A stretch of DNA of 64,000 nt from Puniceicoccaceae bacterium (lineage in GTDB: Bacteria; Verrucomicrobiota; Verrucomicrobiia; Opitutales; JAFGAQ01), in NCBI GenBank assembly GCA_028285755.1, contig JANQOQ010000008.1, positions 1,085,399-1,149,398 on the forward strand. Reading direction: 5' to 3'. This document shows, piece after piece, positions 1-64,000 of the stretch. The stretch's first letter is position 1; every line of letters starts with the position of its first letter. The position numbers were made by a program, and so were the translations under genes. The notes beneath the pieces are model-generated. The model did not search any database. It saw only the letters and a list, made by a program, of their open reading frames with translations, and was not told the DNA's origin.

Positions 1-70
1 ACTAAATCAGATTCAACATATGTCTACAATATGGGAGACGAATGATATACCAATATACCCCCAAAATCGA

Positions 71-1633
71 CTAAAATGCGGCGTTAAAGACGCGAACCGG
101 ATCATCATACAGCGTTTGATCTACCCCGATGTCGCGCGGTTCGCAAAACCAGGCTAATTTGCCGACGAGTGTTAAGGTATCGGGGCAGTCCTCAGCGTCG
201 GGATGGGTTTGCATAAAGCGCTCCAGCATTACTTTCTGCATTTTTTCGACGCGCTCGGGATGATCTGCTGCTACGCTTTTTAGCTCATTTGGGTCATTCC
301 TGAGGTCATAAAGCCGATGAACGATTCCCGTGGGTCCCAATCCGGTCCGATAGCCGATGCCCAGATCGCGACTCCCGGTGGTGTAGACGTATTTCCAGCG
401 CCCATCGGTGACCATGGTGAGGTTATCTTCCAGGTAGGTGCTCATTGCATATTTGCGAAATTCGTCCTGCTTACCCTCAAACACCTTGCGGAAGCTTCGG
501 CCCTGGGCTTCTTGCATGGGTGGCAAATCCATGATATCCAAGAGTGTGGGAACGACATCAATATACTCGATGAGTGCATCCTCGCGTGCGTTTTCCCGGT
601 AGGATTGCCCTACACGGATAATCATAGGTTGCTGGATCGCTTCTTCCCACATGGTATGTTTTTCAAACCGTTTATGTTCATTCAGAAGGTAGCCGTTATC
701 GCTTAAATAAATAACCAGGGTATTTTCCGAGAGATTGCGCTCGTCCAGGGCATCGAGTAACAGCCCGATGTTTTTATCCATGTATTCGGTGGAGGTGTAA
801 TATGCTGCCTTTACGCCTTTTCGTTGTTCTTCAGTAAGATCACGAAATCGTTCCGGCACCCAGCGATCGTCCTCGGGGCTTGTTGGGGGTAGGGTCATAT
901 CTTCACCTTTATACTTACCGGCAAATTCGAGCGGGAAATGAAAGGGGGCGTGCGGGTCATAAAAGGATAACCACAGAAAGAAAGGTTTGTCCTGGTTTTG
1001 ATCCATAAAATCGATGGCCTGATTTACAAAATAGACTCCGCGGCTTTGTGCATCGGTGACCGGGTGGGGCAGTACCCGCCAGTTGATACGTTCCGCATCA
1101 TCTTTTAGGGCCTCTTGCCGATTATAAGTTTCGACTTTGATTTCCGGATGTTCGAGCGTTTGGTAATAGCGCCGGTATTCGCCGTTGGTGATCTTGAGGT
1201 CAAATCCATGATCCGGCAAACCATCCTTATAAAGGGAGGCCCACATCCAGTTATTCCAATGGTCCTTGCCGATGAGTGCAGTTGCGTATCCCTGGTCTCT
1301 CAGATGTTCCGCGATGGTAATGTTTCCCTCGTCGGGAAATGGCGTGAACAGTAAGTTGACACCCGTTGCGTGCGGATACTTCGCGGTTAATAGCGATTGT
1401 CGCGATGCGCTGCAAATAGGGGCATTGCAATAGGAATTGGTAAAGGTAACTCCGCTGGCGGCCAGGCGATCGATATGGGGCGTGCGGATTTGAGCATTAC
1501 CATAAGCCCCTGTGGCTTTTATGGCATGGTCATCGGCCAGGAGAACTACAATGTTTTTAATTTTGGATGCTTCTGCGATGAGCATTAATGCGGTTTTGGA
1601 AAGTAAAAGGAGGATGAATAATGTGCGGATCAT
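71..1633 (-). CDS. Secreted sulfatase (arylsulfatase family, S1)
   Basis: This 520-residue protein should hydrolyse sulfate esters on a polysaccharide outside the cytoplasm. A signal peptide covers about residues 1-22. The Asp pair D34-D35 is the metal-binding start of the alkaline-phosphatase-like fold. C74-S-A-S-R78 is the formylglycine motif (C-x-P/A-x-R form). A DPHAPF segment near 225 and an SDNG segment near 310 are further conserved sulfatase blocks. The length is normal for the family. It lies downstream of the TonB receptor gene on the same strand but is separated from it by a strong stem-loop, so it probably has its own transcript or depends on readthrough. The Cys-type motif fits maturation by the radical-SAM maturase at 31.6-32.9 kb. 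The substrate is not readable from the sequence. Confidence 0.93.
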   Translation of the reverse strand: MIRTLFILLLLSKTALMLIAEASKIKNIVVLLADDHAIKATGAYGNAQIRTPHIDRLAASGVTFTNSYCNAPICSASRQSLLTAKYPHATGVNLLFTPFPDEGNITIAEHLRDQGYATALIGKDHWNNWMWASLYKDGLPDHGFDLKITNGEYRRYYQTLEHPEIKVETYNRQEALKDDAERINWRVLPHPVTDAQSRGVYFVNQAIDFMDQNQDKPFFLWLSFYDPHAPFHFPLEFAGKYKGEDMTLPPTSPEDDRWVPERFRDLTEEQRKGVKAAYYTSTEYMDKNIGLLLDALDERNLSENTLVIYLSDNGYLLNEHKRFEKHTMWEEAIQQPMIIRVGQSYRENAREDALIEYIDVVPTLLDIMDLPPMQEAQGRSFRKVFEGKQDEFRKYAMSTYLEDNLTMVTDGRWKYVYTTGSRDLGIGYRTGLGPTGIVHRLYDLRNDPNELKSVAADHPERVEKMQKVMLERFMQTHPDAEDCPDTLTLVGKLAWFCEPRDIGVDQTLYDDPVRVFNAAF

Positions 1634-1676
1634 TGGTGGTTTTTGGGATATTAAGATCAGGGGTTGAGTGAGTGGA

Positions 1677-1711
1677 TAAAAAAACTCCCCGCATAATACG
1701 GGGAGTTTTTT
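1677..1711. terminator. Bidirectional rho-independent terminator
   Basis: A perfect 8-bp GC-rich stem (1684-1691 with 1699-1706, ACTCCCCG/CGGGGAGT) has a 7-base loop. It is flanked by an A-run on the left and a T-run on the right, so it can work on either strand. It lies between the end of the TonB receptor gene and the start of the sulfatase gene, both on the minus strand, and would end the receptor transcript. Confidence 0.88.
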
Positions 1712-1740
1712 ATTAAAGGATCGATAAAAAAGTATCGAGA

Positions 1741-4700
1741 TTAGAATGAGAAGGTATTCGTAATCTGCCAGCTGGTGCCAGGGCGAATACCCATTCTACC
1801 GAAGCTTCCGTCCGGATTCAGGTGCAGAGGCACGAGCTCATCATCTGCAAATGCGTTGAAGATGTTAAGCTGGACTCTCCAATCAATCTTATCCGTGAGC
1901 GGACGACGATAGCTCACCCAGAGGTCAATCGTGTTACGCGCATCATCCGCAAAACCACGGCTGATATCCACGTTTGTACTGCCATCTTCGTTTTCGCTGA
2001 TGCCGTAACCATAGATTTGGGCGTCCTCGTAGCGGTATGCACCACCAACTCCGAAACCATCAAACTTTCCTCCATTGAAGGAGTAATTAGTAATGATGTT
2101 TGCTTTCCATTCGCGGATTTCTGGCTGAGTAGAGCCATTCAATGCCTGTGCTTTGGTCAGCTCACCCAGGAATGGGTCTAACCATGTGCCAACACCCGGT
2201 CCGGCAAACCACCAGATGGGGATTTCACCCGCAGGGCCCTGCATTTCAGCAACGATGTATTCTACAACTGCGCCGAACTCATCACCCGGTAGGTTATCAC
2301 GAATTGCATCCGTTTGGGACACATTGATTGCAAGGTTCCAGTTGTCGGTCGGGTTACCCACGAACTCGAATTCCCAACCTTCAGAGATGGTGTCTTCTAC
2401 GATAGTCGCATTATCCGGGAAGAGGATTTGCGGAGCTGTTTGGTCTCCTGGCTGGAATTCAGATATGTACCAACCTTGGGTTAGCGGGAAATCCTCAAAG
2501 AGACCACGCTCAAACTCACGCCATGCGGGTGCCATTACCTGGCGACGGTAATCGGCTTCGTTGTCAAAACCAGCTGCTGCGGCAGATGGGCTGAGAGTCA
2601 ACCAAGGCGCTGTGTAATTCTGAGCGTCGGTTTCAATAAGACCTGCACGGAATGCACCTTGTTGCAATACTTGTTGCACACGGAATTTTTGGTTGTTCAC
2701 ACTGGCACTTGAGATCGCGTTCTTCACGATGGTCTCATACTTGGTTGCGCGGAATGACCACCTACCGTCTGCTGAAGTCAACATCACTGAGATATCTTCA
2801 TTGTCACCCGTTGCATTGGGCAGCGTGCGACCGAATACATCTACACGTGATGGATCGGGAGTTTGCACCTGACCTTCAGAATAAAGGACATGTATGTCGA
2901 ACGGCATACGACCACTCAAACCTGCCAGGTATGTAAGGTTTGCCTTAACTGACCAGTTGCGGCTCTCTACTTCGGTATCGCGTGAGTTGCGATCTGTTGC
3001 GAGGTTGAACGTAGGTCCGTCATCACGGTAATCGTGCTCATACCAGGTTTCAACCACTTCGTCGCGGCGCCATCCATACATACCGACGATTCCGCCATTC
3101 AACCAACGGCCTGTCCATACACCTGCGATAGAGTCTACATCTTCAGTGAAGAAGTTCTTGGTGGTCGTTAGGTATTCACGCTCGGCGTCACCTGCCAGTG
3201 CACTTACGAATGTATATTGTCCAACATCTCTCCAACCGACATAGTTTTCAGGATTGCGAGACTGGAAGTCACCGCCTTCCGCAGCATCAATACCGAACCA
3301 GCTGGTCCAGGGCACAGTTGCAGCCACTGCATCAAAGCCGGGGAGAGGGCGGGCATCAAATCCAAAGATATTTTGCAATCCATTCGGAATACTATTCAGA
3401 TCAGCTTGAATTTGGCTGATGCCCGTGTAATCGGCATTCGCATTCAAGTAGAAGTATGAATTGGGAGTGGGGTTTCCAAGATTTCGGCTATATTCTGCGA
3501 AACGGGATCCGGGTCCGGGAGTGCTAGCATCCGGCACGGATTCAGTTCGGTTAAACAAGTAGTCACGGCCTGCACCCGTCAAAGGGAAGTTGTCACGTTG
3601 CTGATCCAGCTTACGGTTTTGAACGATTCCCACGAGATCATGGCTACCCAGTAAACGACGCCAGAAAGAATTATCCTCTTTAGTGAAATCGTGACGCAGA
3701 AATGCCTGGAATCGCGCAGATTCGCGTTCCTGAGTTGAGATATTACCTGAAGCATTGTCTTCGCGTACTACAACTTCTCCGAAGCGGGGGTTAGGCACTC
3801 GATTGTTTCCAGTTGCTGTGCGATCAAGAGCGCCCACATCTACGGTAATACCGGGCGTGAAAACGTTACCCAGAATGGAGTAGAAAGCAGTATCATATTC
3901 TTGCTTAAAGTAGCCTGCATTGTAACCAACCTTATTATCGAAGAATGTGTGATTGATTTCCAGCTCGTAGATATCGAAATCCTTATACTCACGCTTGCCA
4001 TCTCCATCAATCAGATTGTTGAAGAAATCGAAGTAAGTGGTATCTGTAAAAGATGAGTCCTGCCAGAAACCTGCAAAGGGGAGTGCCAGATCCGTAGCTG
4101 CCCGTTGCTTACCATTGATGGTATGCTGTATTGGGTGTGGGATGTGGCGCTCGATGCTTGTTCCGTCACTGGATGCACGTCCATCATTGAATATGGCTGC
4201 TGTAACACCGTCATCAAATAGATCTTCTGTGTAGAACCAACCCAGGCGATCCAAACTGTTCTTTTCAGTAATAAGGTCTAAAGTGCCATCTGCATTGTAG
4301 AGGTAGAGCGGCTCTGGCCCATCAAAGGTAGATGCCAGCCAAGGATTAAATCCTTCATTACCCGTAGTTTGGATACCGTCTTGGACAAACTGATCAAAGG
4401 CTCCGCGGTTCCAACCAAAGTTGCCGATATTTCTAAAATCAACACCGCTGACATTTGTGCCGTCACCAAAACCACTTTCGCTCGTTGGCATTAACCAGGG
4501 TGTCAAGCGATCAGTGGGCGCAATATTACGCGGACGATTGGACTCGATAGAACCGGTTTCAAAACTTCCCTTGAGCTGGAAATTAGATGAATCGGTATTC
4601 AGGAAATCAGGCTGCCAGGTGAATGTAACAAATGTACGTTCACGGTCCTCAAATGCAGGGTCCTGCTGGTATTGGCGGTCTTCATTCAAAATTGCAACGC

Positions 4701-5793
4701 GCACAGCTAGCTGATCTTCGATGATTTCGGCATTATAGTCACCTACCAGGCGATAGCTGCCAAATTCATCAAAGCGCACCTGAACTTCGCCGCGTGTATC
4801 AAATTCAGCTTCAATTTTAGTCGCATTAATGATACCTGCCGGGCTACCCAGACCGAAGAGTACAGAGTTCGCTCCGCGTTGGATATCCACACGACGAATG
4901 ATATAACCGTCCCAGGGAACGTCCGTTCGATAGTAGTTAAGTGTATTGTCTGCGCGTGTAAGACCCCGTACCCGTGTATTCAGGTGAGGCTGGTCCAAGT
5001 TGGCGGATTCAATTCCTTCACCGGTTGGATTTACGAAGTTACCCCGGAAACCACCCACTTCTGTATTTAAAGTGTAGGATAGTAAGGTTTCAGTATCGGT
5101 AGCTGCGATGTCTTCCATGAATTCCTCAGTGTAAACGGAAATCGCAGAACCAATTTCACTTAGGTCCGCCTTAATACGGGAACCTGCAAGTGAGCTGGTA
5201 GCAACATACCCGCTTTCTTCGGAAGACTGGATGATGAATGGAGACATATTGAATACGTTCTCCTCATCCGTAGCATCATCCTGAGCAGTTGCCGTAACAC
5301 TGGCTCCTGCGAACAACAGTGTACCAATACCCCGCATAAATCGATTTATGGGGTTATTATTTCTATTGTTTTGAGTTGTCATATTTTCGATAGTTTTTGG
5401 TTTATTATCAGATGTAGAACCATCTACCGAAATCGTGTGGCCGTTGGTTTGCAGTTGAGTGTTTTTTACCAACCAAATGCCCGAGACTTTCTCATGGATA
5501 ACCGTGAGATCCGTATTTTTAACCAACGCATTGAGGGCCTCTTCAGGAGTGAAGGTACCATTCAACGGATTGACTTTGACACCCCTCACTTCATCAACAG
5601 CGTAGATTATAGGCACGTCTATAACACTCATTAAGTATTGCAGGCTTGCCTCTGCGTCCGCAGATTCGGTGGTTACCTCGAACTTTTTAGATTCCGCTCC
5701 ATTATTACCGTTACCGACCGCCGCGTAGGCAGTGATTGGGGTATCAGTAATGAGGGTAAGCAGGGTAATGCTAACTAGCAAACGTGATAACAT
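1741..5793 (-). CDS. TonB-dependent outer-membrane receptor with N-terminal STN signalling domain
   Basis: This is an outer-membrane importer with a signalling extension. The start at 5793 gives a clean signal peptide (MLSRLL... to AYA). An upstream in-frame ATG at 5868 would add 25 polar residues before it, and neither has a clear ribosome site. Using the longer numbering, an STN domain covers about residues 58-125. A second Leu/Ala-rich, signal-like segment ending in ATAQ lies at about 174-196. The plug follows (about 225-350, with VDIQRGANSVLFGLGSPAG), then a beta-barrel ending in a terminal Phe. The divergent sigma/FecR pair at 6.1-7.8 kb is the expected partner of an STN receptor: ligand binding would be relayed through FecR to the sigma factor. 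The neighbouring sulfatase suggests a carbohydrate ligand, but that is inference. Confidence 0.93.
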   Translation of the reverse strand: MLSRLLVSITLLTLITDTPITAYAAVGNGNNGAESKKFEVTTESADAEASLQYLMSVIDVPIIYAVDEVRGVKVNPLNGTFTPEEALNALVKNTDLTVIHEKVSGIWLVKNTQLQTNGHTISVDGSTSDNKPKTIENMTTQNNRNNNPINRFMRGIGTLLFAGASVTATAQDDATDEENVFNMSPFIIQSSEESGYVATSSLAGSRIKADLSEIGSAISVYTEEFMEDIAATDTETLLSYTLNTEVGGFRGNFVNPTGEGIESANLDQPHLNTRVRGLTRADNTLNYYRTDVPWDGYIIRRVDIQRGANSVLFGLGSPAGIINATKIEAEFDTRGEVQVRFDEFGSYRLVGDYNAEIIEDQLAVRVAILNEDRQYQQDPAFEDRERTFVTFTWQPDFLNTDSSNFQLKGSFETGSIESNRPRNIAPTDRLTPWLMPTSESGFGDGTNVSGVDFRNIGNFGWNRGAFDQFVQDGIQTTGNEGFNPWLASTFDGPEPLYLYNADGTLDLITEKNSLDRLGWFYTEDLFDDGVTAAIFNDGRASSDGTSIERHIPHPIQHTINGKQRAATDLALPFAGFWQDSSFTDTTYFDFFNNLIDGDGKREYKDFDIYELEINHTFFDNKVGYNAGYFKQEYDTAFYSILGNVFTPGITVDVGALDRTATGNNRVPNPRFGEVVVREDNASGNISTQERESARFQAFLRHDFTKEDNSFWRRLLGSHDLVGIVQNRKLDQQRDNFPLTGAGRDYLFNRTESVPDASTPGPGSRFAEYSRNLGNPTPNSYFYLNANADYTGISQIQADLNSIPNGLQNIFGFDARPLPGFDAVAATVPWTSWFGIDAAEGGDFQSRNPENYVGWRDVGQYTFVSALAGDAEREYLTTTKNFFTEDVDSIAGVWTGRWLNGGIVGMYGWRRDEVVETWYEHDYRDDGPTFNLATDRNSRDTEVESRNWSVKANLTYLAGLSGRMPFDIHVLYSEGQVQTPDPSRVDVFGRTLPNATGDNEDISVMLTSADGRWSFRATKYETIVKNAISSASVNNQKFRVQQVLQQGAFRAGLIETDAQNYTAPWLTLSPSAAAAGFDNEADYRRQVMAPAWREFERGLFEDFPLTQGWYISEFQPGDQTAPQILFPDNATIVEDTISEGWEFEFVGNPTDNWNLAINVSQTDAIRDNLPGDEFGAVVEYIVAEMQGPAGEIPIWWFAGPGVGTWLDPFLGELTKAQALNGSTQPEIREWKANIITNYSFNGGKFDGFGVGGAYRYEDAQIYGYGISENEDGSTNVDISRGFADDARNTIDLWVSYRRPLTDKIDWRVQLNIFNAFADDELVPLHLNPDGSFGRMGIRPGTSWQITNTFSF

Positions 5794-5886
5794 TTCAGGA
5801 TTATTATCAGCATAATCATATTCTTTACGAATATTGAAGTCTAAAATAATATTCTGAGGGTTAGTCATGTTTAGGGTATTGGGTGT

Positions 5887-5939
5887 CTCTACAGAAGTCT
5901 GGTAGAGTTCTACAAATCAGGAAGACGTGGTTTGTAGAA
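5887..5939. repeat. Two consecutive inverted repeats in the receptor/sigma divergent region
   Basis: CTCTAC (5887-5892) pairs with GTAGAG (5902-5907). Directly after it, TTCTACAAA (5908-5916) pairs with TTTGTAGAA (5931-5939). Both use a CTAC/GTAG core. They lie in the 340-base region between the receptor start and the sigma gene. They could be operators or hairpins in the receptor leader. No protein is assigned to them. Confidence 0.55.
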
Positions 5940-6133
5940 AACCCCCCAAAAAATGGGCTAATCTCATATTATATTACTACATACAGTGTATAAGCTAAAA
6001 TTAATGACTTGGTTTCAAGATAATCCAAAGTAATGAGGAATAGGGGTTGAATGGCGAAATTCAAAAAAGCAATTTGTTGCTTGTCTAACGATTTTATTTA
6101 TTCTACTTTCCGAAATTACTTCGTGCATCATGT

Positions 6134-6691
6134 ATGAAGAATATTCTGCACCCAAGTATGTACCCCAATATTAAAAGCGATTCTGTCTGGTTCCAGAATA
6201 ATGTAAAAATCAACGAACCAGCATTGCGTGCTTATCTCATTAATCACGTTCCCCGCGGAGTAGAAGTGGATGATATAATTCAGGAGACTTACGCACGTAT
6301 TATTAAAGTTAAGCTCCGGCAAGAGATTGAATCGCCCAAGGGTTTAATGTTTACAATTGCTAAGAATATTATCCGCGATATTTTTAGAAAAAAGCATTAC
6401 ACGCAGACAGTTTCTTTAGTGGATATGGAGAACTTCAACGTCGTTGATATAGATACGAAACGACCGGATGAAAATGCAGAATTTTATGACAATGCACAGT
6501 TATTGGAACGAGCAATCCAGACGCTCCCCAAAAAATGCCAGAAAATTTTCCTCCTCCGGCATTTCAAAAAATTGTCTTACAAGGAGATTTCCAAGATAAT
6601 GAATGTTTCCAATAAAACGATTGAAAACCAGCTCGTAATCGCAAAGAAAAAGTGCGAAGAGTACTTCAGGGCATGCGGGGTGTTACAATAG
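6134..6691 (+). CDS. ECF sigma factor, FecI-like
   Basis: This 185-residue sigma-70 family factor is of the extracytoplasmic-function class. Region 2 is visible at about residues 20-85 (VEVDDIIQETYARI, then the GLMFTIAKNIIRDIFRK block). Region 4 is at about 120-178, with the helix-turn-helix LSYKEISKIMNVSNKTIENQL. It would direct RNA polymerase to a small regulon, most likely the divergent TonB receptor. Start 6134 is an ATG without a visible Shine-Dalgarno site; M9 at 6158 is an alternative. The FecR-like gene follows after 41 bases (from its preferred start), as in sigma/anti-sigma pairs. Confidence 0.92.
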   Translation: MKNILHPSMYPNIKSDSVWFQNNVKINEPALRAYLINHVPRGVEVDDIIQETYARIIKVKLRQEIESPKGLMFTIAKNIIRDIFRKKHYTQTVSLVDMENFNVVDIDTKRPDENAEFYDNAQLLERAIQTLPKKCQKIFLLRHFKKLSYKEISKIMNVSNKTIENQLVIAKKKCEEYFRACGVLQ

Positions 6692-6732
6692 GGAAGGTGT
6701 ATAAGCGAATTTACAGATATTTGGGTGGTTTA

Positions 6733-7755
6733 ATGAACCGTGAGAAAGACGCTGCGGTGTGGTCGGTCCGTAAGGATCGGGGGTTTACCGCTAAAGAAGA
6801 AAAAGTATATTCAAAGATTCTTTTCCAGGAACCGGGATTAAGTAATAAGATTGATGACTATGATTTTATTGAATCCTCCGTGGATCAATTGAATATGGAT
6901 TTTGTTGAGCAAACTCTCAGAGATAATGGGTCGCAACGATCATCCCGTTGGATTCGTAATACTGCTTGGGCGGCTGCAGCTATGTTGGCAATTTCAATGG
7001 TAGGACTCTGGCACTATCGAATGGCTTCAATGCCGGGGCAAGCTAGTTTGAACCCTGAAATAGTGGTGGATAGGCCATCGACTCAAAGACTTCCAGATGG
7101 CTCTGTAATCCGTGCAAATGCGGGTAGTCGTTACCTGGTCGAATATACTGCCAGTTACCGTAAAATTAAGTTATTTGAGGGGGAAGCCCACTTTCAGGTA
7201 GAAAAGAATCGGGATCTACCTTTTTTAGTTGAGTGTGAGAATATTACAGTTAGCGCACTGGGTACTGCTTTTAATGTTCGCCATGATACTGATTTGTTGA
7301 CGGTGCTGGTTACTGAAGGGGTAATCCAGATTACGAATCAGGAAGCAGAGACCGTTGTCCCCACAGTTGCAACTGTTGAAGAAATACAGACTGAACCCCG
7401 TGTGGTCTATAATCAGATCTTAACCAAAGGGCAGGGTGCGGAACTCAAGATTGAGAACACTGCCGAAGAAATGGACATGAATGTCTACAATTATGATTTG
7501 ATTGAGATTGATACCTATCTGGAATGGAGAAAGTCATTGATGACGATCACGGGATCAACTATTGCAGATATTGCTGAGAACTTTGAGGAAAAAACGGGTT
7601 ACACTCTCCAAATTGCAAATCCTGAAGTAAATCGCATTAGAATTGGGGGTCAGTTCCCCAGTGATGATGTGTTCGGCTTTCTCAGAGCATTAGAGCTTGG
7701 TTATGGTATCCATTGGACGATCGAGAACGATCAACATATCGTAATTAGTCTTTAA
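6733..7755 (+). CDS. FecR-like anti-sigma/sigma regulator
   Basis: This inner-membrane regulator would hold or activate the upstream sigma factor. The start at 6733 is preferred over an in-frame start at 6652 that would overlap the sigma gene, because a GGTGG lies just upstream and the protein then begins as FecR proteins do. The N-terminal cytoplasmic part (AAVWSVRKDRGFTAKEE) resembles the DUF4880 anti-sigma segment. One transmembrane helix follows at about residues 73-93. The periplasmic FecR domain spans roughly 110-200 (LPDGSVIRANAGS, FEGEAHFQVEKN, ALGTAFNVRH). A C-terminal STN-like/DUF4974 domain ends the protein. Gene order and the STN receptor next door support a three-part surface-signalling system. 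Confidence 0.9.
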   Translation: MNREKDAAVWSVRKDRGFTAKEEKVYSKILFQEPGLSNKIDDYDFIESSVDQLNMDFVEQTLRDNGSQRSSRWIRNTAWAAAAMLAISMVGLWHYRMASMPGQASLNPEIVVDRPSTQRLPDGSVIRANAGSRYLVEYTASYRKIKLFEGEAHFQVEKNRDLPFLVECENITVSALGTAFNVRHDTDLLTVLVTEGVIQITNQEAETVVPTVATVEEIQTEPRVVYNQILTKGQGAELKIENTAEEMDMNVYNYDLIEIDTYLEWRKSLMTITGSTIADIAENFEEKTGYTLQIANPEVNRIRIGGQFPSDDVFGFLRALELGYGIHWTIENDQHIVISL

Positions 7756-7832
7756 TGCTTGTCGGATCGGGAGGATCGCTAATTACGTGCCTTACTTGCA
7801 AAACGGATCGTTTTTATTTCCCAAATATATTT

Positions 7833-8459
7833 ATGAAGAAAACATACTTATTCCTACTAATCTCTCTGATATCAACCAGCATACTCTTTGCCGATGGACA
7901 TGGATGGACATCCCTTTTTGATGGCAAAACCTTTGATGGATGGAAAATCAGTAAGGAAAACCCTGGCAGTTTCGTGATTGAAGAAGGTGCCTTTGTCACT
8001 CGTGGCGAGCGTGCTCACCTTTTTTATGATGGTCCTGAAGCACCCTTTAAGAATTTTGAATTAAAGGTAGACGTTTTGGTGGAGCACAACTCGAACGGCG
8101 GTATCTACTTTCATACGAAATATCAGGAAGAAGGATGGCCGACTGAAGGTTTTGAATGCCAGGTTAATGTTTCCCAAAAAGACTGGAAGAAAACAGGCAG
8201 TCTCTACAATGTTGTGAATCTTGCTACTACACCCGCACAGGACAACACCTGGTGGACACAACACATCAAAGTGGAGGGTAATGAGATTACGGTGAGGATC
8301 AATGATTTGATAGTGCTTCAATATACCCAGCCAGAAGGTGCCAAAGCGGGCGATCCCTTCACGCGGGTACTGAATGAAGGTACATTCGGGCTCCAGTGCC
8401 ACGACCCGGGCAGCGTAGTTAAATACAAGAATATCCGAGTCAAGAGGCTTCCGAACTAA
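7833..8459 (+). CDS. Secreted DUF1080 (3-keto-disaccharide hydrolase-like) protein
   Basis: This 208-residue protein has a signal peptide (MKKTYLFLLISLISTSILFA) followed at once by the family signature WTSLFDGKTFDGWK. The body is a concanavalin-like beta-sandwich with the typical GGIYFHTKY and GLQCHDPG blocks. DUF1080 proteins are abundant in Verrucomicrobiota and Planctomycetes and are linked to sugar breakdown. Some act on 3-keto-glycosides, so a glycan role is likely but the substrate is unknown. The start at 7833 is chosen for the signal peptide; the open frame extends further upstream without a plausible start. It follows fecR by 77 bases and may be co-transcribed. Its stop codon overlaps the convergent helicase stop by four bases. 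Confidence 0.87.
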   Translation: MKKTYLFLLISLISTSILFADGHGWTSLFDGKTFDGWKISKENPGSFVIEEGAFVTRGERAHLFYDGPEAPFKNFELKVDVLVEHNSNGGIYFHTKYQEEGWPTEGFECQVNVSQKDWKKTGSLYNVVNLATTPAQDNTWWTQHIKVEGNEITVRINDLIVLQYTQPEGAKAGDPFTRVLNEGTFGLQCHDPGSVVKYKNIRVKRLPN

Positions 8460-9739
8460 CGTTTGCCAAAGCTTGTGCCCCGGTTTCGCTTATTTCGCCT
8501 GCCGGGGCTGGATGCAAAAGAACTACCCTTGGATGTGCTGCCAAAGCTCTGGTAGCGTCGCATCAATCCATCATCGTGATAGGGATGGTCTGTCTCCACA
8601 GGAATCGGTTTTTTAATCAAACCTTCGATTGCGCGTAACTCCTTAAACTCTCCGCCAATCCCAAAGGTGACCGCACGTCCCTTTAAACCGCCGCGAGCCG
8701 TTCGGCCAATGCGGTGCACGTAGGCTTCGGGCTCATTGGGTAAGTCGTAATTAACAACAAGCGTTACATCCCGGATGTCGATTCCTCTCGCAGCAACGTC
8801 TGTAGCAACCAGTACCGGGATACGGCCTTTCCTAAACTTATCGAGAGTACGCTGCCGGGCATTCTGGTTTTTATCGCCATGTATGGCAGATGCAGGGATG
8901 TCGTGCTGGTTAAGCTGAGAAACCAAATGATCAGCACCACTCTTGGTCCGGCAGAATATCAGGCTGAGATGGGAATCATCTTTATCCAGCTGATCATCCA
9001 GAAGGTCTATCAGGGTTGCCAGTTTGCGTGCAGGATCGATGAAATAAACACTGTGGTCGACATTTTCGGCAGTGGTTTCCTGGGGAGCGATTCTAACCTC
9101 AACAGGGTCGGTCAGGATACTACCGGCCAAGCGTGTGATTTGCGGGGAAAGGGTGGCTGAGAAGAACAGGGATTGTCGCTTCTTCGGCAGTTGCCCCACG
9201 ATTTTTCGAATGTCCTGGATAAAGCCCATGTCCAGCATTCGATCCGCTTCATCCAATACAAAAAATTCCACCCCCCTAAGGTCCAATTGTTTTTGCCCCT
9301 GCAGATCGAGCAATCTTCCGGGAGTGGCCACCAATATGTCCAGGCCCTCGCGTAGCGCTTCTATCTGTGGCTTAATGGCAACGCCACCATAGGCAAGCGC
9401 TGTCCTGAAATTGAGATATTTGCCATATTCTGCAAAGCTTTTAGCCACTTGTATGGAAAGCTCGCGTGTGGGAGTTAAAATAAGTGCGCGCATTTGCTTT
9501 CTTTGTCTTTCCCGGGGCTTTTCATGCATTAGTTGAAGGATCGGGAGTGCAAATGCAGCCGTTTTTCCGGTTCCCGTTTGCGCAGATCCCAGTAAATCGG
9601 CACCGGTAAGTAATTGCGGGATTGCCTCCTGTTGGATAGGGGATGGGGTGGTGTAGTTCTTATCCTTGAGGGCTTGGTGCAATGGCTCAACCAGAGGCAT
9701 TGCATCGAATGTGTCCATAGTAATCGTTTCCATGCTCAA
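8456..9739 (-). CDS. DEAD-box RNA helicase, RhlE-like
   Basis: This ATP-dependent RNA helicase of 427 residues has every core motif in order: Q motif PTPIQQEAIP, Walker A AQTGTGKT, PTRELSIQ, TPGRLLD, DEAD in VLDEADRMLDMGF, SAT, LIFCRTK, ATDVAARGIDI and HRIGRTARGG. A short basic tail rich in Arg/Lys/Gly/Ser follows the core and should bind RNA. Length and motif wording fit the RhlE/DbpA type, which acts in ribosome assembly or RNA turnover, often in the cold. It is transcribed alone, with its end overlapping the DUF1080 gene. Confidence 0.95.
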   Translation of the reverse strand: MSMETITMDTFDAMPLVEPLHQALKDKNYTTPSPIQQEAIPQLLTGADLLGSAQTGTGKTAAFALPILQLMHEKPRERQRKQMRALILTPTRELSIQVAKSFAEYGKYLNFRTALAYGGVAIKPQIEALREGLDILVATPGRLLDLQGQKQLDLRGVEFFVLDEADRMLDMGFIQDIRKIVGQLPKKRQSLFFSATLSPQITRLAGSILTDPVEVRIAPQETTAENVDHSVYFIDPARKLATLIDLLDDQLDKDDSHLSLIFCRTKSGADHLVSQLNQHDIPASAIHGDKNQNARQRTLDKFRKGRIPVLVATDVAARGIDIRDVTLVVNYDLPNEPEAYVHRIGRTARGGLKGRAVTFGIGGEFKELRAIEGLIKKPIPVETDHPYHDDGLMRRYQSFGSTSKGSSFASSPGRRNKRNRGTSFGKR

Positions 9740-10019
9740 AAAGCTAATCTGATGGGTATACTCCTAAAACTCCATGCTTCTGCGGAATTGCAGCGTTTGT
9801 ATTTTTTGGGGTTTTATTGAGAGAGTAGACTTAAACAGTTTATGGCGATAATAAATCGCAATCCGTCAATATGTGTTTTAAAATAATTGGAGGTGCAAGC
9901 CTTTTATTGAAGGTGCGAATAGGGTTCTAAATAATACCTGCTTTTAATTGAATCCGATTGACGGTCGTTGTGCAGACCGCAAGCTATCAATGGATCTACG
10001 ATATTTACCTCATGCTATT

Positions 10020-11867
10020 ATGAAAAGTGTATTCCATTACTTCGTTCTGTTTTCTTTAATTCTGGTTTCCGCATATGCGCAGGAAAGGCCTAATATCGTT
10101 TGGATCACTTCTGAAGATAACTCCAAGCATTATATGAAGTTGTTTGATGAGGATGGTATTGAGCTACCGGGTATTGATCAACTGGCCGAGCATGGGCTTG
10201 TATTTGAGAATGCATTTTCAAATGCACCGGTCTGCTCAGTTGCCCGTACTACGCTAATCACCGGGAGCTATGCGCCTCGCATCATGGCCCAGTTTCACCG
10301 CCCGATTGAGAAAGTTCCCATGCCTGACGGCCTCATGATGTTTCCTCACTATCTTAAAAAAGCCGGCTATTATACCACAAATAACTCTAAGAAGGACTAC
10401 AATACGGAAGAGGTGGATGTGTGGGATGAATCATCCAATCAGGCTACGTATCGCGACCGTAAGGCAGGACAACCTTTTTTTCATGTCCAAAATTTTGGAG
10501 AATCCCATGAAAGCCGATTGCATTTCTCTGAGGAACAAATGCAGGCTCGAAAGACTTCCGTGGATCCTGACGATGTTCAATCCTATCCGTATCATCCCGA
10601 TACTCCGTTATTTCGGTATACCAAGGCCTGGTACTTTGAACGTCACAAAGTCATTGAGGAGCAAATCGCAGCATTTATTGATCAGCTCAGGGTAGATGGA
10701 CTGCTTGAAGAAACGATTATCTTCTACTTTGGAGATCATGGGGGCGTTTTGCCCGGAAGTAAGGGCTACATTTATGAGCGTGGTTTGAATGTACCTTTAA
10801 TCGTTCATATCCCGGAAAAATGGGAGCATTTGACGGCTTTTAAGCCAGGATCTCGGGTGGGCTCCTTTGTGAGTTTTGTCGATTTTGGCCCTACAGTGCT
10901 TAATCTGGCAGGAGTTCCCGTTCCGGAGCAGATGAATGGTAAGCCATTCCTGGGTGAAGGGGTAGATGCCGATGAGGTCGCTCAACGGGAAACTAGTTAT
11001 GGCTATGGAGATCGTTTCGATGAAAAATCAGACCTCGTTCGCTCCATCCGGGTAGGTGATTACAAGTATATACGCAATTTTCAGCCCTATCTACATGATG
11101 GCTTATATAACGACTATCGCTATATCATGCTCGCCTATCAGGAATGGCGAGAGCTCTATGATCTCGGGAAGCTCAATGCAGTACAGTCTCAGTTTTTTGA
11201 GCCCAAACCGGTAGAAGCGCTTTTTGATATATCGGCAGATCCGCATGAAACCCAAAACCTGGCGGATGATCCCGCGTATCGTGAAACCCTTGAGACTTTG
11301 AGGGATCAATTGACCGATTTTCTTAAATCCCTGCCGGATCTCAGTTTCTACGGTGAGCATCTACTCTTAGAGAATGCGATATCCAATCCGGTTGCATTTG
11401 GTCAATCCAACCGTAAGCAAATTGCTGAGCTAATCGATACGGCGAACCTCGTGCTCCAGCCCTTTAAGAAAGTAAAGTGTGATATAACAGATGCTCTCAA
11501 TGACAAAGAAGAAGCGATGCGTTATTGGGGTGTAAATCATTGCCTCTACTTCGGGAAGGACGCCAAATCTTTGAGCCGTGAGCTCAAGAAAATTCGTAAA
11601 AAAGATAAGAGTCCACTCCTGCGTGTGATGGCTGCCGCCTATTTTGCGCGATTAGGTGAGAAATATGAGAGTGATGAGTTTCAGAAGGCACTGGATGACA
11701 GCCGTAATCAGGGTGAAGCATTGCTGATAATGAATTATATACAATGGCTAAATGAAACGGTAGACTCATTTGAAATTTCTTTAGATTCATCTAATCTGCC
11801 CGAAGAATGGTTGAAAAATAATCGCGACCGCCCCACTGACCTACAGAAGCGTCTACTTCAATTATGA
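10020..11867 (+). CDS. Secreted sulfatase-family hydrolase with C-terminal extension
   Basis: The start at 10020 gives a signal peptide (MKSVFHYF... to AYAQ) and a 615-residue protein; upstream in-frame starts would bury it. The sulfatase fold is clear: WITSEDN at the metal site, the active-site block around C72, and YFGDHGG. The formylglycine motif reads C72-S-V-A-R76, so the second position after Cys is Val rather than Pro/Ala. The C-terminal part (about 470-615) is mainly helical and looks like HEAT-type repeats, so the protein is longer than simple sulfatases. The next gene overlaps its stop by four bases, so translation is probably coupled. It may be a sulfohydrolase subfamily; the substrate is unknown. 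Confidence 0.9.
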   Translation: MKSVFHYFVLFSLILVSAYAQERPNIVWITSEDNSKHYMKLFDEDGIELPGIDQLAEHGLVFENAFSNAPVCSVARTTLITGSYAPRIMAQFHRPIEKVPMPDGLMMFPHYLKKAGYYTTNNSKKDYNTEEVDVWDESSNQATYRDRKAGQPFFHVQNFGESHESRLHFSEEQMQARKTSVDPDDVQSYPYHPDTPLFRYTKAWYFERHKVIEEQIAAFIDQLRVDGLLEETIIFYFGDHGGVLPGSKGYIYERGLNVPLIVHIPEKWEHLTAFKPGSRVGSFVSFVDFGPTVLNLAGVPVPEQMNGKPFLGEGVDADEVAQRETSYGYGDRFDEKSDLVRSIRVGDYKYIRNFQPYLHDGLYNDYRYIMLAYQEWRELYDLGKLNAVQSQFFEPKPVEALFDISADPHETQNLADDPAYRETLETLRDQLTDFLKSLPDLSFYGEHLLLENAISNPVAFGQSNRKQIAELIDTANLVLQPFKKVKCDITDALNDKEEAMRYWGVNHCLYFGKDAKSLSRELKKIRKKDKSPLLRVMAAAYFARLGEKYESDEFQKALDDSRNQGEALLIMNYIQWLNETVDSFEISLDSSNLPEEWLKNNRDRPTDLQKRLLQL

Positions 11868-13315
11868 AAATATTGCTCACGGGTGCCAACGGCTACATCG
11901 GAAAACGATTGCTGCCGGCACTTGTCGAAGATGGCCATGAAGTCGTATGCCTGGTAAGGGACCCGGCAAGGCATTTTGTGCCGGAAGCCCTCATAAACAG
12001 TGTAACAACGATCCGGGGGGATCTACTGGATTCCGAAACACTGGAAACGATATCCAAGGATATCGATATTGCGTATTACCTGGTTCATTCCATGGGGCAG
12101 AGCCGTTCCCGCTTTTTTGAAATGGAGCAAAAGTGTGCTGCAAATTTTGTGAATGCGCTGCAAGCAACCCAAATCAGGCAGATCATATATCTCAGCGGCA
12201 TTGTGAATGATGAGCAATTGTCGAAGCATTTGATATCGCGAAAAACGGTTGAGGATACCCTGAAATCCGGTAAGACCCCAGTGACCGTTCTGCGGGCGGG
12301 GATTATTATTGGGTCTGGGAGTGCGTCGTTTGAGATTATCAGGGATCTTGTAGAAAAACTACCGCTCATGATAGCACCCAAATGGGTGAATAACCGAATC
12401 CAGCCCATCGGTATTTTCGATGTCATCCACTACCTGCGCAATATCGCCGGAAACGAGAAGACCTATGAGCACACTTATGATATTGGTGGTCCAGATGTTT
12501 TAACCTATCGGCAAATGCTAGTCGAATTTGCCAGAATACGCGGTTTGAAGCGGACGATCCTGAATGTACCCCTATTATCTCCGCGGTTATCTTCCTATTG
12601 GCTCTACCTGGTTACGCCGACCAGCTTCAGTCTGGCACGCAGTCTAGTGGATAGCCTAAAAAATGAAGTAGTGTGCAAGGATAATTGTATTAATCAGGTA
12701 ATGCCCCACAAATGTATGTCTTATGAAGCTGCCGTGCGCAGAGCCTTTTCCAAAATAGCTGAGAATTTGGTTGTCTCCAGTTGGAAGGATGCACTTGTGG
12801 CCGGTAGGCTGACCGAGAACTTAAGCGAGTTTATCGAAGTTCCAGTGTATGGCTGTTTGCAGGATAAGCGCAGTATCGAATTTGAGCGGGATCCCGAAGA
12901 AGTTCTGGAGAATATCTGGTCAATCGGAGGTGAACGTGGTTGGTATCGCTATAATACACTGTGGAAAATCCGGGGTTTCATGGATAAAATGGTAGGTGGC
13001 GTGGGACTGAGAAGGGGGCGCACGAAGCGTTACACCGTAGAAGCCGGGGATGTGCTGGATTTTTGGCGGGTTCTGCTCGCTGACCGCCAGGCGAAACGCT
13101 TATTGCTGTATGCAGAGATGAAGCTACCGGGGGAGGCATGGCTTGAATTTAAGATCAAAACTGAGGCCGGCAGGAGTGTGTTAATGCAAACCGCTACGTT
13201 TAGGCCCAGCGGCCTCTGGGGTAGGATTTATTGGTATAGTGTTTTGCCTTTCCATGAATTGGTTTTTGGTGGAATGTTAAAGGAAATTGTGCTTTACCGG
13301 GAGCAAACAGGATAG
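11864..13315 (+). CDS. SDR-family NAD(P)-binding protein with DUF2867 domain
   Basis: This 483-residue protein begins with an atypical short-chain-dehydrogenase Rossmann fold (TGANGYIGKRLL at residues 6-17), like NmrA and the complex I NDUFA9 group. The C-terminal ~150 residues match the DUF2867 domain (ENIWSIGGERGWY, LPGEAWLEFKI). Such proteins are usually annotated as NAD(P)H-binding or epimerase-like, but the reaction is unknown. The ATG overlaps the sulfatase stop (ATGA), and the TolC-like gene starts 3 bases after its stop, so the three genes form one operon. The linkage does not itself explain the function. Confidence 0.85.
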   Translation: MKILLTGANGYIGKRLLPALVEDGHEVVCLVRDPARHFVPEALINSVTTIRGDLLDSETLETISKDIDIAYYLVHSMGQSRSRFFEMEQKCAANFVNALQATQIRQIIYLSGIVNDEQLSKHLISRKTVEDTLKSGKTPVTVLRAGIIIGSGSASFEIIRDLVEKLPLMIAPKWVNNRIQPIGIFDVIHYLRNIAGNEKTYEHTYDIGGPDVLTYRQMLVEFARIRGLKRTILNVPLLSPRLSSYWLYLVTPTSFSLARSLVDSLKNEVVCKDNCINQVMPHKCMSYEAAVRRAFSKIAENLVVSSWKDALVAGRLTENLSEFIEVPVYGCLQDKRSIEFERDPEEVLENIWSIGGERGWYRYNTLWKIRGFMDKMVGGVGLRRGRTKRYTVEAGDVLDFWRVLLADRQAKRLLLYAEMKLPGEAWLEFKIKTEAGRSVLMQTATFRPSGLWGRIYWYSVLPFHELVFGGMLKEIVLYREQTG

Positions 13316-13318
13316 TTT

Positions 13319-14761
13319 ATGGGATTGAAACGTGTTTTAGGTTATGTGATTTTGGGCTTGGTAACGAGCACTCTGGCTGCGCAGGAACAGCCGGTTGTGA
13401 TTAATCTGGATTCCATTATACGAATCACCTATCAGAGGAACCTTGAGATCCAGGCGGCACGATTCGAAAAGGATGCTGCTGACTTGCAATTTAATCTCTT
13501 TGAAAAACGACTCAGCCAATTTACGCCGTTTGTTGTTGAAGCCGGATATCAAAACCGGGAGCGCCGTTTTGAACGGTCGCCTAACCGCCATATACGGCAA
13601 GGTGGAATAGCGGTGGGTTCGAGAAAAGAATTTTTTGACGGCACTGAAGTCGAACTTTTTGTGGGGAGCCAGATGGAGGTAGACATATCTGGCTCCGATT
13701 CGAATCCTTACATCGATTTTGAAATATCCAAGCCGCTGTTTGGTTCAGCTGAACGGCTGGAGCGCATCATTGAGCGTAATTTTGAAGAGAATGAAAAACT
13801 GTCTGCGAGTCTGGATTTTATCGATACCATCCGGGAACTCATCTTTGATAATCAATTTTTGTATATTGATATTCAGCACGATCTTCGAGAAATCTATTTT
13901 ACGGAGCTACTTATCAATGACCTTCAGCAGATCGTTACCCGTATGGGCGAGGGGGGATCAGCGAATGACATATTCTACCTCGAGAACCAGATTGAGGACT
14001 ATCGTTCCGAAATTCTGGAGGAACAGAATGAGCTCGAATCCACTATCTTTCGATTGTTGGATGAATTGGGCCTTCAACCGGGAGAAGCTGAGGAAATATT
14101 CCGCGAACCTATTGATTTTTCCCGGACATTAAATGGGCGCTATTTTGATGTTTCGAGTGAAGATTTACTTAATCGCTCAATAGCCGCGGATGTTGAAATA
14201 AGGATACTGGAAATCGCAGAAAGAAATGCTGCGCTTAAAGCTGAACTCGCGAGGGCCGGTAAGCTGGATATCGTGGGTAAGCTATTCAGTCGCTATGACG
14301 CGGAATCCATCGGACGGGGGAGCCAACGTGAAGCGGAGTTCCTTTTTGGGGCGGCAATTGAAATAAGCCGGATTGACCCCAAGTTGCTGATGCTTACCGA
14401 GCGACAGGCTGGAGCTGAGGTGATGCAATTTGCGACCCTTCAGGAGCGCCGTAAGCGCAGAGTCAGCAGTCGTATTGAATCTAACCTCGCACAACTCAAT
14501 AACCGGCGTGAGATCATTGAGGAGCTGCAAACCGTGCTTTACGATAAGAAGAAGCTGTTTGAAATCGAGGTGGAAGAGTATTTCCAGGGTCGCGAGACGG
14601 TCGAAAACCTGCTGCGCTCCCGTAACTCCATTCTATCCACCGAATACCAGATTTCCCGCAACTATACGTCCTATATGACGAGGGTAGCTCTATTGGATGA
14701 GGTGTCCGGCCTGTATTACGAGGAGATCCGCAAATTCGATGATGAGCTCGGTGAGTTCTAA
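13319..14761 (+). CDS. TolC-family outer-membrane protein
   Basis: This 480-residue exported protein has a signal peptide ending near residue 21 (TLAAQ). Long, alternating amphipathic helices follow (QIVTRMGEGGSANDIFYLENQIEDYRSE and the matching C-terminal half), as in TolC-like trimeric outer-membrane channels. There is no adjacent inner-membrane transporter or adaptor gene, so the export partner is elsewhere, or the protein is a divergent relative with another role. It is the last gene of the operon with the sulfatase and the SDR protein, and it converges with the DHOD-like gene. Confidence 0.78.
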   Translation: MGLKRVLGYVILGLVTSTLAAQEQPVVINLDSIIRITYQRNLEIQAARFEKDAADLQFNLFEKRLSQFTPFVVEAGYQNRERRFERSPNRHIRQGGIAVGSRKEFFDGTEVELFVGSQMEVDISGSDSNPYIDFEISKPLFGSAERLERIIERNFEENEKLSASLDFIDTIRELIFDNQFLYIDIQHDLREIYFTELLINDLQQIVTRMGEGGSANDIFYLENQIEDYRSEILEEQNELESTIFRLLDELGLQPGEAEEIFREPIDFSRTLNGRYFDVSSEDLLNRSIAADVEIRILEIAERNAALKAELARAGKLDIVGKLFSRYDAESIGRGSQREAEFLFGAAIEISRIDPKLLMLTERQAGAEVMQFATLQERRKRRVSSRIESNLAQLNNRREIIEELQTVLYDKKKLFEIEVEEYFQGRETVENLLRSRNSILSTEYQISRNYTSYMTRVALLDEVSGLYYEEIRKFDDELGEF

Positions 14762-14767
14762 ACGGAT

Positions 14768-15769
14768 TTAGTAGGTACTGTCATAGCCGGTCAGCATCTT
14801 GATGTAGCTGCCACGGCCAAAGCTCGGATTGTCCTTGAGCTGATCGCGACTCATCGTGCCCCGTAGTTCGTCAACGCTTGAGAAGCCACGGGATTCCATC
14901 CAATTAATGAGGCCATTGTGAATCGTATCCAGATACTCAATACCGTGCTTTAAGAGAGATGATGCTGTCATGCCTACGTTCGCTCCGGCAAGCAGATATT
15001 TGATCAATTCATTGGAGCTTTGGATACCGGTAGTGGCAGCCAGTGACAGATTTACGTTCCCGAATAGACTGGAGATCCAGAGCAAAGGCAGTCGGATTTC
15101 GTGTGGGTTGCTGAGCTCCAGATCATAGGTGACATCGAGTGTCTCAATATCGAAATCGGGTTGATACAATCGGTTGAACAGCACGAGACCGTTCGCTCCA
15201 TAGCTCTCAAATTGTTTAACAATGTTTGCAAACGCGCTGAAATAAGGATTCAGCTTCACGGCGATGGGAATATTGATCTGCTCCCGAATTGAGGCGACGA
15301 TATCCAGATGCAGCTGCTCGATTTCATTGCCTGTGATGTCCAGATTCATCGGAAAATGATAAATGTTGATTTCGATTGCAGCGGCACCGGCCTCCTCAAT
15401 GAGCTCTGCATACTCTATCCAACCCTGTGAGGTTACGCCGTTGAGACTACCAATAATGGGCATGTCTACACGCTCGGATGCTGTACGGATGAGCTCCAGG
15501 TATCGATCAACCGTTACATAATAGTCGTTCGACTGAGGAAAATACTCTGATGTTTCAGGAGTGATTGATGCAGTACTTTCAACAAGGTTTTCAACTTCTG
15601 AAAGCTCACTCAGGATTTGTTCCTCAAACAGGGAAAACATGACGAGCGCCCCGGCGCCATGGTCTTCAATTCTGCAGATGTTATCCAAACTGCGGGAGAG
15701 CGGTGATGAGGAAACGACCAAGGGCGATTTCAGATCGAGTCCCATGTAGTTGCTGCTTAAGTTGGTCAT
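14768..15769 (-). CDS. Dihydroorotate dehydrogenase-like TIM-barrel flavoprotein
   Basis: This 333-residue protein has the DHOD/PreA TIM-barrel layout: an N-terminal GLDLKSPLVVSSSPL, VKLNPY with the FMN-contact Lys, and a C-terminal GANVGMTASSLL phosphate-binding area. The stretch that should carry the catalytic NxSCPN motif instead reads IEINIYHFPMN, without the usual Cys/Ser base. It is therefore unlikely to be a pyrimidine-pathway enzyme. It lies 13 bases downstream of nifJ in the same operon. DHOD-like proteins next to PFOR and GltD-like flavoproteins recur in other bacteria. A role in electron transfer or as a PreA-like subunit is inference. Confidence 0.82.
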   Translation of the reverse strand: MTNLSSNYMGLDLKSPLVVSSSPLSRSLDNICRIEDHGAGALVMFSLFEEQILSELSEVENLVESTASITPETSEYFPQSNDYYVTVDRYLELIRTASERVDMPIIGSLNGVTSQGWIEYAELIEEAGAAAIEINIYHFPMNLDITGNEIEQLHLDIVASIREQINIPIAVKLNPYFSAFANIVKQFESYGANGLVLFNRLYQPDFDIETLDVTYDLELSNPHEIRLPLLWISSLFGNVNLSLAATTGIQSSNELIKYLLAGANVGMTASSLLKHGIEYLDTIHNGLINWMESRGFSSVDELRGTMSRDQLKDNPSFGRGSYIKMLTGYDSTY

Positions 15770-15782
15770 GGTTAGGAATGAA

Positions 15783-18700
15783 TTAGGCTACGGGTTGGAA
15801 TTCGCTGGCAGGCCATTGCGACATGTTTTCGTAGGTCTTCCAGCGCAGATCTACGAGCTCCTGCGCGAGTTGGATAAGTTGTTTCGCCTCCTTCGGGTGG
15901 GAACGCTCCAGTATTTTATAGCGCAGCTCGTTGTAGGCGTAATCGCGGAATGAAACGGTGGGCCTTGGAGAATCCAGGACAAATGGGTTGTCACCGGCTT
16001 TTCTAAGGGTCGGATTGTATCGCAATAACGGCCAATAGGCGCTTTGGGTCGCCATTTTCTGCTGATCCAGCCCTTTTTGCATGTTGATGCCATGCGCTAT
16101 ACAATGGCTGTATGCGAGTATCAGAGATGGACCGGGGTAGCTCTCGGCTTCACGCATTGCGAGTAGTGTCTGCTGGGGGTTTGCACCCATGGCTACCTGA
16201 GCGACATATACATTGCCGTAAGAGATTGCCTGGAGGGCGAGATCCTTTTTGCCGACCCGTTTACCGGCTGAAGCAAATTTAGCGGTTGCCGCAGTGGGCG
16301 TTGCCTTCGATGCCTGACCGCCTGTGTTCGAGTATACTTCGGTATCGAGCACGAGCACATTGACGTTGCGACCGCTTGCAAGCACGTGATCCAGGCCACC
16401 CGAGCCAATGTCATAGGCCCAGCCATCTCCACCGAGCAGCCACACACTGCGTCTCACGAAGTTATCCACAAGCGGTAATAACAGTTTTGCGTCCTCAGAC
16501 TCTATTTTTTCGAGTGATTCTTTCAACCTGCCAACGCGGACACGCTGTGCTACGATTTCAGATTCGAGTAGCTGTGAGCTGTTCAGGATTTCATCAATGA
16601 GCGTTTCATCGATATCTGCCTTAAGGCGTTTCAATAGGTTAGCAGCATATTCGAAATGTTGATCGAGTGCCACGCGCATGCCTAAGCCAAACTCAGCATT
16701 ATCCTCAAAGAGAGAGTTAGACCATGCGGGCCCCTGCCCCTGCTTGTTTTGAGTCCATGGGGTAGTTGGTAAGTTGCCACCGTAGATGGATGAACAACCC
16801 GTTGCATTGGCAACCACCATGCGGTCTCCGAATAATTGGCTGAGCAGGCGTACGTAAGGAGTCTCGCCGCAGCCTGCACAGGCTCCGCTGAATTCGAAAA
16901 GAGGCTCCAGGAACTGGGAACCCCGCACAGATGCGAAATCCACCTGCGAGCGGTCGTTGATTTCGATGTTTTCAAAAAAGTCGATATTGGTTTTTTCGCG
17001 TTCCAGGATGGGCTCCTTCGGGCGCATGTTAATGGCTTTTACACCACTTTCCTTAAGGCTGTGAGCAGGGCAGGCTTCCACGCACAATTGGCAGCCGGTG
17101 CAATCCTCCGCATATACCTGCAGGGTGTATCGGGTTTCGGGGAAGCCCCGTGCATTGATGGGTGCGGATGGGAAGCACTCGGGTGCATCCTGCAGCACAT
17201 CTTCGTGATAAAATTTTGCACGGATCACACTGTGTGGACAGACAAAGCTGCAATTACCGCATTGGATGCAGATATCCTCCCGCCATTCGGGGATCATATC
17301 GGAGATATTGCGTTTCTCCCATCGGGTCGTCCCGCTGGGGTAGGTGCCATCTACGGGTAGTGCACTCACGGGCAGATCGTCTCCGCGGTTCTCCATCATT
17401 TTAGCGGTTACCCGCCTAACGAATTCAGGCGCTTCCTCAGGTAATTCTTGGCCGAAACCGTGGACGGAGGTAGCGCTCTCTGGTAACTCAACCTGGCTCA
17501 GGTGTTCCACCGTTGCGTCGACGGCCTGGAAATTCTGCTGAATCACATGGGCCCCTTTGCGGGCGTATGTTTTTTCAATGGCTTCCTTGATTTTTGAAAT
17601 GGCCTCCTCTGCAGGCAATATCTCGGAGATGGCGAAGAAACAGGTCTGCATGATGGTATTGATTCGCCTGCCCATGCCTGTGATTTTAGCGACTTCAGCG
17701 GCATCAATCACGTAGAACCTCAGCTTCTTTTCAATGATGATTTCCTGAACGACTTTGGGTAACTGATCCCATACCTGCTCTTTGCTGTAAGGGGTATTTA
17801 GCAGGAAAATGGCATTGTCTTTCGCGTTATTGAGCATTTCAACTTTCTCGACGAAGTTGAAATTATGACATGCGATAAAGTCTGCCTTTTCTACCAGATA
17901 GGGGGCTTTGATGTGCTTGGGGCCGAATCGCAGATGCGATACCGTTTGCGAGCCTGATTTCTTGGAGTCGTATACAAAATAACCCTGGGCGAATAGATCG
18001 GTATTTTCACCGATGATTTTGATGCTGTTCTTATTCGCGCTTACGGTGCCGTCGGCTCCGAGTCCATAAAATAAGGCCTGGGTTCCCTCGTCAGAAAGAT
18101 GAAATTCCGAAGGGTAATCCAGGCTGCTGAAGCTCACGTCATCGTTGATGCCAATGGTAAAGTGATTTTTGGGAGCATCCTTTCCGAGTTCATCATAGAT
18201 ACCCTTTACCATTGCCGGGGTGAACTCCTTGGAGGACAGGCCGTACCGGCCTCCGATCATTTTGGGCAAATGTTCGAGCGTGCCTGCATTGTAGGCTTCG
18301 GTCAGTGCAGTGAGCACATCCTGATAAAGGGGTTCACCGGATGCGCCGGGCTCTTTTGTGCGATCCAGCACTGCAATTTTGCGAACGGTCGCAGGTATCT
18401 TATCGAGTAAATGTTGATTGGAAAAAGGTCGGTAAAGCCGTATCTGAATGACGCCTACTTTCTCGCCCTGATTATTTAAATACTCAGCGGTTTCGGCTGC
18501 GGTTTCAGCTCCCGAAGCCATAATGATGATCAGTTTTTCAGCATCCGGTGCGCCGTGATACTCTATGAGCTCATAGCTTCGGCCCGTAAGATTTTCAAAC
18601 TGAGAAAACAACTCCTCCAGTATTTTGGGGGTCTTGGCATAAAAGGGATTTACGGTCTCTCGGGATTGGAAATAAACATCCGGATTTTGCGCAGTCCCGC

Positions 18701-19352
18701 GGATGAAAGGATTATCCGGATTTAATGCCCGGTTTTGGTGATCCAGAACCAGCTGGGGGTCAATCATTGCACTTATTTGCTCGTCAGAGAGCAGGTGCAC
18801 TTTATTGATCTCATGCGAGGTGCGGAAACCGTCGAAGAAATGCATGAAAGGGATGCGCGACTTCAGCGTGGCAGCCTGGGCGATTAAAGCCATGTCATGT
18901 GATTCCTGGACAGAGGCAGAAGCCAGCATGGCAAACCCGGTCATCCGAGCGGCCATAACATCACTATGGTCGCCAAAAATCGAAAGCCCCTGGGTAGCCA
19001 GTGCCCGCGCCGCTACATGAAATACGGTGGGGGTAAGTTCTCCGGCAATTTTATACATATTGGGCAGCATGAGCATGAGTCCCTGAGAGGCAGTAAACGT
19101 TGTGGTCAGCCCACCGGTCTGGAGCGCGCCATGCACTGCACCCGCTGCACCTGCTTCACTCTGCATGCTGATGATATCCGGGATTTGCCCCCATATATTT
19201 TTTAGACCCTGAGTGGCCCATTCATCAAAAAGCTCCGCCATCGAGGAGGAAGGTGTGATCGGATAGATGGCGGATACTTCATTTACCCGGTAGGCGACGT
19301 GAGCAGCCGCCTGATTACCATCCATGGTTACCCAGTTTTCTTCGTTATTCAT
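15783..19352 (-). CDS. nifJ: Pyruvate:ferredoxin (flavodoxin) oxidoreductase
   Basis: This single-chain enzyme of 1189 residues is full length for the NifJ family. It decarboxylates pyruvate with CoA to acetyl-CoA and CO2, passing electrons to ferredoxin or flavodoxin. The N-terminal pyruvate-binding domain begins MDGNQAAAHVAY with the YPITPSS block. The CoA/gamma domain is around 415-600. Two [4Fe-4S] motifs lie near 695-708 (CIQCGNCSFVCP) and 750-762 (CTGCQLCVEACP). The thiamine-diphosphate domain has CAGCGETP near 823 and GDGWAYDIG further on. The GltD-like gene ends 4 bases before it, so the two are co-transcribed and probably share electrons. The enzyme points to anaerobic or microaerobic growth. 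Confidence 0.97.
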   Translation of the reverse strand: MNNEENWVTMDGNQAAAHVAYRVNEVSAIYPITPSSSMAELFDEWATQGLKNIWGQIPDIISMQSEAGAAGAVHGALQTGGLTTTFTASQGLMLMLPNMYKIAGELTPTVFHVAARALATQGLSIFGDHSDVMAARMTGFAMLASASVQESHDMALIAQAATLKSRIPFMHFFDGFRTSHEINKVHLLSDEQISAMIDPQLVLDHQNRALNPDNPFIRGTAQNPDVYFQSRETVNPFYAKTPKILEELFSQFENLTGRSYELIEYHGAPDAEKLIIIMASGAETAAETAEYLNNQGEKVGVIQIRLYRPFSNQHLLDKIPATVRKIAVLDRTKEPGASGEPLYQDVLTALTEAYNAGTLEHLPKMIGGRYGLSSKEFTPAMVKGIYDELGKDAPKNHFTIGINDDVSFSSLDYPSEFHLSDEGTQALFYGLGADGTVSANKNSIKIIGENTDLFAQGYFVYDSKKSGSQTVSHLRFGPKHIKAPYLVEKADFIACHNFNFVEKVEMLNNAKDNAIFLLNTPYSKEQVWDQLPKVVQEIIIEKKLRFYVIDAAEVAKITGMGRRINTIMQTCFFAISEILPAEEAISKIKEAIEKTYARKGAHVIQQNFQAVDATVEHLSQVELPESATSVHGFGQELPEEAPEFVRRVTAKMMENRGDDLPVSALPVDGTYPSGTTRWEKRNISDMIPEWREDICIQCGNCSFVCPHSVIRAKFYHEDVLQDAPECFPSAPINARGFPETRYTLQVYAEDCTGCQLCVEACPAHSLKESGVKAINMRPKEPILEREKTNIDFFENIEINDRSQVDFASVRGSQFLEPLFEFSGACAGCGETPYVRLLSQLFGDRMVVANATGCSSIYGGNLPTTPWTQNKQGQGPAWSNSLFEDNAEFGLGMRVALDQHFEYAANLLKRLKADIDETLIDEILNSSQLLESEIVAQRVRVGRLKESLEKIESEDAKLLLPLVDNFVRRSVWLLGGDGWAYDIGSGGLDHVLASGRNVNVLVLDTEVYSNTGGQASKATPTAATAKFASAGKRVGKKDLALQAISYGNVYVAQVAMGANPQQTLLAMREAESYPGPSLILAYSHCIAHGINMQKGLDQQKMATQSAYWPLLRYNPTLRKAGDNPFVLDSPRPTVSFRDYAYNELRYKILERSHPKEAKQLIQLAQELVDLRWKTYENMSQWPASEFQPVA

Positions 19353-19356
19353 GGCT

Positions 19357-21000
19357 TTAAATTTTCAGAGATGCCTTATCGGTAGTCATTTCGATGGCGC
19401 TGCATGGGCATTGTTCGTAACAGACCGCGCAACCGGTGCATTTATCATAATCGAAACGGTAGCGTTTACCGGGTCCGAGCTTGATCACGGCATCTTCCGG
19501 GCATGCGCCATAGCAACCGTCACATTCAAAGCAGTTGCCGCAGGAGAGGCATCGCTGCGATTCATAACGAGCCTCGGTTTCGCTAAAACCCTTGACGATT
19601 TCCTCAAAGCTATCCGTGCGCGATACGGGATTGAGCGCATCCTGCTCCTGTTGGGGAGCGTGAGTCTGATACCAGATATGCAGGCGCTCATGGCCCACTA
19701 TGGGGTGCTTGGGGGCCGGGTGATAGGTGCTGTTGGTTAAATACGCATCGATATTGCGTGCGGCTTTTTTACCGTGCCCCACTGCTACGGTTACCGTACG
19801 CTCACTGGGTACCATGTCCCCTCCGGCAAAGATGCCCGGATGGCCGGTCATCATGTCTTTGCCTACGATTACAGTATCGTTTGCCTTAAAATTGATGCCG
19901 GGTATGCCTTTTAGAAAACCGGTATCCGTGTTTTGACCGAGTGCCATGATGAGCGAATCCGCCTTAAGCTCTTCAAACTCGCCAGTGGGCACGGGTTTCC
20001 CATCGACGAGCTTCATTACTTCCACCTTAAAGGTTTGCTGGTCAATCTGCTTGATCGTGCGCAACCAGTTGATCTTTACACCCTCGGCGAGCGCATCCTC
20101 AGTTTCAAAATCATGGGCAGGCATGCTCTCGCGGTCACGGCGGTAAATGATCAGAGCTTCATCTGCACCCATGCGCTTGGCTGTGCGGGCAGCATCGATT
20201 GCGGTATTACCCCCGCCATAAATGGCGACCCGGCGCCCGAGCTTCGGGGCGTTGCCTTCCTTAACGCTTTTCAGATAGCTGATGGCATCCATCATTTTAC
20301 CTGCATCGCGCGCGGGGATGTTTACCTTATGAGAGATATGCGCACCAACAGCGATGAAGACAGCGTCGAAGCCGCCATCACGCATTTCATCGAGGACATT
20401 TTCGACTTTATGATTGAGCGTAAACTTGACCCCCATCTTCTCGATCCGGCCAATCTCTGCATCCAGGATATCCCGGGGCAAGCGGTAGGCCGGTATGCCA
20501 AAGTGCATCATGCCTCCGGCGATGGGTCCTGCTTCCCGGATCTCTACCTGGTGGCCCATTCGGGTTAAGTGATATGCGGCGGACAGACCACTCGGTCCCG
20601 CACCGATTACCAAAACTTTTTTGCCGCTCCATTTTTCAGGGTAAATCGGCATCCAGCCCTTCTCGATTGCAAGATCTCCCAGGAATCGCTCGATTGCGTG
20701 GATGCTCACACTGCTGTCGACATATTTGCGATTGCAGCTATCTTCGCAAGGGTGATAACACACTCTTCCATGCACTGCGGGCAGCGCATTATTCTCCATT
20801 ATTACCTGCCAGGCGTCCTCATGTCTACCTTGTTGGGCAAATGCCAGCCATGCCTGGATGTTTTCTCCGGCTGGGCATGCATTATTACATGGCGGGAGTG
20901 AATCCTGATAAATCGGTTTCTGGCTGCGCATAGCACCCGTGCCTTTGCCATGATCCTGTAGGTCGGGAGGGGTAGTTAGATCTCGTTTGCTTGTGTCCAT
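19357..21000 (-). CDS. GltD/PreT-like NAD(P)H Fe-S flavoprotein oxidoreductase
   Basis: This 547-residue protein resembles the small subunit of glutamate synthase. The N-terminal domain carries the double Fe-S cysteine pattern (NACPAGENI, then VCYHPCEDSCNR). An FAD-binding GAGPSGLSAAYHL lies near residue 130, followed by a pyridine-nucleotide site (AIYGGGNTAIDAARTAKRMGA). Unlike GltD, it ends in a ferredoxin-like domain with two more Cys clusters (CLSCGNCFECDGCYGACP and CTGCAVCYEQCP). No glutamate synthase large subunit is nearby. As the first gene of the operon with nifJ and the DHOD-like gene, it most likely moves electrons between ferredoxin and NAD(P)H. This is inference from domains and context. 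Confidence 0.9.
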   Translation of the reverse strand: MDTSKRDLTTPPDLQDHGKGTGAMRSQKPIYQDSLPPCNNACPAGENIQAWLAFAQQGRHEDAWQVIMENNALPAVHGRVCYHPCEDSCNRKYVDSSVSIHAIERFLGDLAIEKGWMPIYPEKWSGKKVLVIGAGPSGLSAAYHLTRMGHQVEIREAGPIAGGMMHFGIPAYRLPRDILDAEIGRIEKMGVKFTLNHKVENVLDEMRDGGFDAVFIAVGAHISHKVNIPARDAGKMMDAISYLKSVKEGNAPKLGRRVAIYGGGNTAIDAARTAKRMGADEALIIYRRDRESMPAHDFETEDALAEGVKINWLRTIKQIDQQTFKVEVMKLVDGKPVPTGEFEELKADSLIMALGQNTDTGFLKGIPGINFKANDTVIVGKDMMTGHPGIFAGGDMVPSERTVTVAVGHGKKAARNIDAYLTNSTYHPAPKHPIVGHERLHIWYQTHAPQQEQDALNPVSRTDSFEEIVKGFSETEARYESQRCLSCGNCFECDGCYGACPEDAVIKLGPGKRYRFDYDKCTGCAVCYEQCPCSAIEMTTDKASLKI

Positions 21001-21135
21001 CGAGTAAGGTAATTGTTTAGCTATAAGAAAAACTTTAAGTGATTCTGATAGGATAAGAGTTTTTTATGATACAAATTCTGGCAATGCAATGTTTTTTCGT
21101 GCAATTTTTTTTGATGCTTGTTTGGGGTTGTTAGC

Positions 21136-22749
21136 TTAAATGCTTTTGTTGGTGAGCATGGATTCCTCGTAGTCCAATATAAACTGCAGAGGGCGGTGAA
21201 CATCATCATGCAGTTTGCCTTGTCTCCACAGCTTATCAATGGCCTTACGCTCGGCCTCTAGTGCGATGAGGTGAAAATGCTGGCTCGAACAGATTCGCGT
21301 GCGGGTATCCTGCATAGTGTCGAGATTTTCCGACTCCAATAAGTCCAGCCGGTGCTCATATTCCTGAATAAGCTCCTGGATGCTTTCTATCTCGACCGGG
21401 TTCTCAAGAGTTTCTTTGTGCTTGCACAGCACATCGAGGCCGCTACTTACCGCCGCAATCCGGGCCATGTTTTCTTCTTCCTCGTGGCTTTGATCTGCTT
21501 CCAGCCCAAACCAGCGAATCAGTGGTTCAAGCGTAATGCCCTGAACGATGAGTGTAATCGTAACCACGCCCAAGGCTAAGTAGATAACAATATCGCGTGC
21601 GGGAAAGGCTTCACCGCTGGGTAAGAGTAAGGGGATCGATAATGCCGCCGCTAAGGTTACAGCACCACGCATTCCTGCCCATGCCACTACAAAAATTGCC
21701 TGTGGGTTGGGCCTTTCCTCTCGCTCGCGTATTCGTTTGCTCAGGGCGCGGGGGATATAGGCAGAAGGATACATCCAAAGGATGCGACCCCCGACCGCTA
21801 CAACAGTTATTAATATAGGATACAGAATGAGCTGTGTGGTTGTAAAATCATCGGATACTGCATTGATTACCGATGGGCCCGTTATCCCGAGTAATAGGAA
21901 TGCCAGCCCGTTCAGCCAGTAGATAACGATTTCCCAGACTGCCCATGCTTTTTGACGGGTCTCGACACTCATCTTAATGGGGTCACGCCATCCGGAATAA
22001 AGACCGGCGGCAACTACCGTTAGAATCGCCGAAACATCAATACTCACTGCTGCCAGATAAGCAAGGAACGGGGTGCTTAGTGAGAGTGTGATCTCCACCA
22101 TCGCATCACCCCCTTTCACGTAAGTAATAAAATCGCGAAGCTTGCCTGCCAGATATCCTATGAGAAAGCCTAATGCCAGACCGCCCAATGCGAGTTTGGT
22201 AAATGATAAGCTGATCTCACCAACGGAGACAGCACCCGCTGCAGCTGCCAGTAATGCAAATCGGAATGCCACCAGGCCCGTGGCGTCATTGAGCAAGCTT
22301 TCCCCATTTAAAATGGCTACCAGGCGGCTCGGTATTTTGAGTTTCTTAGTGATTGCACTTACGGCGACTGCATCCGTGGGTGATACCACAGCTCCGAGTG
22401 CGAATGCCATGGCCCAGGGCACTTCCGGGATAAGTGCCTTGACCATGAAACCAACGCCGAAAATGGTGAAGCTGACCAGGCCGAAAACGAGCAGTATAAT
22501 GGGGCGTTTGTAGCGAATGAGTTCGCGGATCGGCATTTGCCAGCCGTCTGCAAACAAAAGGGGAGGGAGAAATGCGATAAAGAAAATTTCGGGGTCCAGT
22601 TGGATATCCTGAAAATGGGGGATAAATGAGAGTCCGAGACCGCCCAGGGTGAGAATGACCGGATTCGGTATCGGCAACCAACGCCCTATAACACTGAACA
22701 GCGTAACTGCAATTAATAGAAATAAGAAATCAGTGAACAGCTCGGTCAT
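21136..22749 (-). CDS. Na+/H+ antiporter, CPA1 family
   Basis: This 537-residue inner-membrane cation/proton antiporter has about twelve hydrophobic helices over residues 1-415. Family motifs are VVSPTDAVAV and the core GESLLNDATGLVAF, whose Asn-Asp pair binds the ion. The last ~120 residues are hydrophilic and probably cytoplasmic and regulatory. It would export Na+ for pH and salt control, which fits a marine cell. It diverges from the BMC operon across a 193-base AT-rich region and lies upstream of the GltD-like gene on the same strand with a 135-base gap, so it is probably its own unit. Confidence 0.94.
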   Translation of the reverse strand: MTELFTDFLFLLIAVTLFSVIGRWLPIPNPVILTLGGLGLSFIPHFQDIQLDPEIFFIAFLPPLLFADGWQMPIRELIRYKRPIILLVFGLVSFTIFGVGFMVKALIPEVPWAMAFALGAVVSPTDAVAVSAITKKLKIPSRLVAILNGESLLNDATGLVAFRFALLAAAAGAVSVGEISLSFTKLALGGLALGFLIGYLAGKLRDFITYVKGGDAMVEITLSLSTPFLAYLAAVSIDVSAILTVVAAGLYSGWRDPIKMSVETRQKAWAVWEIVIYWLNGLAFLLLGITGPSVINAVSDDFTTTQLILYPILITVVAVGGRILWMYPSAYIPRALSKRIREREERPNPQAIFVVAWAGMRGAVTLAAALSIPLLLPSGEAFPARDIVIYLALGVVTITLIVQGITLEPLIRWFGLEADQSHEEEENMARIAAVSSGLDVLCKHKETLENPVEIESIQELIQEYEHRLDLLESENLDTMQDTRTRICSSQHFHLIALEAERKAIDKLWRQGKLHDDVHRPLQFILDYEESMLTNKSI

Positions 22750-22942
22750 AGATCGAATATAAAAATGATAAGCTCAAAAAATGAAGCTGAAAATAAGGTA
22801 GCATTTTTGCAACTTCCCACAGCTTAAGGGTTTTAGTTATGGAATCTTTGAAAATCTGTGTTTATATTGTTTTTTTATTGATTTATTTTTGATTTTATTG
22901 TTTTCTTGGGCCTGATTTTACTTTTAGAAACAATAAAAATAA

Positions 22943-23611
22943 GTGGAAAGTCCTGTTACAAGATCCCAAATTGAAGCCCTAGTGAGACGCAGTGTTTATG
23001 AACGCATGGGTATTTCTGTCACACAAAAGGGAGAGGCCCCGAATCCGCTGGTGGTTAATGTGAGTGCCCGGCACTGCCACTTGACGCAGGAGGCCGTAGA
23101 ACAACTTTTTGGGCTCGGGCATCAGCTCACACCGATGAAATGGCTCTATCAGGAAGGTCAGTATGCTGCGGAAGAGTCGGTGACACTCATTGGCCCCCGC
23201 AGTCGGATTATTTCAAATTTGCGCATCCTGGGTCCGTGCCGGGATATCAATCAGGTGGAGTTGGCCTATACGGATGCACGCGCACTGGGTTTTGATCTGC
23301 CGGTACGGCAATCTGGCAATATCGAAGGGACGCCTGGCTGTATGTTGATGGGTCCCAATGGTTACTTTAAAATGGATGACGGGCTAATTCGTGCAGCCAT
23401 CCACGTGCATATGTCACCCGAGGATGCAGCGTATTATGGGGTTAAGGATAAGGATTTTATGAAGCTTAAGGTCTATGGGGACTGTGGAACCACATTTGAC
23501 CGGCTCTTTGTGCGGGTGAAACCTGAGTTTAAACTGGAAGTGCATCTGGATACAGACGAGGGTAATGCCTGTGGTCTGGGCCCGGATAGTCACTGTGAAC
23601 TAATCAAATAA
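22943..23611 (+). CDS. pduL: Phosphate propanoyltransferase (BMC-associated)
   Basis: This enzyme exchanges CoA and phosphate on an acyl group, recycling CoA inside a microcompartment. In a fucose/rhamnose BMC the substrate would be lactyl-CoA. It has 222 residues and starts with GTG. The PTAC-type zinc-binding histidines are visible: ARHCHL near residue 50, AIHVHMSPEDA near 155 and LEVHLDTDEGNACG near the end. The first ~22 residues (TRSQIEALVRRSVYERMG) form an amphipathic helix of the kind used as an encapsulation peptide. It is the first gene of the BMC operon. Confidence 0.95.
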   Translation: MESPVTRSQIEALVRRSVYERMGISVTQKGEAPNPLVVNVSARHCHLTQEAVEQLFGLGHQLTPMKWLYQEGQYAAEESVTLIGPRSRIISNLRILGPCRDINQVELAYTDARALGFDLPVRQSGNIEGTPGCMLMGPNGYFKMDDGLIRAAIHVHMSPEDAAYYGVKDKDFMKLKVYGDCGTTFDRLFVRVKPEFKLEVHLDTDEGNACGLGPDSHCELIK

Positions 23612-23630
23612 TTTTAACTAGATATCTATT

Positions 23631-23900
23631 ATGAGTGATTCAATCGGAACAATCGAAACTCGGGGGTTTGTTGGCAGTATCGAGGCCAGCGATGCCATGA
23701 GTAAGGCAGCAGGCGTAGAGTTGGTAAAGCAGGTGCAAATCGGCGGTGCATATCTCACGGTTGTGGTAAAAGGCGACGTTGGCAGCGTGAAAGCGGCTGT
23801 GGAAGCAGGTGCAGATGCGGCAGCCAAGGTTGGAGAACTGGTCGCATCCAACGTGATTGCGCGCCCACACCCGGATATGTTGAAGCAGTTTGGCTTCTAG
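23631..23900 (+). CDS. BMC-H shell protein 1
   Basis: This 89-residue protein is a single BMC domain (Pfam00936): IGTIETRGFVGSIEASDAM, the VVVKGDVGSVKAAVEAG strand-helix, and the closing VIARPHPDM. It would assemble into hexamers tiling the flat facets of the compartment, with a central pore for small molecules. It lies 19 bases after pduL. Length and wording are typical, with no circular permutation. Confidence 0.96.
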   Translation: MSDSIGTIETRGFVGSIEASDAMSKAAGVELVKQVQIGGAYLTVVVKGDVGSVKAAVEAGADAAAKVGELVASNVIARPHPDMLKQFGF

Positions 23901-23925
23901 TAACCTATTTAACGAAGGAAATATT

Positions 23926-24204
23926 ATGGCTTCACAAGCATTAGGAATGATCGAAACCAAGGGTCTGGTTGCCCTCATTGAAGCAGCGGATGCTGCTATG
24001 AAAGCAGCAGATGTTCAAATGACCGGCTGGGAGAAAGTAGGCAGTGGCCTCGTTACTGCACTGTTCGTCGGTGATGTGGCATCTATCAAGGCAGCTGTGG
24101 ATGCAGGTGCTGAGGCAGCAAGCCGAATCGGCGAAGTAGTCTCTGTACAAGTAATTGCACGTCCGCACGACGATCTCGGCAAGCTCGGCACTTTTATCAG
24201 CTAA
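23926..24204 (+). CDS. BMC-H shell protein 2
   Basis: This 92-residue BMC-H protein begins MASQALGMIETKGLVALIEAADAM; the start at 23926 is set by a good GAAGGA ribosome site ahead of it. The core ALFVGDVASIKAAVDAGAEAA and end VIARPHDDL match the family. It is a paralogue of the preceding gene and would form facet hexamers, perhaps with a different pore. It precedes the acetate-kinase-like gene by 22 bases. Confidence 0.96.
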   Translation: MASQALGMIETKGLVALIEAADAAMKAADVQMTGWEKVGSGLVTALFVGDVASIKAAVDAGAEAASRIGEVVSVQVIARPHDDLGKLGTFIS

Positions 24205-24226
24205 CGTTGCTTCGTACGATTTCAGG

Positions 24227-25411
24227 ATGAAAATATTGGTAGCAAACCTGGGTTCTACCTCTTTCAAATATTCGTTATTTGAAGAGGATGCGAATGGATT
24301 GCAGCCAATTACCCAGGGTGGCTATCAACGGGTAACGGATTATGGCGAGTGTATTGAAGATGCGCTCACCCGTATGCGGGAGCATAACCACATTCAGGAC
24401 GCTTCTGAAATCGATGCGGTGGGATTTAAAACGGTGCTCGGCATTAAGAAAACGGGCTGTGTGGCAGCGGATGATTCGGTGGTCAATGACTTACGGTCTT
24501 CTGCAGACCTTGCTCCCGCGCACAATCCGGCCTATGCAAATGGGATCGAGCAGTTTGCCAAGAATCTGCCGGGCGCTAAACGCGTCGCTCTCTACGAAAC
24601 GGCCTTTTATCAATGGGCAGAACCGGCAGGCCGCCGATATGCGGTACCCAAGAGCTGGCATGAGGCCGGCATTAAGAAGAACGGGTTCCACGGGGCGAGC
24701 CACAAGTTCATAGCTGAACGTTCGGCGGAGCTGATGAGTAGGCAGGATGTGGTTGAGCGTGTGCGCAGTCTCTATCATGGGGAACTGAAACCGATAGAGG
24801 GGAACCCCCTTAGAGTCGTTTCCTGTCATCTGGGTGGGAGCAGTTCCGTAACGGGTATCCTGAATGGTTGTGCGATCGATACCAGTATGGGCCTGAGCCC
24901 GCAGAGCGGTCTTCCGCAGAACAATCGCGTCGGTGAGCTCGATTCTATGGCAGTTACTTATGCCATGAAAAAACTGGAACTCAGCCCTGAAGAAATTGAG
25001 CATCAACTTACGAAGGAATCCGGTCTGCTGGGGCTTTCAGGTGTTAGTAATGACATTCGAGACATCATTAAAGCAGCGGAATCGGGGAATGCGGATGCCC
25101 AATTGGCGATCGAATCACTCATATACAGTATTCGCCATTACATCGGGGCCTATGCATTTCAAATGGGAGGCTTGGATGCGATCGTATTTACAGCAGGCAT
25201 CGGGGAGAATTCTACTAATCTTCGGGCAGAAGTCTGTGCGGGGCTTGAGGAGTTTGGCATCGAGCTGGATCCCGAAATCAATCAAAACACCAAAGGTGTG
25301 GAAGCGACCATCAGCTCGGATTATAGCCGGGTGAAGGTCTATGTAATTCCCGCAAATGAAGAAATCGTCGTCGCTCGGGAGACCCTGCGATTTTTGCAAA
25401 GAACCAACTAA
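24227..25411 (+). CDS. ackA: Acetate-kinase-family acylphosphate kinase (BMC-associated, variant active site)
   Basis: This 394-residue kinase would make ATP from an acyl phosphate (acetyl- or, here, probably lactyl-phosphate made by PduL). The start at 24227 gives the family opening MKILVANLGSTS. Conserved residues are N7, H99 (in APAHNPA), H155 (GFHGASH), the Arg in LPQNNRVGELD, and the NEE near the end. Two catalytic positions differ from classic AckA: the HRVVHGG block reads F67-K-T-V-L-G, and the FDTAF Asp is E124 (YETAF). These changes may fit another acyl group or lower activity. It sits between BMC-H genes with no evident encapsulation peptide. Confidence 0.9.
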   Translation: MKILVANLGSTSFKYSLFEEDANGLQPITQGGYQRVTDYGECIEDALTRMREHNHIQDASEIDAVGFKTVLGIKKTGCVAADDSVVNDLRSSADLAPAHNPAYANGIEQFAKNLPGAKRVALYETAFYQWAEPAGRRYAVPKSWHEAGIKKNGFHGASHKFIAERSAELMSRQDVVERVRSLYHGELKPIEGNPLRVVSCHLGGSSSVTGILNGCAIDTSMGLSPQSGLPQNNRVGELDSMAVTYAMKKLELSPEEIEHQLTKESGLLGLSGVSNDIRDIIKAAESGNADAQLAIESLIYSIRHYIGAYAFQMGGLDAIVFTAGIGENSTNLRAEVCAGLEEFGIELDPEINQNTKGVEATISSDYSRVKVYVIPANEEIVVARETLRFLQRTN

Positions 25412-25456
25412 TTTTTAACTCAACCAAATATTTAAAAACAAAACCAAGGAAATCAT

Positions 25457-25759
25457 ATGCAACAAGCAATTGGAATATTGGAAACCAAGGGACTCACTAC
25501 TCTGGTAACCGGAACAGATGCGATGCTTAAGGCAGCAGACGTGCAAATCACGGGACCTATGAAGAGTGTCGGTAGTGCAATGGTCAGTGTGACCGTAACT
25601 GGCAATGTCGCAGCGGTAAAGGCAGCGATTGACGCTGGTGTAGAGGCTGCGAAGACCGTAGGTGAAGTGTTCAGCGCTCACGTTATTGCACGCCCCGCAG
25701 ACGATCTTGCCAAAGTATTGCCTAAAGCAGCAGCTGCCAGGAAAACGGCTGCTAAGTAA
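25457..25759 (+). CDS. BMC-H shell protein 3
   Basis: This 100-residue BMC-H protein (MQQAIGILETKGLTTLVTGTDAM, then VTVTGNVAAVKAAIDAGVEAA) has the usual end VIARPADDL plus about 15 extra residues, LPKAAAARKTAAK-like and basic. That tail could line the lumen side or bind cargo or nucleic acid; this is a guess. Its ribosome site is good (AAGGAAATCAT before ATG). It precedes the first BMC-P gene by 5 bases. Confidence 0.95.
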   Translation: MQQAIGILETKGLTTLVTGTDAMLKAADVQITGPMKSVGSAMVSVTVTGNVAAVKAAIDAGVEAAKTVGEVFSAHVIARPADDLAKVLPKAAAARKTAAK

Positions 25760-25764
25760 GACCC

Positions 25765-26079
25765 ATGTTTATCGCAAAGGTCATTGGCCAGGTGGTATCC
25801 ACCAAAAAGGAGGCCAAGCTCTCCGGTCATCGGCTATTGATGCTGAGGCCACTGCTTGCGGATCCTGAAAATCCCAAGCAATTCAAGGAGGGCAGCAATA
25901 CCATAGTGGCCATTGATACCATAGGATCGGGGCTCAATGAGGTGGTACTATTTGTTCAAGGGAGCTCTGCGCGGCAGCTTGAGGGCTGCAAAAATATCCC
26001 GGTAGATGCATCGATAGTGGGTATCGTGGATTCTGTGAAAATCCTGGGTAAGAACACCTATCAAAGCGGAGGTAACTGA
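25765..26079 (+). CDS. BMC-P (EutN/CcmL) pentameric vertex protein 1
   Basis: This 104-residue protein has the EutN/CcmL fold signature: MFIAKVIGQVVSTKKEAKLSG at the start, a VAIDTIGSGLNEVVLFVQGSSAR centre, and the closing VDASIVGIVDSV. BMC-P pentamers cap the twelve vertices of the shell. Its last base is shared with the start of the aldehyde dehydrogenase gene, so translation is coupled. Confidence 0.95.
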   Translation: MFIAKVIGQVVSTKKEAKLSGHRLLMLRPLLADPENPKQFKEGSNTIVAIDTIGSGLNEVVLFVQGSSARQLEGCKNIPVDASIVGIVDSVKILGKNTYQSGGN

Positions 26080-27515
26080 TGGATAAGGAATTAGTGTCAT
26101 CGGTAGTCAGCGAAGTGCTTGCTAAGATAAAGCAGGATGTCGCTCAGCCTGCGACGCCATCAATATCACGATCTTCTAGCAGTAAATCAGGCGTATATGA
26201 GGATCCGAATGATGCGGTAGCAGCGACTCAAAAAGCACAACTGCAACTCCGTGAAAAGGGGATCTCCACCCGTGTGGAAATTATTGAATTGGTTAAGGAG
26301 ATCTGCACGGACATGGCAGAACCCTGGGGAAAGCTTGAATTTCAGGAAACCAAAATCGGGCGCCTTGAGCATAAGATTGAAAAGCTCCTGGGTATTAAGA
26401 ATATTCCCGGGACTGAGTGGCTGGCTCCTTATGGGCTATCCGGGGATCATGGCATTACTCTGGAAGAGTATGCACCCTTTGGTGTGATTGCGGCGATTAC
26501 TCCCGTGACCCACTCAATTCCAACGATAGCCGGGAATATTGTGAGTATGGTCGCTGCGGGCAATGGGGTCGTCTTTAATGCGCACCCGGGGGGTGCGAAG
26601 TGTGCGGCTGAAGCGATTGCTTACTTTAATGATGCGATTGCACGCAAAACCGGGATTGAGAACATTATTAGCATCGTTGAGAAGCCAACCCTGGACTCCT
26701 TTAATGCGCTTTGTAAGTCGGATGGTATTGATCTGATGTGTGTGACCGGGGGGCCTGCCGTTGTGAACGCAGCTATGCAGAGTGGTAAACGTGCGATTTG
26801 TGCAGGCCCGGGTAATCCGCCCGTCGTTGTCGATGAGACCGCTGATTTGGATGCAGCTGCACGAGCGATTATCCTTGGGGGTGGATATGACAACAATCTT
26901 CTGTGTATCGGTGAGAAGCAGGTTTTTGTTGTGGATCGGGTGTATGATGCGTTTATCGCAGCCATGTCAAAAGCAGGGGCTCACCTCATACCCAGCGAGA
27001 ACATGAAGAAGCTGGCCAATGAAGTTTTCACCTACAAGGAGGATGATGGAGGGTGCTCTCATCCGGTGCTGAATCGGGACTATGTGGGTGCAGATGCTTC
27101 CGCCCTTGCCCGGGTTGCCGGAACGAGCTGTCCCGAGAAGACGGAAGTGCTGTTCAGCGAGTGTGTGTTTGACTGCCCGTTTGTCCAGGAGGAGCAGATG
27201 ATGCCCGTGATCCCGGTGGTGCTCGCCAAGGATGTGGATGACGCCATCGAGATGGCCTATCAATCCGAGCATGGTTATAAGCACTCGGCCATTATGCACT
27301 CCAAGAATTTGGACAACCTCACAAAAATGGGCCGCAGAATGGATTGCACGCTTTATGTTAAGAACGGTGCGAGCGTTGCCGGACTTGGAGTGGGGGGCGA
27401 GGGCTACCCGAATTTCTCAATCGCAACCACAACGGGTGAAGGAATCGTTACTACAGCCACTTTTACCCGGAAGCGTCGATGTGCGCTTGTAGACAGTTTA
27501 AATATAGTCGGATGA
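26079..27515 (+). CDS. CoA-acylating aldehyde dehydrogenase (PduP/EutE-like, BMC core enzyme)
   Basis: This 478-residue enzyme oxidises an aldehyde with NAD+ and CoA to an acyl-CoA; in this locus the likely aldehyde is L-lactaldehyde from fucose or rhamnose. The catalytic Cys is in DNNLLCIGEKQVF near residue 274, as in PduP/EutE. The NAD-binding CAGPGNPPVVVD lies before it. The first ~20 residues (DKELVSSVVSEVLAKIKQ) form an amphipathic helix, then a Pro/Ser-rich linker, which is the layout of an N-terminal encapsulation peptide. It overlaps BMC-P1 by one base and BMC-P2 by four. Confidence 0.95.
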   Translation: MDKELVSSVVSEVLAKIKQDVAQPATPSISRSSSSKSGVYEDPNDAVAATQKAQLQLREKGISTRVEIIELVKEICTDMAEPWGKLEFQETKIGRLEHKIEKLLGIKNIPGTEWLAPYGLSGDHGITLEEYAPFGVIAAITPVTHSIPTIAGNIVSMVAAGNGVVFNAHPGGAKCAAEAIAYFNDAIARKTGIENIISIVEKPTLDSFNALCKSDGIDLMCVTGGPAVVNAAMQSGKRAICAGPGNPPVVVDETADLDAAARAIILGGGYDNNLLCIGEKQVFVVDRVYDAFIAAMSKAGAHLIPSENMKKLANEVFTYKEDDGGCSHPVLNRDYVGADASALARVAGTSCPEKTEVLFSECVFDCPFVQEEQMMPVIPVVLAKDVDDAIEMAYQSEHGYKHSAIMHSKNLDNLTKMGRRMDCTLYVKNGASVAGLGVGGEGYPNFSIATTTGEGIVTTATFTRKRRCALVDSLNIVG

Positions 27516-27787
27516 TCCTTGCAAAAATAGTCGGCAATGTAACCAGTGCGGTATGCCATCCCGGTATCGAAGGGGTGCGGCTGCTGCTGTGTGAGGTGCT
27601 TGACGATGCAGGAAATGCGACCGGCAAAATCATTGGAGCAGCGGACTGGCTGGGTGCGGGTGAAGGTAGTAAGGTATTAATTACGGCCGATGGGGATGCT
27701 GCGCAGCTGCATGTTGAGGATCCGAATACCCCACTTCGCAATGCGGTATTTGGTATCGTCGACCACGTAGAAGGAGTTAAATCATGA
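27512..27787 (+). CDS. BMC-P (EutN/CcmL) vertex protein 2
   Basis: This 91-residue EutN/CcmL-family protein opens MILAKIVGNVTSAVCHPGIEGVRLLL, matching the vertex-protein fold, and ends NAVFGIVDHVEG. The central strand (GEGSKVLITADGDAAQL) is more divergent than in the other two. The start at 27512 overlaps the aldehyde dehydrogenase stop (ATGA); an in-frame start 33 bases earlier would only add unrelated residues. Confidence 0.93.
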   Translation: MILAKIVGNVTSAVCHPGIEGVRLLLCEVLDDAGNATGKIIGAADWLGAGEGSKVLITADGDAAQLHVEDPNTPLRNAVFGIVDHVEGVKS

Positions 27788-28071
27788 GGTTTGGCAAGGT
27801 TATTGGCAAAGTGGTGTTAAATCAACACTGTGATCAACTCGCGGGGAGCCGTTGGTTGGTTGTCAGCCCGATGGGTAAGGCTGAATTTCAAAACGAGGAC
27901 TCCTATTCAAATGAGCCTTCGACGATCGTTTACGATGCGCTCGGGGCGAACGAGGGCAGCATTATCGGCTTTACTGAAGGGGGAGAGGCGACGCTGCCTT
28001 TTGACGGACCTATGCCCGTCGATTCCTACAATGCCGTGATCGTCGATCAAATCCAAATGGAAGCAAAATAG
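27784..28071 (+). CDS. BMC-P (EutN/CcmL) vertex protein 3
   Basis: This 95-residue third vertex paralogue begins MRFGKVIGKVVLNQHCDQLAG and has TIVYDALGANEGSIIGFTEGGEA in the centre. It overlaps the preceding BMC-P gene by four bases (ATGA). Three BMC-P genes with no visible tandem-domain BMC-T gene fit the PV-type shell. Why three are needed is not clear from sequence; they may form mixed pentamers. Confidence 0.93.
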   Translation: MRFGKVIGKVVLNQHCDQLAGSRWLVVSPMGKAEFQNEDSYSNEPSTIVYDALGANEGSIIGFTEGGEATLPFDGPMPVDSYNAVIVDQIQMEAK

Positions 28072-28084
28072 AATTTTTTGAAGC

Positions 28085-29170
28085 ATGAAAAAAGTAATCA
28101 CAGCCACAGAGGTTGAAGCATTATTGAAGCAGGGAAAGAGTGCTGAGAGTATTCGGCAAGGCTCGATATTAACACCGTCAGCGCAGGATATGCTGAAAGG
28201 AGTGAAAATTAACTCAGGACCTGTGAGAACTTCATCCAGCGTTGCAAGTGACGATCTCTTTGCGGAGCCGCAGATTCCCGATTATGAATTCAGCTGGACT
28301 CCCGCAAGCGACCCCAAGACCCGGGATGAGATCCGAGATTTTTATTACTCCAGCGAAATTACAGCTATCCGTGAGCGCATGGTGGATATTGGTGAGCGCA
28401 TGTGGGCCCGGGAATATACGGATGGTAACGGCGGTAATTTGACGGTTCGTGTTGGCGATAATTTGGTGCTTTGCACGCCCACACTGGTTTCCAAAGGATT
28501 CATGAAACCGGAGGGCATAGCTTTGATTGATTTGGAAGGCACCCAAATCGCAGGCCCTTTAAAGCGCACGAGTGAGGCAATGACCCACTTGGCAATCATG
28601 AAGCGCCAGCCCAAGGCCAAGGCGTGTTGCCACGCACACCCACCGCATGCGACTGCGTTTGCGGTTGCTAAGGTGCAACCCCCTACATGTCTCATTCCTG
28701 AGGCTGAGGTCTTTTTGGGACAGATTGGAATGGCTGAGTATCAAACTCCCGGAACACCCGCAAATGCGAGCGAAGTGGGAGCTGCAGCGATCGAGCACAT
28801 GTCCGTACTTATGCTCAACCACGGGGTAATTTGTTGGGGCAAGGATATTGAAGATGCTTACTGGAAAATGGAAAATACCGAGGCGTATTGTAAAACGGTT
28901 TGGGTGGCTTCGATGTTGGGCAAAGAGCTGACACCGATCACCGGTGGGCAGGCCAAGGAGCTCATAGAGTTACGCAAAACGCTCGGTATGGAGGACAAGC
29001 GAGAAAACTGGAAGGAGTGTGAGCTCTGCGACAATTCAGAGTTTCAACCCGGTTTCTTTGCTCAGGGCAGTGCCTGTGCCACACCCTCGAATGCGAATAA
29101 AAAGGAGGATGCGGAGTCCGCTATTCAGGCAATCACTGAAGAAATTTATAATCAACTGGCAGGAAAATAA
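28085..29170 (+). CDS. Class II aldolase (fuculose-/rhamnulose-1-phosphate aldolase-like, BMC cargo)
   Basis: This zinc aldolase of 361 residues should split L-fuculose-1-P or L-rhamnulose-1-P into DHAP and L-lactaldehyde, the first step inside the compartment. The adducin/FucA fold is clear in the middle: NGGNLTVRVGDN, the zinc-binding CCHAHPPHATAFAV, and MLNHGVICWG. It is longer than FucA (about 215 residues). An ~85-residue N-terminal part begins with an amphipathic helix (ATEVEALLKQGKSAESIRQG), and a C-terminal tail ends in SAIQAITEEIYNQLAG. Either end could be a targeting peptide. No sugar isomerase or kinase is in the window. Confidence 0.92.
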   Translation: MKKVITATEVEALLKQGKSAESIRQGSILTPSAQDMLKGVKINSGPVRTSSSVASDDLFAEPQIPDYEFSWTPASDPKTRDEIRDFYYSSEITAIRERMVDIGERMWAREYTDGNGGNLTVRVGDNLVLCTPTLVSKGFMKPEGIALIDLEGTQIAGPLKRTSEAMTHLAIMKRQPKAKACCHAHPPHATAFAVAKVQPPTCLIPEAEVFLGQIGMAEYQTPGTPANASEVGAAAIEHMSVLMLNHGVICWGKDIEDAYWKMENTEAYCKTVWVASMLGKELTPITGGQAKELIELRKTLGMEDKRENWKECELCDNSEFQPGFFAQGSACATPSNANKKEDAESAIQAITEEIYNQLAGK

Positions 29171-29173
29171 GGC

Positions 29174-30097
29174 ATGAAAGTTACCATAATAGGAGGAGGG
29201 GGCCGAGTTGGTTCCAATGCGGCATTTGCCCTGCAGTGCGCAGGTCTCGTTTCCGAGATTCAGATTCTGGATGCGAATCAGGATATGGCCGAGGGTGAGG
29301 CTCTGGATCTTTTGCATGGAGCGTCGGTGCTGGGAGATCAACGCATCTACGCCGGGGACTATGACCGCGCGAAGGATACCAACGTATTTGTCATCACAGC
29401 TGGATTACGACGTAAGCCGGATGAATCGCGCCTGGATCTGATCAACCGAAACGTCTCACTCTTTAAGACTATTTTGCAAAGCATCCAGAGTGCAGGGTAT
29501 AAAAAGTGTGCTCAGTTTTTTGTGGTTTCAAATCCGGTGGATATTCTGACGCATCTTGCTGCATCTACACTCGATGTAGATCCTTCGCAGGTTTATGGCC
29601 TGGGTACGATGCTTGATACTGCGCGCTTTCGTTCACTAATTGCGGATGAGCTTAAACTCCCTACTTCACAGGTTAAGGCGCTTATTCTCGGTGAACACGG
29701 AGATACCATGGTGCCCATCTGGAGTAGTGCGACCGCTGCAGGACTGCCTCTCAAGGGCTATCCTGGAGTCAGCCCAAATTTTGAAAACGCAACCTTTAAG
29801 CGCACTCAGGGAAGCGGTGCCGAGGTAATACGCCGTAAGGGCGGAGCCGGCTGGGCCGTAGGGGCAACGATTGCTGAAACGGTACACTCAGTGCTATTAG
29901 ATAAAAAGCAGGTATTACCGGTTTCCAGTGTGCAAAAGGGATGTTACGGCATCCGGGATATCAGTTTGAGTGTGCCTACGATCGTGGGTAAAGGCGGTAT
30001 CGAAGGGCATATTGAGATCGAGCTATGGCCGAAAGAACGTCAGGGGCTTGTGAACTCAGCCAATACGCTCAAAGAGACTTTCGCGAAGGTCATCTAG
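29174..30097 (+). CDS. NAD-dependent malate/lactate dehydrogenase family protein (malate-type specificity Arg)
   Basis: This 307-residue 2-hydroxyacid dehydrogenase starts directly with the NAD-binding strand MKVTIIGGGGRVGSN; Asp33 favours NAD over NADP. Catalytic residues are visible: R86, D148/R151 in LDTARFR, and H175 in GEHGDT. In the specificity loop TAGLRRKPDESR, R80 sits where LDHs have Gln and malate dehydrogenases have Arg, so oxaloacetate/malate is the more likely pair. It starts 3 bases after the aldolase gene. No alcohol dehydrogenase is in the operon, so this enzyme is the obvious candidate for regenerating NAD+. No terminal encapsulation peptide is evident. Confidence 0.9.
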   Translation: MKVTIIGGGGRVGSNAAFALQCAGLVSEIQILDANQDMAEGEALDLLHGASVLGDQRIYAGDYDRAKDTNVFVITAGLRRKPDESRLDLINRNVSLFKTILQSIQSAGYKKCAQFFVVSNPVDILTHLAASTLDVDPSQVYGLGTMLDTARFRSLIADELKLPTSQVKALILGEHGDTMVPIWSSATAAGLPLKGYPGVSPNFENATFKRTQGSGAEVIRRKGGAGWAVGATIAETVHSVLLDKKQVLPVSSVQKGCYGIRDISLSVPTIVGKGGIEGHIEIELWPKERQGLVNSANTLKETFAKVI

Positions 30098-30137
30098 TGC
30101 GGTCATTGGGTTTCACTTGCCCATCAGAAATTTAAAA

Positions 30138-31640
30138 ATGCAAAGTGAAAAACAGATAGAAAATCCGGATGTTATCCTGGTTGGCAGTGGAATAATGTCT
30201 GCAACGCTTGGAGCAGTCTTGAAGGGTATGGATCCTTCATTGCGTATCCAGCTTTACGAGGTTGCGGAGAGCCTTTCACCAGAAGCCTCAGACGGTTGGC
30301 ACAACGCGGGCACGGGGCACGCAGGTTTATGTGAGCTTAGCTACACGCCGGATTATGGGGAAGATGGTGAGGTCAAAGTCGACAAGGCGATCGAGATATT
30401 CAACCAGTTTGAGCAGTCCCTGCAATTCTGGGGCTATGCCGTGCGCACCGGCATGATCGATGATGCGAAGGATTTTATTAATCCGGTGCCTCACCTGAGC
30501 TTTGTTTATGGGCAGGAGCAAGTGGACTTCCTGAAATCCCGCCACCGTCAGATGACCAAACACCATTTCTATAAAGAAATGGAATACACGGAGGATCGTG
30601 AAACGATCAAACAGTGGGCACCGCTTGTGCTCGAAGGCAGAAGCGATGAGCCCATTGCAATGACTCGCATGCCCCACGGCAGTGATGTGAATTTCGGTTC
30701 GTTGGCCGGCTTACTGGTTGAGTGGCTCGGTAAGCAGGAGGGCTGTGGATATGCAACGAGTCATCGAGTAACTGACTTGACGCGTGAAAACGGACAATGG
30801 ACAGCAGAAATCAAGGATTTGCAGCAGAAGCGCACCTTTATCAATCAGGCTAAATTTGTATTCATCGGAGCCGGGGGTGGGAGTTTGCCCTTGTTGCAGA
30901 AATCCGGAATCAAAGAGGCCAAGGGTTTTGGCGGGTTTCCCATAGGGGGACAGTGGTTGATCTCTGAGAAACCCGAGTTAATAGAGCAACACAATGCCAA
31001 GGTCTACGGGATGTCTCCGGGCGCGGCGCCTACGATGGCGGTGCCCCACCTGGATACACGCATCATTGATGGGAAGAAGGCACTCCTCTTTGGGCCCTAT
31101 GCGGCCTGGACGACGAAGTTCCTGCATGAAAAAGGCAGTATGTGGGACTTGCCGGGTTCTATCAAAGTGGATAACCTGGGCTCGCTCATCAAGGTTGGGC
31201 TACACAATATACCGCTGGTCCGATATCTGGTTCAGCAGGGCACACAGAGTATGGAAACCCGAATGAAGGAGCTGCGCAACTTTTATCCGGATGCCAAAAC
31301 GGAGGACTGGGATCTGATCGATGCAGGTATTCGCGTACAGGCGATCAAGAAAGAGGATGGAGATGCAGGTATTGTGCACTTCGGCACCGAGGTAGTTACT
31401 GATTCCGAGCGTACGATTTCCGCCTTATTGGGGGCTTCACCGGGAGCTTCGGTATCCACGAATATCATAGTTGAGATCGTCGAAAAGTGTTTTGCTGATA
31501 ACCTCAAGAACGAGGAAAATTATCAGCGTATGAAGGCGATGATTCCATCATTCGATGAAAACTTGGCCGATGCCAGCCTGGCTGATCGTCAGGCAACATT
31601 GAGTCAGGAGGCGATGCGTTCGCTGGGTTTGATCACTTAA
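30138..31640 (+). CDS. mqo: Malate:quinone oxidoreductase
   Basis: This membrane-associated FAD enzyme oxidises malate to oxaloacetate and reduces quinone. It has about 500 residues from the ATG at 30138; a TTG 21 bases upstream is possible but lacks a ribosome site. The FAD-binding GSGIMSATLGAVLKGMDP is at the start. Further family blocks are HNAGTGHAGLCELSYTP, GSDVNFGSLAG and FIGAGGGSLPLLQKSGI, and the length is normal. It follows the malate-type dehydrogenase by 40 bases on the same strand and is probably in the same transcript as the BMC genes. Its 3' end overlaps the convergent maturase gene by 8 bases. Confidence 0.95.
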   Translation: MQSEKQIENPDVILVGSGIMSATLGAVLKGMDPSLRIQLYEVAESLSPEASDGWHNAGTGHAGLCELSYTPDYGEDGEVKVDKAIEIFNQFEQSLQFWGYAVRTGMIDDAKDFINPVPHLSFVYGQEQVDFLKSRHRQMTKHHFYKEMEYTEDRETIKQWAPLVLEGRSDEPIAMTRMPHGSDVNFGSLAGLLVEWLGKQEGCGYATSHRVTDLTRENGQWTAEIKDLQQKRTFINQAKFVFIGAGGGSLPLLQKSGIKEAKGFGGFPIGGQWLISEKPELIEQHNAKVYGMSPGAAPTMAVPHLDTRIIDGKKALLFGPYAAWTTKFLHEKGSMWDLPGSIKVDNLGSLIKVGLHNIPLVRYLVQQGTQSMETRMKELRNFYPDAKTEDWDLIDAGIRVQAIKKEDGDAGIVHFGTEVVTDSERTISALLGASPGASVSTNIIVEIVEKCFADNLKNEENYQRMKAMIPSFDENLADASLADRQATLSQEAMRSLGLIT

Positions 31641-32865
31641 CGAGCTGCATTATGGCTGCGGGTGGCTGACCGCTTTTATAAAGTTCGGCCATTTTCTGCA
31701 TGTAGGGTGCGGTATGGGTGAAATAGTGGTAATAGCCTTCGCACAAATAATGGAGACCGGGATTGCCGTATTTATCCTTAATGAAGCGCTGTTTGGGGCA
31801 TCCTCCATTGCAAAGGGGTTTTACGGGGCATTCGATACACTGCTGGGGGAGCTTGGATTTCTTGTTTTCACCAAACTTCTTTTGGGCTGCGGATTCTACC
31901 AATTCAGTGAGATTGTCTTCGAGTATATTGCCAAGCTGATGGGTCGGGTATACGAAGTGATCGCAGGAGTAGAGTTTGCCATCGTGCTCAAGGGCGAGCG
32001 CGCGCCCACAGGTTTCTTCGAAGATGCAGAGCCCTCCGGGTTGGCCGATCCATTTTGCAAAGGTGACATCATTGATCTGGATGTAGATACGCCCGACATC
32101 CTTGCGCACCCAGCGATCAAATATCGATGTAAGAAAAGTGCCGTAGTCCCTGGGTTTCACCGACCACGGATAAACAGGGCTATCCGGATCATCGTCTTTC
32201 ATCATCTCGGGATCAACGGGCGATGCCAGATCAAGACCCAGATCCCGCGATGCCTGATTGGGTTTTCGCTCAACAATGGGTATGAACTGCATATGTTTCG
32301 AGCCGATGCCCTTGAGGAAGCGGTAAACCTCCTCACCCCGTGTGGAATTGGCCCTGTGGACACAGGTCAGGCTGTTCCACTCAACCTGATGCTTTTTAAG
32401 ATATTCGAGGCCGCGCATCACCTGGTCGTAGGAGCCCTTTTGGGTTTTGCCTACCCGATAGGCATCATGAAGTTTTTGGGGGCCATCTATACTCAGGCCG
32501 ATTAGAAAGTTATGTTCATGCAGGAGCTGGCCCCATTCATCATTCAGGAGGGTTCCATTGGTCTGAAATGCGTTATCAATGGTTTTGCCGTTTGCATACT
32601 GCTTTTGGAGGCTTACGACTTTGCGGAAAAAATCAACCCCCATCAGTGTAGGTTCTCCTCCCTGCCAAGCGAACGTGATCTGGTCAGTCGGTTGCGCTTC
32701 GATGTAGCCGCGAATGTAAGTCTCAAGTGTCTCCTCACTCATCTTGAAGCGCTCGCCTTTATCCCAAAGTTTTTCTTTCTCGAGATAGAAGCAATATTTG
32801 CAGTCCAAGTTGCAAATCGGACCAATAGGTTTGGTCATGATATGAAAGGGAGACGCTGCCTGCAT
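31633..32865 (-). CDS. Anaerobic sulfatase-maturating enzyme (radical SAM/SPASM)
   Basis: This enzyme converts the active-site Cys or Ser of sulfatases into formylglycine without oxygen. It has 410 residues, normal for anSME. The radical-SAM cluster motif is C18-NLD-C22-KY-C25. The SPASM cysteines follow in the C-terminal third (CGRALALEHDGKLYSCDHFVYP, then CIECPVKPLCNGGCPKQRF). AWQGGEPTLMG is the family SAM-binding block. It has its own promoter region and should serve the three sulfatases in this window and others. Its presence fits an organism that lives, at least at times, without oxygen. Confidence 0.95.
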   Translation of the reverse strand: MQAASPFHIMTKPIGPICNLDCKYCFYLEKEKLWDKGERFKMSEETLETYIRGYIEAQPTDQITFAWQGGEPTLMGVDFFRKVVSLQKQYANGKTIDNAFQTNGTLLNDEWGQLLHEHNFLIGLSIDGPQKLHDAYRVGKTQKGSYDQVMRGLEYLKKHQVEWNSLTCVHRANSTRGEEVYRFLKGIGSKHMQFIPIVERKPNQASRDLGLDLASPVDPEMMKDDDPDSPVYPWSVKPRDYGTFLTSIFDRWVRKDVGRIYIQINDVTFAKWIGQPGGLCIFEETCGRALALEHDGKLYSCDHFVYPTHQLGNILEDNLTELVESAAQKKFGENKKSKLPQQCIECPVKPLCNGGCPKQRFIKDKYGNPGLHYLCEGYYHYFTHTAPYMQKMAELYKSGQPPAAIMQLVK

Positions 32866-33002
32866 ATTTTAAAGCTGTAGTATTAAGGAAGTTTTGAAAA
32901 TGATATTCGAATGAATCTGACTTCCCTGTTTTGGATAACTAATCGATAGGATAAGAAATAGTAATTCATTGAAAATATATCATAAATTATGCTAATTTTT
33001 AG

Positions 33003-33312
33003 TTGATTTTAATAAGTTTACATTATAGCAATGGATTTATGATAAAAACTGCCCCTCAGTTCTGTGTAACAATATTTTCCTTTGGGGCACGATGTGAATT
33101 TGTTTGGCAATCAGCCAAAAGAGTTAGTTTGGGAGCGATGTTTGCTGACCTCCCTTTTGTAAGTAGGTAGTAATAAGTATAGTCGTATGAAACAGATGCA
33201 GACATATTCGAAGTTAATTTGGATTCGAACATGATCCGCTAATCCGTTTCAGCGACAATGTGTGGTATGGACATAAGTTCGGCAGGATTAAAACCCTGCC
33301 GAACTTTTTTTT
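33003..33312 (+). ncRNA. Candidate structured RNA (sRNA or leader) ending in a strong terminator
   Basis: The 482-base gap between the divergent maturase and ThuA genes holds no convincing protein gene. A promoter-like TTGATT (33003) and TATAGC (33024) with a short 15-base spacer come first. Hairpins follow: GCCCC/GGGGC (33051/33084), TTTGGC/GCCAAA (33103-33119), and TGAAAC (33188) with GTTTCA (33246). A 12-bp perfect stem plus T-run ends the series on the plus strand. It could be a free small RNA or a transcription-attenuating leader of the ThuA gene 36 bases further on. I recognise no known RNA family. Confidence 0.35.
33275..33312 (+). terminator. Strong rho-independent terminator without an annotated upstream gene
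   Basis: A perfect 12-bp stem (33275-33286 with 33295-33306) has an 8-base loop and ends in eight T residues on the plus strand. The minus strand lacks a T-run, so it works for plus-strand transcripts. The only upstream plus-strand DNA before the divergent maturase is intergenic. Confidence 0.9.
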
Positions 33313-33347
33313 ATTGGTTTTTGTGTGTTACTTCCTAGCATTTAGGC

Positions 33348-34328
33348 ATGAAGAGCTATTTATTCCTGTTACCCTTATTATCGTTATTCTTAATTAGTTG
33401 CCAGTCCGGTTCTGAGACGGCGCAAGTGGATGCTCCCTATAAGGCACTGATTATCGACGGGCAAAATAATCATACGGTCTGGCCGAAATCGACGTTCATG
33501 ATGAAAGCCTACTTAGAGGAGACCGGCCTCTTCTCAGTAGACATTGCGCGCACAGTATTTACCTGGCGGGGCGCCAAGTGGTTACCCCATTATCCTCTGG
33601 AAGACGGTATTGAAAGACAGGACTTAGAGGAACCTATACCAGATCCCGGGTTTACCCCCAATTTCAGTGATTATGACGTGGTGATTTCCAATTTTGGCTG
33701 GAAGGCAGCCGATTGGCCGGAAGATACCCAACGCGCGCTTGAGGATTATATGAGTGCTGGGGGTGGGTTTATCACAGTGCATGCCGCGAATAATTCATTT
33801 CCGGAATGGCTTGAGTATAATAAGATGATTGGCCTCGGTGGCTGGGGGGGGCGCAATGAAAAAGATGGGCCTTATGTTTATTTTAATGATGAAGGTGAGG
33901 AAATCCGTGATATGACTCCGGGTCCAGGTGGCGGTCACGGCCCTCAGCATGAATTTCAAATCCAGATCCGCGACAAAGATCACCCGATCACACGCGGTAT
34001 GCCTGAGTTCTGGATGCATACCCAGGACGAGTGCTATGACAAACTACGGGGACCTGCTGAGAATATGACCATTATCGCGACTGCCTATTCATCTCCTGAA
34101 TTTAAAGGAACTGATCGACATGAGCCTGCACTCATGGTTTTAAACTACGGGGAGGGTCGTATCTTTCATACGATACTCGGGCATGAGGATTACTCATTTG
34201 AGGGAGTGGGCTTTATCGTTACTTTGCAGCGCGGAGCCGAATGGGCAGCAACAGGGGAGGTCACTCAGGAATTACCCGATGATTTCCCAACGGCAGACAA
34301 TCCGACCCATCGACCCTTTGATGGCTAA
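33348..34328 (+). CDS. ThuA-domain lipoprotein
   Basis: This 326-residue protein has a lipoprotein signal peptide with lipobox LISC, Cys18 being the lipidated residue. The body is the ThuA (trehalose-utilisation) fold, a glutamine-amidotransferase-like flavodoxin-type domain: IIDGQNNHTVWPKS at the start, VVISNFGWKAADWPE, GGGFITVHAANNSFPEW and GRIFHTILGHEDYS. ThuA-like proteins in these phyla are abundant and linked to sugar metabolism, but the reaction is not settled. It follows the strong terminator by 36 bases, so it could be controlled by that element. It converges with the lactonase gene with a 1-base gap. Confidence 0.88.
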   Translation: MKSYLFLLPLLSLFLISCQSGSETAQVDAPYKALIIDGQNNHTVWPKSTFMMKAYLEETGLFSVDIARTVFTWRGAKWLPHYPLEDGIERQDLEEPIPDPGFTPNFSDYDVVISNFGWKAADWPEDTQRALEDYMSAGGGFITVHAANNSFPEWLEYNKMIGLGGWGGRNEKDGPYVYFNDEGEEIRDMTPGPGGGHGPQHEFQIQIRDKDHPITRGMPEFWMHTQDECYDKLRGPAENMTIIATAYSSPEFKGTDRHEPALMVLNYGEGRIFHTILGHEDYSFEGVGFIVTLQRGAEWAATGEVTQELPDDFPTADNPTHRPFDG

Positions 34329-34329
34329 T

Positions 34330-35439
34330 TTAGCGAAATAGAATACAGAGTGGACTTGGCACATTGGCGATGTTGCCGCGCATGTGTGTTAAATTCCCAC
34401 TCTCGTCATCGACCGCAAGGGAAGCGAGTGTATTGGAAGATTGCCCTCCTACGATCAGCCACTTTCCATTGGGTGCGTAGTTGAAGTTACGAGGCCAGTG
34501 TCCACGTGCATGTTCTCGTTCGACTGGAGTCAGTAACCCTGATTTTTGATCGCGAGCGAATACCGCTACGGAATCATGTCCGCGATTGCCTACGAACAGG
34601 AATCGGTTGTTTGGGTGTACGAGGATTTGTGAAGTGGTATTAAAATCCGGCTGATCCAGGGCACCTAAAGTACTAATCTCCTGAATGGGTGTTAGTGTGC
34701 CCCCGGGGGCATCATATTTAAACACGGTAACCGCATTGGTAAGCTCCAGATTGACATATGCAAATTCGTAATCAGTGGAAAATGTCATATGGCGGGGTCC
34801 TCCTCCCGGGGTTACTGCCGACAGGTCGCGAAACTCTACCGTCATGGACTCCCGATCGATTGCGTAATTCCAGACATGATCAGTTCCGAGATCCGGCACG
34901 TGCAACACAGTGCCATCCGGGTTAAACCCGGCCCAGTGCGGGTGGGATTTTTGCTGACGATTCGCATTTACGGAGCTGCCGGATTGTTGATTTTCGTAAA
35001 TCAGTTTATCGAGTGAACCGTCTTCGGCGATACTGACAACATGCACCCACGCGGAGCCGTAATGAGCAAATGCGAGCAGGGTTCCCTTTGAATCAATCCC
35101 TATGTGGGCAGCGCCGCCCTTACCGCTACCCATGTCGACTTTATTGAGTAGCGCTATGTCGCCTGTTTCGTTATCTACGGTATAGGCTAAGGCGAGTGCA
35201 TTCCCCTCCTCCACATGATAGCTGTAGAGAATATCTTTAGTAGGGTGAAAGCACATGAACCCACCCGTCGCTTGCTCCAATTTGAGCTCCGGTGCCGAAA
35301 GACGCCCTGAATCCAAGTCAAGGTTTGCAAAGTATATACCGCGATCACCGCTTGCGATCCAGTAATTAAGCTTTTCGGCATGCAGGATAGAGAAAGAAAA
35401 TAAGATGAGTAAAGATAAGTGGGCTTTTAAGGTGTTCAT
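34330..35439 (-). CDS. Exported seven-bladed beta-propeller lactonase-like protein
   Basis: This protein of about 370 residues is in the 3-carboxymuconate cyclase/6-phosphogluconolactonase (YbhE/Pgl) propeller family. The start at 35439 places a signal peptide (MNTLKAHLSLLILFSFSILHA) at the front; an in-frame start 57 bases upstream would bury it. Family blocks are YWIASGDRGIYFANLD, SHPHWAGFNPDGTVLHVPDLGTD, GGGPRHMTFSTDYEFAYV and ILVHPNNRFLFVGNRGHDSVAVF. Export suggests it acts on an extracellular or periplasmic sugar lactone, not as the cytoplasmic pentose-phosphate enzyme. It lies 86 bases downstream of the kamA gene on the same strand. Confidence 0.88.
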   Translation of the reverse strand: MNTLKAHLSLLILFSFSILHAEKLNYWIASGDRGIYFANLDLDSGRLSAPELKLEQATGGFMCFHPTKDILYSYHVEEGNALALAYTVDNETGDIALLNKVDMGSGKGGAAHIGIDSKGTLLAFAHYGSAWVHVVSIAEDGSLDKLIYENQQSGSSVNANRQQKSHPHWAGFNPDGTVLHVPDLGTDHVWNYAIDRESMTVEFRDLSAVTPGGGPRHMTFSTDYEFAYVNLELTNAVTVFKYDAPGGTLTPIQEISTLGALDQPDFNTTSQILVHPNNRFLFVGNRGHDSVAVFARDQKSGLLTPVEREHARGHWPRNFNYAPNGKWLIVGGQSSNTLASLAVDDESGNLTHMRGNIANVPSPLCILFR

Positions 35440-35525
35440 AGGATTAATAGATATAAAACCTATGCTGACCTGCAACCCCACTTGGCGCAATTTCAATTTC
35501 CTTGCCTGTTAACAGACTGGAAAAG

Positions 35526-36713
35526 CTACACGAGTACAGCTTCGGGCTCAAATTCGCGTGCCGGCTCTAATCCCTGTTGATTGGGCTTTAACGGATATCG
35601 ATACTCTTTACCCTCGAAGTTGCGCAATACAATCTCATCCTCAGTGATTTTCTGGATGTATTCGGGATTGATCGGTATCTTACCGCCCCCACCCGGTGCA
35701 TCGATTACGTATTGGGGGAGAGAATATCCCGTGGTGTGCCCCCGGAGAGCCTTGATTAGCTCAATGCCTTTTTCGACGGGAGTTCGCAAATGTGCAGAAC
35801 CGGTAATCAGGTCACACTGATAGAGGTAGTAAGGGCGCACGCGCATCATTAGCAGGCGGTGTAGGAGTGACTTCATCGTGTCCACATCGTCGTTGATGCC
35901 ATTGAGCAATACCGATTGGTTCCCTAAAGGGACTCCGGCGAATGAGAGCCTTTCAGTGGCTTCATAGAGCTCCTCAGTTATCTCATTGGGGTGATTCACA
36001 TGGATGCTCATCCATATGGGCCCATGTTTCTTAAAAATTTCGCAGAGCTGGGGAGTGATTCGCTGCGGCAGGAATACAGGAATGCGTGAGCCGATACGGA
36101 TAAACTCGACATGCGGGATTTTGCGTAATTCCCCCAGGAGATGATCCAGCTTGCGGTCGCTCAGGAGCAAGGGATCTCCACCACTCAACAACACATCGCG
36201 GATTTCCGGATGATTGCGAATATACTCCAGGCCTTCTTCATAGCTTGGATGAAAGTTGTAATCCTGCGCATTCGATACCAACCGGCTGCGGGTGCAATAC
36301 CTGCAGTAAGCCGCACATCGATCCGTAACCAGAAAGAGCACACGGTCCGGGTAACGGTGAACGAGCCCTTTAACCGGCATGGTATTTTCCTCACCTACGG
36401 GATCGAGCAGCTCATCCGGAGAGATTGTGGTTTCCCCCTTGCGCGGGATGACCTGTTTGCGGATTGGACAGTCCGGATTCTCAGTGTCTATTAAGTTAAA
36501 AAAGTAGGGAGTGATGGCGAGGGCCAGCTTGTTGTTTGCAAAGAGGCATCCTGCCTTTTCATCGGGAGTGAGCTCAATAAATTCTTCCAGTTGCTCAGTC
36601 GTGGTGATGCGGTTTTTGAGCTGCCATACCCAGCTCTTCCAATCACTTTCAGCAACTCCTTCCCAATGGCCTTGGCCCTTAAACCAGTTTTCTCGATTAT
36701 CTTGAGGATACAT
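35526..36713 (-). CDS. kamA: L-lysine 2,3-aminomutase
   Basis: This radical-SAM, PLP-dependent enzyme interconverts L-lysine and beta-lysine. It has 395 residues. The cluster motif CAAYCRYCTRSR is near residue 134. The PLP lysine lies in DAPGGGGKIP near residue 334. The two Asp residues that bind the lysine side chain in the Clostridium enzyme appear kept, in YQCD and VIDAPGG. These are replaced in glutamate 2,3-aminomutase, so lysine is the better call. Products could serve lysine fermentation or the osmolyte N-acetyl-beta-lysine, but no partner genes are adjacent. An ArsR-type regulator gene is divergent from it across 73 bases. Confidence 0.92.
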   Translation of the reverse strand: MYPQDNRENWFKGQGHWEGVAESDWKSWVWQLKNRITTTEQLEEFIELTPDEKAGCLFANNKLALAITPYFFNLIDTENPDCPIRKQVIPRKGETTISPDELLDPVGEENTMPVKGLVHRYPDRVLFLVTDRCAAYCRYCTRSRLVSNAQDYNFHPSYEEGLEYIRNHPEIRDVLLSGGDPLLLSDRKLDHLLGELRKIPHVEFIRIGSRIPVFLPQRITPQLCEIFKKHGPIWMSIHVNHPNEITEELYEATERLSFAGVPLGNQSVLLNGINDDVDTMKSLLHRLLMMRVRPYYLYQCDLITGSAHLRTPVEKGIELIKALRGHTTGYSLPQYVIDAPGGGGKIPINPEYIQKITEDEIVLRNFEGKEYRYPLKPNQQGLEPAREFEPEAVLV

Positions 36714-36748
36714 AAAAAATTATTTAGATTATAAAAGGTTGATTAAAA

Positions 36749-36775
36749 TCAAATATTTCATATATTCAAATATTT
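36749..36775. promoter_or_regulatory. Direct repeat in the kamA/arsR divergent promoter region
   Basis: TCAAATATTT occurs twice (36749-36758 and 36766-36775), 17 bases apart from start to start, each with an AAATATTT palindrome. It lies 12-38 bases upstream of the ArsR-type gene and 36-62 bases from kamA. Palindromic AT-rich sites are typical for ArsR dimers, so these are likely operators for autoregulation and perhaps for kamA. Confidence 0.5.
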
Positions 36776-36786
36776 AAATACATTTT

Positions 36787-37095
36787 ATGGAAGATCAGGA
36801 TCTGGCAGTTAAACTATGGGCAGTAGGGGACGAGGTTCGTGTGCGCATCCTTCGTGCCTTGCCTAATCAGGAGGATTGCCAGAATCAGATCAATGTGACC
36901 GCACTTTGTGAGCAGCTTGGGCTCGCACAGCCTACGGTGTCGCATCATCTGCGTGTATTGCGGCAGGCAGGCATCATTCGTAAATCCAAGATGTGCCGGG
37001 ACTGTTACTACTGGATAGACCCGGAGGGTAATGAAGCATTGCTGGAGGCAATCAGAGAGCTTCTCATCAGTCCGATTTTAATAGATAAGGACTAA
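36787..37095 (+). CDS. ArsR-family winged-helix transcriptional regulator
   Basis: This 102-residue DNA-binding protein has the ArsR helix-turn-helix: a dimer helix at the front (VGDEVRVRILRALPN), then VTALCEQLGLAQPTVSHHLRVLRQAGII and the beta-wing KSKMCRDCYYW. The Cys pair in MCRDC, plus Cys residues near the recognition region, could bind a metal or sense sulfur or redox state; the ligand is unknown. The divergent layout with kamA and the repeated AAATATTT sites between them suggest it controls both. Confidence 0.92.
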   Translation: MEDQDLAVKLWAVGDEVRVRILRALPNQEDCQNQINVTALCEQLGLAQPTVSHHLRVLRQAGIIRKSKMCRDCYYWIDPEGNEALLEAIRELLISPILIDKD

Positions 37096-37176
37096 ATAGC
37101 CGCCTGAGGCGATTGACTTGGGACTTTATGGGGGTTAATCTCAATCCATAAGTATTATCTCAACCTACTTTTAATT

Positions 37177-38184
37177 ATGATCCCACGCAGAGACTTTTTG
37201 AAATCCATGGCAGCGGTCACCTCGAGTTTGATGCTACCTGCCGGTTTAACCGCCAATTCATCCACAACCCGGGATAAGTGGGGTTCGTTATTGCCCCAAC
37301 GTATGCTGGGAAAGACGGGTGTGCCCGTTACGATGCTCGGTGTCGGCGGATTTCACGTGGGCTGGACACTTGAGAAAGATGCCCAGGAGGTTATTGAAGC
37401 GGCTATTGAAGGCGGTATCCGGTTCTTTGATACAGCAGAGTCTTACCAAAAGGGAGAGAGTGAGCGGCGCTACGGCAAATACCTGGTTCCCAAATATCGG
37501 GATGAGGTCTATATTATGACCAAGACGACGTCCCGCACTGCGGAGGGAGCCATGGAACATCTGGAGGGCTCACTCAAGCGTATGAACTGTGATTACGTAG
37601 ACCTCTGGCAAATACACTCCGTCCGTGATCCCAATGACGTGGACAACCGGCTGGACCAGGGAGTTTTAAAAGTTCTCGAGAAAGCTCAGGCCCAGGGTAA
37701 AGTAAAGCACATCGGATTTACCGGTCATGCGAATCCCTACGCGCATAAGTGGATGCTTGAGATGACGAAGGGAGAGGATCCCATGCAGACCATTCAGATG
37801 CCGATTAACTGTATCGACCCTCATTTTTATAGCTTTATGGAGAATGCGCTTCCGGAATCCGTAAAGCGCAACTACGGCATTATCGCGATGAAGACCCTTG
37901 CCGATGGGCGATTCTTTGCTGAGAAGAAGCGACTGGATCAGGTGCAGTGGACCAGTGATGACCCTTTGGTCCCCAATCATATCACGATTAAAGAAGCGCT
38001 TGATTTTGCATGGTCCATGCCCGTCAGTACATTGGTGACCGGTGCAGAAAATGCAGACATGCTGAAAGAGAAAATTGAATATGCGAAGGCATTTGTAGAG
38101 ATGACTGAAACGGATCGAGCAGCATTGCTGGATCGCACAGAGGCGCTTGCGGGCAATGCCGTGGAATATTACAAGCGTGTATAG
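37177..38184 (+). CDS. Tat-exported aldo/keto reductase
   Basis: This 335-residue aldo/keto reductase has an N-terminal twin-arginine signal (R-R-D-F-L-K at residues 4-9, then an Ala/Ser/Leu stretch), so it is folded with cofactor and exported. The TIM-barrel tetrad is visible: Asp in FFDTAESYQ, Tyr in the same block, Lys in IMTKTT, and His in LWQIHSV. NAD(P)-dependent exported reductases of this kind are common in Verrucomicrobiota and Planctomycetes. The substrate is unknown. It stands alone between arsR and carA. Confidence 0.92.
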   Translation: MIPRRDFLKSMAAVTSSLMLPAGLTANSSTTRDKWGSLLPQRMLGKTGVPVTMLGVGGFHVGWTLEKDAQEVIEAAIEGGIRFFDTAESYQKGESERRYGKYLVPKYRDEVYIMTKTTSRTAEGAMEHLEGSLKRMNCDYVDLWQIHSVRDPNDVDNRLDQGVLKVLEKAQAQGKVKHIGFTGHANPYAHKWMLEMTKGEDPMQTIQMPINCIDPHFYSFMENALPESVKRNYGIIAMKTLADGRFFAEKKRLDQVQWTSDDPLVPNHITIKEALDFAWSMPVSTLVTGAENADMLKEKIEYAKAFVEMTETDRAALLDRTEALAGNAVEYYKRV

Positions 38185-38293
38185 TTAGTAGTGCTACGCT
38201 TTTGATTACTAATATTGCCTCCGATAACAAACGTTCTCACTTGACGGGCGTTTGCCTTCGCTTAGCTTCGTGCATAAACGAAAGGTTTATCAT

Positions 38294-39469
38294 ATGCAGA
38301 ATGACACATTGCCCGGTTTAATCGCGTTCGAGGACGGAACGTATTTCATTGGTGAAGGATTTGGGGCAGAAGGAACAACCGTGGGTGAAGCCGTATTTAA
38401 TACGAGCATGACCGGATATCAGGAGATTCTTACTGATCCTTCCTACTTCGGGCAAATTGTTACCATGACCACCTCACATGTTGGCAACTACGGAGTGAAT
38501 GAGCGGGATGTAGAATCTGCGAAGCCTATGGTGAATGCATTTGTTGTACGTGAGGTTAGCCCCGTAAGTAGTAATTGGCGCAGCACCCATTCTCTGTCGG
38601 AATACCTGAAGCAGCATAATATCCCCGGTATCAGTGATGTGGACACACGGACCATTACCATGAAATTACGCCAGGCGGGAGTGATGAAAGCCTGTGTGTC
38701 CACGGAAGGTATCAGTCCGGAAGCGGCGATCGAGAAGGCACGCAGCTGGGAAGGTCTCGTAGGGGTGGACTATGCCAAGGAGGTTTCTTCAAAGGATATC
38801 TACGAGTGGGATAACACTTCGGATGAGAATGAGTTGTTCACTGTAACCGGAATGGATGATTTTTACCCCAAGCTGCTCGAGGGCCGCACGATTTACCATA
38901 TCGTTGCAATCGATTTTGGGGCCAAACGTTCGATATTCCGTAATTTGAGTCGCCACGGGTTTCGCATAACGGTCGTGCCTGCAGATACAAGTGTAGATAA
39001 GATTGAGTCCCTGAATCCAGACGGTATATTCCTCTCCAATGGCCCGGGTGACCCGGAGCCCGTGAAGTATGCCCAGGAAACGGTGCGCCAGCTTATTCCG
39101 AAATACCCGATGTTTGGAATATGCTTTGGTCATCAGATCATTACGCATGCATTGGGTGCGAGCACTTATAAGCTTAAGTTTGGGCATCGTGGGGGCAATC
39201 AACCCGTAAAGAATATGGAATCGGGGGTTGTGATGATTACAGCGCAGAATCATGGATTTGCATCCAAGGCTGAAGATTTTGAAAGTCTGGATGCGGTGAT
39301 CACCGAGTTGAATTTGAATGATAACACCGTTGCGGGTTTACGACACAAGGAATACCCGGTATTCTCAGTGCAATACCACCCGGAGGCAGGGCCTGGACCC
39401 AATGACGCTTTCCCTCATTTCGAGACGTTCTACCAAATGGTGGCAGAGTCCAAGAAGGTTAGCGCCTAA
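38294..39469 (+). CDS. carA: Carbamoyl-phosphate synthase small subunit
   Basis: This is the glutaminase subunit that feeds ammonia to CarB for carbamoyl phosphate, used in arginine and pyrimidine synthesis. It has 391 residues. The ATG at 38294, with AAAGG before it, is preferred to a TTG 42 bases upstream. The N-terminal CPSase domain begins GLIAFEDGTYFIGEGFGAEG. The class I amidotransferase nucleophile is the Cys in GICFGHQI, and the His-Glu pair is in QYHPEAGPGP. The large subunit gene is not in the window. It converges with the secreted-protein gene, overlapping by four bases. Confidence 0.96.
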   Translation: MQNDTLPGLIAFEDGTYFIGEGFGAEGTTVGEAVFNTSMTGYQEILTDPSYFGQIVTMTTSHVGNYGVNERDVESAKPMVNAFVVREVSPVSSNWRSTHSLSEYLKQHNIPGISDVDTRTITMKLRQAGVMKACVSTEGISPEAAIEKARSWEGLVGVDYAKEVSSKDIYEWDNTSDENELFTVTGMDDFYPKLLEGRTIYHIVAIDFGAKRSIFRNLSRHGFRITVVPADTSVDKIESLNPDGIFLSNGPGDPEPVKYAQETVRQLIPKYPMFGICFGHQIITHALGASTYKLKFGHRGGNQPVKNMESGVVMITAQNHGFASKAEDFESLDAVITELNLNDNTVAGLRHKEYPVFSVQYHPEAGPGPNDAFPHFETFYQMVAESKKVSA

Positions 39470-40173
39470 TCTTCGTCTACTTCTTCGAAATCCAGGCTGA
39501 TACTACCGAGTATCGATTGGAAGTCGCTGATAAAACCATCGATTCGATCTAAAGGACCTTGCAGGCTGACTTCAAGGATACCCTGCGGTAATTCTACATA
39601 GTATAGGATGTTCCGCAAAGCTTTGGGTCGCATCCTGCGCTCTTCAAGCAGGGTATAGTCAATATAGTAGGCTTCTCTAGCTAAAAGATACGCCAGGTGG
39701 CCAGTATCGCGAAAACTTAAATCTGGATTGTTCAGAACAAAGCCATCTCGATACTCATTCATGAGGGATGCGATATGAATGGTAAGAAACTGTTTATCGA
39801 TGAGAGTCATAAACTCCTCAGCTGGAATGAGTGAAACCCCCAATTGAATATCCGTGGCTACCCGATGGCTGAATAAAACGGAGTATGCGCCTGTATTGGT
39901 TACCCCGTGTAGCCATTGCTTCAAAATAGGTATACGAAGACTTATCGAGTTTCCTTCGAGCAAAAGATACATACCGTCAAGTCCATCCACATTATAGGTA
40001 ATCACCTGAGGTTCGAATTTTTCGGATATGCTTTTTGGGCGGTTAATGTAGGGGCCAGGGAATCGGCTAAGCGATTCAAGGAGTGCAGACTTATCTATAG
40101 GTTCGGTCGTTCCTTCTTCAGTCTGTGCAATGCTCATCCAGGGTATGATACACAGTAAGCAAAATAAGCGCAT
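39466..40173 (-). CDS. Secreted protein of unknown family, cassette A (paralogue of 43986-44684)
   Basis: The start at 40173 gives a signal peptide (MRLFCLLCIIPWMSIAQ) and a ~235-residue protein; upstream in-frame starts exist. I recognise no family. It aligns end to end with the product of 43986-44684: ITYNVDGLDG matches VTYTIDGLLG, the FSHRVATDIQ area matches YNHRIMTDLR, YYIDYTLLE matches FYLDYILLD, and both end in an acidic EVDE. Identity is only moderate, far lower than for the neighbouring pilin genes. It is the last gene of the downstream pseudopilin cassette. A role as a secreted partner of the pilus-like structure is inference. Confidence 0.75.
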   Translation of the reverse strand: MRLFCLLCIIPWMSIAQTEEGTTEPIDKSALLESLSRFPGPYINRPKSISEKFEPQVITYNVDGLDGMYLLLEGNSISLRIPILKQWLHGVTNTGAYSVLFSHRVATDIQLGVSLIPAEEFMTLIDKQFLTIHIASLMNEYRDGFVLNNPDLSFRDTGHLAYLLAREAYYIDYTLLEERRMRPKALRNILYYVELPQGILEVSLQGPLDRIDGFISDFQSILGSISLDFEEVDED

Positions 40174-40237
40174 ATTTGCTAATGCGCTCATCATCAGTCT
40201 ATCAGCACAATGGCTACCGGGATTATTCACTTTTTGC

Positions 40238-42625
40238 CTATAAGCTTGTAGCCGCCAGATATTCAGTTTCGGTGATATCCTTAAACTTTAACCTGCGGAA
40301 AGTCCGAATATTAGGAGTGCCCGGAGGATAATAACCGTTGTAGAAATTATCGTTGAAGCCCCAATCCCGAACAGGGGGATGATAGAAGTGGGTGTAATTA
40401 TAGGGCATGGGCTTGGTTTGGATTTCACTCTCGAATAACGCGACCATGGATGTGCGTAAGGTCAGTGTGCCATCCCAATCCTCCAGGAACCGGGGGAAAT
40501 TGTGTGCTCCGCCACTTCGTGCGCCGTTGCTGGGTGTGGAAACGGTGCCTTCCGGTATGGTAGGGGTTAACCCTGTCAAGATAGCTGTGGAAACTTCGGT
40601 AAAGGTAGGGGCATCACGGTTACCATCATGCGATTGGGCACTGTATTTGCGATTGTTACGGCCAGTGGGCGCCCAGTCTTCTGAGAGGATGGTGAGTGCA
40701 TCGGAAATCAATGCCACAGGTGGTTCATCAATGTAACCCCCACTATTATTTGTGTAGTGGTTGGTTTCGATCACACTTGAATCGTTCGTGTGTGCTACCC
40801 CGTTTGCATTAAAGTTGCCGACCACATAGAGCGGCGCGTTTGTGGCTACGGTAAACCCCCGATCTGCGGTAAATGACGGAGCCGGCACCTTTTCGCCATC
40901 AATTAACTGAAGTGCAATATTGGTAGTGGTGGTAGTCGTAACGTAAGTCGTGACAGGTACTTGAGTCCAGTAACCGCTTCTGTAACCAGTCCATATCCAT
41001 TCCCATTCCCAAGTTGTCTCTGGGGTAGTGGTGGTAATCGTATTTGTAAGGTCACCTTTCACGATATCATCCACGCGGCTGCCCGCGTTGGCTTCGATTG
41101 GAAACTCTACATAAATCACGCCGTTCCAGTCCTTGGTCGGGTCATAAGTAGCGTCGCCAGAGCTATCTGCCCAATAAGTAGCACCCAAATCAGTGCCAGA
41201 GCTGTTAGCGTTATCGTCAACCGCTTTTCGTAGCTCAGCAATATCGATGGAAATCAGTGATATCTCTTTATCCTGCCGGTGATCATATAGCCCAGCTGTT
41301 ACATAGCCACCGCTATATTCGTAAATTTCAGCTTCCCCATCGGTTTCGATATCGTTGATGTTGTAGTTGCTGGCTCCGATCACACCATCCGGTAGCTCAA
41401 CTTCAATGAGAACGGGATTGCCGGAAGAATCCAGGGCAATGTTTCCATCAAATGGGTTTAACGGATTTACCGGCACATTGTCGTTAATGCGGTCATACTT
41501 GTAAGCGCTCACGCGATAGCCGGAACTGGTTGAACTATCTACGGTAACTTTGAAAATAAGGCCTGCCTTGGCTGCGAATTTTTCATTACGCACCCCGTCG
41601 GATTTTACATCCACGTGTGACGTAGGCAGGAGTGGCTCGATGAGTGCATATGCGTAGTTTTCGCTTTCGTCCGCATTGGTTGCGGGGTTGTCGTGCACAT
41701 AGTCGTGGATGCCGATGGGATTCAATACAGGTACGTTGTGAGCTGAATCCTGGACGTTCCCATCCCAAAGCTGTGATGATTGCGTGCGCCAGTTACTGTC
41801 CAAACTGTCTACCCAGTTGCTGCCTTGCTTCATGCTTACAGTGCTGCCCTCGTCATTTAGAAATTTTACGGGGCCTGTGTATAGTTCTGCGCCCGTGTAT
41901 TGGTACTGCTTACTGCCGTGGCGTATATTACCGGCGGCAGAAAAAGTGTCATAGAAGGTGAGTCCGTCGACCGCCATGAGCCATGCATCCTTATTTGAGT
42001 GCACGGGTCCGGTCACCGACATTGTGGGGCCCGGGTGTATCTCAAAGTCCATATTATAGAACATGGCATTTGAGAACAGGGGAGAATCCCGCACCTGTAG
42101 CACCTGGCTCACATAGGAAGTAACTTCCTTGTTATTTAACTCAGCTGCGATACCGGTTGCCTTTGAAAACACTTCAATCTCGCGAACAAATACTTTTTTG
42201 CCCTTGAGAGGATCGAACTCCCAGCGTGGGTCCGTTGGGTTTAGGTAGAGCCAATAACCATCCGGTATGATACCCCCTTTAACTTCCGTGCGGGTCAGAT
42301 CAATATTGGAGGTAGAATAAAACGAGCTGGATGAGCTGGGAACCGTTATCGGATTCGTCTTCAGCTCATTCATGGGAAAAGTCGTGCGCGAAACAAAGCG
42401 ACGGATTAGGTCGGCGTGCCCATACTCCGCATAGGATTCTGCGGCATTGCGGGTTTCGTGAATGAGTTTATTGAGAATAATGAGCTGGCGCTCATTAACC
42501 CCACGATTCAGCTGCGATGCTAATATGAGAATAAGTGCAATGGATAGGATCATGACTGCAGCAATGGTACTGCCACGCTTTGATTTTGCCCATCGGATGC
42601 TAGAGTTGGAATTTTGCGGATTCAT
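40238..42625 (-). CDS. Large PilX-like pilus-assembly protein, cassette A
   Basis: This 795-residue protein has one N-terminal transmembrane helix after a short basic lead (KSKRGSTIAAVMILSIALILILASQLNRG), in the style of PilX_N pilus-assembly proteins and without the Glu5 of true pilins. A long periplasmic part follows, with repeated GPVHSN and GPLYVVGNFNANG-type beta segments. Residues ~525-570 hold a Trp- and Thr-rich insert absent from the paralogue. It is about two-thirds to three-quarters identical to the product of 44827-47181 over much of its length. It lies 9 bases after the PilW-like gene. It may be a minor tip or surface subunit. Confidence 0.82.
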   Translation of the reverse strand: MNPQNSNSSIRWAKSKRGSTIAAVMILSIALILILASQLNRGVNERQLIILNKLIHETRNAAESYAEYGHADLIRRFVSRTTFPMNELKTNPITVPSSSSSFYSTSNIDLTRTEVKGGIIPDGYWLYLNPTDPRWEFDPLKGKKVFVREIEVFSKATGIAAELNNKEVTSYVSQVLQVRDSPLFSNAMFYNMDFEIHPGPTMSVTGPVHSNKDAWLMAVDGLTFYDTFSAAGNIRHGSKQYQYTGAELYTGPVKFLNDEGSTVSMKQGSNWVDSLDSNWRTQSSQLWDGNVQDSAHNVPVLNPIGIHDYVHDNPATNADESENYAYALIEPLLPTSHVDVKSDGVRNEKFAAKAGLIFKVTVDSSTSSGYRVSAYKYDRINDNVPVNPLNPFDGNIALDSSGNPVLIEVELPDGVIGASNYNINDIETDGEAEIYEYSGGYVTAGLYDHRQDKEISLISIDIAELRKAVDDNANSSGTDLGATYWADSSGDATYDPTKDWNGVIYVEFPIEANAGSRVDDIVKGDLTNTITTTTPETTWEWEWIWTGYRSGYWTQVPVTTYVTTTTTTNIALQLIDGEKVPAPSFTADRGFTVATNAPLYVVGNFNANGVAHTNDSSVIETNHYTNNSGGYIDEPPVALISDALTILSEDWAPTGRNNRKYSAQSHDGNRDAPTFTEVSTAILTGLTPTIPEGTVSTPSNGARSGGAHNFPRFLEDWDGTLTLRTSMVALFESEIQTKPMPYNYTHFYHPPVRDWGFNDNFYNGYYPPGTPNIRTFRRLKFKDITETEYLAATSL

Positions 42626-42634
42626 GGGTTGGGT

Positions 42635-43315
42635 TTAGCCTCTGGGTGCTATGGTGAAATTGTACGTGTCAGTGATCTGCTTGTAGTCGTTGCCGTGCAC
42701 GATCTGGCCATTCATCAGGATCGCACGATCCTTGAAATTGTAGAAGATATCGCCATCCAGCAGGCCGATCATTTCATCCACAAGAATATCATGATTACTC
42801 TCCGTATTCGCAGCGGGGATCAAATCTTCGATGGCGTCCTGTTGATTAGCCACCGGGACATCGATATCAAAGTATTTAACTGCGCCCTGGTTATTATCCT
42901 CTTCAACAGCTAAGTAAAGGCCGATGACTCGATCTATTGGTGCGGGGGTTGTGTCTGCAGGGTAGGGATCAACGCCGTAGTAGATAAGTACCAGAAATTT
43001 GCCGGATTCGCCGTCCCTCAGGCGTCCGGTTCCGTGGTTTGATGAATTTCTAAAGTCTACGAACGTACCGTTCTTCCAGGAACCTTTGAAGCTGTCATAG
43101 AGTATGAAGTGGTTAGACTCTCTTGCCTCGTTTATCATATAATCCGAAATATCCCTTACGGTTTTATTAGCGTCGAGTTTGGCATCAGCTTTAAACAAAG
43201 TTGTGCTGGATTGGATGAAATACGGTAGCAGCCCTGCCATAACGAGCATGAAGATCGCCATGGCAAAAAGAACTTCTATCAGGGAGTATCCGCGTTTTCT
43301 GTGTGGCTTATTCAT
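42635..43315 (-). CDS. PilW-like prepilin, cassette A
   Basis: This 226-residue pseudopilin begins MNKPHRKRG-YSLIEVLFAMAIF, a class III signal with prepilin-peptidase cleavage after Gly9 and Glu at +5, followed by the hydrophobic pilin helix. The C-terminal domain includes a stretch (DGESGKFLVLIYYGVDPYP) shared with its paralogue at 47187-47876. It follows the PilV-like gene by 7 bases. Minor pilins of this kind form the priming tip of type IV pili or type II secretion pseudopili. No ATPase, platform protein or secretin gene is in the window. Confidence 0.88.
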   Translation of the reverse strand: MNKPHRKRGYSLIEVLFAMAIFMLVMAGLLPYFIQSSTTLFKADAKLDANKTVRDISDYMINEARESNHFILYDSFKGSWKNGTFVDFRNSSNHGTGRLRDGESGKFLVLIYYGVDPYPADTTPAPIDRVIGLYLAVEEDNNQGAVKYFDIDVPVANQQDAIEDLIPAANTESNHDILVDEMIGLLDGDIFYNFKDRAILMNGQIVHGNDYKQITDTYNFTIAPRG

Positions 43316-43322
43316 GAGTAGA

Positions 43323-43871
43323 TTAGAATGTGGGTACTTTGGCCTTTATGATTTGCACTTGCCCATCCAACTGGGTGCCGCTGTAGGAAGAGGGTGTTTC
43401 ATAACGATATTGGATGATGACTTCCAAAGCTTCTGTGGGGCTTGATCCGCTATTCAAGTCATTCACGGTAATATCAAATTCCATAGGCATGATCAGCTTG
43501 CTGTAAGTTTCATCGTCTTCCAGAACATCAATCACGATATCGCGGTAGTTGGTGCTCCCGATATAGAGCGGGTCATCAATGATGCTTGTTTGCGTAATGG
43601 ATGAATAGGAAGGGTGTATGGTCGCTAGGGGCTCCGTGGTTGGGTTCTGAGAAGAGGTGAGCACATCGTTGTATTCCATGCTCTTGATCTGCTCAAGATA
43701 TGCTTGAGCAGCATTCATCGCAGCGACCTCGTAAATTGTGGTTTCAGCCACTCTACGTGAGAAACCAACCGATGCCAAAACACCGGATATAAATATACCC
43801 AGGATAGCAAGCGCTACCATATTTTCGACGAGCGAAAAGCCACGTCTCCTGTGCAGAGAAGAAGTATTCAT
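43323..43871 (-). CDS. PilV-like prepilin, cassette A
   Basis: The start at 43871 gives MNTSSLHRRRG-FSLVENMVALAILGIFISG, a short basic lead then a prepilin cleavage site and pilin helix; an in-frame start 57 bases earlier would add an unlikely hydrophobic lead. The mature part is ~170 residues and resembles PilV-type minor pilins. It is clearly paralogous to the product of 47895-48449 (SRRVAETTIYEVAAMNAAQAYLEQIKSMEYNDV against SRRVSETTIYEAAAM...), and both end in KAKVPTF or KARVPTF. It is the first gene of the downstream cassette. Confidence 0.87.
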   Translation of the reverse strand: MNTSSLHRRRGFSLVENMVALAILGIFISGVLASVGFSRRVAETTIYEVAAMNAAQAYLEQIKSMEYNDVLTSSQNPTTEPLATIHPSYSSITQTSIIDDPLYIGSTNYRDIVIDVLEDDETYSKLIMPMEFDITVNDLNSGSSPTEALEVIIQYRYETPSSYSGTQLDGQVQIIKAKVPTF

Positions 43872-43948
43872 TGCGAGAAAAGAAATTAAAAAGCAGTTTA
43901 ATAATCGTAAAAAACCTGAAAAACTCAAGTTAAAATTTTTACAATTGG

Positions 43949-43982
43949 GGGTTAATTAACACTCCTTATGGGTTAATTAACA
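43949..43982. repeat. Direct repeat GGGTTAATTAACA, two copies
   Basis: GGGTTAATTAACA occurs at 43949-43961 and 43970-43982, 21 bases apart (two helix turns). Each contains the palindrome GTTAATTAAC. The pair lies just upstream of the cassette A PilV-like gene and touches the end of the preceding secreted-protein gene. Two helix-phased palindromes suggest a regulator-binding site. Confidence 0.45.
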
Positions 43983-43985
43983 ATG

Positions 43986-44684
43986 CTACTCATCCACTTC
44001 GTTAATGCCTAGATCTCGCAAAAAGGCCTTATAATCAGGCAGCATAGCATCTACATTTTCCTGGGGTCCGGAGAGCGTGAGTTCTAGCAGAAAAGTGCTG
44101 TCCAGAGGTATGTAGTAACTGTAAGATCGTTGAGGATTATTACTTTTTATATCCAATAAGATGTAATCGAGGTAAAAAGTAGGTTTGCTCAGTAAGAATC
44201 GATGGTAACCCTCTTCACGGAGCTCCTGGTTGAGGGATTCGGGTAAAACCAGGCGATCTCCATAATCAGCTCTAAGCCCTGCCAGGTAGGCTATGAGGCT
44301 ATCTGCTGAAGGTTCACCCAGAAACGCTTGAGCAGGCAAGATGGAGAAAGTCATACGCAGATCCGTCATGATTCGGTGATTATAGGACAATGAGAATTCT
44401 TTAGAGGGAGGGTTTTTGATCCAATTTCTGGGTAGTGAGATTCTGAGATTGATAGGCTCTGAGTTGATAAATAGCTCTTCGCCTAATAATCCATCAATGG
44501 TGTAGGTAACGATTTCGGCCTGCATGGGAATGGCCGCATTGATGGGCCTTGATAAGGTATCCCCTTGGAAACTGTCTACCCACTGCTGTATGCTTATGGT
44601 CTCAAATACTTCACTGTCGCTATTTTGTGCATGTAGGGGATGCAGCGCGATTGATAGGGCGAGTGCTAAAAGGGAGTATCTCAT
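43986..44684 (-). CDS. Secreted protein of unknown family, cassette B (paralogue of 39466-40173)
   Basis: This 232-residue protein has a signal peptide (MRYSLLALALSIALHPLHAQ). No known family is recognised. It shares with its paralogue a central VTYTIDGL-type strand, an HRIMTD block, a FYLDYILLD block and a C-terminal EVDE. Unlike the paralogue, it is separated from its PilX-like gene by 142 bases that include a terminator-like stem-loop, so it may have its own promoter. It closes the upstream pseudopilin cassette. Function unknown. Confidence 0.75.
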   Translation of the reverse strand: MRYSLLALALSIALHPLHAQNSDSEVFETISIQQWVDSFQGDTLSRPINAAIPMQAEIVTYTIDGLLGEELFINSEPINLRISLPRNWIKNPPSKEFSLSYNHRIMTDLRMTFSILPAQAFLGEPSADSLIAYLAGLRADYGDRLVLPESLNQELREEGYHRFLLSKPTFYLDYILLDIKSNNPQRSYSYYIPLDSTFLLELTLSGPQENVDAMLPDYKAFLRDLGINEVDE

Positions 44685-44751
44685 TTACCGGATTCAGTTT
44701 AATCGGTCGTCACTGAAATGACAGCTTTTTCGGTGAAGATTGTAAAATTAG

Positions 44752-44795
44752 AACCCCAGCCCATCTGCCTGATGTAAACAGTTGGAGCTGGGGTT
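44752..44795 (-). terminator. Terminator-like stem-loop after the cassette B PilX-like gene
   Basis: AACCCCAGC (44752-44760) pairs with GCTGGGGTT (44787-44795), a 9-bp perfect stem, with CCA/TGG adding pairs inside. On the minus strand it is followed by CTAATTTTAC, a weak T-run. It lies between the PilX-like gene and the following secreted-protein gene, so it may lower expression of the latter. Confidence 0.6.
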
Positions 44796-44826
44796 AATTG
44801 AGGAATATAAGCTATTATATATAATA

Positions 44827-47181
44827 TTAGTTGGTTGCCAGGGCGTACTCGCTAGCGGTGATGTCCTTGAACTTGATTCTTCGGAAAGTGCGTACATTGG
44901 GAGTACCCGGTGGGTATATCCCATTGCGGAAATTATCGTTGAAACCCCAATCCCGGGTGGGTGGTGCATAATAGTGACCGTAATTATTGGGCATTGCCTT
45001 GTCATGTACCTCACTCTCAAAAAGTGCGACCATGGAGGTGCGAATTGTGAGTGTGACATCCCAGTCTTCCAGGAAACGGGGGAAGTTGTGGGCACCACCG
45101 CTTTGAGCCCCAGAGGAAGGTTCCATTAAGGAACCTTCCGGTATGGTGGGCTTTAATCCGGTAAGAATAGCAGCCGAAACTTCTGTAAAGATTGCCGCGT
45201 CCCGATTACTTTGGCTGCCTTCAGCACTGTGCTTATGGTTATCCGCATTGCCGGGAAGCCAGTCATTTGACAGGATGGTTAAAGTATCTGAAATGACAGC
45301 TGCGGGAGGCTCATCATAGTATGCGCCCGCATCATTTGTGTAATGATTGGTCTCTATGCGGTAGGCATCATTGGAGTGTGCTACTCCGTCAGCATTATAA
45401 TTGCCGATGACATATAAGGGGCCATTGGTCGCGATGGTCATGCCTGGGTCGGCTGCAAAGGTTGGGCTGGGGATTTTGCTGCCGTTGATCAGCTGCAGAC
45501 CGAGGCTCATGGTGCGCGTGCCGGGAGTTCCTCCGGAATCGGTGTAGCTGATACTTTTTTCGTAAATATCGGCTTTTACTACTTTATCCGCTCGTCCGCC
45601 GGAGCTGGCTACCGTTGGGAATTCCACATAGATTACTCCGTTCCAATCTTTTGTAGGTTCGTAAGTTGGGTTCCCGCTCACATCTTGCCAATATGTGGCT
45701 GCCAGGTCAGTGCCTGCTGGGTTAGCATTATCGTCAACCACCTCACGCAATCTTTCGATATCGATAGTGATCATACTGAGTGCAACGTCCTGGCGATGAT
45801 CGTAAATCCCTTTTTCTACATATCCGCTTGAAGAGTTTTTTTCATAGATTTCGGGTTCAGCGTCATATTGAATCGCTGTCTGCGATGAGTTGCAGTCACC
45901 GATTACTCCGCTTGGCAGGGTAACTTCGACGAGTATCGGGTTACCCGAGCCATCCAGAGCAAGGTTTCCATCAAAGGGGTCCAATGGGTTTACTGGCACA
46001 TTGTCATTAATACGGTCATACATGTAAGCTTTGATCGTGTAGCCGCTTTCCGTAGTGCTATCTTCGAGCACTTTAAAGATGAGGCCTGCCTTAGCTGCAA
46101 ACTTCTCGTTGCGAACCGTGTCGCTCTTAACGTCTGAGTGGGACTTGGAAAGTAAGGGTTCAATCAATGCATATGCATAATTCTGAAGTTCGCTGGTTGC
46201 TGTATTCGGATTATCAGGAACATAATCATCGATCCCAACGGGATTGTATACCGGTACATTGTGCGCCTCATCTTGCACATATCCATCCCATTTTTGGGAA
46301 GAAAGCGTGCGCCATTCGTTATGTCGGTTGTCCAACCAATGGGAATCCTGCGAGCCATTCCCGCTTAATTTCATATTTTTAAGGCTGCCTGCCTGATCCC
46401 TGATTTTAACAGCGCCACGGTGTGAGCTTGGGTGTACATCGCTAAACTGTCGTTTCTTACTACCATGGAGCAACTCCCCAGAGGTGGTCAGGTTCTCGTG
46501 AAAATATAGGTTATTCACCGCCATCATCCATGAATCACGGTTCGAGTGCACCGGGCCATAGACATTCATCGTAGGTCCCGGGTGCAACTCAAGATCCATG
46601 TTATAGAATATTGCGTTGGAAAAGAGTGGGGAATCGCGCACCTGCAGTACCTGGCTAGCATAGGAAGTCACTTCCTTATTGCCAATTTCAGGTGCATAAC
46701 CTGTGGCCTTAGAGAATATTTCGATCTCCCTGACATAGATTTTTTTACCTTTGAGAGGGTCAAATTCCCATCGGGGATCATCCGGGTTTAAATACAGCCA
46801 GTAACCATTGGGGATGATTCCGCCCTTAACTTCGGATTTAGTAATATCTATGCCCGAATTTGCATAAAAAGTCGTTGCGCTTGAAGGTATGCTTATGGGA
46901 TTGGTCTGCAGTTCGTTCATCGGGAAGCTCGTGCGGGAAACAAATCTGCGTATGAGGTCCGCATGTCCGTATTCTGCGAGTGATTCTGCGGCGTTACGGG
47001 TTTCGTGAACGAGCTTGTTAATGATTATGAGCCGTCGGTCATTGACGCCCCGATTGAGCTGAGACGCAATGACAACGATTAATGCGATACAGAGAGTCAT
47101 TACAGCTGCGATGACTGAGCCTCTTTTTTTATCCAGAGGCTTGGTAGGAGGTTTTATTTTATTATATAATGCGTGTTTCAT
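44827..47181 (-). CDS. Large PilX-like pilus-assembly protein, cassette B
   Basis: This 784-residue paralogue of the 40238-42625 product has the same single N-terminal helix after a Lys/Arg-rich lead (KKRGSVIAAVMTLCIALIVVIASQLNRG). Long nearly identical segments follow (HETRNAAESLAEYGHADLI, EVKGGIIPNGYWLYLNP, and others). It lacks the Trp/Thr-rich insert of the other copy and has instead a short GGTPGTRT stretch. The periplasmic body is beta-rich with no known catalytic motif. It starts 5 bases after the PilW-like gene, in one operon. Likely a pseudopilus or pilus subunit. Confidence 0.82.
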   Translation of the reverse strand: MKHALYNKIKPPTKPLDKKRGSVIAAVMTLCIALIVVIASQLNRGVNDRRLIIINKLVHETRNAAESLAEYGHADLIRRFVSRTSFPMNELQTNPISIPSSATTFYANSGIDITKSEVKGGIIPNGYWLYLNPDDPRWEFDPLKGKKIYVREIEIFSKATGYAPEIGNKEVTSYASQVLQVRDSPLFSNAIFYNMDLELHPGPTMNVYGPVHSNRDSWMMAVNNLYFHENLTTSGELLHGSKKRQFSDVHPSSHRGAVKIRDQAGSLKNMKLSGNGSQDSHWLDNRHNEWRTLSSQKWDGYVQDEAHNVPVYNPVGIDDYVPDNPNTATSELQNYAYALIEPLLSKSHSDVKSDTVRNEKFAAKAGLIFKVLEDSTTESGYTIKAYMYDRINDNVPVNPLDPFDGNLALDGSGNPILVEVTLPSGVIGDCNSSQTAIQYDAEPEIYEKNSSSGYVEKGIYDHRQDVALSMITIDIERLREVVDDNANPAGTDLAATYWQDVSGNPTYEPTKDWNGVIYVEFPTVASSGGRADKVVKADIYEKSISYTDSGGTPGTRTMSLGLQLINGSKIPSPTFAADPGMTIATNGPLYVIGNYNADGVAHSNDAYRIETNHYTNDAGAYYDEPPAAVISDTLTILSNDWLPGNADNHKHSAEGSQSNRDAAIFTEVSAAILTGLKPTIPEGSLMEPSSGAQSGGAHNFPRFLEDWDVTLTIRTSMVALFESEVHDKAMPNNYGHYYAPPTRDWGFNDNFRNGIYPPGTPNVRTFRRIKFKDITASEYALATN

Positions 47182-47186
47182 GGTGG

Positions 47187-47876
47187 CTAGCCTCGGGGTG
47201 CAATGGTAAAATTGTAGGTGTCAGTAATCTGCTTGAAGTCGTTACCGTGAATAATTTGGCCGTTCATCAGAATGGCCCGATCCTTGTAGTTGTAGAAGAT
47301 GTCTCCATCGAGGAGAGCCTTCATATCATCGATGAGGATTTCATGGTTGTTTTGCACTGTGGATGCAGGGATCAGGCTCTCTACTGGCTGATACTGACTA
47401 TCCAGTGGCACATCGATATCAAATACTCTTACGGGGCCTTCGGTGACTCCCTCAGCAACAGATAAATAGATGCCAATGAGGCGCTCGATAGGTGCTGGGG
47501 TAGTATCCCCCGGGTAAGGATCTACGCCGTAGTAGACCATGAGCAGGAATTTACCGGTTTCTCCGTCGTGTAGACGGCCGGCCCCGTGATTTACGGGGAG
47601 TCTGAAATCCACTAATACCCCTTCATTCCAGGAGCCCGAGAAGCTATCATACAAAATGAAGTGATTGGACTCTCTGACTTCGTTAACAACAAAGTCGGTG
47701 ATCTTGCGCACATCTTCGTTGGTATCCAGTTTACCATCTGCAGTGAAAATGGTTTCGCTAGATTGAATGTAGAAAGGCATTAACCCCGCCATCACAATCG
47801 TGAAAATCGACATGGTTACCAACATCTCAACGAGCGTGTAACCTTTTTTCTGTAAATCTTTATCTGATGTTTTCAT
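47187..47876 (-). CDS. PilW-like prepilin, cassette B
   Basis: This 229-residue prepilin begins MKTSDKDLQKKG-YTLVEMLVTMSIF, with the peptidase site after Gly12 and Glu at +5, then the pilin helix. It is paralogous to the product of 42635-43315 over its full length, including the final MNGQIIHGNDFKQITDTYNF. It lies 18 bases after the PilV-like gene and precedes the PilX-like gene by 5 bases. Confidence 0.88.
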   Translation of the reverse strand: MKTSDKDLQKKGYTLVEMLVTMSIFTIVMAGLMPFYIQSSETIFTADGKLDTNEDVRKITDFVVNEVRESNHFILYDSFSGSWNEGVLVDFRLPVNHGAGRLHDGETGKFLLMVYYGVDPYPGDTTPAPIERLIGIYLSVAEGVTEGPVRVFDIDVPLDSQYQPVESLIPASTVQNNHEILIDDMKALLDGDIFYNYKDRAILMNGQIIHGNDFKQITDTYNFTIAPRG

Positions 47877-47894
47877 CTTCGATTACTTTCTCTT

Positions 47895-48449
47895 TTAGAA
47901 GGTGGGGACGCGTGCCTTGATGATCTGCACTTGATCATTCAGCCAGGTCCCTCCCGCTGTGGAAGGGGTCTCGTAGCTATAGGCGATTTTTACCTCAAGT
48001 GCTTCGGTAGGATTACTACCTGTGTTTAAGTCGTTGACCGTTGGTGTAAATGTCATCGGCATAGTGAGCTTGGTGACCGTTCCTTCACCCGCGTCCATGA
48101 CATCGATAACTATGTTGCGCGAATTTGCGATATTCAGGTAGAGATCATCAGTCATGATCACTGCTGAATCTGAAGCAACATAGTCGGGCTTAATCGTTTT
48201 AAGCGGAGTACCAGAAGGGTCGTCATGGGCAAGAAGCACTTCATTGTATTCCATACTCTTGATTTGCTCTAAATAACCCTGTGCAGCGGTCATTGCGGCT
48301 GCTTCGTAAATCGTGGTTTCAGAAACTCGCCGGGAAAGTCCGACTGAGGCAAGGACGCCTGACATGAAGATACCGAGGATGGCTAGCCCTACTATGGTCT
48401 CGATCAGGGAATATCCCTTTTTGTTTTTTGAAGAATCTGTGTTTTTCAT
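47895..48449 (-). CDS. PilV-like prepilin, cassette B
   Basis: This 184-residue minor prepilin begins MKNTDSSKNKKG-YSLIETIVGLAILGIF, with a clear prepilin-peptidase site after Gly12. The soluble part carries SRRVSETTIYEAAAM and a C-terminal IIKARVPTF shared with the cassette A copy. It is the first gene of the upstream cassette and follows a 276-base region with an inverted repeat and a motif also found before cassette A. A TTTCTCGC lies before the start in both copies instead of a Shine-Dalgarno site. Confidence 0.88.
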   Translation of the reverse strand: MKNTDSSKNKKGYSLIETIVGLAILGIFMSGVLASVGLSRRVSETTIYEAAAMTAAQGYLEQIKSMEYNEVLLAHDDPSGTPLKTIKPDYVASDSAVIMTDDLYLNIANSRNIVIDVMDAGEGTVTKLTMPMTFTPTVNDLNTGSNPTEALEVKIAYSYETPSTAGGTWLNDQVQIIKARVPTF

Positions 48450-48615
48450 AATAAGCGAGAAAGTTAACTACCGAAGTAGCTCCATGTCTCGAAGGTCGGC
48501 CATCACACCTACCCGGATCCATGGGTTAAAAGCATACAAGCCAATATTCGGCCTCTATTAGAGGATACTAATTCCGCACTTAAATATATTTACGCTCTCT
48601 TTACCAAGGGACTGC

Positions 48616-48671
48616 TTTGTGCGAACTTTAACCCGTTTTTGCACAAATCTTCAGTGACTTTTTACAATTGG
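48616..48671 (-). promoter_or_regulatory. Candidate control region of the pseudopilin cassettes
   Basis: An inverted repeat TTTGTGC (48616-48622) and GCACAAA (48641-48647) has an 18-base spacer. Beside it, TTTTTACAATTGG (48659-48671) recurs exactly at 43936-43948, upstream of the second PilV-like gene. The rest of the 276-base gap (48450-48725) shows no gene. A regulatory role is inferred from the repeat alone. Confidence 0.35.
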
Positions 48672-48725
48672 CCGATTCATTTTGTACCGGATATTCCAAG
48701 ATCCCCTGGAAAGGCTTAGTTGTTA

Positions 48726-49490
48726 TTACCAGCGACTTTCAATCACAGGTGAAAACTCATTGGCAGATATCCAGCCTTGGTTTTCTTCAGATATCTGACA
48801 TAGGAAAAACCCATTATGCGAATCCAGAATCCGCACTTTATACCCTTCGCCAACTGTGCCTCTGGAATCCGCCTGCTCAAATGGTGACTGTCGTAAGGTC
48901 GCTTCGCCTACTATAATAAACCCGTAGTCCAGTTTTTGCTGATAAGTCCAAACCGCTAGTCCCGAAACAATGACAACTATAGAGGCTACGATGAGTAATG
49001 CTCTGCGTGCGAACGATTTGCGGAATGTAGAAGGTGTGCCTGTTTGCTGCCCCAGGTAAATGGGTAATACCCATAGCAAGCAGAAAAAAATCACTGCAGA
49101 GAGCAGAAACATCCCCCATGCACTCGCACTCAATAGATTTGCAAGGGGAGTCAGTAAAAGTTGTGGCTGATTTTCCTCCAACCCTGCTTCTTCGAGAATC
49201 ACCCGCATGTTGTTGCGGATGTCCGGGTGATTGGGCCTAAGTAAATTTGCACGCTCAATGAACAGTCGGGCATTACCTAATTGCCCTAGGTGGTAATATG
49301 TATTTGAGATATTTTTAAGTATCTCAAAAGAAGGTCCTTCTGTGGTTAAAATTTGCTGATAGGCCTCAAGTGCTGCGGGGTAATTCTTATCGATATACAG
49401 CAGGTTTGCGGATTCCAGGCTGAGTGTTTGTCCGTTAGCTGACCCGATGCTGAGTAGGCTTAAAGCCATAATGAATATGCACTTTATCAT
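48726..49490 (-). CDS. batE: BatE-like TPR and SH3 domain protein
   Basis: This 254-residue exported protein has a signal peptide (MIKCIFIMALSLLSIGSANG), then about two TPR units (NLLYIDKNYPAALEAYQQIL, and on). Two transmembrane helices follow at about residues 123-190 and a C-terminal SH3b domain (GEATLRQSPFEQADSRGTVGEGYKVRILD). This is the layout of BatE, the last gene of the Bat (Bacteroides aerotolerance) operon. Its start overlaps the BatD stop by four bases. It probably links the Bat complex to the cell wall or to partner proteins. Confidence 0.85.
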   Translation of the reverse strand: MIKCIFIMALSLLSIGSANGQTLSLESANLLYIDKNYPAALEAYQQILTTEGPSFEILKNISNTYYHLGQLGNARLFIERANLLRPNHPDIRNNMRVILEEAGLEENQPQLLLTPLANLLSASAWGMFLLSAVIFFCLLWVLPIYLGQQTGTPSTFRKSFARRALLIVASIVVIVSGLAVWTYQQKLDYGFIIVGEATLRQSPFEQADSRGTVGEGYKVRILDSHNGFFLCQISEENQGWISANEFSPVIESRW

Positions 49491-51301
49491 GATCCTGTTT
49501 CCTGAACCGCTTTAAGCTCTGATTTTAATTTCCCAGAAAACTCATTAGGCTCGATCTGAATCGACGCAGAGCCTGCATACTGGAGGGTGTCAGCCAGTGT
49601 AAATACTTCGTAGATATACTTGGAGCTGGGCTGCAATCGTTGTTTGATCTCTGCCGTGGTTATGGCTTGAGGGGCAATGTTCCAAGCAGCTCCCAGAATA
49701 TGGCGGCTGTAGTTCCGGGCAGCTTTAAGATAAGCAACCTTGTCGGTTCCCCTGACCGCTTGATTCATTTCTTTTTCCAGTGCTTCGCGCTGTTTCTCCC
49801 ATTCCCTCTGTGCGGCATCATCCCGGCGCAGGATCGGTAATAAGATCGGCTGTAGGATGACCAGTGCGAGGGAGAGAGCCATTAAGGATGCGACTGCGAT
49901 TTGGAAAGTAGGCTTGAGGGGAAAGGCGATGAGGGAATTATAGACCTTGCCCTGGGTAAGTGCAATCTCTGCCAAGCGGCTTCCGGCGGATTCAAGATTC
50001 AGGAGATTACCCGAACCTTGTATGGAGGATGAATTGTTTGAGAATGCTCCGGGCCTTGTGCCTGCATTTTCCTGAATATTAAGCGGGATGGGCGCTGCGA
50101 CTACTTCCTGGTATGCCCCCAAATCGGGATTAAAGAATGTGAAGGGTATCTCGGGTATACCGCTGATAGTGGTATCTTGTGCGATAATGGCCTGTTTGAA
50201 GGTGATACTCATTGACGCACCGTTACTGGGGTTATTCTCAATAATGCGCTCCGGCTCATAAACCCGCCATGCGTCATTTTCTTCTAATCCTTCGTGAAAA
50301 ACCCGGTCGAAATTCCCCTGACCACTGATGGTTATGTCCAGAGTGATCGGGTCTCCTAATTTGATTTCCTGAGGCTGCGCTTGTGAAGTAATTTGGAAAT
50401 CCCCGATTGCTCCCGTGAAACCCGGAAAATTGCTGTCGTCCGGCAATGCCAATATGTTGAGGGGGGCGGATCCCGAGCGGGCGACTATAGGTATGGCCTG
50501 CATCCGGGAGCCAAAGAAATCACTGTCAAACAGGCTGCCGGGATTACTGCGCTGCCTGCGAACCAGTACCGACATGTTCAGTTGGGTTTGAAGATCGGTA
50601 TCGCCCGCTTCGATCGCTGTGATATCGATTTGCCATGAGAATACTTCGTAACTCCGGTTATTGCGGGTCTGGCGCGTTTGGCGGAATTCTTCGAGATTCA
50701 GGGGGGACATGAGGATTTTTGAGCTGTCGATCACCGGTGGCTCATTAACGGGCTGTATCCGTACTTGATCACTGATCAATAACCGTATCGTTAAGGGCAT
50801 CTTCTCGCCAAGATAGAGTGTGTTTTTGGAGGGCTCGACCTCCATAAAAATCAACTCACTGAGTTGAGCCTCTAGCGTTTGGTTTTGATTACTCGGGGTT
50901 TGTGTGGAACCTTGAGGTAAAACGCGGATTGTAAATTCTTCTGTAAAATACGCTTCGTCACCCACTTCTACACGGATCGGGGGGATGGTAAAAGAGCCTT
51001 CACGCATGGGTAGGACTGTATAGTTATAGGTAACAAATGAGCTGAACTGGCCGTTGATGATCTGTGTGTTCCGGCTGGTGCCTGAGCGAGTAATGTTGAG
51101 CCCGTCAATCGTCGGTACATCGATCTCAGATGCATTGTTAGCGCCTTCAAGGGTAATTTGCAGATTGGCGAATTTGCCTAGAGGAACCTCCCGCAGATCG
51201 ATCGTAGAAGTGATTTTAACCTCCTGCGCATATGCGAATATACTGGTAAAAAGTCCCAGACAAATCACCCCAATCTTAATGTTGCGCAATTGATTTCTCA
51301 T
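49487..51301 (-). CDS. batD: BatD-like membrane protein
   Basis: This 604-residue protein of the BatD/oxygen-tolerance family (Pfam13584) has a signal peptide (residues 1-25). Repeated beta-sandwich domains follow (IDVPTIDGLNITRSGTSRNTQIING, FSWQIDITAIEAGDTDLQ, and others). One transmembrane helix lies around 465-485 and a cytoplasmic helical tail follows. BatD is the large periplasmic partner of BatA and BatB. It lies 11 bases downstream of the BatB/BatC fusion gene in a tightly packed operon. Confidence 0.9.
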   Translation of the reverse strand: MRNQLRNIKIGVICLGLFTSIFAYAQEVKITSTIDLREVPLGKFANLQITLEGANNASEIDVPTIDGLNITRSGTSRNTQIINGQFSSFVTYNYTVLPMREGSFTIPPIRVEVGDEAYFTEEFTIRVLPQGSTQTPSNQNQTLEAQLSELIFMEVEPSKNTLYLGEKMPLTIRLLISDQVRIQPVNEPPVIDSSKILMSPLNLEEFRQTRQTRNNRSYEVFSWQIDITAIEAGDTDLQTQLNMSVLVRRQRSNPGSLFDSDFFGSRMQAIPIVARSGSAPLNILALPDDSNFPGFTGAIGDFQITSQAQPQEIKLGDPITLDITISGQGNFDRVFHEGLEENDAWRVYEPERIIENNPSNGASMSITFKQAIIAQDTTISGIPEIPFTFFNPDLGAYQEVVAAPIPLNIQENAGTRPGAFSNNSSSIQGSGNLLNLESAGSRLAEIALTQGKVYNSLIAFPLKPTFQIAVASLMALSLALVILQPILLPILRRDDAAQREWEKQREALEKEMNQAVRGTDKVAYLKAARNYSRHILGAAWNIAPQAITTAEIKQRLQPSSKYIYEVFTLADTLQYAGSASIQIEPNEFSGKLKSELKAVQETGS

Positions 51302-51312
51302 CGGTTATTCGC

Positions 51313-53295
51313 TTACCAATCTTTCTCGGGTTCCTGATCTTCAGTTTGGGGGCGTAATCTCAACAGGACGTCCTCAAAGTCTCCATCTTCATTTTCCAGA
51401 GATTCGAGTAGGAGCAGGGCTTGTTCGCGCGCCTCTTCATCTTGCTCATTTCCGGCTTGTGTTGGAGTCGGTTGGGGTTGCTGCTCACCGGGTTGTTGTT
51501 CGGGCTGTTCCTGCTGGGATTCTTCGGATTGTTGATCCGTTTCGTCTGGTTGTTGGGATTGATCCTGGTCTTGAGAATCTTCTTCTCCGTTTTGGGGTTC
51601 AGGTTCTGGTTGTTCGCCCTGCTGTTGATCCTGATTTTCTTGCGATTGATCACCCTGTTGTCGCTGTTGTTCAGACTCTTGATTTTCGCCGTTTTGATCC
51701 TGATTTTGTTGGTCTTGCGACTGTTGTTGGTCCTGGTTCTGGGAATCCTCGTTTTGATCCTGATTCTGTTGCTGTTGTTGGTCGAGCAGCTCCTTGAGCT
51801 TGTCGAGCAGGCGTTTTACTTCATCATGATTGATCCGGGCATCTTCATTTTCAGGATCGAGCGCGATGGCAGTCTGGTAATGCTTTAGAGCATTTTCCCA
51901 GGCGGTTACGGTTTGTTGTGGATTAATATCGAGGGATTGCATTCCCAGCTCGTAACCCACATTTCCGAGATTATACAGTGTGGATGCCTGTAGCGGTATA
52001 TCATTTGTGTTTAGGGCGGATTCAAGGGATTCTTTGGCAGTCGCAAAATCAGACATTTCAATGGCGGATACGCCAGCGTTGTAAGCACTTTCGAAGCGGT
52101 CAGGCTTATCCGCAAAATCCTGCTGATAAAGGCCTTGAGCAGTCTCATAGGATTGTTCTATAAATGCCTTTTCAGCTTTTCTGGCATTGGCTTCCAATTG
52201 GTTTTCAGGAAAAAGAACGCAAACCGTTGAGAACAGCGAGATCATAGTTAGGCTGCCTGTGTTTTTGGATGAATTCATTTTTCGTCTGCGGTCACTGATA
52301 ATGGGCTCAATGATAAGTAATACTAACGCAATGGCAACTAACCAGTAATAACGTTCGATTGGAATTTTGCGCAATCGGGAATTTTCCTGGATTTGCAGGT
52401 CCTGTGAGATCCGTTCATCAAATAAAGTTCTCAGGCCTTCTCCGGTTGTGCCCAGCCATTGGTAGGATCCTCCGGTGCGCTCTGCGATAAGCTGCAGCGT
52501 GGATTCATCCAGTGCGGATTTGATCACATTGCCCTCCTCATCGGTCACAAAGGAGGTGCTGCCATCCTCTCGGGTGATGGGTATCAGCTCACCGTCCTGG
52601 GTGCCGATGCCTACCGTGTGGATCGTCCAGCCTTTTTCGGCTACCTCAGGTAAGAGAGACTCCAGCTGACCGGTGAGGTCTTCACCATCCGTCAACAAGA
52701 TCATGATGCGGGTGACATTGGTTTCATTCGTGAAAGCGCGATCAGCTGTTGTGACGGCTGAGAGCAGATCGGTACCTCCGGTAGGTATGAGCTCAGTATC
52801 CGTTGTGCGGAGTGTATCCAGAAATGCATCGATATCGTAAGTCAGCGGGCACCACACCAGAGCATCGCCTGCGAAGGGGATGAGTCCTAGGCGAACACCC
52901 TCCAACTGTCGGGCGAGGTCTTCAATGGCGAGTTTTGCACGGAAGAGGCGGTTCGGCTTTAAATCGGGGGCGAGCATGCTGCGGGAGGTATCAAGCGCAA
53001 ATAGAATATCGATGGTTTCCTGCGGGGTTTCTTCCCAAAAATATCCCCACTGAGGACGTGCAATAGCAATCACGACAGCAACCAGAGCAGTGCTGAACAA
53101 AACGCGTTTAAGTATGCGACGCTTCGCGGCGACCTGTCGGGTGAAAGGTTCGAGGAGCTCGGGATTCAGCAAGACCTTTAAGGTACGTTGTTTTTTATGA
53201 TATCCAAACCAATACAGATAGAGTATGACTCCCAGGATTAATGGGGTAAACCATAGCCATATTGATTCCTGAAAGCTGATCATTGTAAGTGTCAT
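51313..53295 (-). CDS. BatB-BatC fusion: von Willebrand A domain plus TPR with Gln/Asp-rich tail
   Basis: This 660-residue protein joins two Bat functions. The N-terminal half has two transmembrane helices, then a VWA domain with the metal site D-T-S-R-S in ALDTSRSM and TDGED further on, then another membrane helix near 320, as in BatB. The second half has TPR repeats (YNAGVSAIEMSDFATAKESLESAL, YNLGNVGYELGM), as in BatC. It ends in a ~125-residue low-complexity tract rich in Gln, Asp, Asn and Glu (about 505-630). BatB and BatC are separate genes in Bacteroides and Leptospira. It overlaps BatA by four bases. Confidence 0.9.
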   Translation of the reverse strand: MTLTMISFQESIWLWFTPLILGVILYLYWFGYHKKQRTLKVLLNPELLEPFTRQVAAKRRILKRVLFSTALVAVVIAIARPQWGYFWEETPQETIDILFALDTSRSMLAPDLKPNRLFRAKLAIEDLARQLEGVRLGLIPFAGDALVWCPLTYDIDAFLDTLRTTDTELIPTGGTDLLSAVTTADRAFTNETNVTRIMILLTDGEDLTGQLESLLPEVAEKGWTIHTVGIGTQDGELIPITREDGSTSFVTDEEGNVIKSALDESTLQLIAERTGGSYQWLGTTGEGLRTLFDERISQDLQIQENSRLRKIPIERYYWLVAIALVLLIIEPIISDRRRKMNSSKNTGSLTMISLFSTVCVLFPENQLEANARKAEKAFIEQSYETAQGLYQQDFADKPDRFESAYNAGVSAIEMSDFATAKESLESALNTNDIPLQASTLYNLGNVGYELGMQSLDINPQQTVTAWENALKHYQTAIALDPENEDARINHDEVKRLLDKLKELLDQQQQQNQDQNEDSQNQDQQQSQDQQNQDQNGENQESEQQRQQGDQSQENQDQQQGEQPEPEPQNGEEDSQDQDQSQQPDETDQQSEESQQEQPEQQPGEQQPQPTPTQAGNEQDEEAREQALLLLESLENEDGDFEDVLLRLRPQTEDQEPEKDW

Positions 53296-54290
53296 GGCAG
53301 TTTATACCAACGGGTTTGAGCTAAAATTACCTCGATCAAGAGGATGACCAGAGCCGCAATCAGCAGCTTGGGAAACCACTCCTCTTCCACTGAAAATCCC
53401 TGAATGGTGCGGGTCGTGGTTTCGAGTTCATCGATTTGTTCATAAACATTTTCGAGTTCATTGAGGTCGGTTGCACGGAAATAGATGCCACCAGTCATAT
53501 TCGCAATTTCGGTGAGGGTCTCTTCGTCAATATTGACACGGGTCATAACCGTTCGGTTCCGCCCAAACTGGTCAGTCGTCTGCACTGGTGCCTGCCCTCG
53601 GGTTCCGGCGCCAATGGTGTATACCTTTACGTCCAGAGTGGCAGCAGTCTCTGCAGCCTGGAGTGGTGAAATCTTGCCTGCGGTGTTCTCACCGTCTGTG
53701 AGCAATACGACTACCTTACTCTTAGCTTCACGGTCGTTGAGTCGGCGCACACTGCTTGCGATGGCCATGCCGATGGCTGTGCCATCTTCAATGACTCCTG
53801 TATCAATCAACCGCAGGCGGTCATCCAGAAAGTCGTGGTCGAGCGTCAAAGGGCTGGCGAGATAGGGCTTGGCTGCGAACATAAGCAGTGCGATGCGGTC
53901 ATTGGGCCGGTCATCTACAAATCGTTCGACAGCCGCTTTCACGGCTTCGATCCGGCGCACTTGTCTCCCACGTAGTTCAAAATCCATCGCATTCATGGAG
54001 GATGAAGCATCGATGGCCAAAATGATATCTATCCCGCTGGCACGAATTTCCGATTGTTCGCGGCCAATTTGTGGACGTGCCAAGGCTACAATCAGCAAGG
54101 CAAGTGCGAGATACCGCAGCCGCGTTAACCACTGAAAAGGATTCTTCTGGCTAAGCTTGCCAACGACTGCAGCGATGCCGGTATTGGGAAAGAGCACCGA
54201 TGCTGATTTCCCAAGCTTGCCGGTAAGCAATGCCAATAGAGGGACCAGGGCGAGCAGCCAAAGGAGTTCTGGATGTAAGAATCTAAGCAT
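53292..54290 (-). CDS. batA: BatA-like von Willebrand factor A protein
   Basis: This ~332-residue membrane protein has two helices at the front (FLHPELLWLLALVPLLALL and a second near 60), a VWA domain with metal site D-A-S-S-S in AIDASSSM plus TDGENT, and a final helix. The start at 54290 gives the family opening MLRFLHPEL; an in-frame ATG at 54311 is possible. It overlaps the preceding DUF4381 gene by eight bases. BatA and BatB VWA proteins are thought to work with MoxR ATPases as a membrane chaperone-like complex in stress tolerance. Confidence 0.9.
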   Translation of the reverse strand: MLRFLHPELLWLLALVPLLALLTGKLGKSASVLFPNTGIAAVVGKLSQKNPFQWLTRLRYLALALLIVALARPQIGREQSEIRASGIDIILAIDASSSMNAMDFELRGRQVRRIEAVKAAVERFVDDRPNDRIALLMFAAKPYLASPLTLDHDFLDDRLRLIDTGVIEDGTAIGMAIASSVRRLNDREAKSKVVVLLTDGENTAGKISPLQAAETAATLDVKVYTIGAGTRGQAPVQTTDQFGRNRTVMTRVNIDEETLTEIANMTGGIYFRATDLNELENVYEQIDELETTTRTIQGFSVEEEWFPKLLIAALVILLIEVILAQTRWYKLP

Positions 54291-55026
54291 GCTTGCGGTT
54301 TTCAGTGGCATTGGGATCTGCCAGGATGGAGGGGCGGGTTTCGGTTATAAAACGGGCTGCAGTATCATACATGGCATTGAGCTCCTTCGAGGTCATTGCC
54401 TGTTTGGCAAATTTTGCCATGTCGCAGTATTTGAGGAACTGCTCGAGCTTATCCGAGTGTTTGTTTAAAACGGGTTGACTATGATCGAGCGATTGGTTCA
54501 GGAACTCGCGGGTCGTTCGATTGATGGCGCTCACTCCAAACCGTTCCTGAATGTAGCTTCGAATAATTTCGGAAGCCTTAAAGGAGAATTGCCTCGCTTC
54601 TGCCTGATCGACTAATGGTTTGAGTGATGACAATTCATCCAGCGCACGAATGTCTGCAGGTATAATGGCTACGGGTTTTGGCTTGCGGCTGCGCCGATAG
54701 AGCCACCATCCCAGTAGTCCAAATAGCAGCAGACCAAGCGCTGAAGCTGCGAGATAATAAGGCCAGAGCGGAGGCTGCGGGCGAATGGACTCATGCGGCA
54801 TTAGATAAGCTTCTCCAATGAGCTCGCTGAGGCTGGGCTGTGTGCCTGTGCTACCCATGGGTGTATTAAATTGGAGCGGCGGATTTTGAGGGAATGGCTG
54901 CGTGGGTTGCTGGGGGGGAGGAGTGGGTGTGAGATCATCCGGGTTAACCGTGACCTGTGCATATCCAGAAAAAGCAAGGCTCAGCGAAAGCACTGCAAAA
55001 TAGAATCTGGAGAACCTTTGCATCAT
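54283..55026 (-). CDS. DUF4381-like membrane protein of the Bat operon
   Basis: This 247-residue protein has a signal peptide (to about residue 23), a Pro/Gln-rich linker (TPTPPPQQPTQPFPQNPP), one transmembrane helix near 89-111 and a helical cytoplasmic tail (FKASEIIRSYIQERFGVSAINRTTREFL). This matches the DUF4381 proteins found between DUF58 and BatA genes. Function is unknown beyond membership of the MoxR/Bat system. It overlaps the DUF58 gene by four bases. Confidence 0.82.
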   Translation of the reverse strand: MMQRFSRFYFAVLSLSLAFSGYAQVTVNPDDLTPTPPPQQPTQPFPQNPPLQFNTPMGSTGTQPSLSELIGEAYLMPHESIRPQPPLWPYYLAASALGLLLFGLLGWWLYRRSRKPKPVAIIPADIRALDELSSLKPLVDQAEARQFSFKASEIIRSYIQERFGVSAINRTTREFLNQSLDHSQPVLNKHSDKLEQFLKYCDMAKFAKQAMTSKELNAMYDTAARFITETRPSILADPNATENRKHA

Positions 55027-55958
55027 GAGCGTCTGCCTCGTTTTCCTCGGATTTTAAAGAATTTATAGAGCTCCTTGATATAGGGTTCATCCGTGCGAAC
55101 CTGCAGATGATCAATGCCTTTTTTCTTGAGTTGGTTATGGAGTTCTTCATCCCGCTCAAGTGCGAGTTGATTAAACAGCTCCAAGGTCTTCTTATCACGG
55201 GTATCCACCAGCACTTGTTGCCCGCTTTCAATATCTTCGAGTGTCAATAATCCGCAGGCGGGCAGCTGTTTTTCCACAGGATCTGCCACGCTGAGGCATA
55301 TTAAATCATGCTTGCGATTCGTGATATCGATTTTCGTAAGCAATTTATTCAAGTTTTCACCATAGGGATCATTCAGGCAAAAGTCCGAAATCAGTATGAT
55401 CACCGATTTGCGATTGAGCATCTGATTGGCATAGTCGAGCGCATTACAAATATCCGTCTGCTTATGTTTAGGCTGAAAAAAGAGAATATCGCGGATGACG
55501 CGCAGCACGTGGTTATTCCCCTTTTGAGGCGGGACGTATTGCTCTACCTGATCTGTAAAGAGTACGAGGCCCACTTTATCGCGATTGCGAATAGCCGAAA
55601 ATGCAAACATGCTACCCAGCTCAGCGGCGAGGTCCCTTTTCGTCTGGTCTCCAGAACCATAGATGCCGGATGAGCTGATATCGATCATAAGCAGGATGGT
55701 CAGCTCACGTTCTTCAATGAATTTCTTAATAAAGGGTCTTCCGCTGCGAGCGGTCACATTCCAGTCAATGTTTTTGACTTCATCCCCGGGATTGTATTCG
55801 CGCACTTCATCGAAATTCATGCCCTGCCCCTTAAATGCAGAGTGATACTGGCCCGCGAGCGTGTCGTTCACCAGGCGATTGGTCTTTATCTCAATCTGGT
55901 GAACCTTCTGCAGTATCTCGCGGGTTTTTTCTGCCGATTTTGGGTCGATTTTACTCAT
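55023..55958 (-). CDS. DUF58 (VWA-like) domain protein
   Basis: This 311-residue cytoplasmic protein has the DUF58 signature GDEVKNIDWNVTARSGRPFIKKF near residues 60-82 and a VWA-like fold (LTILLMIDISSSGIYG, VGLVLFTDQVEQYVPPQKG). DUF58 proteins accompany MoxR ATPases and are thought to bind metal and partner proteins. It lies 26 bases after moxR in the operon. Full length for the family. Confidence 0.92.
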   Translation of the reverse strand: MSKIDPKSAEKTREILQKVHQIEIKTNRLVNDTLAGQYHSAFKGQGMNFDEVREYNPGDEVKNIDWNVTARSGRPFIKKFIEERELTILLMIDISSSGIYGSGDQTKRDLAAELGSMFAFSAIRNRDKVGLVLFTDQVEQYVPPQKGNNHVLRVIRDILFFQPKHKQTDICNALDYANQMLNRKSVIILISDFCLNDPYGENLNKLLTKIDITNRKHDLICLSVADPVEKQLPACGLLTLEDIESGQQVLVDTRDKKTLELFNQLALERDEELHNQLKKKGIDHLQVRTDEPYIKELYKFFKIRGKRGRRS

Positions 55959-55984
55959 TGGGCAGTATACGCAACATCCACACT

Positions 55985-56983
55985 CTAAGGCACGGGGATG
56001 GTATCGAGTATTTGGCCTACAATATCTTTGGACTCAACGCCCTCGGCCTCGGCCTCGTAAGAGACACTGACGCGGTGCCTGAGCACATCCATCGCAATGG
56101 ATTTGACATCCTCGGGTGTCACAAACCCGCGCCCGTTTAAGTAGGCGGACGCCTTGGCCGCCAGCGTCAGGCTAATAGTTCCACGTGGAGATGCTCCGTT
56201 TAAAATGTAGTCGCTGATCTTCAGGCCGTGCTTCTCAGGCTCACGGGTGGCATGGATAATCGCAACGATGTAATCCTTGATCTTATCGTCCATGTAGAGC
56301 GCATTAACCACCGAACGTGCTTTCACAATATGCTCAGCAGTGATGACCTTATTGACGGTGATTTTGACATCCGAAGTACCCATGCGATCGAGGATTTGCC
56401 GTTCTTCCTCGGGGCTTGGGTGAGTGATGATCACCTTAAGCATGAAGCGGTCTACCTGAGCTTCCGGGAGAGGGTAGGTTCCTTCCTGCTCGATGGGGTT
56501 TTGCGTGGCCATTACCAGAAAGGGGTCGGGCAGCTTAAAGGTATTTTCACCAATGGTTACCTGACGTTCCTGCATGCCTTCCAACAGTGCACTCTGTACC
56601 TTTGCGGGGGCACGGTTAATCTCATCAGCAAGCACGAAATTCGCGAATATCGGACCCTGTTTAATAATGAAATTCACATCCTTGGGGTTATAAATTTCGG
56701 TGCCTACAATGTCAGCCGGGAGCATGTCCGGGGTGAATTGGATACGCTTGAACTCAGCAGTGATTGCGTCGGACAGGGTCTTGAGGGCCATCGTCTTAGC
56801 GAGACCCGGCACCCCTTCGAGCAGCACGTGGCCGTTGGCAAGCAATCCAACCATGAGACTGTTTACGAGATGAGTCTGCCCGACAATGACTTGCTGGACT
56901 TCGCTGCGCAGCGGGCTCACCCAAGCGGAGTCTCGCTGCACCCATTCGTTTAATTCTTGTATGCTTTGGGGTGAATTTTCCAT
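55985..56983 (-). CDS. MoxR-family AAA+ ATPase
   Basis: This 332-residue AAA+ ATPase has Walker A GVPGLAKT near residue 56, Walker B VLADEINRA near 117, a sensor-1 ATQNPIEQEGTYPLPEAQVDRFM block near 157-179, and the C-terminal lid with SPRGTISL. It is the first gene of the moxR-DUF58-DUF4381-batA-batBC-batD-batE operon. MoxR ATPases act as chaperones in assembly of other complexes. A possible control palindrome lies 126-141 bases upstream of its start. Confidence 0.95.
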   Translation of the reverse strand: MENSPQSIQELNEWVQRDSAWVSPLRSEVQQVIVGQTHLVNSLMVGLLANGHVLLEGVPGLAKTMALKTLSDAITAEFKRIQFTPDMLPADIVGTEIYNPKDVNFIIKQGPIFANFVLADEINRAPAKVQSALLEGMQERQVTIGENTFKLPDPFLVMATQNPIEQEGTYPLPEAQVDRFMLKVIITHPSPEEERQILDRMGTSDVKITVNKVITAEHIVKARSVVNALYMDDKIKDYIVAIIHATREPEKHGLKISDYILNGASPRGTISLTLAAKASAYLNGRGFVTPEDVKSIAMDVLRHRVSVSYEAEAEGVESKDIVGQILDTIPVP

Positions 56984-57108
56984 AGGTTAAAAGTATAGAC
57001 GTTTGTGAGAACCAAGAGTTCACACAATATTGTGCGGATAAACTCTCTCAACTTTTCGAGCCTGGATGGATTGTCAAAGTTTTTTTATGGATTCACTTCA
57101 AAGCCACT

Positions 57109-57124
57109 CCTTCAAATTTGAAGG
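57109..57124. promoter_or_regulatory. 16-base perfect palindrome between moxR and the DUF3568 gene
   Basis: CCTTCAAATTTGAAGG is a perfect palindrome in the 202-base divergent region. It lies about 60 bases before the lipoprotein gene and about 126 bases before moxR. Its size suits a dimeric repressor site. No regulator gene is adjacent, so the binder is unknown. Confidence 0.5.
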
Positions 57125-57185
57125 ATGGTATTTGAATTGATCGTTGGTCAAAATTACTTTTTTAAGGATATAGAGGATCAAGGAT

Positions 57186-57614
57186 ATGATTATGAAACAT
57201 CGCTCAATGAATAGAGTTTTTAATGCCTGCAAGTGGCTGAAATGGATAACCCCTGTTTTACTTCTGATGGTTATTCCGTTTCTCAATGGCTGTATCGCGA
57301 TTGGTGCTGCAGGCGCCGGTGCAGCCGCTTATGCTTACTTCAAGGGAGATGTGACTTCACACCTGGATATTTCCGTGACCAATGCGTTGCCGGTTGTCCG
57401 GGGTGCGATGGAGCAATTCGGTTATGTTAAAGTAAGGGAACGCAGCGATCCTACCTCTGCAATTTTTGTTTATAAAGATGCTCTGGATATTGAAATAGTC
57501 GTTAAACTAGAGAGCAAGGATGAGAATCTCTCTGAGATCAGCATCCGCGTGGGTAAACTCGGTAGCGAAAGCCGTTCACTGGAGATTTTAAAGGTTATTA
57601 ATAGCCGTATTTAG
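57186..57614 (+). CDS. DUF3568-family lipoprotein
   Basis: This small protein of 142 residues has a long basic N-region and a lipobox LNGC, Cys36 being lipidated. After a Gly/Ala-rich stretch (IAIGAAGAGAAAYAYFKGD), the domain matches DUF3568 (LDISVTNALPVVRGAMEQFGYVKV... IFVYKDALDIEIVVKLESK). Function is unknown. The ribosome site is AAGGAT close to the ATG at 57186; a second ATG two codons on would also fit. It precedes the ABC permease by 4 bases and may be co-expressed. Confidence 0.82.
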   Translation: MIMKHRSMNRVFNACKWLKWITPVLLLMVIPFLNGCIAIGAAGAGAAAYAYFKGDVTSHLDISVTNALPVVRGAMEQFGYVKVRERSDPTSAIFVYKDALDIEIVVKLESKDENLSEISIRVGKLGSESRSLEILKVINSRI

Positions 57615-57618
57615 TAAT

Positions 57619-58482
57619 ATGTTGGATATGAGCAATGGCTTGCCCGGTAAGTTCTGGGCAAATTTAAGCCCTTATGTCATTTATAAGACCATTCACACGC
57701 ATCGGGGCCTGCTGAAGCAGTTCGTGATTCGCATATTCCAGGAGCGGCATAAAGGCAGTTTTCTCGGGGTATTTTGGGCGATCCTTCTGCCAATGATGAT
57801 GATGGGGCTCTATACGTTGGTTTTTGGTTTTATTTTCGGCAGCAGTTACAATGTAATTGATGGGGAAACCAAAATTGATTTTGGCCTGGGGATTTTCCTG
57901 AGTCTTACGATTTTTGGCCTGGTATCGGATTCGTTTGCGTTATCACCGGGTGTGGTTCTTGGGCATCCTAACTTGGTGAATAAAGTCGTTTTTCCCCTCG
58001 AAATTCTACCTGTTGCAAATCTCGGAGCATCCATCATGAATTTTCTGATCAGCCTCGTGATTTTCCTGATTGGCCTGGTGTTTATTGGCAGAGGGTTAAG
58101 TATTTATGCGCTTTGGCTTCCCCTGATTATATTCCCGACACTTTTGTTTTCGGCAGGTGTATACTGGTTCTTTTCGGCTCTGGGTGTGTTTTTGCGCGAT
58201 ATTAACCAGTTTATGGTGTTTCTCACGCAGGCATTACTTTACTCCAGTGCAATCTTTTACTCTACCAATACGGTTGCCGGTACGAATATGGAGTTTCTTT
58301 TGCCATTCTTACATTTGAATCCGGTCGTACATGCCGTTGAGCTCTCGCGGGATGTCATGCTCTGGCATATCCCTATTCATTATTCAGACCTGGCTTATTT
58401 GTACGGAATCGGAGTATTCAGTTTTTGCTTTGGGTTTGCCTGCTTTCAAAAGCTGAAACCTGCTTTTTCGGACGTGATATAA
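57619..58482 (+). CDS. ABC-2 type permease (polysaccharide/polyol-phosphate export, Wzm/TagG-like)
   Basis: This 287-residue inner-membrane protein has six hydrophobic helices and the family opening ...FVIRIFQERHKGSFLGVFWAILLP. Typical partners (the Wzt/TagH ATPase) would power export of O-antigen or a capsule-like glycan, but no matching ATPase gene is adjacent; the next gene is on the other strand. It may use an ATPase encoded elsewhere. It is transcribed with the DUF3568 lipoprotein gene and followed by a terminator. Confidence 0.87.
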   Translation: MLDMSNGLPGKFWANLSPYVIYKTIHTHRGLLKQFVIRIFQERHKGSFLGVFWAILLPMMMMGLYTLVFGFIFGSSYNVIDGETKIDFGLGIFLSLTIFGLVSDSFALSPGVVLGHPNLVNKVVFPLEILPVANLGASIMNFLISLVIFLIGLVFIGRGLSIYALWLPLIIFPTLLFSAGVYWFFSALGVFLRDINQFMVFLTQALLYSSAIFYSTNTVAGTNMEFLLPFLHLNPVVHAVELSRDVMLWHIPIHYSDLAYLYGIGVFSFCFGFACFQKLKPAFSDVI

Positions 58483-58483
58483 G

Positions 58484-58514
58484 AAACGCGGAGATCCTGA
58501 GATACTCCGCGTTT
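58484..58514. terminator. Terminator between the ABC permease and hpf
   Basis: AAACGCGGAG (58484-58493) pairs perfectly with CTCCGCGTTT (58505-58514) around an 11-base loop, directly after the permease stop. T-runs are short on both sides, so it may act in both directions for these convergent genes. Confidence 0.72.
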
Positions 58515-58554
58515 ATTTGGATTGATAAGGGGACGGGAAATTCTCCCAACCTCG

Positions 58555-58923
58555 TCAGGTTGTCTGGACTTTTGGGATATTGGCCGGGATATCTACCTCA
58601 TGGGGTTTCTTCCGCTTGGCAATGAATAAGCGTGATCGCCTTCTTAATTGACGATCCAGTTTGTGGGCCATAATATCGATTGCTTTGGAGAGTTCATCGT
58701 GTTTTTCAGTGACAATCATGGGCTTACGATCGATTTCGATATGCCCTTTTGCCCAATATTCGCCATGATGGCTGACAAGCGTTTTGTGACCGAGTTCAAC
58801 CCGGATTCTAAGGATACGTTCAGAGTGGTTAAACAGCTTGTCGACTTTTTGATTAACCAATTCTTTGATTTTCGGCGTTAACTCTACATGGTTTCCTGAT
58901 ATGATGAGTTCACGATTATTCAT
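58555..58923 (-). CDS. hpf: Ribosome hibernation-promoting factor, short form
   Basis: This 122-residue HPF/YfiA/RaiA-family protein binds the decoding region of the 30S subunit and idles ribosomes in stationary phase. The start at 58923 has a good AAAGGA site; the longer open frame upstream is noncoding. Family blocks are MNNRELIISGNHVELTPKIKELV, HGEYWAKGHIEIDRKPMIV and DELSKAIDIMAHKLDRQLRR. It lacks the C-terminal dimerisation domain of long HPF. It diverges from the SDR gene across 78 bases. Confidence 0.93.
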   Translation of the reverse strand: MNNRELIISGNHVELTPKIKELVNQKVDKLFNHSERILRIRVELGHKTLVSHHGEYWAKGHIEIDRKPMIVTEKHDELSKAIDIMAHKLDRQLRRRSRLFIAKRKKPHEVDIPANIPKVQTT

Positions 58924-59001
58924 AGTTATCCTTTCTTTGGTTGATTTAGTTTGAGAAAAGTCTCGCCACAATTGTAATAGCAATGAGATACAACCCTGCT
59001 T

Positions 59002-59814
59002 ATGGCTGCGCTTGAAAAACAATTGGCTCGATACAAAACACTGGTGATTTCTGGAGGATCGTCTGGAATAGGACAAAATTTCATCGAGCAATTTCAATTA
59101 TTAGACAGTAAAATAAAAATATGCAATCTTTCTCGTTCTGAGACTGAATTTTTTACAAAGAATTCAAATATTCAGCATTTTTCAGCCGATTTTTCGGACC
59201 CAGATTCATTCTCACAGGCGCGTGAAGCGCTTCTCGCATATTTGAAACTCAATCACACCGAAGGAGAGCTACTTTTAGTCAATAACAGCGGCTTCGGCTC
59301 TTTCGATTTATTTGACGAAACCCAATTGGAAAACGACGTTGCCATGATCGATGTGAATGTCAAAGCACCGGTGGTGCTCACATCAAGCTTGTGGCCCGTT
59401 TTGCAGAAGTTTGGGGGGACGGTGGTCAATGTATCTTCGATTGCGGGTTTCCAGCCTACACCTTTTTTTATCAATTACGGGGCAACGAAAGCCTATTTGA
59501 ACAGTTGGAGCCTGGGGATGTGGCGTGAGACGCTTGGCAGCAAAGTCAATGTGGTGACGGTCTGCCCGGGCCCCGTAAAAACCGCATTCTTTAAGCACTC
59601 GGGTTACCAAAATGCGCCTGAGGACGGAAATGGTATGGCAGTGGAAACCGTCGTCCGGCAAATGCTCCATGCGATCGCTAAAAGGCGTCCGCTGCTGATT
59701 AATGGCATTGGTAATCGTATTGTATCCACGGTTGCGCGAATACTTCCGGTTTCGTGGGTTACTTACTTTGCTTACGACCGCATCAAGAAAATGAATTTTG
59801 AGCAATTCCGGTAA
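59002..59814 (+). CDS. Short-chain dehydrogenase/reductase
   Basis: This 270-residue classical SDR has the cofactor loop GGSSGIGQ near residues 18-25, the NNSG strand near 92, catalytic Ser in NVSSIAG, and the Tyr-x3-Lys in YGATKAYL near 156-160. The C-terminus (ILPVSWVTYFAYDRIKKMN) is hydrophobic then basic, so it may touch the membrane, as in the DltE/YqjQ type. The substrate cannot be read from the sequence. It stands alone before ribA. Confidence 0.9.
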   Translation: MAALEKQLARYKTLVISGGSSGIGQNFIEQFQLLDSKIKICNLSRSETEFFTKNSNIQHFSADFSDPDSFSQAREALLAYLKLNHTEGELLLVNNSGFGSFDLFDETQLENDVAMIDVNVKAPVVLTSSLWPVLQKFGGTVVNVSSIAGFQPTPFFINYGATKAYLNSWSLGMWRETLGSKVNVVTVCPGPVKTAFFKHSGYQNAPEDGNGMAVETVVRQMLHAIAKRRPLLINGIGNRIVSTVARILPVSWVTYFAYDRIKKMNFEQFR

Positions 59815-59880
59815 TATCTGGTGCAAAATGTCATCCTTGCATTGCTATCGTATGAGAAAGCCGTTTAATTGAATCTTTAA

Positions 59881-59896
59881 ATCGCTAAATAGCGAT
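59881..59896 (+). promoter_or_regulatory. Small hairpin at the ribA start
   Basis: ATCGCT (59881-59886) pairs with AGCGAT (59891-59896) with a 4-base loop, ending 5 bases before the ribA ATG, where a ribosome site would lie. It may limit translation. The 87-base gap lacks the conserved FMN-riboswitch sequence. Confidence 0.4.
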
Positions 59897-59901
59897 AGAT
59901 T

Positions 59902-60534
59902 ATGAGTTTAGAGCGCTATTCCAGTTGTAAGCTACCTTCATTATACGGAGATTTTGAGCTAATCATTTTCCGCAGCCATGAAGGTGAGGAAATTTCGGTG
60001 CTAACAAGTGACCCCTTTGATCCCTCGCAAGTGGCGTTTGTACGTATTCACAGCCAGTGCTTTACTTCTGAGGTGCTGGGTTCGATGAAGTGCGATTGTC
60101 GTGAACAGCTGCATTATGCATTAAATACAATTGGTGCATCCGATGCGAATGGTGTTGTTATCTATCTACCTCAGGAGGGGCGAGGTATTGGACTTGGAAA
60201 TAAAGTAAAAGCCTACAGCTTACAGGAGCAGGGAGCGGATACGCTGGAAGCAAATCACATGCTCGGATTTGATGGAGACCTCAGGGATTTTAATATGGCT
60301 GCCGAGATATTGGGGCAACTCGGTGTGAAGGAGATTCGCCTAAATACCAATAATCCCGAGAAGTTGAAAGCTATCCAGGAGAGCAACGTCACGGTGTGTG
60401 AGATCATTCCTTCGATTGGTCATGAAAACATACATAATCGCTCTTATTTAAAGACTAAAGCTGAGAAGATGGGGCACATTCAGCTCAAGGGCATACCCAT
60501 GTCTCCCGTGCAATTTTGTGAAGACGATGGGTGA
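59902..60534 (+). CDS. ribA: GTP cyclohydrolase II
   Basis: This enzyme opens GTP, the first step of riboflavin synthesis. It has 210 residues and is a stand-alone form, without the DHBP synthase (RibB) domain. Zinc ligands C53, C64 and C66 are in SQCFTSEVLGSMKCDC. GTP-contact EGRGIGLGNKV and the LGFDGDLRDF block are present. No Shine-Dalgarno site is visible, and a hairpin ends just before the ATG. It converges with the ABC permease gene with a 2-base gap; no other rib genes are nearby. Confidence 0.95.
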   Translation: MSLERYSSCKLPSLYGDFELIIFRSHEGEEISVLTSDPFDPSQVAFVRIHSQCFTSEVLGSMKCDCREQLHYALNTIGASDANGVVIYLPQEGRGIGLGNKVKAYSLQEQGADTLEANHMLGFDGDLRDFNMAAEILGQLGVKEIRLNTNNPEKLKAIQESNVTVCEIIPSIGHENIHNRSYLKTKAEKMGHIQLKGIPMSPVQFCEDDG

Positions 60535-60536
60535 TG

Positions 60537-61361
60537 TTACTCTCTGAGCTTTTTGCCGCTGTGAAGTAAGTAATAGGTGTAGGCAAGTAATCCAGCACTA
60601 CTCACAAAGAGTATCAATAGGCCTTGCCAGTAAGGCACATCTGAGATACCTATCATTCCTTCCCGTATCCCGCTGATAATGTAAAGCACCGGATTGATAT
60701 GCGAGATCGTTTGCCAAGGCTCCGGTAGAAGTGTGATCGAGTAAAATACCCCCCCAAGGAACGTCAGCGGCATCATGACAAAGCTAGGAATGAAATTCAC
60801 ATGCTCAAACTCGGTTGCCAGGATGGCCATGGCAAGGCCCAGCAAGCCAAACACAAAGCAAGCAAGTACCATAAACAAGATCGATAAAGCGGGATTATGG
60901 AGCGTATTTGCGCCCATGAGTCCTGCGATCAGCCAAATCAGCCCACCGGTCAGGCAGCCGCGTATGATGGATGATGCCGAAAATGCCAGGAGTATCTGGA
61001 ATGATGAGATGGGTGAGGCCAGCAAATCCACGATCGTTCCGTGTACTTTACCAATGAAGAAGCTGAACGCTGAGTTAAAGTAAGCGTTAGTGATCACACT
61101 CATCATGACCAATCCCGGGACAATAAAATCAATATACTCGACCCCCTGGATGTTATCTATGCTTCCCCCCAGGGAATATCCGAAAACCAGAAAGAATAAC
61201 AAAGTGCTGAGCACCGGGCTGATGACTGTTTGTCCGAATATGGAAATGAAGCGCATCATTTCGCGCTTAAAGAGCATGAAGGTGCCATACCAGGCTCGAT
61301 TTTTTTGGGCCTCTATAATTGCGGCTTCGATACGTTGCTGAGCTTTTTCAGAATAGTTCAT
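60537..61361 (-). CDS. ABC-2 type transporter permease
   Basis: This 274-residue integral membrane protein has six helices. It includes an ABC-2 family block (FIVPGLVMMSVITNAYFNSAFSFFIGKVHGTIVDLLASPIS) and a second signature (MPLTFLGGVFYSI). It pairs with the ATPase gene it overlaps by four bases to form an exporter, probably for a drug, lipid or glycan. The substrate is unknown. Confidence 0.92.
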   Translation of the reverse strand: MNYSEKAQQRIEAAIIEAQKNRAWYGTFMLFKREMMRFISIFGQTVISPVLSTLLFFLVFGYSLGGSIDNIQGVEYIDFIVPGLVMMSVITNAYFNSAFSFFIGKVHGTIVDLLASPISSFQILLAFSASSIIRGCLTGGLIWLIAGLMGANTLHNPALSILFMVLACFVFGLLGLAMAILATEFEHVNFIPSFVMMPLTFLGGVFYSITLLPEPWQTISHINPVLYIISGIREGMIGISDVPYWQGLLILFVSSAGLLAYTYYLLHSGKKLRE

Positions 61362-62323
61362 AACATAGCAGAGTCTTGGCTGTCAGCACTGACGATTTCC
61401 TTAAAAATACTCTCAAGAGAGCTGCGCCCGCCATCGATATGGATAATTTCATTGTTATCTGCTTTGAGCTCATCGAGCACCGTTTGCAGATTCGCCAGGG
61501 AATGATCTCCGCAATCATCGAGTTCGGGAGAGCTGAGTTTTATCTGATTGGCTTCCGGGTAGGTGATCGGGCAACTTTGCATAGCTGTTTTAAAGCGATC
61601 CGATACCGGATTACGGGTCGTAATCAGGTTCCAGCGCCTGCCGAACTGATTCAGAATCGCCTCCCTGTCCTCGATCATCAGCAGCTTGCCCTTGTTAATG
61701 ATGCCGATACGATCAGCCAGTTTTTCGGCTTCTTCCAGATAGTGGGTAGTTAGAAATATGGTGACTCCCTGTGCCTTTAGATTCTCGATATAGCTCCAAA
61801 GTTCGTCACGAAGCTCCACATCCACGCCAGCGGTGGGTTCATCAAGAAAGAGTAAAACCGGGTCGTGCAGCAATGCCTTGCAGATCATTAGCCTGCGTTT
61901 CATTCCTCCCGAGAGCTGACGGGTATTCACATCGGCTTTTTCGAGTAGCCCAAAATCATCCAGGATTTTTTCAATCTTTTGGTTATCAGGCTTAACGTTG
62001 TAAAAGCCTCCCTGAAAGTGCAAAACTTCCCTTGTAGTGAAAAAACCATCGAAGTTGAGCTCCTGGGGTACAAACCCTATCAACTGCCGGGTGATCTGAG
62101 AAGCACTCTTCACATCGTAGCCCGCGACTGATATACTGCCCTCAAAGCGGGAAATGAGACCTGTAATGCAGCCAATCAATGTTGTTTTACCTGCACCGTT
62201 GGGTCCCAATAATGCAAATATCTCACCAGGTTGAACGGTGAAACTTAGATTGTTGAGAGCCTGCAAGCTGTCATATCGTTTGGAGACTGCCTGAATATCC
62301 AGGATAGGCGCGTAAGTTTGCAT
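61358..62323 (-). CDS. ABC transporter ATP-binding protein
   Basis: This ATPase of about 321 residues powers the permease encoded next. Walker A GPNGAGKTT is near residue 41, the signature LSGGMKRRL near 136, Walker B LLFLDEPTAGVD near 156, and the switch His in TTHYLEEAE. The last ~100 residues are the usual C-terminal extension of the DrrA/CcmA-like group. The ATG at 62323 is preferred to an in-frame TTG 21 bases upstream. The layout (ATPase then permease) is typical for daunorubicin-type and multidrug exporters. Confidence 0.94.
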   Translation of the reverse strand: MQTYAPILDIQAVSKRYDSLQALNNLSFTVQPGEIFALLGPNGAGKTTLIGCITGLISRFEGSISVAGYDVKSASQITRQLIGFVPQELNFDGFFTTREVLHFQGGFYNVKPDNQKIEKILDDFGLLEKADVNTRQLSGGMKRRLMICKALLHDPVLLFLDEPTAGVDVELRDELWSYIENLKAQGVTIFLTTHYLEEAEKLADRIGIINKGKLLMIEDREAILNQFGRRWNLITTRNPVSDRFKTAMQSCPITYPEANQIKLSSPELDDCGDHSLANLQTVLDELKADNNEIIHIDGGRSSLESIFKEIVSADSQDSAML

Positions 62324-62475
62324 GGTTTGTAAGTAAAAGAACAAATGATGGGTAATCTTAGGTATGTCAAAGCTGCATCCAATTGATAATACTCTTGTTA
62401 ATAAATAACCTTAGTAGAAATCGCATCGTTTTGCGTCATTATTAATGAAGACTTATTTCTCTTTTCTGTTTTACT

Positions 62476-63258
62476 ATGGATCGCATACCCGTTTCTACTC
62501 CTCTCACTCCTCAAAGACTGGTTGAAATTAATGCCTGGAAAACCCTTCCCACGCTTGATGACTGGGATTCGGAGCCACCCTACGAGCGTATTTATACTGC
62601 TTATTTACAGCATGGTTATGTTAACCAAGAGCGTATTGGGGGTATGCTGTGGTATAAACGGCATGCTACGGATTCTCAGGGTCATTTTAAGCTCGAAGTC
62701 GTAGAAAGCCGCTTTGGTATAGCCAATAATGAGCATACGCTCAAGGCCGACATGATTTTACAGGAAGATACCTTGAGTCGGCCCATTAGCTGGGAGCTCT
62801 CCAGTGAGTTCTCGGTAAAGGGTGAAATTATTGACGAGCGTCTCCGTTATCTGGAAAGCGGGCAGTTGAAGGGCGATCAACTGAAAATTAATACTAAGGG
62901 GGTTATCATGCAGCGCAAGGTGGGTAAATCTCTCGCGACGAATTGGGGTTTGTTTGACGCACTTGCCCGCATGCAAGGCAAATTACAGGCGCCTATTGAG
63001 CTCGACCTGCTTCAAGACTTAAGCCTTTACAAGCCTGATCAGACATTGCGTCTTCGCAAAAAGCGGCATCAAAGCTGGTTTGAGAATCAAGACTTGCATT
63101 GTTTTAGCCTTTTGGGTGCCGGCAATCTGCCCTGGGAATATTGGCTCGATGATCAGGGGCGGGTGCTATGTGCAATCAACTCATTTAATATCTGGCTTTT
63201 GGATGCAGAAGCTCCGCAACGCTTTGCTGCGTTTAAAGAGCAAATTTCAAGGAGATGA
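62476..63258 (+). CDS. Uncharacterised 260-residue protein upstream of a sulfatase
   Basis: I recognise no family. The protein has no signal peptide or membrane helix and looks like a cytoplasmic beta-rich protein: alternating strands such as GMLWYKRHATDSQGHFKLEVVESRFG, then a Trp-rich C-terminal half (WEYWLDDQGRVLCAINSFNIWLLD). The ATG has no clear Shine-Dalgarno site. Its stop overlaps the sulfatase start (ATGA), so the two are translationally coupled and may share a pathway, perhaps glycan or sulfated-sugar handling. Residue content gives no catalytic clue. Confidence 0.75.
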   Translation: MDRIPVSTPLTPQRLVEINAWKTLPTLDDWDSEPPYERIYTAYLQHGYVNQERIGGMLWYKRHATDSQGHFKLEVVESRFGIANNEHTLKADMILQEDTLSRPISWELSSEFSVKGEIIDERLRYLESGQLKGDQLKINTKGVIMQRKVGKSLATNWGLFDALARMQGKLQAPIELDLLQDLSLYKPDQTLRLRKKRHQSWFENQDLHCFSLLGAGNLPWEYWLDDQGRVLCAINSFNIWLLDAEAPQRFAAFKEQISRR

Positions 63259-64000
63259 ATCGAAAGATCGATAGAAGAGAATTTGTTAAAACTTCTTCGG
63301 TGGGGTTGGCAGGGTTAGGGCTGACTAGCCATAAGGGCTTTTCTATATCTACTTCTAAAACGCGCAAAGCGCCCAATATTTTGTTTCTATTCACGGATCA
63401 GCAGCACATCGACTCTATATCTGCGCTTGGCTGTGACTATGTGAAGACGCCCGGTATGGATCGAATCGCTCAGTCGGGAACCAGTTTTACAGAATCCTAC
63501 TGCCCAAGCCCTGTATGCGGCCCCTGCCGAGCATCAGTATATACGGGGCGGACGCCAGCGGAAGTTGGCGTAATTGCTAACTCGCATCGCCCCGTCAAAG
63601 GTATACCTTTTATGGGGGAATGGTTTCGCGATTCGGGCTACGAAACCCTATATATGGGCAAATGGCACGTGCCGCAATATACCAGTTCTCGTATACCGGG
63701 ATTCAATGTAGTATTTTGTGGGCCGGGAGGTCCGGGGTCTTTTGCCGATAATTCTTACACCTTTGCTGCGGATGCCTATTTGCGGAATTACAGGGGTTCG
63801 AAGCCATTCCTGATGGCAATTAATTATATGCAACCGCATGATATCTGCGAATGGTTACGTATCAATAGACTCAGGCTCGATGAACTTCCTTTCCCCGAGA
63901 TCGAAGGCGAATTACCACCATTGCCTGATAATTTTGAATATCCTGAGCAAGAGGCACAACTGGTTAAGGATCGACGGGTAAGAAATGAAAACGTCACCGG
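63255..64000 (+). CDS. Sulfatase with Tat signal (partial, runs off the window end)
   Basis: The first 248 residues are present. The protein begins with a twin-arginine signal (RREFVK at residues 8-13, then a Gly/Leu/Ala stretch). The metal-site strand is ILFLFTDQQHIDS. The formylglycine motif is C-G-P-C-R in SPVCGPCRASVYTG, which fits C-x-P-x-R. GKWHVP and NYMQPHD are further family blocks. A good GGAG site precedes the ATG at 63255. It overlaps the unknown gene upstream by four bases. Tat export differs from the Sec-type signals of the two other sulfatases in the window. Confidence 0.9.
   Translation, partial: MNRKIDRREFVKTSSVGLAGLGLTSHKGFSISTSKTRKAPNILFLFTDQQHIDSISALGCDYVKTPGMDRIAQSGTSFTESYCPSPVCGPCRASVYTGRTPAEVGVIANSHRPVKGIPFMGEWFRDSGYETLYMGKWHVPQYTSSRIPGFNVVFCGPGGPGSFADNSYTFAADAYLRNYRGSKPFLMAINYMQPHDICEWLRINRLRLDELPFPEIEGELPPLPDNFEYPEQEAQLVKDRRVRNENVT

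Follow-up and report, generated by a model that had tools for sequence, protein, structure and literature searches.

Many small RNAs (sRNAs) are lineage-specific, and terminator-attenuation leaders carry a terminator directly upstream of a co-directional gene. Orphan terminators are an established means, alongside other criteria, of choosing sRNA candidates. In S. meliloti, where orphan terminators were used in this manner, 14 of the 18 selected gaps were detected experimentally, and all but one of the listed candidates were conserved in a relative (PMC2573895). In B. thetaiotaomicron, a set of 124 intergenic sRNAs was reduced to 49 once an intrinsic terminator was also required (PMC7366714). 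The same study describes GibS, an intergenic sRNA of B. thetaiotaomicron that begins with a long single-stranded 5' region, is made up of hairpins and a linear stretch followed by an intrinsic terminator, and is conserved within its genus (PMC7366714).

The present analysis concerns a gap of 482 bp within a stretch of 64,000 nucleotides (hereafter the window, meaning the whole stretch of DNA analysed). At about even confidence, we consider that this gap holds a lineage-specific plus-strand small-RNA gene acting in trans. Such an RNA would share with GibS its intergenic position and its succession of hairpins, linear stretch and intrinsic terminator; unlike GibS, it would lack a long single-stranded 5' beginning, no copy of it was found in the genomes searched here, and it is predicted from sequence. 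The missing copy in relatives also sets it apart from the candidates listed for S. meliloti. It resembles 6S RNA (RF00013) in being structured and non-coding, although the genome's 6S candidate lies elsewhere. Finally, the position of the terminator directly upstream of a co-directional gene recalls terminator-attenuation leaders, whereas the antiterminator is unsupported here and the arrangement is not conserved with the gene.

The terminator and its surroundings

The gap is bordered by a radical-SAM/SPASM protein gene (31633-32865, minus strand) and a ThuA-domain gene (33348-34328, plus strand), the start codon of the latter lying 35 nt past the T run of the terminator. The sequence-only reading, which had placed a divergent gene upstream and no protein gene before the terminator, was right on the first count and, as far as Pfam and codon usage show, on the second, no plus-strand gene being recognised in the gap. 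Pfam had no match at E<=5 to any of four frames within the gap (plus strand: 55, 45 and 26 aa; minus strand: 58 aa), and none at E<=1 to the two plus-strand frames of 263 and 122 aa that run antisense to the radical-SAM gene. A 43-aa ORF (33039-33170) scored -0.29 bits per codon in codon usage, which falls short of the 5th percentile among 288 genes (-0.26) and is close to the mean for out-of-frame reading (-0.21); it is without coding signal. A coding remnant was likewise considered and set aside, none being recognised in the gap by either approach, and a tRNA/tmRNA search found no such gene within the 64-kb window.

The 20 bases ahead of the ThuA start (33328-33347) contain no Shine-Dalgarno-like 4-mer. 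Among 279 crude gene starts in the 461-kb sample, 16% have such a 4-mer ahead of them, compared with 10% for a control stretch taken from farther upstream, and the use of Shine-Dalgarno sequences may be low in this genome, whose gene starts are uncurated.

The intrinsic terminator occupies 33275-33312 on the plus strand, where the predicted 12-bp perfect stem with eight T residues was confirmed. Its arms (33275-33286 and 33295-33306) form 12 perfect pairs, seven of them G-C, around an 8-nt loop; of the eight T of the run (33305-33312), two are inside the stem and six form the tail. The inner ten pairs have a probability >0.99 in the ensemble, and in its minus-strand form the stem extends to 14 bp. 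Dinucleotide shuffling, repeated ten times for the window and 500 times for the gap, never produced an inverted repeat of 12 bp with a loop of 3-10, and the score of 19 is the highest among the six strand-sites scoring at least 12 in the 64 kb. The terminator is therefore far above chance, and it serves no recognised gene.

The rarity of this situation was assessed in a sample comprising the window and 20 further stretches of the same genome (461,583 bases), in which hairpin-plus-T sites scoring at least 14 were sorted against crude, ORF-based gene calls. Of 34 such sites, 19 lie behind a same-strand stop codon (17-77 nt), nine inside genes and one at an edge, leaving five orphans, the other four of which were sorted after they had been seen. 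One (L103:13803-13828) lies directly behind a tRNA-Met gene, one (window 1682-1708) is the plus-strand mirror of a minus-strand terminator, and the remaining two (L103:18645 and L104:1700) have a broken T tail or a mismatched stem. As the orphan behind tRNA-Met ends a non-coding RNA gene, it provides the main argument for an RNA gene in the present gap; the rule rests on this one control, since such a terminator follows only one of the eight tRNA genes sampled. No separate terminator hairpin was noticed, by reading, in the 80 bases past the 6S candidate. The site at 1682-1708 has the look of a bidirectional terminator (12 pairs on the minus strand, 10 on the plus) behind the minus-strand gene at 1741-5868.

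Directly upstream of the structured block (GC 0.35-0.47) lies an AT-rich trough (32966-33045, GC 0.17), in which the radical-SAM gene on the minus strand and the candidate RNA on the plus strand are likely to share a divergent promoter region. The best plus-strand promoter-like site in it (TTTACA-N15-TATGAT, 33017-33043) has a predicted start at about 33050, where hairpin 1 begins; a start at about 33015 would follow from the best minus-strand site. These sites were scored with a hand-made, unsourced sigma70 matrix, and the best scores in 32901-33100 are no better than those of shuffles (51 of 200 as good for the plus strand and 45 of 200 for the minus). The geometry of the trough thus fits divergent promoters and proves nothing.

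Folding, strand preference and conservation

The terminator is preceded by three plus-strand hairpins and a longer one. Hairpin 1 (TGCCCC...GGGGCA, 33050-33089) has outer pair probabilities of 0.59-0.84, hairpin 2 (TTTGGC AATCA GCCAAA, 33103-33119) has pair probabilities of 0.65-0.999, and hairpin 3 (GGGAG...CTCCC, 33131-33154) is weak, with z -1.6 when folded alone and a pair probability of about 0.1 in the ensemble of 33050-33314. Hairpin 4 (33182-33256) is long and imperfect and is significant on both strands, its minus form (29 pairs, -33.4 kcal/mol, z -6.8) being better than its plus form (27 pairs, -24.6 kcal/mol, z -4.6). The several further hairpins noticed earlier from the letters alone are accordingly upheld for hairpin 4, whereas hairpins 1-3 are jointly at chance level (z -0.91; 41 of 200 shuffles fold as well).

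Taken as a whole, the plus strand of 33045-33314 has a better fold than any of 200 shuffles (z -3.65), and the longer stretch 33003-33314 gives z -2.6, with 2 of 100 shuffles as good. Once the terminator is removed, the plus-strand fold is ordinary (z -1.13), whereas the minus strand of the same stretches reaches z -6.8 with the terminator and z -5.2 without it. Windows of 81 nt were also scored along both strands of the 461 kb (step 9; 102,228 windows), with energies regression-corrected on dinucleotide counts; here the minus-strand window at 33176, which corresponds to hairpin 4, ranked second among distinct sites. G-U pairs, which have no counterpart on the opposite strand, were used as a further strand indicator: four of the five in hairpin 4 and the terminator stem form only on the minus strand and one on the plus (one-sided sign-test probability 0.19 for four of five), while all five in hairpins 1-3 form on the plus strand. 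The strand signal is thus strong in energy for hairpin 4 and inconsistent across the gap, and the one surprising feature of the locus is that hairpin 4 is energetically favoured on the minus strand.

Two other ideas about hairpin 4 were considered and rejected. It does not look like a member of a repeat family or the end of a mobile element, for its arm motif has two further occurrences in the genome, on two different contigs, against one match of the reversed control pattern. The strongest fold of the sample (L103:18534-18614, -36.7 kcal/mol) is a long inverted repeat just past the 3' end of a long, 1078-aa gene; for its different sequence and that position it was rejected as kin of hairpin 4. 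This repeat is possibly a mobile-element end or a terminator, and the gene beside it is helicase-like in look, by reading.

The genomes searched for relatives of the gap included, besides the genome itself, four of the same family and none of the same genus. A 478-nt DNA query gave nothing convincing in 51 other genomes, the best outside match being 25 bases long (E 0.002). The genome's 6S candidate, used as a positive control in the same kind of DNA search, was found in all four other same-family genomes (E 6e-8 to 2e-15) and in 2 of 47 same-order genomes; it is a generous control, 6S being a well-conserved RNA. Covariance models R1 and R2 (plus strand) and R3 (minus strand), each built from one sequence entered twice and of limited reach, were run, own genome included, against 52 and 372 genomes (R1), 52 genomes (R2), and 34 and 372 genomes (R3), with stricter filters in the large runs, and returned no credible homologue in up to 371 other genomes. 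An R1 match in G072 (24 bits, E 0.02) was read and taken as chance. In the 34-genome run, R3 also matched G022 (29.2 and 21.9 bits) and G019 (23.1 bits) over short spans (63-91 of 141), which point to the long hairpin having been passed over in part; in the 372 genomes it matched no other genome at E<=0.1. The check for conserved structure in relatives, proposed together with the first description of the hairpins, was thus negative by DNA and covariance searches among genomes that included none of the same genus.

Known families gave a similar picture. Rfam 15 yielded no match at gathering score in the 64 kb and four sub-threshold matches at E<=5 over the gap, none of them credible. The locus is not 6S RNA, the one RF00013 match of the genome being elsewhere, at C3:290444-290618 (L097:1501-1675), where a likely 6S RNA scores 35.3 bits against a cut-off of 46.4. 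Plasmid and phage searches gave no match, and neither did the ThuA protein against viral_contigs.

Alternative explanations of the terminator

The alternative that survives best, although still improbable, is that the terminator belongs to no dedicated sRNA and is either an insulator, which stops read-through from the aldolase-mdh-mqo genes, or, at a rearrangement joint, a leftover of some plus-strand gene since lost. These three genes (plus strand, 28085-31640) are without their own terminator and run antisense into the convergent radical-SAM gene, which mqo overlaps by 8 bp. From mqo to the terminator in question, the plus strand has no site that scores 12 or higher. Furthermore, the radical-SAM and ThuA genes lie far apart or on different contigs in all seven genomes with strong matches to both proteins (ThuA E<=1e-70; G004, G010, G027, G031, G034, G048 and G049), and therefore the locus may be a lineage-specific joint. 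An insulator would nevertheless be displaced, as the 19 gene terminators found here stand 17-77 nt past the stop codon and not 1.6 kb; for a leftover, no decayed gene was recognised; and hairpin 4 goes unexplained in both cases.

Quite improbable, in turn, is a cis-acting attenuator, in which the gap would be the leader of the ThuA gene and its terminator would be switched by a signal. The sequence-only reading, undecided between a small RNA and an attenuator, had proposed this from TTTGGCA (33103-33109), which could pair with the right arm of the terminator and so permit antitermination control of ThuA. In favour of this idea, the ThuA start is 35 nt past the T run, and the sole listed promoter-like site between the two is a weak one (TTGGTT-N16-TAGCAT) that would give a leaderless message. 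The pairing can indeed form (eight pairs, -12.2 kcal/mol), and the right arm has three seven-base complements (G-U allowed) against 0.65 expected, with as many in 5% of shuffles, an excess that is a mild point in favour of attenuation. The duplex is not clearly above chance, however, as 51 of 500 shuffles give one as stable; TTTGGC is already paired with GCCAAA in hairpin 2; and in a fold without ligand or protein the terminator dominates the ensemble, leaving TTTGGCA and the right arm an equilibrium pairing probability <1e-8.

Comparative evidence also goes against antitermination control of ThuA. A comparable terminator was seen in the 500 bases before the ThuA match in none of the 37 relatives examined, a set of loci that leaves out the six weakest matches (L047-L052). 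Lesser hairpins, scoring 9-14 against 19 here, occur at seven of the 37: L074 (9), L035 and L082 (9, inside the gene; the same hairpin, probably from one genome), L085 (11, ending at the match start), L092 (9, inside the gene), and L089 (14) and L046 (13), both about 300 bases upstream. The covariance models matched none of 24 ThuA loci, and no Rfam family reached gathering score in the window. In genome_contigs, the six best ThuA relatives come from Verrucomicrobia/Opitutae MAGs at 68-70% identity, a collection from which the records nearest this genome may be absent. No paper on a ThuA leader was found in the open-access literature searched.

Slightly less probable still is a functional RNA on the minus strand, with hairpin 4 and the 14-bp stem forming part of a long radical-SAM 5' leader or of a minus-strand sRNA, and the plus-strand T run being a second use or a coincidence. 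The energy of hairpin 4 on that strand, its rank in the fold scan, the minus-strand z retained without the terminator and four of the five G-U pairs all point this way, whereas the sign test on those five pairs gives 0.19 and hairpins 1-3 point to the plus strand. In addition, the AT-rich trough separates hairpin 4 from the start of the radical-SAM gene, and a promoter giving a short leader would be more natural there; the only minus-strand terminator-like end noticed is hairpin 1 followed by GTTTTT, with a 6-bp outer stem; and no like hairpin stands out before the radical-SAM relatives when energies over 400 bases are compared. The least probable proposal is dual use, in which a plus-strand sRNA (hairpins 1-3 and the terminator) and a minus-strand RNA (the 14-bp and 29-pair hairpins) directed toward radical-SAM would overlap as antisense RNAs and regulate the two divergent genes, a proposal with which the mixed G-U pattern would be in keeping.

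The candidate plus-strand small RNA

Under the favoured reading of a plus-strand sRNA acting in trans, transcription would start in or just past the AT-rich trough, at about 33050, and would end at the intrinsic terminator, at about 33312. The predicted transcript (33050-33312, about 263 nt) has its 3' end set by the terminator, and its 5' end is a guess. It would open with a hairpin at its 5' end, go on through weaker hairpins to an unpaired linker, and carry the 75-nt imperfect hairpin ahead of the terminator. The candidate may act by base-pairing through the linker or the loops, and its terminator would also shield ThuA from sRNA transcription.

Between the two possibilities raised at the outset, the small RNA fares best on anatomy (an orphan terminator, an AT-rich trough upstream and no recognised ORF), while the attenuator is unsupported. 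The sRNA reading gains support because the terminator is far above chance, because of the orphan survey and the AT-rich block, and because the plus-strand fold is significant and coding signal is lacking. It is weakened because no credible homologue was found while the 6S control was recovered within the same family, because the promoter matches do no better than shuffles, and because the plus-strand fold without the terminator is ordinary when that of the minus strand is not, with hairpin 4 also better on the minus strand. On sequence grounds, the locus appears to be a reasonable, ordinary sRNA candidate, unconserved in the relatives searched.

Taken alone, this is one unconserved candidate with no target. 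The orphan-terminator approach, for which the control here is one tRNA, could be extended to list sRNA candidates genome-wide. As no study of small RNAs in this bacterial group was found in the open-access literature searched, an sRNA at this locus, if confirmed, would be a useful entry point for the group.
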